NCBI RefSeq assembly: GCF_900110485.1
Contig: NZ_FODY01000035.1
Span: forward strand, 1 to 35,491
Direction: 5' to 3'
DNA length: 35,491 bases
Source of the DNA: Propionispora vibrioides
GTDB lineage: Bacteria; Bacillota; Negativicutes; Propionisporales; Propionisporaceae
Shown: positions 1-35,491 of the stretch, one piece after another
Layout: every line of letters starts with the position of its first letter
How positions within the stretch are numbered: the stretch's first letter is position 1
Made by a program: the position numbers and the translations under genes
Notes under the pieces: model-generated
The model's database searches: none
The model's input: only the letters and a program-made list of their open reading frames with translations
What the model was told of the DNA's origin: nothing

Positions 1-310
1 ACCCACGATACCGGAGCATCAACACCCTCGCATATTAGAATCCACTTGGAGGCAGCTTGTTGCGAACCTCCACTGCTAAGAGGCAAGCCGCATCTCCAAC
101 AAACAGCCATCGGTTTGAAGCTAACTTCCGGTTCAGGGGAACAGACTTTTTATGAAGCAACCTTTCGGTTCAACAGGAGGAAAAAGAACTTTTACCTGAT
201 TGACTTTAGTCAATTGTATCATGGGCATTTTCAAGCCGATTGATTGGCTGGTGAAGCAGGAGCACCTAAATTCCATCCTGCAAAACTTATTATACGAGGG
301 AGGATAAAAC
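1..310 (+). promoter_or_regulatory. Upstream leader of the sulfur operon, no convincing gene
   Basis: No gene is supportable here. The stretch has a potential hairpin near 47-71 (GGAGG pairing with CCTCC) and three similar short motifs near 109-118, 128-137 and 164-173 (CGGTTTGAAG, CGGTTCAGGG, CGGTTCAACA). A perfect inverted repeat, TTGAC-TTTA-GTCAA, lies at 200-213. A weak promoter reading is TTTACC (191-196), 17 nt, TTGTAT (214-219), which would put the inverted repeat between the two boxes, a usual operator position. A good ribosome site (GAGGGAGGA) precedes the first gene. It does not match the SAM, T-box or cobalamin patterns I know. Confidence 0.35.
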
Positions 311-1351
311 ATGAAGTTTGCAAAAGTGGGAATCATCGCGGGAGTCTTAGCCGGCATGGTGCTTGGTTTGGCAGGCTGCTCCTCGCAGCAAGCCTCAGAA
401 AGCAAGAATGTTAAAGTCCGGATTGCTTTATTTCCTAATATCACCCATTCACAGGGGCTGGTTGGCAAAGGCGAGGGCCGTTTTGAGAAAGCCTTGGGTG
501 AAGGCAATCAGGTGGAATGGAAAATATTTAATGCCGGCCCTTCGGAGATTGAAGCCTTATTTGCCGGTGAAGTGGATATCGGTTATATCGGACCAGGACC
601 TGCCATTACCGGCTATGTTAAATCCAAGGGAGATTTGCAAATTATCGCCGGAGCAACAGATGCCGGTTCCGTGCTGGTTTCACGCAGCGGACTGATTATT
701 AAAGATTTAAAAGAGCTTAGCGGCAAAAAAATTGCGGTGCCGCAATTTGGTAATACCCAGGACTTATCTTTGCGCAATATTCTTTTGGAAAATGGCTTGC
801 AGGACACCACCAAAGGCGGAACAGTTGAGATTCGTCAAGCCGACAATCCGGATATTAAAACGCTGCTGGATCAGGGCGCAGTTGATGCGGCACTGGTGCC
901 TGAACCCTGGGGCACCCGCCTGATTAAAGAAGTAAAGGCCAATCTGGTGCTGGATGAAAAACAAGTTTGGCGAAATGGCAAGTATACTACGGCCGTAGTC
1001 ATTGCCAGGACTTCCTTCATCAAGGAACATCCTGATTTGGTGGAAAAGTTCCTGCGGACCCATGTGGAATTGACGTCGTATATTAATGAAAATCCGGCTC
1101 AGGCCCAGGAAACGCTGAATGACCAGATTAAAGCGATTACGCAGAAACCGCTGGGCAAAGACCTGTTGGCCGATTCGTTTAAGCGCTTAACCGTAACCTA
1201 CGATCCTCAGAAAGAGTCGGTCGTCGGGTTTAGCAAACTTTCCGCGGCGGCCGGTTTTGTCAAGGAAGAACCGGATTTGAAAAATTTGTTTAACTTTACC
1301 ATCCTGAATAAAGTGTTAAAAGAAAAAGGGCTGCCGACAGTAGAGGAATAA
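311..1351 (+). CDS. ssuA: ABC transporter substrate-binding lipoprotein, sulfonate/taurine/nitrate family
   Basis: This is the extracytoplasmic solute-binding component of an importer of the NitT/TauT/SsuA family. The 346-residue product starts with a lipoprotein signal peptide: a Lys-containing n-region, a hydrophobic stretch and a lipobox LAGC with the lipidated cysteine at residue 23. The rest has the family layout of two lobes, with IGYIGPGPAITGYVKSKGD near residue 90 and VPEPWGTRL near residue 196, where family members line the ligand cleft. It opens an operon with an ATPase and a permease, and these lie directly before APS-reduction and ATP-sulfurylase genes. A sulfur oxyanion or sulfonate is therefore the likely substrate, though sequence alone cannot separate sulfonate, taurine and sulfate. 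The start is fixed by GGGAGGATAAAAC just upstream of ATG. Confidence 0.88.
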   Translation: MKFAKVGIIAGVLAGMVLGLAGCSSQQASESKNVKVRIALFPNITHSQGLVGKGEGRFEKALGEGNQVEWKIFNAGPSEIEALFAGEVDIGYIGPGPAITGYVKSKGDLQIIAGATDAGSVLVSRSGLIIKDLKELSGKKIAVPQFGNTQDLSLRNILLENGLQDTTKGGTVEIRQADNPDIKTLLDQGAVDAALVPEPWGTRLIKEVKANLVLDEKQVWRNGKYTTAVVIARTSFIKEHPDLVEKFLRTHVELTSYINENPAQAQETLNDQIKAITQKPLGKDLLADSFKRLTVTYDPQKESVVGFSKLSAAAGFVKEEPDLKNLFNFTILNKVLKEKGLPTVEE

Positions 1352-1354
1352 TCA

Positions 1355-1424
1355 CCAGGGGGACCGCTGACTTAATGAGTCTGCCAGGCTGTGCAGTGTG
1401 AATAAATCAGTGGTTCCTTCTAAG
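1355..1424. repeat. Short degenerate copy of the CTAGGGAACC terminal-inverted-repeat element
   Basis: The left part (about 1355-1390) matches the element at 15920 through the run GACCGCTGACTTAATGAG and the CTGCC that follows. The right end AATCAGTGGTTCC (1405-1417) matches the conserved right terminus of that element. Most of the interior is missing, leaving about 70 bp. It sits between the ssuA-like and ssuB-like genes, inside the operon. It also supplies the first codons of the longest open frame of the ATPase gene. Confidence 0.72.
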
Positions 1425-1445
1425 ACAGTGGGAAGAGGTGAAACA

Positions 1446-2285
1446 GTGAGTGTTGTCATTAACCATATCAGCAAACAGTTTGTTACGGATCATAAGACCG
1501 TTCATACGTTAGACGATATTAATCTGGAGTTCAAAGAAGGCGAGTTTATCTGCCTGTTGGGACCGTCAGGCTGCGGTAAATCGACCTTGCTTAATATTAT
1601 CGCCGGGCTGGAAGCGGCAACGGCGGGAAACGTGCTGTTGCAGGATAAGGAAATCCAGGGTGCCGGTCCCGACCGGGCCGTCATGTTTCAGGAAGCGGCA
1701 CTGTTCCCCTGGCTGCGGGTCATTGACAATGTGGAATTCGGGATGAAACTGGCCGGTGTGCCGAAGCAGGTACGGCGCGAAACGGCGGTCAAATATTTGA
1801 AAATGGTGCACCTCACCAGGTTTCAGGATTGTTTTGTCCATGAATTATCAGGCGGTATGAAGCAGCGGGTAGCCCTGGCCAGGGCCTTAACGCTCGACTC
1901 GAAAGTGCTGTTAATGGATGAACCCTTTGCCGCTCTGGACAGCCAGACCAAGAATATTCTGCAGGCCGAACTGCAGCGTATCTGGTGGGAGACGAAAAAA
2001 ACCATTCTGTTTGTTACGCATAATGTGGAAGAAGCTGTAGTGCTCGCCGACCGGGTAGTGGTCATGTCGGCTAATCCGGGCCGGGTAAAAAAAGAATTCC
2101 ACATTCAGCTGGCCCGGCCGCGGCTGCCGGAAAGTCTGGATGTTTCCTACTTTGTGACAGATATTCTCCGGGAACTCAAAGAGGAGGTGGAGAAGGTTGC
2201 CAAAGCTGAATTCGACAGTGATTGGAATATTAAAAAAGATACTATTTTACCTGATTCTGATAGCAATATGGGAATCGGCTTATAA
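1446..2285 (+). CDS. ssuB: ABC transporter ATP-binding protein, sulfonate/taurine/nitrate family
   Basis: This is the cytoplasmic ATPase that powers the importer. Counting from the longest frame (GTG at 1398), Walker A GPSGCGKST lies at residues 55-63. The Q-loop FQEAALFPW, the signature LSGGMKQR, Walker B VLLMDEP, the D-loop and the switch histidine in VTH follow in order. I prefer the GTG at 1446 (MSVVINHISKQF, 279 residues) because AGAGGTG lies at the right distance. The residues from 1398 to about 1424 are encoded by a repeat element and lack a ribosome site. The 3' end overlaps the permease gene by 89 bases in another frame, implying translational coupling. Confidence 0.88.
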   Translation: MSVVINHISKQFVTDHKTVHTLDDINLEFKEGEFICLLGPSGCGKSTLLNIIAGLEAATAGNVLLQDKEIQGAGPDRAVMFQEAALFPWLRVIDNVEFGMKLAGVPKQVRRETAVKYLKMVHLTRFQDCFVHELSGGMKQRVALARALTLDSKVLLMDEPFAALDSQTKNILQAELQRIWWETKKTILFVTHNVEEAVVLADRVVVMSANPGRVKKEFHIQLARPRLPESLDVSYFVTDILRELKEEVEKVAKAEFDSDWNIKKDTILPDSDSNMGIGL

Positions 2286-2991
2286 GCTGGGCGTAGATAT
2301 ATTACACGTTTGGAAACCTTATATTTTCCCTTCGCCGGTGGATGTTCTGAAAACGCTGGCCGGCCTGATTGACGACAATAGCCTGGGGATTGCCGTGCTG
2401 GCCAGCGCCAAGCGCATTTTTATCGGCTATTTGCTGTCCATGGCGCTGGGAATTGTAATCGGTCTGCTGGTGGTCCGGTTTAAGTATCTGGATGAGAATC
2501 TTAGCCCTCTTATTTTAGGTATGCAAACGCTGCCAAGTATTTGCTGGTTGCCGTTTGCTATTTTGTGGTATGGACTTAACGAAAGCGCCATTATTTTTGT
2601 CATAGCCATAGGTTCTACCTTTGCTGTTGCCATGTCTATCGAATCAGGCATGAAGAACATCAACCCGCTCTATTTGAGAGCCGCTAAAACCATGGGCGCC
2701 AAGGGATTTACCATCTACAGGTATGTAACTATTCCGGCCAGTCTGCCCAGTCTGATTTCCGGTTTGAAACAAGGCTGGTCATTCGCCTGGCGGGCACTGA
2801 TGGCTGGTGAGATGATGTCGGCTACCAAGGGACTGGGCCAGGTGTTGATGGTTGGACGGGATTTGGCCGATATCAGCCAGGTAATGGCGGTTATGCTGGT
2901 CATTATTATTTTAGGCGTTGCCGTCGACAAACTGATTTTCGGCCGCTTGGAAAACAATGTCCGTCAAAGATGGGGACTAAACAGGGCTTAA
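2197..2991 (+). CDS. ssuC: ABC transporter permease, sulfonate/taurine/nitrate family
   Basis: This is the inner-membrane channel subunit, 264 residues with about six hydrophobic segments. The cytoplasmic EAA-type loop that docks the ATPase is visible as RAAKTMGAKGF followed by YRYVTIPASLP near residues 164-185. The start is TTG with a strong AGGAGGTGGAGAAGG site immediately upstream, inside the end of the ATPase gene. An ATG-only start would remove the first transmembrane segment. The length is normal for SsuC/TauC proteins. With its two upstream neighbours it forms one complete importer. The preference for sulfonate or sulfate is inferred from the neighbouring sulfur genes only. Confidence 0.88.
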   Translation: MPKLNSTVIGILKKILFYLILIAIWESAYKLGVDILHVWKPYIFPSPVDVLKTLAGLIDDNSLGIAVLASAKRIFIGYLLSMALGIVIGLLVVRFKYLDENLSPLILGMQTLPSICWLPFAILWYGLNESAIIFVIAIGSTFAVAMSIESGMKNINPLYLRAAKTMGAKGFTIYRYVTIPASLPSLISGLKQGWSFAWRALMAGEMMSATKGLGQVLMVGRDLADISQVMAVMLVIIILGVAVDKLIFGRLENNVRQRWGLNRA

Positions 2992-3018
2992 TGATCGCAA
3001 ATAGAAAGGAACAAACTC

Positions 3019-4710
3019 ATGAAATTGGAAACCAAGGTGTTGCATACCGATGTGCTGATCGTTGGCGGCGGGACGGCAGGTTGTTTTGCCGCATTGACCA
3101 TGGCCGAGCGGTCGGATGTCAACGTGCTGATTGCCGAAAAGGCCCATATTAAGCGCAGCGGCTGTCTGGCGGCCGGCGTCAATGCCCTGAATGCTTATAT
3201 TGTGGAAGGACAAAGTCCGGAAAGTTATCTTGCCTATGTCAGGCAGGATGCGGCTAAAGTCATCAGGGAGGACCTGGTATACTCCATGTCCAAGCGGCTC
3301 AACGCTGTTACGGCAAAGCTGGAGAAACTGGGCCTGGTCATTCTGAAAGACCGGGACGGAAAATATATGGCCCGCGGCAACCGCAACATTAAGATCAACG
3401 GCGAAAATATCAAGGTGCTGCTGGCCGAGGCCGTGGCGGCATCGCCTGGCGTTACTGTTTTAAACCAGTTTTGTGTAACCGATTATATCGTGGACAATGG
3501 TGTGGTCACCGGAGCGTACGGGTTTTCGATTACCGAGCCTGTTTTCTATGCTGTTTACGCCAAGGCAGTCATCTGTACCACCGGCGGCGCTGCCGGGTTA
3601 TACAGACCCAATAATCCCGGTTTTTCCCGCCACAAGATGTGGTACTCTCCGTTTAATACGGGAGCCGGCTACGCGATGGGGATTCGCAAGGGCGCGGAGA
3701 TGACCACCTTTGAGATGCGCTTTATTGCGCTGCGCTGTAAAGATACCATTGCACCCACCGGGACAATTGCCCAAGGCGTTTGGGCGCCGCAAATCAACAG
3801 CCGGGGTGAGGAATATGAAAAGCAGTACGGCGTTCCCAACACATCGCTCAGGCTGTATTCGACCGTGCAGGAAAATCAACAGGGCCGGGGTCCCTGCTAT
3901 CTGAAAACGGCGGGTATTACTGCCGAACAGGAGCAGGAGTTGTATAAAGCTTATTTAAATATGGCGCCTTCGCAAACGCTGCGCTGGCAGGAGAGCGGCC
4001 GGGGGCCGGCCGTGGAGCATGTGGAGATTGAGGGGACGGAGCCTTATATTGTCGGTGGACACACTGGCAGCGGTTATTGGGTGGATACGCGGCGCCGGAC
4101 AACGCTGCCGGGATTGTACGCTGCCGGCGATGTGGCCGGCGGCAGTCCGCAAAAATATGTGACAGGTTGTCTGGCGGAAGCCGAAATCGCCGCTTTAGCC
4201 GTCCTGGAGGATATTCAGGACAAACCGTCCCCTGTCGCCGATCTGGCGGAGATTGACGGAGAACAGGAAAAAATTCTTGCTTTCTTAACTCAATCGGTCG
4301 GCTTATATCAAACGGAACAACTGGAAGAAGCCATGCAGAAAACCATGGATGAATATGCCGGCGGGATCACGGTGGGATACGTATATAACCGAAAAAAACT
4401 GCAGGTGGCCCAAGGTCGTATGGAAGAGCTGCTGGTCCTGGCCAGGCAGCTCAGTGCCGGCGATATGCATCAACTAATGCATATCTATGAACTGCTTGAC
4501 CGTCTGTATGTATGCAAAACACTGATTGCTCATTTGGCGGCACGGCAGGAGACACGCTGGCGCGCTTTTCAGGAAAACGCCGATTATCCCTGCCAGGATG
4601 ACGAACACTGGCTGAAATATGTGAATTCCCGCCAGGAAGCAGGCAAAGTGCGCATTGTGCTGCGGAATATTGTCGAGAAGGATGAGATCTATGAGCATAC
4701 GGATCAATAA
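3019..4710 (+). CDS. aprA: AprA-like adenylylsulfate (APS) reductase flavoprotein subunit
   Basis: This is a FAD-dependent oxidoreductase of the fumarate-reductase/AprA superfamily, 563 residues, predicted to reduce adenylylsulfate to sulfite and AMP with electrons from the ferredoxin-like partner encoded next. The N-terminal dinucleotide-binding motif is VLIVGGGTAGCFAAL (residues 12-26). AprA-like features include AAGLYRPNN, MWYSPFNTGAGYAMGI, EMTTFEMRFIALR, GGHTGSGYWVD and the C-terminal FAD contact GLYAAGDVAGG. The Trp, Arg and His in these blocks resemble substrate-contacting residues of dissimilatory AprA, but I have not aligned them. ATP sulfurylase genes (cysD, cysN) follow in the same operon and no APS kinase is present, which supports APS as substrate. 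A less likely alternative is another superfamily reductase such as a fumarate-reductase-like enzyme. Confidence 0.82.
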   Translation: MKLETKVLHTDVLIVGGGTAGCFAALTMAERSDVNVLIAEKAHIKRSGCLAAGVNALNAYIVEGQSPESYLAYVRQDAAKVIREDLVYSMSKRLNAVTAKLEKLGLVILKDRDGKYMARGNRNIKINGENIKVLLAEAVAASPGVTVLNQFCVTDYIVDNGVVTGAYGFSITEPVFYAVYAKAVICTTGGAAGLYRPNNPGFSRHKMWYSPFNTGAGYAMGIRKGAEMTTFEMRFIALRCKDTIAPTGTIAQGVWAPQINSRGEEYEKQYGVPNTSLRLYSTVQENQQGRGPCYLKTAGITAEQEQELYKAYLNMAPSQTLRWQESGRGPAVEHVEIEGTEPYIVGGHTGSGYWVDTRRRTTLPGLYAAGDVAGGSPQKYVTGCLAEAEIAALAVLEDIQDKPSPVADLAEIDGEQEKILAFLTQSVGLYQTEQLEEAMQKTMDEYAGGITVGYVYNRKKLQVAQGRMEELLVLARQLSAGDMHQLMHIYELLDRLYVCKTLIAHLAARQETRWRAFQENADYPCQDDEHWLKYVNSRQEAGKVRIVLRNIVEKDEIYEHTDQ

Positions 4711-5005
4711 AGATAACTGTATCGGCTGCGGCGGTTGCCGTCAGGTGTGTCCGGGCAGCTTGCTGTATGCTGATGAACAAGGGAAAAGCGAAATCCGCTA
4801 TCCTCAGGATTGCTGGGGCTGTACTTCCTGCGTCAAGGAATGTCCGGTTGCCGCCATTCAATTTTACTTGGGGGCGGATATCGGCGGCCGCGGCGGTTAC
4901 CTTTACACCAGACGGGAAAAGAATTATCTCCATTGGGTTATGGTAGGCCCGGATGGTACGGAAACGGTGATCACCATTGATAAACATAAGGCAAATGCGT
5001 ATTAA
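4691..5005 (+). CDS. aprB: Two-[4Fe-4S] ferredoxin-type partner of the APS reductase (AprB-like)
   Basis: This is a 104-residue iron-sulfur protein with two cysteine clusters, [12 protein letters not shown] near the N-terminus and [12 protein letters not shown] near residues 43-54. Each has the CxxCxxCxxxCP pattern of a [4Fe-4S] cluster. It is expected to pass electrons to the AprA-like flavin. Classical AprB is longer, with a tail that wraps around AprA; here only about 50 residues follow the second cluster. I chose ATG 4691 because it begins the ferredoxin fold directly ([13 protein letters not shown]) and has a GAAGGATGAG site. Its start overlaps the end of the flavoprotein gene by 20 bases, consistent with coupled synthesis of the two subunits. 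Confidence 0.82.
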
Positions 5006-5015
5006 GGAGGCAGTT

Positions 5016-5816
5016 ATGGATCATTTGGATAGTTTAGAGGCACAGAGCATTTATATTTTGCGGGAAGCCTATAAAAAGTTTGGCAAATTGGGCATGTTGT
5101 GGTCCATCGGCAAAGATTCGACCGTGTTATTGTGGCTGGCGAAAAAAGCTTTTTTTGGTCATTCGCCTTTCCCGTTTATTCACGTAGATACAACCTATAA
5201 AATACCGGAGATGATTGCCTATCGTGACCGGATAGCCAAAGAATATCAGTTGGATTTGATTGTGCACACGAACGAGGAGGCGCTGCGGGCTGGTATGGGG
5301 CCGGATAAAGGACGGCTGGTTTGCTGCAAGGCTTTAAAAACTGACGGACTGCAGCAGGTTGTGACCCAGTATGGCTTTGAAGGGCTGATTCTGGGCATTC
5401 GCCGGGATGAAGAAGGGTCCCGGTCCAAAGAAAGAGTGTTCAGCGAACGAAATAAGGATTCGGAATGGGATTATACCAACCAGGCTCCCGAATTATGGGA
5501 TCAGTTTAAAACCGATTTCCCCAAAGGAAATCATATCCGGGTGCATCCGATTCTCCACTGGAATGAAATTGATATTTGGGCCTATATTGAACGGGAGAAT
5601 ATCCCGTTGGTCGATTTGTATTTTGCCAGAAACGGCAAGCGCTACCGCAGTTTGGGCTGTGCTCCCTGTACCGGACAGATTGATTCCCAGGCAGTGACGG
5701 TGGCGCAAATTATTGAAGAACTGAAGCACACTACGGTGAGCGAGCGGGCTGGTCGGGCGCAGGATCAGGAAGATTCCTACGCCATGCAGAAGCTGCGCAA
5801 AGACGGTTATATGTAA
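5016..5816 (+). CDS. cysD: Sulfate adenylyltransferase subunit 2 (CysD)
   Basis: This is the catalytic subunit of the GTP-coupled ATP sulfurylase, which makes adenylylsulfate and pyrophosphate from sulfate and ATP in the cytoplasm. The PP-loop of the ATP pyrophosphatase family is seen as SIGKDST at residues 30-36. The family blocks [28 protein letters not shown] and [18 protein letters not shown] follow, then LGCAPCTG near the C-terminus. The length, 266 residues, is somewhat short of proteobacterial CysD (about 300). ATG 5016 is chosen because AAGGAGG precedes it by the right spacing. The gene lies 10 bases after the ferredoxin gene and 13 before cysN, its obligate partner. Confidence 0.93.
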
Positions 5817-5829
5817 AGGAGAGAAAACG

Positions 5830-7545
5830 ATGGTAGTTGCCAGAGAATCATTGAACATCGTCGTAGTGGGACATGTCGATCATGGAAAATCAACCGTCAT
5901 TGGCCGGTTGCTGTATGATACCAAATCTCTGCCTGAAGGCGCGATTGAACGGGTGAAGCGGATTTCTCAGGAAAAGGGGAAGCCCTTTGAATACGCCTAT
6001 TTGCTGGATGCCTTTGAAGAAGAGCAAAAGCAGGGCATTACCATAGATACCACGCAATTGCAATTTCATACCGAACAGCGGGATTATGTCATTATTGATG
6101 CACCGGGGCATAAGGAATTCTTAAAGAATATGATTTCCGGCGCAGCCAACGCTGAAGCGGCCTTGCTGATTGTAGACGCTAATGAAGGCATTCAGGAGCA
6201 ATCAAAGCGTCATGGCTATATTCTGTCCCTGCTGGGCATTCAGAAAGTATATGTGCTGATCAATAAAATGGACTTGATCGGCTATTCGGAAGCCATTTAT
6301 AATCAGATAAAAAAGGAAATGCATGAATTTTTGGGTAACCTTCAGGTATATCCCTTGAAATACATTCCCGTATCGGCGTTTTGGGGTGAGAATATTACGC
6401 TGCATTCGGAAAAAATGCCCTGGTACAAGGGGGAGCCACTGTTGACTGCCCTGGATTTGTTTGAAAAGGATCGCGGACTGGAAGACAAAGCGCTGCGGTT
6501 CCCCATACAGGATGTTTACAAGTTTGATCACCGGCGCATCATTGCCGGGCGGATTGAAGCGGGAACCTTGCGGGAAGGCGATGAAATCGTTGTCGTTCCC
6601 GGCCGTAAAACGACCCGGATCAAAACCATCGAGTACTGGGCGGAGCGGGATAAGACCAAGCATTCCCAGGCCGGCATGTCGGTAGGGATCACTGTGGAAG
6701 ATGAGTTTTTTAACCAGCGCGGTGAAATGATTGTTCATAAGGAGGATATTCCGCTTATTGCCAATACTTTTAAGGCCAATATTTTCTGGATGGGCAAAAG
6801 GCCTTTGCAAAAAGGACAGGAATATAAGCTGAAGCTAGTCACCCAGGAGGTGGAGTGCGAGATATATTCCATTACCAAAGTAGTTGATGCTACAACGCTG
6901 GCAGCTACGGGAGACGCCGGTCAGGTGAATACCAACGATGTGGCGGAAGTGATTATCCGGACGAAGCGGGAAATCTGTTTTGACGAATTCCGGAACAATC
7001 CGGTCACCGGGCGGTTTGTGCTGGTTGACGGCTACGAGATATGCGGCGGCGGAATTGTATCCGGTTTGGTGGAGGGCCTTAAGGCAGGAAGCTCATTGGT
7101 AAAACAGGATAAGGAATTGATCGTCGGCTGCTTTGATGAATACTATTATATTCTCTCGGAAAACCGGCTGGAACGTTTGCCGCGTAAAGCCCATAACTTC
7201 CATGTGGGCGATGTGCTGCCGATTACAGGAGACAGCTATGAATATCCGCAGGACTTTGATTTGGTGGATGCCAGCGGCGGCTTGGCCGCTAAGGTGCGCA
7301 ATGCCAAGCTGCAGACGCTGGTGTCGTTGGCGGAATATACCTATAGCGGGGTGCCTGTCCTCAATCCGCAGGGCTTTTATGTTCGGGTAGCGTCGGCCGA
7401 AGATCTGGCCTTATTTCGGCAGGAATACGCCGCTGCAAGCGGTCCGTCCGGTGCTGTGGTGAATAAGTGGCTTTCCTTCGGCAAGTTCCGGGAAGTCCGT
7501 TTCCTGCCGTCCCGGCAGACGCTGGAAGTTGAATACCATATTTAA
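5830..7545 (+). CDS. cysN: Sulfate adenylyltransferase subunit 1 (CysN), GTPase
   Basis: This is the regulatory GTPase of ATP sulfurylase, an EF-Tu-like protein that drives the CysD reaction by GTP hydrolysis. G motifs are GHVDHGKST (residues 14-22), DAPGH (about 90-94) and NKMD (about 145-148), followed by the beta-barrel domains. At 571 residues it is longer than the roughly 475 residues of E. coli CysN. The extra C-terminal stretch (about 470-571, with [13 protein letters not shown] and [14 protein letters not shown]) has no P-loop and so is not a fused APS kinase (CysC). The operon therefore stops at APS, matching the APS reductase upstream. It is the last gene of the operon; the next feature is a TPP riboswitch. 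Confidence 0.91.
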
Positions 7546-7629
7546 TTATATTTTGGCACAATTATTTTGGTCCCGTTATTGACGGCAGGGGGCGAAGGGG
7601 TTACAATCAAATTATAATTTCATAAAATT

Positions 7630-7718
7630 GCCGAGGGAGCTCATGTTATGGGCTGAGAGTGGACTAGTAAGCACCTTACCTCTAAACCTGATCGGGATAA
7701 TGCCCGCGTAGGAAGTGT
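7630..7718 (+). ncRNA. TPP riboswitch (THI element) of the thiSGHFE operon
   Basis: The conserved parts are in order: GGGAGC at 7635-7640, GGCTGAGAG at 7650-7658, the AGCACCTTACCTC segment, ACCTGATC at 7686-7693, then GGGATAATGCCCGCGTAGGAAG to about 7715. The CTGAGA and CCTGAT boxes are the thiamine-pyrophosphate-binding core. An intrinsic terminator follows at 7738, so control is most likely by transcription termination when TPP is bound. Confidence 0.97.
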
Positions 7719-7737
7719 ATGAATTGGTTATGCATGA

Positions 7738-7767
7738 CGCGCTATCGTTCCGGTAGCGCGTTTTTTG
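7738..7767 (+). terminator. Intrinsic terminator, expression platform of the first TPP riboswitch
   Basis: The 9-bp stem CGCGCTATC / GGTAGCGCG (one wobble pair) has a 5-nt loop and is followed directly by TTTTTT. It lies about 20 nt after the riboswitch core and before thiS. Confidence 0.92.
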
Positions 7768-7841
7768 TTTATGCCTGCCTGCGTTGTCGGCAACATATTC
7801 TGTCCGGGGCAGTTTGCACATCATTCCGGGAGGTGAATAGG

Positions 7842-8042
7842 TTGAAGATTACAGTTAATGGAAAACCGCTTGTTCTTACTGTGCCAATGACGATCAGTGA
7901 CTTTATAGAAAGCCATCAGTTGAATCCGGCCACGATTGTTATTGAATTCAATGGGGCCATTGTCGCAGCAGATGGCTGGCCGTCGCTAATTATGCAGGAA
8001 AATGACAAAATGGAAATTATTACTTTTGTGGGGGGAGGCTGA
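7842..8042 (+). CDS. thiS: Sulfur carrier protein ThiS
   Basis: This is a 66-residue ubiquitin-fold sulfur carrier. Its C-terminal Gly-Gly is adenylated by ThiF and converted to a thiocarboxylate that donates sulfur to ThiG. The sequence begins MKITVNGKPLVL and ends IITFVGGG, the required diglycine tail. The start is TTG at 7842, with GGGAGGTG eight nt upstream. Starting earlier would put coding sequence into the riboswitch terminator. It is the first gene of the thiazole operon and is separated from thiG by 3 bases. Confidence 0.95.
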   Translation: MKITVNGKPLVLTVPMTISDFIESHQLNPATIVIEFNGAIVAADGWPSLIMQENDKMEIITFVGGG

Positions 8043-8045
8043 CCG

Positions 8046-8816
8046 ATGAAGGATGTATTGGAAATCAGCGGACAATCATTACAAAGCCGGTTATTTTTGG
8101 GAACAGGAAAGTTTTCAGCCAATGCTGTTATTCCTGAGGTGGTCGCTGCCTGCGGTGCGCAGGTGGTGACTGTCGCCTTACGGCGGATCGATCTGCAATA
8201 TCCGGAAGAAAATGTGGCGTCCTATATTCCTCAGGACTGTATCATCATGCCCAATACTTCCGGTGCGAGAAATGCCGCCGAGGCTGTTCGCATTGCCCGT
8301 CTGGCGCAGGCCGCCGGCTATGGAAACTGGATCAAGGTGGAAGTGATTGCCGATAACCGGTATTTGCTGCCGGACAATTATGAAACCATCAAGGCGATAG
8401 AGACTTTAGCGGCTGAGGGCTTTATCGTCCTGCCCTACATGTCGCCCGATTTAGCGGCCGCCAAACGGATGGTTGAGGCCGGGGCGGCGGCAGTAATGCC
8501 TTTAGGAGCACCTATCGGCAGCAACCGCGGCTTAAAGACGAAGGAACTAATCAGGATTTTGATCGAAGAGATACCGGTGCCTGTGATTGTCGATGCCGGA
8601 CTGGGGCGTCCCTCGGAAGCAGCCGAGGCCATGGAACTGGGAGCGGCTGCCGTTCTTGTTAATACTGCCATTGCCACCGCCGGAGAGCCTGTTTTGATGG
8701 GCAGTGCGTTCAGGCAGGCCGTGGAAGCGGGTCGTAAGGGGTATTTGGCCCGACCTGGCGCTATCCGCCGTGAAGGGGCCGCTTCTTCGCCGCTGACCGG
8801 GTTTTTACAGGAGTAG
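8046..8816 (+). CDS. thiG: Thiazole synthase ThiG
   Basis: This cytoplasmic TIM-barrel enzyme, 256 residues, forms the thiazole phosphate from 1-deoxyxylulose 5-phosphate, dehydroglycine from ThiH and ThiS thiocarboxylate. Family blocks visible are [28 protein letters not shown]-type [31 protein letters not shown] with the lysine expected to form the imine with the sugar, [14 protein letters not shown] and [21 protein letters not shown]. The length is typical. A GGGGGAGG site spans the end of thiS, and the two genes are separated by 3 bases, as is usual for these interacting partners. Confidence 0.96.
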
Positions 8817-8862
8817 TTTGATTAGCATCATTTAGCCCAAGCTTTGTTCAGGAGGGGAGCCT

Positions 8863-9963
8863 ATGAGTTTTTATGGGGAACTGAAACGGTATGACTGCTT
8901 TGATTTTGACGGATATTTTTCGCGGCTCACGGCAGCCGATGTGGAGCAGGTGCTGCATAAGGAGCGGTTGCAGGTCCTGGATTATCTCACCCTGTTGTCG
9001 CCCCAGGCGGAAGGATTTTTGGAAAGCATGGCGCAAAAAGCCAGCAGGCTGACCATCCAGCATTTTGGCAAAACCATGCTTTTGTATACGCCGCTGTACT
9101 TGTCCAATTATTGTACCAATCAGTGCTTATACTGTGGATTTAATACGAAGAATATTTTGCACCGGAAAAAGCTTTCGTTGAACGAGGTGGCGACAGAGGC
9201 CGAAGCCATTGCCCGGACCGGCTTGAAGCACATTATTATTTTGACGGGTGATTGCACTAAAGAATCGCCGGTAACCTATATTGCGGATTGCGTGAAAGTA
9301 TTGAAAGACTATTTTTCTTCCATCAGCATGGAAATCTACGCCCTGACTTGTGAGGAATACGAACAGTTGGCCGCAGTTGGCGTGGATGGTGTTACGCTTT
9401 ATCAGGAGGTATATGCCCCCCTGCTTTACGCAGAACTTCATCCGGCAGGACCCAAACGGAACTTCCGGTTTCGTTTGGACGCACCGGAACGGGCCTGCGC
9501 CGCCGGCTTGCGTTCGGTCAATATCGGTGCGCTGCTGGGGCTTAATGAATGGCGGCGGGAAGCCTTTCTGACCGGTGTGCATGCCGATTATTTGCAAGCC
9601 CGGTACCCCGCAACCGAGATCAGCATTTCACCACCCCGTATGCGCCCCCATGCCGGCGGTTATCCGCCCAAGGCGCTGGTTACCGATAAGAACCTGGTTC
9701 AGTACATACTGGCTTACCGGTTGTTTATGCCGCATGGCGGGCTGACTCTTTCCACGCGGGAGAGCGCTGTGCTCCGTGACCATCTGGTAGGCCTGGGGGT
9801 GACGAAAATGTCGGCAGGTTCCTGCACCGCTGTGGGCGGACGGACCGATAAAGACGAAACAGGACAGTTTGAGATTTCCGATGAGCGGACGGTGGCCCAG
9901 GTGGCGGCCATGCTGTACCAGAAGGGATACCAACCGTTATATAAAGACTGGCAGTTATTGTGA
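8863..9963 (+). CDS. thiH: 2-iminoacetate synthase ThiH (radical SAM tyrosine lyase)
   Basis: This radical SAM enzyme cleaves tyrosine to p-cresol and dehydroglycine (2-iminoacetate), the glycine unit of the thiazole. The cluster-binding motif [10 protein letters not shown] places cysteines at residues 84, 88 and 91. ThiH-type blocks follow: [37 protein letters not shown] and [12 protein letters not shown]. The 366-residue length is normal. Choosing ThiH rather than the aerobic glycine oxidase ThiO fits an anaerobe. A CAGGAGGGGAG site precedes ATG. It lies 46 bases after thiG and 10 before thiF. Confidence 0.96.
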
Positions 9964-9973
9964 GGAGTGGAGG

Positions 9974-10609
9974 ATGAACAGGTTAGATGAGGCGCTTACC
10001 GCTTATGTGGGACCGGCATTGCTGCAATATATGAAAACCATGCGGATTGGAATTGCCGGAGCCGGCGGTCTTGGCTCTAATTGTGCGGCTATGCTTGTCA
10101 GGAGCGGGTTTAGCCGTTTAACAGTCGTAGATTTTGATCAAGTAGAATGCAAGAATCTCAACAGGCAGTTTTATTTTCAGCATCAGATCGGGAAAAGCAA
10201 AGTAGAGGCTTTGCGGGATAACCTGCTGGCTATTTCTCCCGACCTGGAATTGACAATGCTGCCTGTACGGATCGAACAACATAATGTGGCTGCTATATTC
10301 AAGGATTGCGAGGTCATTGTCGAAGCCCTTGATCGGGCGGATTATAAAAAGCTGTTGGTTGAGGCGTATCTCGCCAGCGGAAAGTTTATGGTAGCGGCCT
10401 CGGGTTTGGCCGGCTGGGGCGACAGTGACCGGATACGGGTTCACCGGCTCAAAGATACCTTTTATCTGGTGGGAGATTTGGTTTCCGGTATCGGCGAGGC
10501 ATTGCCGCCAATGGCGCCCTGTGTTACGATAGCGGCTGCCAAACAGGCAGATTTAATTGTGCAGTATGCAGTCGAACGGGTAAAGGGAGATGGTGATGAT
10601 GAGAAGTAA
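9974..10609 (+). CDS. thiF: ThiS adenylyltransferase ThiF (short form)
   Basis: This E1-like enzyme adenylates the ThiS C-terminus so it can receive sulfur. The nucleotide motif GAGGLGSN lies at residues 29-36, followed by VVDFDQVECKNLNRQF, where the Asp, Asn and Arg of the ThiF/MoeB/E1 family contact ATP and magnesium. At 211 residues it is the short form found with ThiS-G-H in anaerobic Firmicutes and lacks the C-terminal Cys-x-x-Cys zinc site of MoeB-type proteins. ATG 9974 is chosen for the GAGTGGAGG site directly before it and because the earlier in-frame start lies inside thiH. The end overlaps thiE. Confidence 0.92.
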   Translation: MNRLDEALTAYVGPALLQYMKTMRIGIAGAGGLGSNCAAMLVRSGFSRLTVVDFDQVECKNLNRQFYFQHQIGKSKVEALRDNLLAISPDLELTMLPVRIEQHNVAAIFKDCEVIVEALDRADYKKLLVEAYLASGKFMVAASGLAGWGDSDRIRVHRLKDTFYLVGDLVSGIGEALPPMAPCVTIAAAKQADLIVQYAVERVKGDGDDEK

Positions 10610-11243
10610 AATGGAGAATTTTTTGGCCGGCGGTATTTATGGATTAACGGCGGCCGAATATTCACTGGGGCGGTCCAATACAGAGGTGGTTGACTTATTG
10701 ATTGCCGCCGGAATTAAGGTGATTCAATACCGGGAAAAGTATAAAAAGGCCGGAGCTATGTTTGAGGAATGCCGCTATATCCGGGAAAGAACCCGGCTGG
10801 CCGGGGTTACGTTTATCGTTAACGATTTTGTCGATTTAGCGTTGGCCGCCGGTGCCGACGGAGTTCACCTCGGACAGGAGGACTTACCGCCGCAGGAAGT
10901 CCGGAAGCTGGTAGGCAACGACATGCTGATCGGCTTGTCCACTCATTCGCCGGAACAGGCCGATGCCGCGGCTAAGCTGGACATTGATTACATCGGTGTA
11001 GGGCCTATTTTCCCCACCCAAACCAAAACCGACGTGTGTGCGGCAGTAGGGTTTGCCTACTTGGATTATGTCGTTCACCAGAGTAAACTGCCGTTTGTTG
11101 CTATCGGTGGCATAAAGGAAGACAATGTGTTGTCGGTCAGCCACAGGGGGGCTCGTATGATTGCCATGGTGACCGAAATTGTCGGAGCGGCGGATATTGT
11201 AAACAAGGTAGCGCAAATCAGACGAAACCTAGGGAACCACTGA
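10596..11243 (+). CDS. thiE: Thiamine-phosphate synthase ThiE
   Basis: This enzyme couples HMP pyrophosphate with thiazole phosphate to give thiamine phosphate. The TIM-barrel family motifs are VIQYREKYK, FIVNDFVDLALAAGADGVHLGQEDLP, IGLSTHSPEQA, YIGVGPIFPTQTK and FVAIGGIKEDNV. Four in-frame starts lie at 10590, 10593, 10596 and 10599; AGGGAG ends at 10589, so 10596 or 10599 has the best spacing. The last five residues (Leu-Gly-Asn-His plus the preceding Asn) and the TGA stop come from the terminal inverted repeat of a small repeat element, so the C-terminus was probably altered by its insertion. The catalytic barrel before that point looks intact. Confidence 0.94.
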   Translation: MMRSKMENFLAGGIYGLTAAEYSLGRSNTEVVDLLIAAGIKVIQYREKYKKAGAMFEECRYIRERTRLAGVTFIVNDFVDLALAAGADGVHLGQEDLPPQEVRKLVGNDMLIGLSTHSPEQADAAAKLDIDYIGVGPIFPTQTKTDVCAAVGFAYLDYVVHQSKLPFVAIGGIKEDNVLSVSHRGARMIAMVTEIVGAADIVNKVAQIRRNLGNH

Positions 11244-11398
11244 TTAATTCACGCTGCACGTCCTGACGGAGCTTTTTCCGCTTGGCTGCGTCAGCAAAAC
11301 CTTGAAATAGGGGCCGCTATTCCTGCGGTTTTACTTTCTTGCCAAACGAAAAAATCTCTCGCCAGCCCGACAGGTTCATTTAATCAGTGGTTCCCTAG
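11229..11398. repeat. 170-bp element with perfect 17-bp terminal inverted repeats (longest copy)
   Basis: The ends are CTAGGGAACCACTGATT at 11229-11245 and its exact complement AATCAGTGGTTCCCTAG at 11382-11398. There is no open reading frame of note inside, so it resembles a MITE-like non-autonomous or extragenic element. Its core (about 11269-11363) contains GAAAAAATCTCTCGCC and pairs of inverted segments. Relative to the copy at 15920 it is inverted and carries about 80 extra bases. It overlaps the last codons and stop of thiE. Confidence 0.87.
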
Positions 11399-11454
11399 TC
11401 CATGACTAATCGTGAACGATTGTAAAAGAGATACAAAAAAATGCTTGAAAATCG

Positions 11455-11482
11455 TTGCAATATGTGGTAAATTATATATAAT
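11455..11482 (+). promoter_or_regulatory. Probable sigma-A promoter of the T-box/aroF transcript
   Basis: TTGCAA (11455-11460), a 16-nt spacer and a perfect TATAAT (11477-11482) lie just upstream of the T-box stem I. An alternative pairing is TTGAAA with TAAATT, 17 nt apart and slightly upstream. Confidence 0.6.
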
Positions 11483-11494
11483 TTCATTTCGAAA

Positions 11495-11772
11495 AGTTAT
11501 GAAGAGGAAAAGTAGGTATATGGCAGTGGTTACAGAGAGCCAGGGTAAGATGAGAGCCTGGTACACCGTATATGCTGAAGTTCGCCTTGGAGCTGCACGC
11601 TGAATTCCTGAGTCAGGATGGTAGGTGGTGACGGAAACCTTCCCCGTTAGCAAAGAAGGCAGGTATCGGCAACTGGCCCGTACTTGACAAAGTGATCTGC
11701 TTTCAGCAGGTAACAAAGGTGGTACCGCGAGCACAGTTCTCGTCCTTTTAGAGGATGAGAACTTTTTATTTT
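11495..11772 (+). ncRNA. T-box leader of aroF, apparent Phe (TTC) specifier
   Basis: A full T-box layout is seen. The 5' stem I has GAAGAGGAAAAGTA (from about 11501), then AGAGAGCC and a middle arm ending in CTTGGAGCTGCACGCTGAA. The presumed specifier TTC is at 11605-11607. GGTAGGTGGTGACGG and CCCCGTTAGC follow in the stem I/II junction. The antiterminator T-box is AAAGGTGGTACCGCGAGC at about 11715-11732, followed by an intrinsic terminator. The specifier is read from its position after the usual GAA and matches a Phe codon, sensible for the first enzyme of aromatic amino acid synthesis. The assignment as a T-box is secure; the specifier is a reading of the primary sequence only. Confidence 0.95.
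11736..11770 (+). terminator. T-box intrinsic terminator
   Basis: The stem GTTCTCGTCC / GGATGAGAAC (10 bp, one wobble) has a short loop and is followed by TTTTTATTTT. It competes with the antiterminator formed by the T-box sequence just before it. Confidence 0.9.
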
Positions 11773-11808
11773 GTGCAAAATAATTTATATTAAGGGGAGA
11801 TTAGGCGC

Positions 11809-12825
11809 ATGGTAATTGTAATGAATTCTAAAGCAACGCGTGAACAAATACAGCATATTGTTGAACGGATCGAAGCAGCCGGGCTGCAGGCCCATTTGGT
11901 CGACGGTGAATTCCGTACGATTATTGGCATTATTGGCGATAAGAAGGCGATCATGTCACTGCCGATAGAAGCCTTTGAGGGAGTGGACAAAGCCTTGCCG
12001 GTTACTTCGAGCTATAAGCTGGTCAGCCGGGAGTTTCATCCCGATCCGACGGTGGTTGATGTTGACGGTGTGAAGATCGGTGACGGTTCTCTGGTGGTTA
12101 TGGCCGGTCCCTGCGCCGTGGAAAGTCGGGAGCAGCTATTGGAAGCCGCCCAAATTGTCCGTGCTGCTGGCGCTCAGTTCTTGCGGGGTGGCGCCTATAA
12201 ACCCCGGACATCGCCATATGCCTTCCAGGGACTGGAACAGGAAGGTCTTGAGTATTTAGCAGAGGCGCGGGCGCTTACAGGGCTGAAAGTTGTTACGGAA
12301 GTGACCAATATTCATGCCATTGAAACGGTTAGCCGGTATGCCGATATGCTGCAAATAGGTGCCCGCAATATGCAAAACTTTCATTTATTAAAAGAAATAG
12401 GCCGTTCCGGCAAGCCTGTTCTTTTGAAACGCGGCCTTGCGGCTACTTACGATGAATGGCTCCATGCCGCCGAATATATTGTCAATGAAGGCAATCCCAA
12501 TGTGGTATTTTGCGAGCGCGGCATCCGGACCTTTGAAACCTACACCCGCAATACGCTGGATTTGGGCGCTATCGGCGTCATCAAGCGGTTAAGTCATTTG
12601 CCGATTATTGTTGACCCCAGTCATGGAACCGGAAAATGGCATATGGTTAAATCGATGAGCATGGCGGCTGTGGCAGCCGGCGCCGACGGACTCATGATTG
12701 AGGTGCACCCGGACCCGGAACGGGCTTTGTCCGACGGACCGCAATCCTTGAATCCATTCAACTATGCTTCGCTTATGGCCGATGTGCGTGAATTGGCCGT
12801 ATTCCTGCGCAAGCAGGCTATGTAG
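11809..12825 (+). CDS. aroF: 3-deoxy-7-phosphoheptulonate (DAHP) synthase, type I-beta with N-terminal regulatory domain
   Basis: This enzyme condenses phosphoenolpyruvate with erythrose 4-phosphate, the first step of the shikimate pathway. Residues 1 to about 70 form a ferredoxin-like regulatory domain ([29 protein letters not shown]), as in the Thermotoga-type enzyme. The TIM barrel follows with [43 protein letters not shown] and [10 protein letters not shown], which carry the PEP, phosphate and metal ligands of the family. At 338 residues the product is not fused to chorismate mutase. The start has AGGGGAG nine bases upstream. Expression is expected to rise when the cognate tRNA, probably tRNA-Phe, is uncharged. 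Confidence 0.95.
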
Positions 12826-13111
12826 TGTCGCCTTCTTTCAAGGGTATGTTTCGTTCCTGGGCTAATTGACGAATCTGTTCGCGCAGTTCGTCAAAGTTTC
12901 GCTGGATGAGCTGGTTGTTGGCCAGGTTGAGCGGTTGGCTCAGGTTGGATTGGCTCTGACGCTGTGAGGCGATAGCCAGGATGACACCGCCGATCGCGAC
13001 GACATAGTTGCCGATGGTTTCCAGTTCGTCGCCGTCCTGGTCTTCCGTAGCCAGCAGCGTAATAATTGCCATGGTCAGTATAAGGTATTTTGGATTTACT
13101 TCGCGAAACAT
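12818..13111 (-). CDS. Small membrane protein of unknown function with C-terminal coiled coil
   Basis: I do not recognise this 97-residue protein. It has two hydrophobic segments (about residues 8-22 and 36-50) separated by an acidic linker with [11 protein letters not shown] polar helix with heptad-like [15 protein letters not shown] follows near the C-terminus, suggesting a membrane-anchored oligomer. The start at 13111 is preferred over 13117 because the GAGGGGGG site needs the extra six bases of spacing. Its stop codon overlaps the convergent aroF end by 8 bases. Codon use is similar to its neighbours. It is separated from the DUF815 gene by a terminator, so it probably has its own promoter. 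Confidence 0.7.
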
Positions 13112-13192
13112 GTGCATCCCCCCTCATAGTGTATGCAACTGGCCATAGCTTGCTGCCGGGAGTGTTTTGATATTTTGTATTGTATAAGGAAA

Positions 13193-13231
13193 GAACCTGT
13201 GTTGAGGTGAGCCTCAACACGGGTTCTTTTT
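13193..13231 (+). terminator. Strong intrinsic terminator
   Basis: The 15-bp stem GAACCTGTGTTGAGG / CCTCAACACGGGTTC (one wobble) has a TGAG loop and is followed by TTTTT on the + strand. On the minus strand the trailing sequence is TTTCCTT, so it may also end the DUF815 transcript. On + it would end read-through from aroF. Confidence 0.85.
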
Positions 13232-13300
13232 GATATGCGGGCAACGAACATCACGGCCGGTAGTATTTGGCTGTGACTACGCAATCTCTTAAGTAACAGG

Positions 13301-14551
13301 CTATTTTGCAGCGCGGTTACTCAGTAAGTGATTAATGAATTGCTGCGCTGTGCGGCCTGAACGTCCCGAATGGGAAAACTCCCATTGCAAGGCTGCTGTA
13401 CGCAGATCATCCGGAGGAAGTTGCACTCCCTGTTTACGGGCTAACTCGCTTACAATGGTTAAGTATTCCTGTTGGCTTGGTGCCACAAAACTCAATATAA
13501 TACCAAAGCGGTCGGATAGGGAGATTTTTTCGTTAACGGCGTCAGCCCGGTGCAACTCGTCCATATTTTCACTGCGGTCACTCCAGGTTTCCTTAATTAA
13601 ATGGCGCCGGTTGGAGGTGGCGTAAATCAGCACGTTGTCCGGTTTGGCCTCCAAGCCGCCTTCAATGACCGATTTCAAATACTTGTATTCGACTTCAAAC
13701 TCTTCAAACGACAGGTCATCGAGGAAAATAATGAAACGCTGGCGATAGCCGCGGAGTAGCTCCATGAGCTTCGGCAGTGATGTAAGCTGGCTTTTGGCGA
13801 CCTCTACCAAACGTAAGCCGTTGGCAAAGTACTCATTGGCCAGAGCCTTCACTGAGGAGGATTTACCGGTGCCTCTGGCGCCGGACAGCAGGACATGATT
13901 GGCCGGGCGGCCGGTGAGGAAAGCTTGGGTGTTAGTGATCAGCGTTGCTTTTTGACGGTCATAGCCGACGATATCGGTCAGACGGATGGTGTCATAATGC
14001 TTGATTCCTGACAGACCGGTTGCTTCCTGCCAACGGAAGGCGGCGTATTCTGCCATATCTCCGTAGCCATATTGCGTATAGTAGGTAATTAACAGCGCGG
14101 CAGCCTGTTCCGGTGTAGCGGACACGGACAGAAAACCGGGTTCCAGCAAACGGTACGGGCTAGGCGCAGCCGGGGGAAAGGTGGGAACAAAGTGCTCAAT
14201 CAACTGGCTTTGCCGACCAGCCGGCAACTCGGCGGCGAAAAATTTCTGCAGTAGTCCAAGATCATGCAACCAGGCTTTTTGCAGGCTTTCGCCCAGCGTG
14301 CCGCCAGTTTTTTGTAAGGTCACACTTACGATATTCTTATCATGAGCCAGCAGATAGAGCAGGTACTGCTTTATCAGGTCGCCTTGCAGCGAAAGCGCTT
14401 CGGCTTTGCCGATTAATTCTCCGTACCAGGCGGCCTGCTCGGCCGGCGTGGCCGCTGCCGAGCAGATAGCCGGCAATTGCCGGATGATGTTGTCTTCCAA
14501 TATTTTGCGGTAAATAATGAGTTCCTGTAATTGGGAAATGGGCGTAAACAT
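13301..14551 (-). CDS. DUF815 family AAA+ ATPase
   Basis: This is a predicted AAA+ type P-loop ATPase of the DUF815 family, 416 residues, function unknown. Residues 1-190 are an all-helical, low-conservation N-terminal region. The ATPase domain begins near VGYDRQK. Walker A is GARGTGKSS (residues 224-232), Walker B is RFIIFLDDLSFEE (about 272-284), sensor 1 is VLIYATSNRRHLI, and arginine-rich DRSENMDELHRADAVNEKISLSDRFG follows, the characteristic block of this family. The gene starts 19 bases after dapL ends and shares its direction, so the two are probably cotranscribed. A GAGGT site precedes ATG. Confidence 0.86.
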   Translation of the reverse strand: MFTPISQLQELIIYRKILEDNIIRQLPAICSAAATPAEQAAWYGELIGKAEALSLQGDLIKQYLLYLLAHDKNIVSVTLQKTGGTLGESLQKAWLHDLGLLQKFFAAELPAGRQSQLIEHFVPTFPPAAPSPYRLLEPGFLSVSATPEQAAALLITYYTQYGYGDMAEYAAFRWQEATGLSGIKHYDTIRLTDIVGYDRQKATLITNTQAFLTGRPANHVLLSGARGTGKSSSVKALANEYFANGLRLVEVAKSQLTSLPKLMELLRGYRQRFIIFLDDLSFEEFEVEYKYLKSVIEGGLEAKPDNVLIYATSNRRHLIKETWSDRSENMDELHRADAVNEKISLSDRFGIILSFVAPSQQEYLTIVSELARKQGVQLPPDDLRTAALQWEFSHSGRSGRTAQQFINHLLSNRAAK

Positions 14552-14570
14552 AGCAATGACCTCGTGATAA

Positions 14571-15806
14571 TCAGACCCTTAAGCGGGTTTTGATTCTTTC
14601 TACCGCTTCCAGTGTGTTTTCCTGGTTGCCGAAGGCAGTTAAGCGGAAGTATCCTTGACCGGCGGGACCGAAGCCGGAGCCGGGAGTTCCTACCAGATGG
14701 GCTTCGGTTAGCAGCTTGTCGAAAAAGGCCCAGGAATCCATGCCGTTAGGTGCCTTCAACCAAATATAAGGTGCATTGACGCCACCGTATACTTCCAGGC
14801 CAATGCTGGCAAGTCCTTCGCGGATTACTTTGGCGTTGGCCATGTAGTAGCTGATCAGGGCTTTAATCTCTTGCTGGCCCTGGGGAGAGTAGACGGCTTC
14901 AGCGCCTTTTTGAATAATGTAAGGCGTACCGTTGAACTTGGTCGTCTGCCGTCTGTTCCACAGCTTGTTCAGCGGATATAACTCACCGGCAGCGGTAAGA
15001 GCTTTGACAGTTTTCGGCACGACAGTGAAGGCGCAGCGGGTACCGGTAAAGCCGGCGTTTTTGGAGAAGGAACGGAACTCAATAGCTACGTCCTTGGCGC
15101 CTTCGATTTCATAGATGCTGTGCGGAATGCCTTCTTCCTGGATATAGGCTTCATAGGCAGCGTCGTATAAGATAATCGAGTTGTGTTTTTTGGCATAATC
15201 CACCCAGACTTTCAGCTCGTCTTTCGTCAGGGTGGTGCCGGTAGGATTGTTAGGCATGCATATGTAAATGAGATCGACTTTTTCTGACGGAAGCTGGGGG
15301 ACGAATTTGTTTTCCGCATTGCAGGTCAGATACACTACATTGCCGAATCTGCCGTCCTGGCCAAGTGCGCCGGTTCTTCCTGCCATGACATTGGTATCCA
15401 GGTAGACCGGATATACCGGATCGGTGATGGCCACTCTGTTTTCCAGGCCGAAAATTTCCTGAATGTTGCCGACATCGCTTTTGGAACCGTCGCTGACAAA
15501 GACTTCGTCTACATCAAGCTGGATGCCGCGCGGATTGTAATCGGTCTGAATAATTTTTTCTATCAGGAATTGATAGCCCTGTTCCGGGCCGTAGCCTCTG
15601 AACGTATTTTCATTAGCCATTTCATCCACGGCGGCATGCAAGCCGGTAATAACCGACTGCGGCAAAGGACGGGTTACGTCGCCGATACCTAAGCGGATTA
15701 CATTGGCCGACGGATTTTCTTCTTTAAATTTAGCAACTCTTCTTGCTATTTCGGCAAATAGATAACTGCCGGGAAGTTTTAAATAGTTTTCGTTTATAGT
15801 AGCCAT
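14571..15806 (-). CDS. dapL: LL-diaminopimelate aminotransferase
   Basis: This pyridoxal-phosphate enzyme makes LL-2,6-diaminopimelate directly from tetrahydrodipicolinate and glutamate, a shortcut of the lysine and peptidoglycan pathway. The product (411 residues) begins [17 protein letters not shown], matching the family N-terminus. The PLP-lysine region reads [27 protein letters not shown] and [16 protein letters not shown] are also typical of this fold-type I family. I chose ATG at 15806 over the longer frame at 15824 because GGAAAGGAG lies at the correct spacing before it and homologues start there. It is followed by the DUF815 gene. Confidence 0.95.
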
Positions 15807-15919
15807 ACAGTAACTCCTTTCCAAAATACAGCAATACTCTATATATTATACTATAAAAGAGCAGAACTACGCATTAGTTATGTCAAAAAAGTTAGAACCT
15901 GAATTCAATCACGGAAATG

Positions 15920-16010
15920 CTAGGGAACCGCTGATTTAATGAGCCTGCCGGCCTGGCGAGAGATTTTTTCGGCTGGCAAGGAAGCAAAAGCGCAATCAGT
16001 GGTTCCCTAG
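15920..16010. repeat. 91-bp copy of the CTAGGGAACC terminal-inverted-repeat element
   Basis: The left end is CTAGGGAACCGCTGATT and the right end AATCAGTGGTTCCCTAG, complementary except for one position. The interior (GAGCCTGCCGGCCTGGCGAG, then AGATTTTTTCGGCTGGCAAG) matches one end of the core of the 11229 element in the opposite orientation. It lies between the start of dapL and the end of the GltB2-type gene and contains no reading frame. Confidence 0.87.
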
Positions 16011-16017
16011 GGCAGCA

Positions 16018-16043
16018 AGCGATTTTTTCGCCGGACAAGGCAC
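16018..16043. repeat. Core fragment of the same repeat superfamily
   Basis: AGCGATTTTTTCGCCGGACA followed by AGGC lies 7 bases after the 91-bp element. It is nearly the complement-oriented match of the core at 17764-17791 (GCCTTGTCCGGCGAAAAAAT). No recognisable ends are attached. Confidence 0.55.
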
Positions 16044-16145
16044 ATTCTCGTGGGTATAATAGGGTTATGGCAAGAAAATGTAACAAAGCATGGCGGGAAA
16101 ATCATTGGTTATACGGCGTTTCCTAATGGTTGAATTCATGTTTTT

Positions 16146-16178
16146 AAGCTCTGCCGCAGAAAGAAAACGGCAGAGCTT
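16146..16178. other. Perfect 11-bp inverted repeat downstream of the GltB2-type gene
   Basis: AAGCTCTGCCG and its exact complement CGGCAGAGCTT flank an 11-nt A-rich loop. It lies about 50 bases past the stop of the minus-strand gene at 16229. On neither strand does a T-run follow the stem, so it is not a classical intrinsic terminator; it may stabilise the 3' end. Confidence 0.5.
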
Positions 16179-16228
16179 ATTACATCACTTAAAACTTAAG
16201 GACTGTTTTAGGGTTGACGAGGTAGGTA

Positions 16229-17635
16229 CTAGTGCAGAGTGGGCGCGACAGTTTCGGTGGCAGTGTGGCTGCCGGTGTATTCATCCAGTTCGACGGTCTG
16301 CTTTTTGCGGCTTTGACCGGCATAGCGGATACCGGTCCATTCAGCCAGTTCCCGGTCGACGGTTACCAGGTCCTCAAGGCACAGCTCTTTGCAGGAGTGT
16401 TTTCCCAGAGCCTGGACGGCTAACTTCATTTCCTGCGTGCAGGAGGTAAGAAATTGAAATAGGTGGCGGGCTGCCTGATCAATGTCCAGCTTGTCGTTCA
16501 TTTTACCGGTATATAAGGCAAGTTGGGAAGGGGGGGCCTGCGGGACGACCTTGAGTGCCTGAGTGTGCATGGCAGCCATGAGGGCAATGGTGCCGATATA
16601 GACGGCGTCCGCCCCCAACGCCAGTGCTTTTAGAAAATGCCCGGGCGTTGTCAGGCCGCCGGCAATAATCAGGCTGAACCGGTCACGCAGCTTATTTTCC
16701 TTTAGCCATTGTACCGTTCGTACCAGGGAATGAAGGGTGGGCAGCCCCAGATCGTCCTGCAGGGTAGGCGGTGCGGCAGAAGTACCACCCTCCGCGCCGT
16801 CAATGACGATGTAATCGGCTTGAGTTTGGGCAATGACTGCCAGTTCATATTCCAAGTAATCAGTCCCGGCAATTTTCACACCGATGGGAACATCGTACTG
16901 GGACTTCATAGAATCAATCATCGTGATGTAGTCTTTGGTGGAGCTTTTGCCCGGCATCCGTGAGTAAATGGTGGCGGGGCTTTTTTCATGCTCCAACTGC
17001 CAGGTTTTTTGCAGGTGCTCGTCTTTGGGAATGGTAATCGGTTCTTCGACAGCGCCGCCCCAGGCACCCTGGCCGAGCTGAATTTCAATGGCGTCCAACT
17101 GGCTAAGCTGTTCCTGACCACTGAGAAAGCCGCCACGGTGATATTGGCCGATCAAAAAACGGGCCGCCTTTCTTTCCTCCTGCGTAACAGCTGATTCACC
17201 GGTATTGGTGGACGTTCCGGCCAGGGCCGCACCCTGGGCCAGGGCTTCTTTCATCGCCAGGCTCAAAGAGCCGCCATAGGACATACCGGTAATCATGATC
17301 GGTATGTCCAGCAGCAGCGGTTTTTTCGCGGTTGGTCCGATCACCGTCCTGGTGCTTACTTCTTTCAGGCTGGCGGTTGGCAGGGAAAAAAGCTGCCGCG
17401 GATTGAGCAGGATGTCCTGCCAGGGAGAGCGTACAACCGGGCTGCCTAACGGTCTTGACAGTACGGTGCCTGATTCGGCCCGCATGGCCGCCTCGATGGC
17501 TGCCCGGGGAGTGAGCTTTTCCAGAGCGGTAACCAATAGGAAGGGATTGTCTTCATAAGCTTCAGTCATCATTTTTACCATGGCTTCATCCATGACCGGG
17601 TCCAGCATTTTCATTGCCAGTAAACTAAGCAGCAT
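16229..17635 (-). CDS. FMN-binding glutamate synthase-like protein (GltB2 domain, stand-alone)
   Basis: This 468-residue protein corresponds to the FMN-binding synthase domain of glutamate synthase without the glutaminase domain. Barrel motifs are MITGMSYGGSLSLAMKEALA, TSTNTGESAVTQEE, FLIGQYHRGGF, IEIQLGQGAWGG, VGVKIAGTDYLEYE-like VPIGVKIAGTDY, DYIVIDGAEGGTSAAPPTLQD, FSLIIAGGLTTPGHFLKALALGADAVYIGT. The [3Fe-4S] cysteine motif that follows the barrel in true GltB is not evident; the C-terminal cysteines (SCTQEM, KHSCKELC) are spaced differently. Such stand-alone proteins are common in anaerobes and their reaction is not settled. Start: AAAGGAGG seven bases before ATG. It is separated from dapL by repeats, so coexpression is uncertain. 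Confidence 0.85.
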   Translation of the reverse strand: MLLSLLAMKMLDPVMDEAMVKMMTEAYEDNPFLLVTALEKLTPRAAIEAAMRAESGTVLSRPLGSPVVRSPWQDILLNPRQLFSLPTASLKEVSTRTVIGPTAKKPLLLDIPIMITGMSYGGSLSLAMKEALAQGAALAGTSTNTGESAVTQEERKAARFLIGQYHRGGFLSGQEQLSQLDAIEIQLGQGAWGGAVEEPITIPKDEHLQKTWQLEHEKSPATIYSRMPGKSSTKDYITMIDSMKSQYDVPIGVKIAGTDYLEYELAVIAQTQADYIVIDGAEGGTSAAPPTLQDDLGLPTLHSLVRTVQWLKENKLRDRFSLIIAGGLTTPGHFLKALALGADAVYIGTIALMAAMHTQALKVVPQAPPSQLALYTGKMNDKLDIDQAARHLFQFLTSCTQEMKLAVQALGKHSCKELCLEDLVTVDRELAEWTGIRYAGQSRKKQTVELDEYTGSHTATETVAPTLH

Positions 17636-17662
17636 AACGCGGCCTCCTTTAATACAAGCAGT

Positions 17663-17828
17663 TTAGGCGTGTCGACATGAGTGTTCATCACCCATCTTCC
17701 GGCGTAGTTTCCGTCGTACTGCGTTAAATTTCCTCGAAATACGTCCGGTATTTCTGCGGAAATTTGCCTTGTCCGGCGAAAAAATCCGCTCGAAATCTGA
17801 GCAAGTCAACTCGTGCCAACACGCTTTA
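17663..17828. repeat. 166-bp inverted-repeat-bounded element sharing the core of the CTAGGGAACC family
   Basis: The imperfect ends are TTAGGCGTGTCGACATGAGT on the left and the complement of TAAAGCGTGTTGGCACGAGT on the right. The inner part includes a near-palindrome at 17726-17765 (AAATTTCCTCGAAATAC and GTATTTCTGCGGAAATTT). The stretch 17706-17793 aligns by eye with 11269-11363 of the CTAGGGAACC element, sharing TTTCCG, CTGCGT, GAAATA, TATT-CTGCGG and CGAAAAAATC. It fills most of the divergent intergenic region. Confidence 0.7.
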
Positions 17829-18042
17829 ATTAGTTTCTAGTATCCCCACATGGGTTAAATCTATAAGCTGCCGGTAAAGTTTTACGAAAGTCTGGCCCTT
17901 TTTAGCATATATATACACTGTTACGGTTGCTGGGAAAGGCCGTGACTTTGCATGCGGCGGCCATCGCCGGTCTGCGCGAGGGAGTAAGGCCGGTTTATTA
18001 AGGGAGGCCACCGGCTAACTAGTAAAGTGAGGGCGTGATGAT
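17829..18042 (+). other. Intergenic leader before the type III PKS gene
   Basis: No gene is seen. It contains several GC-rich inverted segments, the clearest being GCCGGT (17989-17994) with ACCGGC (18010-18015), and AGGGAGG in the loop between them that is not followed by a start codon. An AT-rich patch (CATATATATACA, near 17907) may hold a promoter but no convincing two-box promoter could be set. Confidence 0.4.
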
Positions 18043-19089
18043 ATGAGTGGGGCCAGAATCATGGCAGTAGGCACGGCAGTGCCGTCATATTGTGTCAGGC
18101 AGGAAGAAGTCAAAGCATTGGTAGCCGGTGTATTTAAAGAAAGAATGAGCCGTTTAGATAAGCTGTTGACTGTATTCGACAATACGGGAATTGAAACCCG
18201 GCATTTGGTATGTCCGCTGGAGTGGTATACCGTTCCTCATGGCTTTGCTGAGGCCAATGCTTTATATCAGACCCAGGCCTTAGAACTGGCTGAACAGGCG
18301 GCCCGGGCAGCCATTCACCAGGCCGGCGCCGGACCCGGCGATATTGGTGCCGTTTTTTTTATTTCCTCTACCGGTATTGCCACACCGACGCTGGATACAA
18401 AACTACTGTCCCGGTTGGGCTTGTCCCGCCATACCGTCCGTTTGCCGCTTTGGGGGTTGGGCTGCGCCGGTGGAGCCGCCGGTCTGGCACGAGCCGCGGA
18501 ATATGTAAAAGCGCTGCCAGAGAAATTGGTGCTGCTGGTGGTTGTGGAATTATGCAGTCTAACCTTTCAGCATGGCGACGCCTCCAAGGCCAATGTCGTC
18601 GGAACGGGACTTTTTTCGGATGGCGCCGCCGCTGTTGTGCTGGGAGCAACAGGTCATGGCCCGGTGCTGCTTGATAGCTATAGTACGTTATTTGACAATA
18701 CCGCTGCGATTATGGGCTGGGATGTGGTGGAATCGGGCTTTAAAGTACGCTTTTCCCGCGACATTCCTTCGCTCATTAGGGAACGGCTGCCTGGTGTGAT
18801 GGAACAGGCCTGTTGCTATTGGGGCGTGGAGCAGGAAAAAATCCAGCATTATCTTGTGCATCCCGGCGGTGTGAAAGTGTTGCAGGCCTATGAAGACAGC
18901 CTGGCTCTGGCACCGGGGACTTTCTGCCTGGCCTACGAGGTACTGGCCCGCTATGGCAATATGTCCAGCGCCTCCATTTGCTTTGTGTTGGCGGACTTTT
19001 TGCGCAAAACGGAACCGGCCGGCCAGTATGGGATATTGCTATCCATGGGCCCCGGTTTTTGCGCCGAGCAGGTATTGTTTCAATGGTAG
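18043..19089 (+). CDS. bpsA: Type III polyketide synthase (chalcone/stilbene synthase family, BpsA-like)
   Basis: This is a homodimeric thiolase-fold synthase expected to extend a fatty acyl starter with malonyl-CoA to alkylpyrones or alkylresorcinols. The catalytic triad can be placed: Cys141 in LWGLGCAGGAAG, His273 in LVHPGGVKV and Asn306 in RYGNMSSASI. The GFGPG-like C-terminal loop reads SMGPGF. At 348 residues it has the usual bacterial length, and it is closer in layout to B. subtilis BpsA than to plant enzymes. The ATG overlaps a spaced GTGAGGGCG ribosome site. A membrane methyltransferase gene overlaps its end, an arrangement known from bpsA-bpsB, where the second protein methylates the pyrone. 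Substrate chain length cannot be read from sequence. Confidence 0.88.
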   Translation: MSGARIMAVGTAVPSYCVRQEEVKALVAGVFKERMSRLDKLLTVFDNTGIETRHLVCPLEWYTVPHGFAEANALYQTQALELAEQAARAAIHQAGAGPGDIGAVFFISSTGIATPTLDTKLLSRLGLSRHTVRLPLWGLGCAGGAAGLARAAEYVKALPEKLVLLVVVELCSLTFQHGDASKANVVGTGLFSDGAAAVVLGATGHGPVLLDSYSTLFDNTAAIMGWDVVESGFKVRFSRDIPSLIRERLPGVMEQACCYWGVEQEKIQHYLVHPGGVKVLQAYEDSLALAPGTFCLAYEVLARYGNMSSASICFVLADFLRKTEPAGQYGILLSMGPGFCAEQVLFQW

Positions 19090-19598
19090 CGGTAGGTTTT
19101 TATCTATTGCTGGGCTGTCTGGTTTGCCAGCGTCTGGGAGAACTGCTGCTGGCCCGGCGAAATCGGACCTGGTTGCTTAAACAAGGGGCAAAGGAATTTG
19201 GCAAAAGGCATTATCCGTTGTTTTTTCTGCTGCATATAGCCTGGTTTAGTTGTCTGCTGAGCGAAAGCCTGTATAACGGACCGACGCTGCACAGCTTTTG
19301 GTATATATGGGGCGTGGGACTGGCAGTGGCTCAGGTCCTCCGGTATTGGTGCATGGGGAGTTTAGGGCGCTATTGGAACACCCGGATTTTAATCGTACCG
19401 GGAGCGGCGCGGATACGGCGCGGCCCTTACCGCTATGTGCCGCATCCCAATTATGTGGCGGTCTGTTTGGAATTATTTTGTATTCCCATGATCTTTGACG
19501 CTATGGTAACGGCCCTGCTATTTTCCCTGCTTAATCTTATCTTGCTGGTAGGCGTCCGGGTCCCGACTGAGAACAAGGCTTTACGGCTGCTGCAATAA
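19083..19598 (+). CDS. bpsB: Isoprenylcysteine carboxyl methyltransferase-family protein (BpsB-like)
   Basis: This 171-residue integral membrane protein has four to five hydrophobic segments. It ends with the ICMT-type S-adenosylmethionine and substrate block RRGPYRYVPHPNYVAV, near residues 101-118, and a C-terminal ENKALRLLQ. In the B. subtilis system the corresponding protein O-methylates alkylpyrones made by the type III PKS. ATG 19083 is chosen because it overlaps the PKS stop (ATGGTAG) and starts with the first membrane segment; a longer in-frame start lies deep inside the PKS gene. The seven-base overlap implies coupled translation. The assignment of substrate is inferred from the neighbour. 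Confidence 0.82.
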   Translation: MVAVGFYLLLGCLVCQRLGELLLARRNRTWLLKQGAKEFGKRHYPLFFLLHIAWFSCLLSESLYNGPTLHSFWYIWGVGLAVAQVLRYWCMGSLGRYWNTRILIVPGAARIRRGPYRYVPHPNYVAVCLELFCIPMIFDAMVTALLFSLLNLILLVGVRVPTENKALRLLQ

Positions 19599-19672
19599 GC
19601 GAGGGAAAAAGTAGCTGGACAAAGAAAGTAAAATACATTACAATTTTTATAGACAATCATATATGACACAAC

Positions 19673-19756
19673 ATAGCTGGGGGCGCCGTGTGGCTGAGAG
19701 GAATGATTTCCGACCCTTGGAACCTGATGTGGTTAGCACCACCGTAGGGATAGCTT
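19673..19756 (+). ncRNA. TPP riboswitch of thiC
   Basis: The conserved elements are GGGGGCGCC (19679-19687), TGGCTGAGAGG (19691-19701), CGACCCTTGGAACCTGATGT (19711-19730), GGTTAGCACCACCGTAGGGA (19731-19750). This is a near-consensus THI box. A terminator follows at 19772, as for the first riboswitch. Confidence 0.97.
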
Positions 19757-19771
19757 AGAACAATGAAATGA

Positions 19772-19798
19772 CGGGCTGCTCTAGGCAGCCCGTTTTTT
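19772..19798 (+). terminator. Intrinsic terminator of the thiC riboswitch
   Basis: Stem CGGGCTGC / GCAGCCCG, 8 bp, loop TCTAG, followed by TTTTTT. It lies about 15 nt after the riboswitch core and 30 before the thiC start. Confidence 0.92.
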
Positions 19799-19828
19799 AT
19801 TTATACATAATCTTAAAGGGGGAGCATG

Positions 19829-21130
19829 ATGAATTACACAACACAAATGGATGCCGCTAAAAAAGGAATTATTACCCGGCAGATGGAGCTTGTGGCCCAA
19901 AAGGAAAGAATGGAAGTAACCCGGCTGCGGGACTTAATTGCCGAGGGAAAGGTCGTCATACCGGCCAACAAACATCACACCAGCCTGGCCCCGGAAGGCG
20001 TGGGCGCCGGACTGCGGACAAAAATCAACGTCAATCTGGGCGTGTCGAAAGACTGCTGCGATCTTGACCTGGAACTGGAAAAGGCCAGAAAAGCGATCGA
20101 CTTAAAAGCAGAAGCGATTATGGATTTGAGCTGTTATGGCAAGACACAGGAGTTTCGCCGTAAATTGATTGATTTTTCGCCGGCCATGATTGGCACGGTG
20201 CCCATGTATGATGCGGTAGGGATGCTGGACAAGGAGCTAAAGGATATTACCGCTGATGAGTTTTTCCAGGTGGTCGAACGGCATGCCCAGGATGGAGTTG
20301 ACTTCATGACCATTCACTGTGGCATTAACCGGGCTACGGCCGAACGTATCAAACGAAATAAGCGGCTTACCCACATTGTTTCCCGAGGCGGGTCGCTGTT
20401 GTTTGCCTGGATGGAACTCAATCAGCGGGAAAATCCTTTTTATGAGCAATATGATAGACTGCTGGACCTGTGCGAACAATATGATGTAACCATCAGTCTG
20501 GGCGATGCCTGCCGGCCGGGTTGTATCCAGGACGCTACCGACGCATCACAGATTGAAGAGTTAATTACACTGGGAGAGCTGACTAAACGGGCCTGGGAAC
20601 GAAATGTTCAGGTTATGATTGAAGGGCCCGGCCATATGGCGCTCAATGAAATTGCCGGTAATATGATGCTGGAAAAGCGGTTGTGCCATGGCGCACCGTT
20701 CTATGTGCTGGGACCGCTGGTGACTGATGTGGCGCCCGGCTATGATCATATCACCAGTGCTATTGGCGGAGCTATCGCGGCAGCTAATGGCGCCGACTTT
20801 TTGTGCTATGTCACGCCGGCGGAGCATCTCAGACTGCCTGATCTGGAGGATATGAAAGAAGGAATTATCGCCTCCCGGATTGCCGCCCATGCGGCGGATA
20901 TCGCCAAGGGAATTCCAGGTGCCCGCGAATGGGATAATGCGATGAGTGCGGCCAGGGCCGATGTTAACTTCCCCAAAATGATCGAATTGGCTATTGATCC
21001 GGAAAAAGCCAGACGCTATCGGGAATCGTCGGCACCGGAAGCGGAAGATACCTGTACCATGTGCGGCAAGATGTGTCCGATGAAAAATATGAAAAAACTG
21101 ATGAATGGCGAGGACTTGTGCATTAAATAA
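19829..21130 (+). CDS. thiC: Phosphomethylpyrimidine synthase ThiC
   Basis: This radical SAM enzyme rearranges aminoimidazole ribotide to HMP phosphate, the pyrimidine of thiamine. It is 433 residues and lacks the N-terminal extension of the longer proteobacterial and plant forms. Visible blocks are [80 protein letters not shown] and [14 protein letters not shown]. The C-terminal cluster motif is CTMCGKMC (cysteines spaced 2 then 3), one residue shorter than the CxxCxxxxC of E. coli ThiC. ATG 19829 fits AGGGGGAG spacing better than ATG 19826. Controlled by the TPP riboswitch upstream. Confidence 0.96.
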
Positions 21131-21180
21131 AAAAGAGAGGCGTTCCGGAGCGGTAATCATTCCGGGCGCCTCTCTTTATA
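21131..21180. terminator. Bidirectional terminator between thiC and uspA
   Basis: GAGAGGCG (21135-21142) pairs with CGCCTCTC (21167-21174), extended by an inner TCCGGA/TCCGG pairing. It is flanked by AAAAAA on the left and CTTTATA on the right, so it serves thiC on + and uspA on the minus strand. Confidence 0.82.
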
Positions 21181-21188
21181 TGTGTAAT

Positions 21189-21635
21189 TTATTTAATGAC
21201 CATAACCGGGCACTTGGCATGATGTAAAACATAATGGCTCACGCTGCCCATGACTAGCTCTTTCAGTACACCCAGGCCCCGTCGTCCCATCACAATAACA
21301 TCATAGCCTTGGGTCTGGGCGAAGCCGGGAATCCGCTCTGCCGGTGAGCCCAGTTCCAGAAAGGTGGCACTGTGTACCTCCGGCGGCAACAAGCCAACCG
21401 CCTCTGCCAGGACATGGTTGCCGAATTCCTCGGCATTTTCCATAAAATCTTCCGGAATATACGTGGTTCCCAGCGGTGCATATACCTGTAAATCTTTAAA
21501 AGAAATCATAACATGCAACAAGCCTACGGTGGCGCCGGTGCAAGCGGCCAGATAGCCGGCATGCTGGACCGCCTTATAGGAGTTGGGAGAACCGTCGACA
21601 GGGACCAGAATTTTTTTGTATTGTACTGCGTTCAT
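21189..21635 (-). CDS. Universal stress protein (UspA family)
   Basis: This is a 148-residue single-domain universal stress protein with a Rossmann-like alpha/beta fold. The N-terminal strand reads KKILVPVDGSPNSYKAV. The nucleotide-binding signature is GRRGLGVLKELVMGSVSHYVLHHAKCPV, the G-x2-G-x9-G-S/T pattern of ATP-binding members. It ends directly with VMVIK, the last strand. A GGGGGATTAACG ribosome site precedes the ATG, and a good promoter lies about 120 bases upstream. It is monocistronic, facing thiC at its 3' end. Confidence 0.92.
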   Translation of the reverse strand: MNAVQYKKILVPVDGSPNSYKAVQHAGYLAACTGATVGLLHVMISFKDLQVYAPLGTTYIPEDFMENAEEFGNHVLAEAVGLLPPEVHSATFLELGSPAERIPGFAQTQGYDVIVMGRRGLGVLKELVMGSVSHYVLHHAKCPVMVIK

Positions 21636-21754
21636 TCGTTAATCCCCCTTTGCTTACATGTAATTAAATAGAATCACCTACTGGTTGCGGGCTGGCTTAC
21701 GAAAAAATTCTTGCTTGGCAACGAGTAAGGTAAAGAGAATTTATCTATACTATT

Positions 21755-21783
21755 ATAATAATGTAATTTTCTGTATATGTCAA
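21755..21783 (-). promoter_or_regulatory. Probable sigma-A promoter of uspA
   Basis: On the minus strand TTGACA (21778-21783 read as complement) is followed after 17 nt by TATTAT (21755-21760). It directs transcription toward uspA, leaving a leader of about 110 nt. Confidence 0.72.
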
Positions 21784-21802
21784 AATTTACGGCAGGAATA
21801 GC

Positions 21803-21831
21803 TTTCTAATACTAAAAAAATTTGCTATAAT
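21803..21831 (+). promoter_or_regulatory. Probable promoter of glnS
   Basis: A perfect TATAAT (21826-21831) has the weak TTTCTA at 17-nt spacing. It would produce a leader of about 165 nt before glnS that carries the inverted repeat at 21896-21984. Confidence 0.5.
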
Positions 21832-21895
21832 TTCCTTTATGGTACATACATGCAGGAAATACTGGCTTTATAGCGAAAAGCAAAACAATATTATG

Positions 21896-21984
21896 CTAAT
21901 GGTCCGTCTATTCTAAAACCATAATGACTTCACGGGCCTTTTCCCGCGAATTTTTTTACGCTTTCAAAGTAGACAGACCATTAG
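21896..21984 (+). other. Inverted repeat with an internal terminator-like hairpin, before glnS
   Basis: CTAATGGTCCGTCTA (21896-21910) and TAGACAGACCATTAG (21970-21984) are complementary except for one position. Between them ACGGGCCTTTTCCCG forms a small stem followed soon by TTTTTTT (near 21950-21957). This could be a small element with 15-bp ends or an attenuator-like leader of glnS. It has no T-box consensus. Confidence 0.55.
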
Positions 21985-22006
21985 ACTGTGGCAAAGGAGT
22001 AGGAAT

Positions 22007-23683
22007 ATGACGACCAATCCGGGAGTAGCTTCTAACTTTATTCACGATATAATTAATGAAGATCTGAAAAACAACAAACATGACAGCAGGGTTCATACCC
22101 GTTTCCCGCCGGAACCGAACGGCTATCTGCATATTGGACACGCCAAATCTATCTGTTTAAATTTTGGTACGGCTGCCAAATACGAGGGACTGTGCAATCT
22201 CCGGTTTGACGATACCAATCCCAGCAAAGAGGATGTCGAATATGTCGACTCCATCAAAGAAGATGTAAAATGGCTGGGGTTTGACTGGGATGACCGGATG
22301 TTTTATGCTTCCGATTATTTTGCTAAACTTTACGGATATGCCGTACAGCTGATTAAATCGGGTAAAGCCTATGTATGCGATTTAGATGCCCAAAGCATTA
22401 GAGAATACCGTGGCACCCTGACCGAGCCGGGCAAGGAAAGCCCTTACCGTAACCGTTCGGTAGAGGAAAACCTGGACCTTTTTGAGCGTATGAGGCAGGG
22501 AGAATTTGCCGATGGTTCACGGGTGTTAAGAGCAAAAATAGATATGGCTTCGCCGAACTTAAACATGCGTGATCCAGTATTGTACCGGATTTTGCGGGCC
22601 AATCATCACCGTACCGGCGATGCCTGGTGTATCTATCCGATGTATGACTATGCCCATCCGATTTCCGACGCCATAGAAGGGATTACCCATTCCATTTGTA
22701 CATTGGAATTTGAAGCGCACCGTCCGCTCTATGACTGGGTGCTGGAGGCGCTCGAAATTGAAGACCGGCCGCAGCAAATTGAATTTGCCCGGCTGAATTT
22801 GACCAATACGGTGATGAGCAAGCGGCATCTGCGGACTTTGGTGGAGGAAGGACAGGTAAACGGCTGGGATGATCCCCGCATGCCGACCATTTCCGGACTG
22901 CGCCGGCGGGGCTATACACCGGAGGCTATCCGTGATTTTTGTGAACGTATTGGCATTTCCAAGAGCAACAGTACGGTAGACGTGGCTTTGCTGGAACATT
23001 GCATCCGGGAGGATTTAAACAGCCGGGCGGCACGGGTAATGGCGGTTCTGCGCCCCTTAAAGCTTGTCATCACAAACTATCCGGAAAATACGGTCGAAGA
23101 ATTGGAAGCGGAAAATAATCCGGAAAATCCGGATATGGGTAAACGGAGCATTCCTTTCTCCCGGGTAATATATATAGAGCAAGAGGATTTTATGGAGAAT
23201 CCCCCTAAGAAGTTTTTCCGGCTGGCGCCTGGACAGGAGGTTCGGCTAAAGCACGCCTACATTATCAAATGCGAACAGGTCATTAAAGATGAAGTTAGCG
23301 GCGAAGTCAAGGAAATTCACTGCACCTATGATCCGGATACCAAAAGCGGCGGTATTGCCAGCGGACGTAAGGTAAAAGGTACGCTGCACTGGGTTTGTGC
23401 GGAGCGGGCTGTTGATGCCGAAGTGCATCTTTATGATTATTTATTTAAAGATGACGCGGACTCGGAAGAAGGAGCCTTGTTTAATCCTGACTCACTGGAA
23501 ATACTTACCGCCTGTAAGGTGGAGCCAGGTTTGCTTGATACTGTAGCGGGAACCCGTTACCAGTTCTTACGGCAGGGGTATTTTTGTACCGATCTGGATT
23601 CTACTCGCAGCAAACTTATTTTTAACCGCATTGTGGGTTTGCGTGATTCCTGGGCGAAAAACCAGAATAAGAGCAATGGATAA
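22007..23683 (+). CDS. glnS: Glutaminyl-tRNA synthetase
   Basis: This class I enzyme charges tRNA-Gln directly with glutamine. The 558-residue product has the HIGH-type motif in [17 protein letters not shown] (about residues 29-45) and the KMSKS-equivalent VMSKRHL (about 267-273). [31 protein letters not shown] and FARLNLTNT are GlnRS family blocks. The C-terminal anticodon-binding barrels (from about 340) are present. Many Firmicutes instead make Gln-tRNA by the GatCAB amidotransferase, so GlnRS in this lineage is a minor taxonomic marker. Start: GCAAAGGAGTAGGAAT before ATG. Confidence 0.96.
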
Positions 23684-23689
23684 ATAAAG

Positions 23690-23720
23690 CAGCCGGAGGC
23701 AAGTCATCCGGCTGTTTCTT
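23690..23720 (+). terminator. Intrinsic terminator of glnS
   Basis: CAGCCGGA and TCCGGCTG form an 8-bp stem with a 9-nt loop, followed by TTTCTT. It lies just past the glnS stop. Confidence 0.8.
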
Positions 23721-23804
23721 ATAAGAAGCCGGTTCATCGGTTAAAATACAGACTGATCGAATTCTGCCAAATTTCCGCAAAATACGATAAAAAATTATTT
23801 ATTG

Positions 23805-23833
23805 TTTTAACAACTACCGACTTATGATATAAT
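23805..23833 (+). promoter_or_regulatory. Possible promoter of the phosphate transport pair
   Basis: TATAAT (23828-23833) has TTTTAA 17 nt upstream. The -10 is perfect, the -35 weak. It lies about 40 bases before the DUF47 gene start. No Pho-box could be set with confidence. Confidence 0.45.
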
Positions 23834-23870
23834 CAATAGGGTTCGAAGACGTATATCAGGAGGAATTTAC

Positions 23871-24500
23871 GTGGGATTTAGATTGAAACCCAAAGAAGAA
23901 AAGTTTTTCCAATTATTATCTGAACAAGCTGTATTGGTTCAAAAGTCGGCAGAGATTCTTGCTTTGGCGATGCATGAGAAAGATAAATTAGTTGAATTGA
24001 TGGGGCTGATTGATTCGGTGGAAAAAAATGCCGATGAAATTGTAGCCAAGGTCGGTGAACGGTTGCAGAAGACTTTTATCACCCCCTTTGACCGGGAAGA
24101 TATTTTTACGCTGGTGCAGAAACTTGATGATGTGATCGACGGAATCAAAGGGATTATTGAAAGAATGCACCTTTATAATGTTGGTACCGCTACTCCCGGT
24201 GTCCAGGAACTTAGCGAGCTGGTTGTGAAGGCTTCCAAACAGATTGAAAAAGCGGTCAGCTATTTGAGCGATTTAAAGAAGTCCCATATTAAAATTGAGG
24301 CGCGCTGTAGTCGCATTATGGAGCTGGAGGCTGAAGGCGACCGGCTGTACCGTGAGGAAATGGGCAAATTGTTCAGAGATTGTCAGGACCCGATTGAAAT
24401 CATCAAGTGGAAAGAAATTCTGGCCAATCTGGAAGATATGCTGGACCTTTCGGAAGATATTGCTGATGCCCTAAAGAGAGTAGTGCTGAAATATGCCTGA
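23871..24500 (+). CDS. DUF47 family PhoU-like protein, partner of PiT transporter
   Basis: This is a 209-residue all-helical cytoplasmic protein of the DUF47/PhoU-like family. The usual blocks are FFQLLSEQAVLVQKSAEIL, DSVEKNADEIVAKVGERL, FITPFDREDIFTLVQKLDDVIDGI and IEIIKWKEILANLEDMLDLSEDIAD; the acidic residues likely bind metal as in PhoU. It starts with GTG after CAGGAGGAATTTAC. Its end overlaps the PiT gene by 8 bases. The pair is very common in bacteria, where the DUF47 protein is thought to regulate phosphate uptake by the transporter. Confidence 0.93.
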   Translation: MGFRLKPKEEKFFQLLSEQAVLVQKSAEILALAMHEKDKLVELMGLIDSVEKNADEIVAKVGERLQKTFITPFDREDIFTLVQKLDDVIDGIKGIIERMHLYNVGTATPGVQELSELVVKASKQIEKAVSYLSDLKKSHIKIEARCSRIMELEAEGDRLYREEMGKLFRDCQDPIEIIKWKEILANLEDMLDLSEDIADALKRVVLKYA

Positions 24501-25482
24501 TTTTATTCTTTTATATATTGTCGTTTTTCTGGCGGTTGCCTTTGATTATATCAACGGCTTTCATGATACGGCCAATGCGATTGCCACTTCTGTGTCGACC
24601 AGGGCGATTAAGCCCCAGTATGCTATCTTGCTGGCTGCTTCGCTTAATTTTCTAGGGGCGCTCCTAAGTACCGGTGTTGCCAAAACGATTGGCGGCGATA
24701 TCGTAAGGTCAGCGTCGCTGGTAAGCCAGGAAGTGATTATTTCCGCGTTGGTGGGAGCCATTGCCTGGAATCTGCTTACCTGGTGGTACGGCATTCCGAG
24801 CAGCTCGTCCCATGCCTTGATCGGCGGTGTTATGGGATCGGTTATCGTTGGTTCCGGCTGGGATGCTCTTAATACGGTCGGCATTGAAAAAATCATATTA
24901 TCCCTCATTCTTTCGCCTATATTGGCCTTGGTTTCCGGCTATGTTATTATGATCATCCTGTTATGGGTCTTCGGGCGGTTTGCGCCGATGGCGTTAAATT
25001 CGGGCTTTAAGCGAATGCAGCTCCTGTCGGCTAGTTTAATGGCCTTTTCCCATGGTTCCAATGACGCACAAAAGGCCATGGGCATTATTACGTTGGCGCT
25101 CTTAAGTGCCGGCCAGATTCCCACGTTAGAGGTTCCAACCTGGGTTAAACTGGTTTGTGCTACGGCTATGGCACTAGGGACGGCAGCCGGTGGCTGGAAG
25201 ATCATAAAAACTATGGGCACTAAAATTTTTAAGATGGAACCGATTAATGGTTTTGCTGCCGATCTGAACTCATCCTTGGTTATCTTTTCCGCTACTTTTT
25301 TGCATTTGCCAGTAAGCACCACCCATGTGGTGTCCGGTTCAATTATGGGTGTGGGTTCGGCCAAACGGGTCAAGGCTGTGCACTGGAGTGTGGCGCAGCA
25401 AATGGTATATGCCTGGTTTCTGACCATTCCGCTAAGCGGTATTACCAGTGCTATTGTTTATAAGCTGTTACATATTTTTTAA
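24493..25482 (+). CDS. pit: Inorganic phosphate transporter, PiT family
   Basis: This is a low-affinity phosphate:cation symporter of the inner membrane, 329 residues with about nine to ten hydrophobic segments. The two inverted PiT signature repeats are visible: DYINGFHDTANAIATSVSTR near the N-terminus and FSHGSNDAQKAMGIITLAL near residues 185-205. SSSHALIGGVMGS and VSTTHVVSGSIMGVG are the paired motifs that follow each half. Its length is that of the short bacterial form. Translation is probably coupled to the DUF47 gene by the ATGCCTGA overlap. Confidence 0.95.
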   Translation: MPDFILLYIVVFLAVAFDYINGFHDTANAIATSVSTRAIKPQYAILLAASLNFLGALLSTGVAKTIGGDIVRSASLVSQEVIISALVGAIAWNLLTWWYGIPSSSSHALIGGVMGSVIVGSGWDALNTVGIEKIILSLILSPILALVSGYVIMIILLWVFGRFAPMALNSGFKRMQLLSASLMAFSHGSNDAQKAMGIITLALLSAGQIPTLEVPTWVKLVCATAMALGTAAGGWKIIKTMGTKIFKMEPINGFAADLNSSLVIFSATFLHLPVSTTHVVSGSIMGVGSAKRVKAVHWSVAQQMVYAWFLTIPLSGITSAIVYKLLHIF

Positions 25483-25517
25483 GTATGTTCTATAATAATA
25501 TATAGTAGAAGATAAAT

Positions 25518-25548
25518 GAAGCAGTACCGCCGCAGGCGGTGCTGCTTC
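25518..25548 (+). other. Strong 14-bp hairpin between pit and the small unknown gene
   Basis: GAAGCAGTACCGCC and GGCGGTGCTGCTTC form a nearly perfect stem (one wobble) with a 3-nt loop. It is followed by ACTAAATT rather than a T-run. It may protect the pit transcript or slow ribosome entry on the downstream gene. Confidence 0.6.
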
Positions 25549-25575
25549 ACTAAATTATGGAGAGGATGGAGCCTG

Positions 25576-25902
25576 ATGTCTAAAATAAAGAAAAATCTCA
25601 GTGATGCCGATATGCTGGTGGGATGGAAAGAAACGATTTCTTTTGAGTCGGACGTATATAAGGAGGACCCGGCCAAGGTGCAGACACCGACCAAGACGAA
25701 GGACAAGCCGGAGGCCAAAAGCTTTCTTTCCTCCTTTTTGACACCGGAGCTGGAGGAGAAGATCGGTAAGGCCCTGCTGGATTTAAAATTGGAATTATAT
25801 AAAAAGGGGACGGTCGATTTTGCGTTAAAGGTTTCACATGATAATGAACGGGTCATTATTCAGGCTGTTCCAGTCAAAGAAAAAAAGCAAGCCGGTAAGT
25901 AG
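25576..25902 (+). CDS. Conserved-looking small protein of unknown function
   Basis: I do not recognise this 108-residue protein. The N-terminal part (MSKIKKNLSDADMLVGWKET) precedes a lysine- and proline-rich linker (about residues 34-46). A compact domain follows with TPELEEKIGKALLDLKLELY, VDFALKVSHDNERVIIQAV, alternating helix and strands, and a basic tail ending KKQAGK. There is no signal peptide, membrane segment or cysteine. ATG 25576 with GGAGAGGATGGAG upstream is chosen over an in-frame start inside the preceding hairpin. It stands alone between pit and the PFOR promoter region. Confidence 0.7.
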   Translation: MSKIKKNLSDADMLVGWKETISFESDVYKEDPAKVQTPTKTKDKPEAKSFLSSFLTPELEEKIGKALLDLKLELYKKGTVDFALKVSHDNERVIIQAVPVKEKKQAGK

Positions 25903-26005
25903 TCAAGTTGATATTTGTGTACAATATTGAATAATTATTACATACAGGGACACCCTAAGAGAAAAGTGCTGGATTTGTTCTGCCGTGATAATAACGAAAA
26001 GGAAC

Positions 26006-26023
26006 GTGGGAAAATATTCACAA
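26006..26023. promoter_or_regulatory. Candidate Rex-type redox operator
   Basis: GTGGGAA-AATA-TTCACAA matches the Rex consensus palindrome TTGTGAA-N4-TTCACAA in 12 of 14 defined positions. It lies in the 398-bp gene-free stretch (25903-26300) before the PFOR gene. Two further AATATTCA-like sequences occur at about 25924 (in reverse) and 26062. The distance of about 100 bp upstream of the best promoter weakens it. Confidence 0.3.
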
Positions 26024-26125
26024 ATGTTAAAATAGTTCAGACAACCACGCTAGTCGTTGAAATATTCAATAAATTGTGGAAAATGCAGCAAAAACGCCGC
26101 TAACCGCCCGTAAGGATATTTCTTC

Positions 26126-26154
26126 TTTACATGTATATGGTAAAGGTGTATATT
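26126..26154 (+). promoter_or_regulatory. Probable promoter of the PFOR gene
   Basis: TTTACA (26126-26131), a 17-nt spacer and TATATT (26149-26154) lie about 150 bases before nifJ. The remaining stretch to the start holds an AT-rich leader without a clear terminator and no gene; a ribosome site AGAGAGGGG precedes the ATG. Confidence 0.55.
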
Positions 26155-26297
26155 AATAATGTGTATTACCTACCATAAAGTCGTGGCTTTTTTGCTGTGC
26201 AGCAGCAAGCGTTGCTCAATGCGATATGCGAGAATAAATATGCATACTAATGTATTATTATTCGTTATGCAAAATTGCACTATAGAGAGGGGATTGA

Positions 26298-29807
<3,510 letters not shown>

Positions 29808-29830
29808 TTTGTAAAAAGAATATAAGAACA

Positions 29831-29878
29831 AAAAAGATGCGCCTGAGCCGCAATTGCGGTTCAGGCGCATCTTTTTTT
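29831..29878. terminator. Bidirectional terminator after nifJ
   Basis: The 23-bp nearly perfect palindrome has halves at 29831-29853 and 29854-29876 (one G-T pair), beginning AAAAAGATGCGCC and ending GGCGCATCTTTTT. T-runs are present on both strands, so it serves nifJ and the convergent small gene. Confidence 0.93.
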
Positions 29879-29901
29879 GGAGTAAGGCTGATAAGGTACT
29901 G

Positions 29902-30135
29902 TTATCCCCTGATTAAATACTGTAATAATAAACTAACATCTTCCGGCTCGGACGCAATGATTTCCATTTCGTCAATTTTTGCTTCGCTAAAGAGGTTTGA
30001 TAAAGCAACATACTGTGACAACTTTGATTTCAGGTTTAACCGATCCCCTTCATTGGTAACCAGCTCCACCCGCCCTTTGCATTGATCCAGGACTTCAAAG
30101 AAACGCTTGACATCGGTTATGTTCGTTATTTTCAT
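29902..30135 (-). CDS. Small HPr-like protein lacking the phosphorylatable histidine
   Basis: This 77-residue protein begins MKITNITDVKRFFEVLDQC. Its second half follows the order of HPr of the phosphotransferase system: VELVTNEGDRLNLKSKL where HPr has a strand, turn and Lys-Ser, then SNLFS, a strand with EMEIIAS and a final helix EDVSLLLQYLI. The histidine-arginine of the active HPr site is absent, so it could not relay phosphate; the Ser in LKSKL lies at the place of the regulatory serine. The match is by eye and length. ATG 30135 follows AAGGAGG by six bases; the longer frame at 30189 lacks a ribosome site. It converges on nifJ. Function unknown. Confidence 0.75.
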   Translation of the reverse strand: MKITNITDVKRFFEVLDQCKGRVELVTNEGDRLNLKSKLSQYVALSNLFSEAKIDEMEIIASEPEDVSLLLQYLIRG

Positions 30136-30238
30136 CAGAAGCCTCCTTAATATGATATGATTTGTATTCTGTTTTCTACATTTTACCATGTATTTTTAAG
30201 TCTGAACATGAGAAACTGATTTTTTGTGCATAGATAAT

Positions 30239-30266
30239 TTGCCATGATCAGGAAAAGTGGTATAAT
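30239..30266 (+). promoter_or_regulatory. Probable promoter of the MATE gene
   Basis: TTGCCA (30239-30244), 16 nt, perfect TATAAT (30261-30266). It lies about 80 bases upstream of the MATE start. Confidence 0.6.
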
Positions 30267-30347
30267 GATTAAACTGCAGTTTTGCTTGCTGCATCGGATC
30301 GCAAAGACCGGGAGAGAATAAGAAGACTAGGATTTGCAGGAGGTTGT

Positions 30348-31694
30348 ATGGAGGGGTCGGCTGCGTTAGGGCAGGAACGTGTAGATAAATTATTATGGCG
30401 GTATTCTGTCCCTGCCATGATCGGCATGGTTGTCAATGCTCTATATAATATTGTGGACAGTATTTTTGTAGGAAACGGAGTTGGCGAATTTGCCCTGGCA
30501 GCGGTAGCCATTGCTTTTCCGGTTATGATTATCTTAATGGGCTTTGGTATGCTGATCGGGGTGGGGGCCGGTTCGCTGGTTTCTATCCGGATGGGAGAAG
30601 GACGAAAAGAAGATGCCGAAAAAATTTTGGGCAATGCGTTTACTCTGTCGGTTTTGTGCGCTATTGTTCTCAGTGCCATTATACTGCCCTTTTTAGACCC
30701 TGTTTTACAGTTGCTTGGTGCCGAACCCAATATATTGCCCTATGCAAGAGATTTTACTAAGGTCATTCTCTGGGGCAGCTTGTTTATGTATGTCGGATTT
30801 GGTTTGAATAGTATTGTACGGGCCCAAGGTGATCCGAAAATCGCCATGGCTACTATGCTTATTTCTGCCGGCATCAATGTTGTTTTAAATCCGCTGTTTA
30901 TTTTCTACTTTCAACTGGGGATCACCGGTTCGGCGCTTGCCACTGTGATTGCTCAAATGGTAGCTTCTGTATGGATTATACTGCATTTTCTCCGGAAAAA
31001 GAGTTATTTGCGGCTAAAAAACCAGTATATGGCCTTGGATTTTACCGTTGTTTTTCAGATTATAAAAACCGGCGCATCTCCCTTTTTGATGCAAATCGCC
31101 GCCAGTGTTGTCAATGTACTGTTTAATCATAGCCTGCTGCTATATGGCGGAGAAATTGCCGTTGCTTGCATTGGTGTGATCACCCGGATAGGGATGCTGC
31201 TATTGATGCCGATTTTCGGAATTAGTCAGGGTGCACAGCCGATTATTGGCTATAACTATGGCGCGAGAAGCTATAACCGGGTCATTGAAGCAGTCCGCAG
31301 GGCAAGTTATGCTGCTTCCGCGTTATCGCTGGCAGGATTCCTGGTAGTACAATTTTTTAGTGAAAGCATTGTCGGTGTGTTTAACCAAAATGCAGAGTTT
31401 ATTGCCATAGGTGCCAAAGGCCTTCGTCTGTTTCTGCTGCTGCTTCCCGTTATCGGCTTTCAGGTGATCGGTGCCAATTACTTTCAGGCGGTTGGCAAGG
31501 CTCAATATGCTATTTTCTTCAGTATGTCCCGTCAGGTGATTATACTTATCCCAATGCTCTTACTGTTGCCGCCTTTATTCGGTTTGAATGGGGCTTGGGC
31601 CGCTGCACCGCTGGCCGATCTGGGCTCGTTTTTGTTAACCGGTTATTTTTTATTTAAAGAAATTCGCACACTCAGGCAGTCAGAGACACTATAA
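30348..31694 (+). CDS. MATE family efflux transporter
   Basis: This is a multidrug/toxin extrusion type exporter, 448 residues with about twelve hydrophobic segments in two halves. Family blocks are LLWRYSVPAMIGMVVNALYNIVDSIFVG at the N-terminus, GVGAGSLVSIRMGEGR, NSIVRAQGDPK and, in the second half, ISQGAQPIIGYNYGAR and FQAVGKAQYA. It is likely driven by a Na+ or H+ gradient; the substrate is unknown. ATG 30348 with GCAGGAGG upstream is preferred over an in-frame start at 30282 that adds a charged, non-hydrophobic N-terminus. Confidence 0.93.
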   Translation: MEGSAALGQERVDKLLWRYSVPAMIGMVVNALYNIVDSIFVGNGVGEFALAAVAIAFPVMIILMGFGMLIGVGAGSLVSIRMGEGRKEDAEKILGNAFTLSVLCAIVLSAIILPFLDPVLQLLGAEPNILPYARDFTKVILWGSLFMYVGFGLNSIVRAQGDPKIAMATMLISAGINVVLNPLFIFYFQLGITGSALATVIAQMVASVWIILHFLRKKSYLRLKNQYMALDFTVVFQIIKTGASPFLMQIAASVVNVLFNHSLLLYGGEIAVACIGVITRIGMLLLMPIFGISQGAQPIIGYNYGARSYNRVIEAVRRASYAASALSLAGFLVVQFFSESIVGVFNQNAEFIAIGAKGLRLFLLLLPVIGFQVIGANYFQAVGKAQYAIFFSMSRQVIILIPMLLLLPPLFGLNGAWAAAPLADLGSFLLTGYFLFKEIRTLRQSETL

Positions 31695-31772
31695 AATAGT
31701 ACTAAGGCTTGCAGGGCAGGGGTTATTGTAATATGCTGTTAGTAAGACTTAAATGCGCTCTCTGACTGAAAG

Positions 31773-31804
31773 CTAATACACTGGGCCGTCTAAACTTGTA
31801 TTAG
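31773..31804 (+). other. Inverted repeat overlapping the ribosome site of the M20 gene
   Basis: CTAATACA (31773-31780) and TGTATTAG (31797-31804) are exact complements with a 16-nt loop; the right arm abuts the GGAGGG ribosome site. It could form a weak structure limiting translation or be an operator. Confidence 0.35.
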
Positions 31805-31815
31805 GAGGGACTTCC

Positions 31816-32949
31816 TTGATTAAATGTGAACGTATGTTATCAGAATTTTTTGAGTTGGTAAAAATATCTTGTCCATCCCGTGATGAACGTAAGGTGGCTG
31901 ACTTATTGTTTTCCCGACTGGAGAAACTTGGCTTAAAAGTTGAGGAGGATCAGGCGGGTAAGGCGATTGCCGGCAATACCGGTAATTTGATAGCTCTTTT
32001 GGCGGGGAATGTGTCTGGGGCGCCAACTGTGCTGTTTACGGCACACCTGGACTGTGTTGAACCCTGCAGCGGTATTGAGCCGGTAATTGATAAGGGAATT
32101 ATTCGTTCGTCCGGCAATACCATTTTGGGTTCCGATGATAAAGCCGGAGTTGTTGCTATCATGGAGGCTTTGCGTGTTGTAACCGAAAAGGGTCTTCCTC
32201 ATGGCGATATTCAGGTTGTCTTTACTGTATCGGAAGAGGCCGGGCTGGACGGTTCCAAGCACGTAGCGCAGTCAAAGCTTAAGGCCGATTTCGGCTACGC
32301 GCTTGATTCGAGTGGATCGCCGGGCGAGATTATTACTAAAGCGCCGGGTCAAAACCAGATCAATGTTGTGGTTCGTGGCAAAACAGCTCATGCCGGCGTG
32401 GCGCCGGAAGAAGGAATTAACGCTATCGTAGTGGCAGGCAAAGCCTTGGCTAAGATTAAACAAGGCCGTATTGATGAAGAGACAACGGCCAATATTGGTG
32501 TGATTAAAGGCGGGCAGGCTACCAATATCGTTCCGGATAAAGTAGAAATGGCCTGTGAGGCAAGAAGCCGGAATATGGATAAGCTGGCAGCACAGACTGA
32601 GCATATGAAAGTGGTATTTGAGGAAACGGCGAAGGAAAACGGCTGCCGGGCAGAGGTTGCCGTTGAAACCGCATATGGCTCCTTTGTACTGGAAGATAAC
32701 AGCCCGGTAGTTGCTTTAGCAGTAAAAGCAGCCGAAAGCATTGGTCTGGAACCTGTTCTCAAAGCAACTGGCGGCGGTAGTGATGCCAACTATTTTAACA
32801 GTTATGGTATTCCTACAGCAGTACTTGGTGTGGGCATGTCCAAGGTCCATACTACAGAGGAGTATATAAAAGAGGTTGATTTGTATAAAGCCGGCGAATA
32901 TGTTCTGGCAATTATAAAAGCTGCCGCTGAGCAGAATAAAACCCGCTAG
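31816..32949 (+). CDS. M20 family metallopeptidase (PepT/YqjE-like)
   Basis: This is a 377-residue zinc-dependent amino/carboxypeptidase of the M20 (PepT-like) family, likely cytoplasmic. Metal ligands are His77 and Asp79 in FTAHLDCVEP, Asp107/108 in GSDDKAG, Glu140/141 in VSEEAGL, and the final histidine in MSKVHTTEEY. The dimerisation lid (VVVRGKTAHAGVAPEEG) has the conserved His. The start is TTG with TTAGGAGGGA upstream; a Met a few codons later (MLSEFF) is a possible alternative. It stands alone between the MATE gene and an element at 33002. Confidence 0.9.
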   Translation: MIKCERMLSEFFELVKISCPSRDERKVADLLFSRLEKLGLKVEEDQAGKAIAGNTGNLIALLAGNVSGAPTVLFTAHLDCVEPCSGIEPVIDKGIIRSSGNTILGSDDKAGVVAIMEALRVVTEKGLPHGDIQVVFTVSEEAGLDGSKHVAQSKLKADFGYALDSSGSPGEIITKAPGQNQINVVVRGKTAHAGVAPEEGINAIVVAGKALAKIKQGRIDEETTANIGVIKGGQATNIVPDKVEMACEARSRNMDKLAAQTEHMKVVFEETAKENGCRAEVAVETAYGSFVLEDNSPVVALAVKAAESIGLEPVLKATGGGSDANYFNSYGIPTAVLGVGMSKVHTTEEYIKEVDLYKAGEYVLAIIKAAAEQNKTR

Positions 32950-33001
32950 AGACAAATACCGCGCCAGAGAAACTATACAGCAAGCTGTTATTTCTAGAGG
33001 C

Positions 33002-33083
33002 TAGAGCGTGTTTTCAGATTAACGGAATATGAACCGGAGAGCCTTGTCAGGGGATGTTTCGGATAGTTTGAAAACACGCTCTA
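33002..33083. repeat. 82-bp element with perfect 15-bp terminal inverted repeats
   Basis: TAGAGCGTGTTTTCA at 33002-33016 and its exact complement TGAAAACACGCTCTA at 33069-33083 bound an 82-bp stretch without a reading frame. The ends resemble those of the 17663 element (TAAAGCGTGTTGGCA, 12 of 15 positions). It looks like another member of a small non-coding mobile or extragenic repeat group. Confidence 0.78.
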
Positions 33084-33135
33084 AATAACGGTCTGCCCTG
33101 CTAGTTGTTTCAGCGTCATTTTAAGAGGAACGTGC

Positions 33136-34302
33136 ATGGCGAAATTATTAATTCTTATTAACTTAGCTTATTTTTTTCTTGGCATTAATGGTGTTATTGG
33201 TGGGGTTAATCTTTTGGAGATTGCCGGGACTTTTAAAGTAGAGCCGTATGTGATTGGCTACTTAGCTACTTTTATGTCTGTAGGCAGTACGGCAGCTGTA
33301 TTTTTTACGGGTTTCTTTGCCAGACGGCTGCAGGTTAATCAAGTCCTGATTGCGGCGCTTGTGCTATTGATTTTTTGCTACGTGGGTATTGCCTTGGGCG
33401 GTAGTTTATTTACTTTTGGTTTGGCCATGCTCGGCTGCGGTATCGGGACTGGCGTCTTTTTGTTTATTGCCAATTATGTCATCATAACATTTTATCAGAA
33501 CGAAAGCAGGACGGCGCACCTAAATTTTATAAATTTTTCTTATAGTGCCGGGGCAGTCGTTACGCCTATTGCTGCTGGAGTACTGCTCAAACATGATGTT
33601 TCTTGGGAACAGCTATATTTGCTGACTGCCGCATATATTTTTTTCCTGTTGCTGCTGGCTTTGCCGACCCAAAGGCTTGTGACCGACAACGGCAAGCGCA
33701 GAACAAGCAGCGAGCCGAAAGAGAACTGGAATGTTAATGTGTATATTATCGGTTTTGTTTTCGTTTGCTACGCATTGGCAGAAGTGATTTTCTCCAACTG
33801 GATTGTTGTGTATTTGCGGGAATTTCTTGCGGTGGATATTGTGCAGGCCGGCGGCATTTTGTCTTTGTTCTGGGCCTTTATGACACTGGGAAGACTGAGC
33901 GCCGGATTGATTACGAGATATATCAGAGTTGACTATTATATTATAGGTTCGGCGACATTGGCATTTTTTTCCTATCTGACGGTTTTATTGCTGAAGAACA
34001 CTTACTTGATCATGATTGCTGCAAGTTTTATGGGGCTGTTTTTTTCCGGCCTGTATGCTTCGTTGGTCTCTTATGGTACGATGCAATCTAAACAGGCGTC
34101 TTCTAAGCTGGTGAATTTTTATATTTCCATAAGCTCTGTCGGAAGTATCTTGTGTTTTCTTCTGTCCAGCGCAGTGAATCAATACTTTGGGGTGTACTGT
34201 AATCTTCTGTTAAGTGCAGGAGCCATGGGCATGGTTGCGTTGCTTGTTGGCATCACGATGTTCATTAACAAGTCCCAAAAGCAGAATATACAAACCGGAT
34301 AA
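33136..34302 (+). CDS. Major facilitator superfamily transporter
   Basis: This is a 388-residue inner-membrane transporter with about twelve hydrophobic segments in two groups of six, split by a polar linker (TQRLVTDNGKRRTSSEPKEN, residues about 178-197). The N-terminal GINGVIGGVNLLEIAGTF and AFMTLGRLSAGLI in the second half are MFS-like, and the closest pattern I recognise is the TsgA/FucP-type branch. The substrate cannot be called. Start: AAGAGGAACGTGC before ATG. It is 13 bases from the YjbQ gene, so the two are probably cotranscribed. Confidence 0.85.
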   Translation: MAKLLILINLAYFFLGINGVIGGVNLLEIAGTFKVEPYVIGYLATFMSVGSTAAVFFTGFFARRLQVNQVLIAALVLLIFCYVGIALGGSLFTFGLAMLGCGIGTGVFLFIANYVIITFYQNESRTAHLNFINFSYSAGAVVTPIAAGVLLKHDVSWEQLYLLTAAYIFFLLLLALPTQRLVTDNGKRRTSSEPKENWNVNVYIIGFVFVCYALAEVIFSNWIVVYLREFLAVDIVQAGGILSLFWAFMTLGRLSAGLITRYIRVDYYIIGSATLAFFSYLTVLLLKNTYLIMIAASFMGLFFSGLYASLVSYGTMQSKQASSKLVNFYISISSVGSILCFLLSSAVNQYFGVYCNLLLSAGAMGMVALLVGITMFINKSQKQNIQTG

Positions 34303-34315
34303 GGAAGGTGGTCTT

Positions 34316-34717
34316 ATGGAAGAGTTTCAATTATATACGCCGGAGGAAGGATTTATTGAGATTACTTCGCAGGTGATGGCAGCGGTAGCGCGCAGTAAGG
34401 TAGAAGAAGGTCTATGCCAGGTGTTTGTGCCACATACGACGGCAGGTGTAACCATTAATGAAAATGCTGATCCGGATGTAGTTACAGACATGCTGAAGGC
34501 TCTGGACCATATGGTGCCCAGTCTGGCTTATCGACATGATGAAGGCAACTCGCGGGCCCATATGAAAAGTTCTTTGCTAGGCTGCTCGCTAGTTATAGCC
34601 ATTACTAGGGGAAAACTAGTGTTAGGCAGATGGCAGGGAATTTACTTCTGTGAATTTGACGGACCCCGAAGCAGACGCTATTGCGTTCATGTTATCAGGC
34701 AGGCTGAGTCTATATAA
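34316..34717 (+). CDS. YjbQ family protein (UPF0047; secondary thiamine-phosphate synthase type)
   Basis: This is a small single-domain protein, 133 residues, of the YjbQ/UPF0047 family. Diagnostic blocks are FVPHTTAGVTINENADPDV, HMKSSLLGCSLVIAI and LGRWQGIYFCEFDGPRSRR. Some members show weak thiamine-phosphate synthase activity, hence the database name, but the real role is unsettled. A link to the thiamine genes elsewhere in this window is not implied. ATG 34316 with AAGGAAGGTGG upstream is used; the longer frame starts inside the MFS gene. It is the last gene before the rRNA promoter region. Confidence 0.92.
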   Translation: MEEFQLYTPEEGFIEITSQVMAAVARSKVEEGLCQVFVPHTTAGVTINENADPDVVTDMLKALDHMVPSLAYRHDEGNSRAHMKSSLLGCSLVIAITRGKLVLGRWQGIYFCEFDGPRSRRYCVHVIRQAESI

Positions 34718-34761
34718 GTAAGTAGGCTTATAGTTGTAGAAAAAAATTGTCGAATTATCTG

Positions 34762-34790
34762 TTGACATAAATAACAGGGCATGCTATTAT
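34762..34790 (+). promoter_or_regulatory. rRNA promoter P1
   Basis: Perfect TTGACA (34762-34767), 17-nt spacer, TATTAT (34785-34790). First of two tandem promoters before the 16S gene. Confidence 0.82.
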
Positions 34791-34846
34791 ATAAAAGTCG
34801 CTGAACAGGGCGGCAGGAAATGGTAAGAAAGCCAACAAAAAACAGG

Positions 34847-34875
34847 TTGACAGGCAAAAGCCGATGTGATAGTAT
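34847..34875 (+). promoter_or_regulatory. rRNA promoter P2
   Basis: Perfect TTGACA (34847-34852), 17-nt spacer, TAGTAT (34870-34875). Lies 85 bases after P1 in the same layout, as usual for tandem rrn promoters. Confidence 0.75.
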
Positions 34876-34928
34876 ATAAAAGCTGTCGCAAGGCGGCGGT
34901 CAACAGGAACTGCGGTAACGCAGTCCGG

Positions 34929-34949
34929 TGTTCTCTGAAAACTGAACAA
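34929..34949 (+). promoter_or_regulatory. boxA-like rRNA antitermination leader motif
   Basis: TGTTCTCTGAAAACTGAACA resembles the conserved Firmicute rRNA leader with boxA-type core. Downstream hairpins at 34987-35004 (GTATCAC-TTAG-GTGATAC) and 35036-35052 (GAGCC/GGCTC) probably belong to the 16S processing leader. No gene lies in 34718-35137. Confidence 0.6.
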
Positions 34950-35137
34950 TGTAAGGTATAAACAATATGCCAGATGTGCGGACTCGTATCACTTAGGTGA
35001 TACAGTCACAATAAATAATTCTTTAAACAATTATAGAGCCATCAAAAGGCTCCATCAAATGGGAAGTCACTACCGTGACCTTGAACTTTTGTCTGTGTAT
35101 ACAGACGAGAAAGAGAGAGGCGCATGGACGACATACT

Positions 35138-35491
<354 letters not shown>

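Follow-up and report, generated by a model that had tools for sequence, protein, structure and literature searches.

Elements dispersed through the genome of Propionispora vibrioides are non-autonomous miniature transposons (MITEs), which have TA-duplicating terminal inverted repeats (TIRs) and a conserved hairpin interior. The same interior, or core, occurs with many different ends, and the Correia elements of Neisseria are among its carriers. The analysis started from a stretch of 35,491 nucleotides (contig NZ_FODY01000035.1), referred to below as the window, and was extended to the complete genome, its relatives and more distant bacteria.

Elements with different ends in one genome

The original prediction was that two window elements with unlike ends, designated here A and B, resemble each other over about 90 bp of their interiors. 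The TIR ends indeed differ, and the common core spans approximately 92 bp. The similarity of A and B is real, though modest for a single pair: direct alignment scored 30, compared with a mean of 16.4 and a maximum of 23 in 500 dinucleotide shuffles. The relationship is certain once the cores are scored with a covariance model, R1, trained on eight cores that include the A and B window cores. The motifs listed in the prediction (CTGCG, GAAATA, TATTyCTGCGG and CGAAAAAATC) are parts of the core that are conserved over approximately 80 divergent copies. The following features were assigned in the window:

1356-1419, no strand: A-type remnant that has lost its core (inverted repeat I3 and sequence)
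2988-2991, no strand: empty TTAA site, lacking an A-type element of the sister species G002
11229-11398, plus strand: A-type element, ends CTAGGGAACCACTGATTAA
11267-11361, plus strand: hairpin core of the A element, R1 94.6 bits
15893-16146, minus strand: D-type element with the ends TAGAACCTGAATTCAATCA / TAAAAACATGAATTCAACCA, split by a nested A element
15921-16009, minus strand: nested core-deleted A element, recognized from inverted repeat I1, which it forms with the A element, and from its junctions relative to intact D copies
16016-16107, minus strand: hairpin core of the D element, R1 86.5 bits, including 16018-16043
17664-17828, plus strand: B-type element, TIRs and TA at both ends, the subject of the finding
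17700-17792, plus strand: hairpin core of the B element, R1 98.5 bits
33002-33083, no strand: C-type element that has lost its core, with the ends TAGAGCGTGTTTTCAGATTAACGG / TTTGAAAACACGCTCTA (inverted repeat I5 and sequence)

The B element has the ends GGCGTGTcGaCAtGAGT / AAAGCGTGTTGgCAcGAGT and is flanked by TA copies at 17664-17665 and 17827-17828. A genome-wide search found three more copies or partial copies of this type, and the window insertion is also present in G002. The A type is more abundant, with at least 40 near-full-length copies scored among 226 first-look candidates and 61 exact TIR matches in the genome. The extra core fragment noticed earlier at 16018-16043 does consist of core sequence; it is not a loose piece, however, but part of the full D core, and the junctions of the D element split by the nested A element agree with intact D copies (L041, L005 and L069). 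Full C copies with the core include L279, L291 and L304, and L007 is also of the C type with a core. Four end types (A, B, C and D) in a single genome therefore carry the same core.

In the complete genome, R1 identified at least 150 cores, all with E values of 1.2e-5 or lower. Those elements of this genome that have clear boundaries measure approximately 160-168 bp between their two TAs, regardless of end type, and only 1 of 110 copies lies inside an ORF. These small (about 165 bp), multi-copy, mostly intergenic elements with TIRs have the properties of MITEs. All end types are inserted at TA, with CTAG preferred, and the TA context is YTAR in 45 of 59 sites. For one copy, an exact empty site documents the duplication of the TA, and a second site (TTAA at 2988-2991) and the nested insertion are concordant. 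The empty site here reads TTTCCTGATACTAGCTTTGC, compared with the filled site ...GATACTA[GGTAAGC...GGTTACC]TAGCTTTGC in G002; the G002 insertion, where this genome reads ...GATACTAGCTTTG..., is an A element, with the TA duplicated exactly. Insertion positions are shared for 30 of 43 elements of G002. From these shared positions and the empty sites, it follows that most copies are old, and that some moved, or were cleanly lost, after the sister species split.

TA duplication and the preference for CTAG-like sites resemble IS630/Tc1/mariner elements, since the IS630 target site is CTAG. These elements differ in having a DDE_3 transposase, of which there is none in this genome. Searches for DDE_3 in this genome and comparison of the ends of DDE_Tnp_1 elements revealed no transposase with matching ends. 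Candidate DDE_Tnp_1 partners in G038 and G048 have unrelated ends, and the genome's own DDE_Tnp_1 elements, located at contig ends, begin with CAGGCTGTCGAAGAACCC, i.e., other than the MITE ends. A DDE_Tnp_1 element in G021 has the ends GAAACCACTGAAAAAG, which are only loosely similar to the A ends. The partner transposase could have been lost or could be located elsewhere.

Several observations concern the surroundings of these elements. The A element at 11229 is inserted at a CTAG where an ORF (10590-11243) ends, and it provides the stop codon of that ORF; several further copies likewise lie directly at gene ends. Rfam places a T-box leader at 11490-11750, immediately downstream of the A element, and two TPP riboswitches at 7623-7732 and 19669-19768. 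A near-perfect 24-bp inverted repeat with zero spacer at 29830-29877 resembles an ordinary terminator.

Structure of the core

The core is an imperfect hairpin in which the arms are variable yet complementary, and in which two loops of 3x3 mismatches are conserved. Its consensus is TTTTTCCGCC-ATA-CTGCG-TTA-[arm]-CCTTG-AAATAC-loop-GTATT-CCTGCG-[arm]-GCCTTG-TC-TGGCGAAAAAATC. In the outer loop, CTGCG stands opposite CCTTG; the inner loop has CCTTG opposite CTGCG. Three mismatches make up each loop, most of the closing pairs are ordinary ones, and the two loops are oppositely oriented. The three inner positions lack any Watson-Crick pair in 63 of 75 copies for the outer loop and in 59 of 64 for the inner loop.

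The fold of the core is real. Covariance modelling, proposed in the original prediction as a means of detecting compensatory changes, revealed strong covariation. In the consensus fold of eight cores representing four end types, both sides had changed in 12 of 29 pairs; among 110 model-aligned copies, about ten of which are opposite-strand matches, this was the case for all 29. The larger alignment contained 720 cells with compensating changes, compared with 203 in shuffles, and 89.8% of its cells were paired; the corresponding figures were 64% in shuffles and 35-52% with partners slid by 1-3 columns. Because this alignment was fitted to the structure, the arms were also tested independently. 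Loci were picked from a scan of public genomes solely by the inner hairpin pattern, and the arms outside the pattern were scored. Pairing was 53-80% per position, compared with 26-52% when arms were exchanged between loci, and 59 distinct left 8-mers occurred among the 81 loci.

No Rfam family matched the core. A transcription terminator was considered and rejected, as the hairpin has a T-run before it and an A-run after it on both strands, and one copy is located inside a ribosomal-protein operon.

Distribution of the core and its relation to Correia elements

R1 matched 20 of 60 genomes in a search of relatives (the window's own genome and 19 others), some of which had about 50 copies. In a phylum-wide sample, 19 of 398 genomes had matches, and the 379 others served as a negative control. 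Carriers include Ruminococcus flavefaciens, other Oscillospiraceae, Subdoligranulum, Vescimonas, Pseudoalteromonas and a termite-gut alphaproteobacterial bin. A second covariance model, R2, was built from 78 cores, with Neisseria left out, and had 24 matches in a Pseudoalteromonas replicon; a Streptomyces match of 13 bits was unconvincing. Viral contigs scanned for a related inner hairpin yielded two matches, one with Ruminococcus-type ends. The end type AGGCAACACCGCACAAAG, found in L148, L150, L171, L191 and other loci of Ruminococcus and Clostridia, is very uniform and has a modified outer loop; these ends also occur on the viral contig L346. In Vescimonas fastidiosa (NZ_AP023416; L352, 593-686), a core-bearing element lies between the genes for ribosomal proteins S14 and S8, in an essential operon.

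Correia elements (CREE or NEMIS) are well studied because of their effects on gene expression in gonococci and meningococci. R2 matched 39 places in one gonococcal chromosome, with a best score of 49.5 bits, and all 10 loci inspected carry Correia-type ends. Against a gonococcal Correia element, R2 scored 25.2 bits and spanned both loops in register. Because Correia was picked for testing on account of its right half, it is the left half and the number of matches across the genome that count as independent evidence. Like the Propionispora elements, Correia elements are small, have TIRs and are inserted at TA, and the covariance model assigns them the same core. They differ in having the ends TATAGTGGATTAA, in being shorter (about 107 or 155 bp, PMC2229807) and in forming fewer arm pairs than other core-bearing elements. 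The TATAG(T/C)GGATTAA ends of Correia/NEMIS are absent from the window elements, which have other ends.

According to reviews, Correia elements are MITEs that insert at TA, contain promoters and are subject to RNase III cleavage; the long form also has an IHF site (PMC2229807, PMC10969869). One survey recovered a central 46-bp core of NEMIS (PMC2267715). Among the open-access papers searched, we found none that describes the core outside Neisseria, reports a core common to families with unlike ends or ties Correia to elements outside Neisseria. Other bacterial MITEs (RUP, ERIC, QMITE and others) are likewise non-coding, shorter than 200 bp, inserted at TA, mostly intergenic and equipped with TIRs. 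Such families are usually defined by their ends and held to be unrelated, whereas the families described here have a common interior despite their unlike ends.

Role and history of the core

Unlike ends around related cores within one genome might suggest that ends are frequently swapped onto a single core, which was the first idea of the original prediction. The relation between ends and cores speaks against it. In a tree of 50 cores, the cores grouped by end type, with 8 changes over all seven groups compared with a mean of 27.7 after shuffling: cores of the C type, which came from several families of the class, fell together, A grouped with E, and each of D, F and B formed a group (support inside the tree is modest because the core is short). 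Since cores group by end type and not by genome, recent end-swapping is unlikely. Element length is also nearly constant, and the similarity of A and C extends beyond the core, to about 25 bp from the ends (CCTGACGG[AC]GCTTTTT). We regard frequent swapping as very improbable; what is observed looks like old lineages that have diverged in their ends and retained the core.

The alternative suggestion of the prediction, that the core is a functional unit carried by different mobile ends, fared better in that the core is a structured unit inside TA-inserting elements with TIRs. The part that has weakened is the proposal of a structured RNA, which is less likely than a role at the DNA level because G·U pairs are depleted and insertions show no bias relative to gene strand (43 sense, 39 antisense). 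RNA helices normally tolerate G·U pairs. In the structure-fitted alignment, with shuffles as the sole yardstick, G·U pairs made up 1.4% compared with 7.3% in shuffles, and A·C 3.7% compared with 9.7%; in the independent arms, both fell about twofold. Since G·U is rarer than A·C in the aligned set and both are reduced alike in the independent arms, pairing appears to be held equally for both strands. In addition, among 27 pairs of orthologous fixed copies, conserved core positions differed by 4.4%, variable positions by 5.0% and flanks by 4.6%. Conserved positions change as often as flanks, which means that the host does not protect the core where copies have settled. Together, the rarity of G·U, the absence of strand bias and the flank-like decay of fixed copies indicate that the hairpin is probably maintained as a DNA feature in moving copies, where it serves the propagation of the element itself.

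The explanation that we favor, at about an even chance, is that the elements are MITEs whose core is selected in moving copies for a folded DNA form that functions in their own spread. The ends would follow whichever transposase moves a given lineage, and selection on the core would act in the copies that move. The folded form, either a one-strand hairpin or a cruciform, may be used in the movement or copying of the element, with the mismatch loops probably read by a candidate factor; once fixed in a host, a copy would be free to decay. As no transposase with matching ends was found, we infer the role in movement indirectly.

A core that acts as RNA, i.e., a transcribed hairpin that is processed (e.g., by RNase III) or bound and that tunes neighboring genes or limits harm, would fit the strong covariation and the strand-specific loop sequence. 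RNase III cleaves Correia-containing transcripts (reviewed in PMC10969869), so an RNA role does exist in at least one member; the Vescimonas element, located between two same-strand ribosomal-protein genes, is for that reason probably transcribed and not a terminator. However, the depletion of G·U, the unbiased orientation, the lack of Rfam matches and the fact that the core at fixed loci evolves no slower make a general RNA function improbable, in our estimate about one of the lesser possibilities. We consider slightly less probable still that history alone accounts for the core: the MITE lineages would be old, template-switch repair would keep their arms complementary, and the core would be visible only through descent and horizontal spread. 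Template switching can restore the match between inverted repeats even in the absence of selection, fixed copies do evolve as their flanks do, and the grouping of cores by end type is what common descent predicts. Quasi-palindromes self-correct, however, and such correction should erase mismatches, yet both loops are mismatched in about 84-92% of divergent copies; these retained mismatches are the sole argument that template switching does not explain everything. The history-alone account also has to accommodate ends that are read by a transposase and have diverged past recognition while the loops have not. The CTGCG...CCTTG blocks can also be read as a direct repeat, CTGCG-N-CCTTG, with a spacing of about 35 bp, and might be double-stranded sites for a nucleoid protein or transposase, the arms being a mutational by-product. 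The long form of Correia binds IHF (PMC2229807), though in a different segment from these blocks. A plain double-stranded site would not need the arm complementarity seen at most positions across very divergent copies, and we view this reading as unlikely, more so than the two preceding ones.

Catalogues of bacterial MITEs have been based on the ends, and the families have been regarded as unrelated and host-specific. While MITEs are a known kind of element, the shared core is new relative to the open-access papers searched, and the seemingly separate elements of Propionispora, Neisseria, Clostridia and Pseudoalteromonas appear to be one widespread superfamily. A broader proposal, which we hold tentatively and at somewhat less than even probability, is a single ancient cross-phylum MITE superfamily defined by a DNA-hairpin core, in which a conserved candidate factor would read the loops, the transposase would be changed via the ends, and Correia would be one branch. 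A folded core shared across Bacillota and Pseudomonadota would unite many MITEs with Correia elements, and the question of what MITE interiors do would become a defined one, testable via the two mismatch loops. The covariance model also offers a practical route to annotation where end-based searches fail.

Individual loci vary in how they change. The D copy L041 is identical over its full length to L069, in another species, with flanks several percent apart, whereas the window's B element shows drift and differs much more than its nearest flanks.
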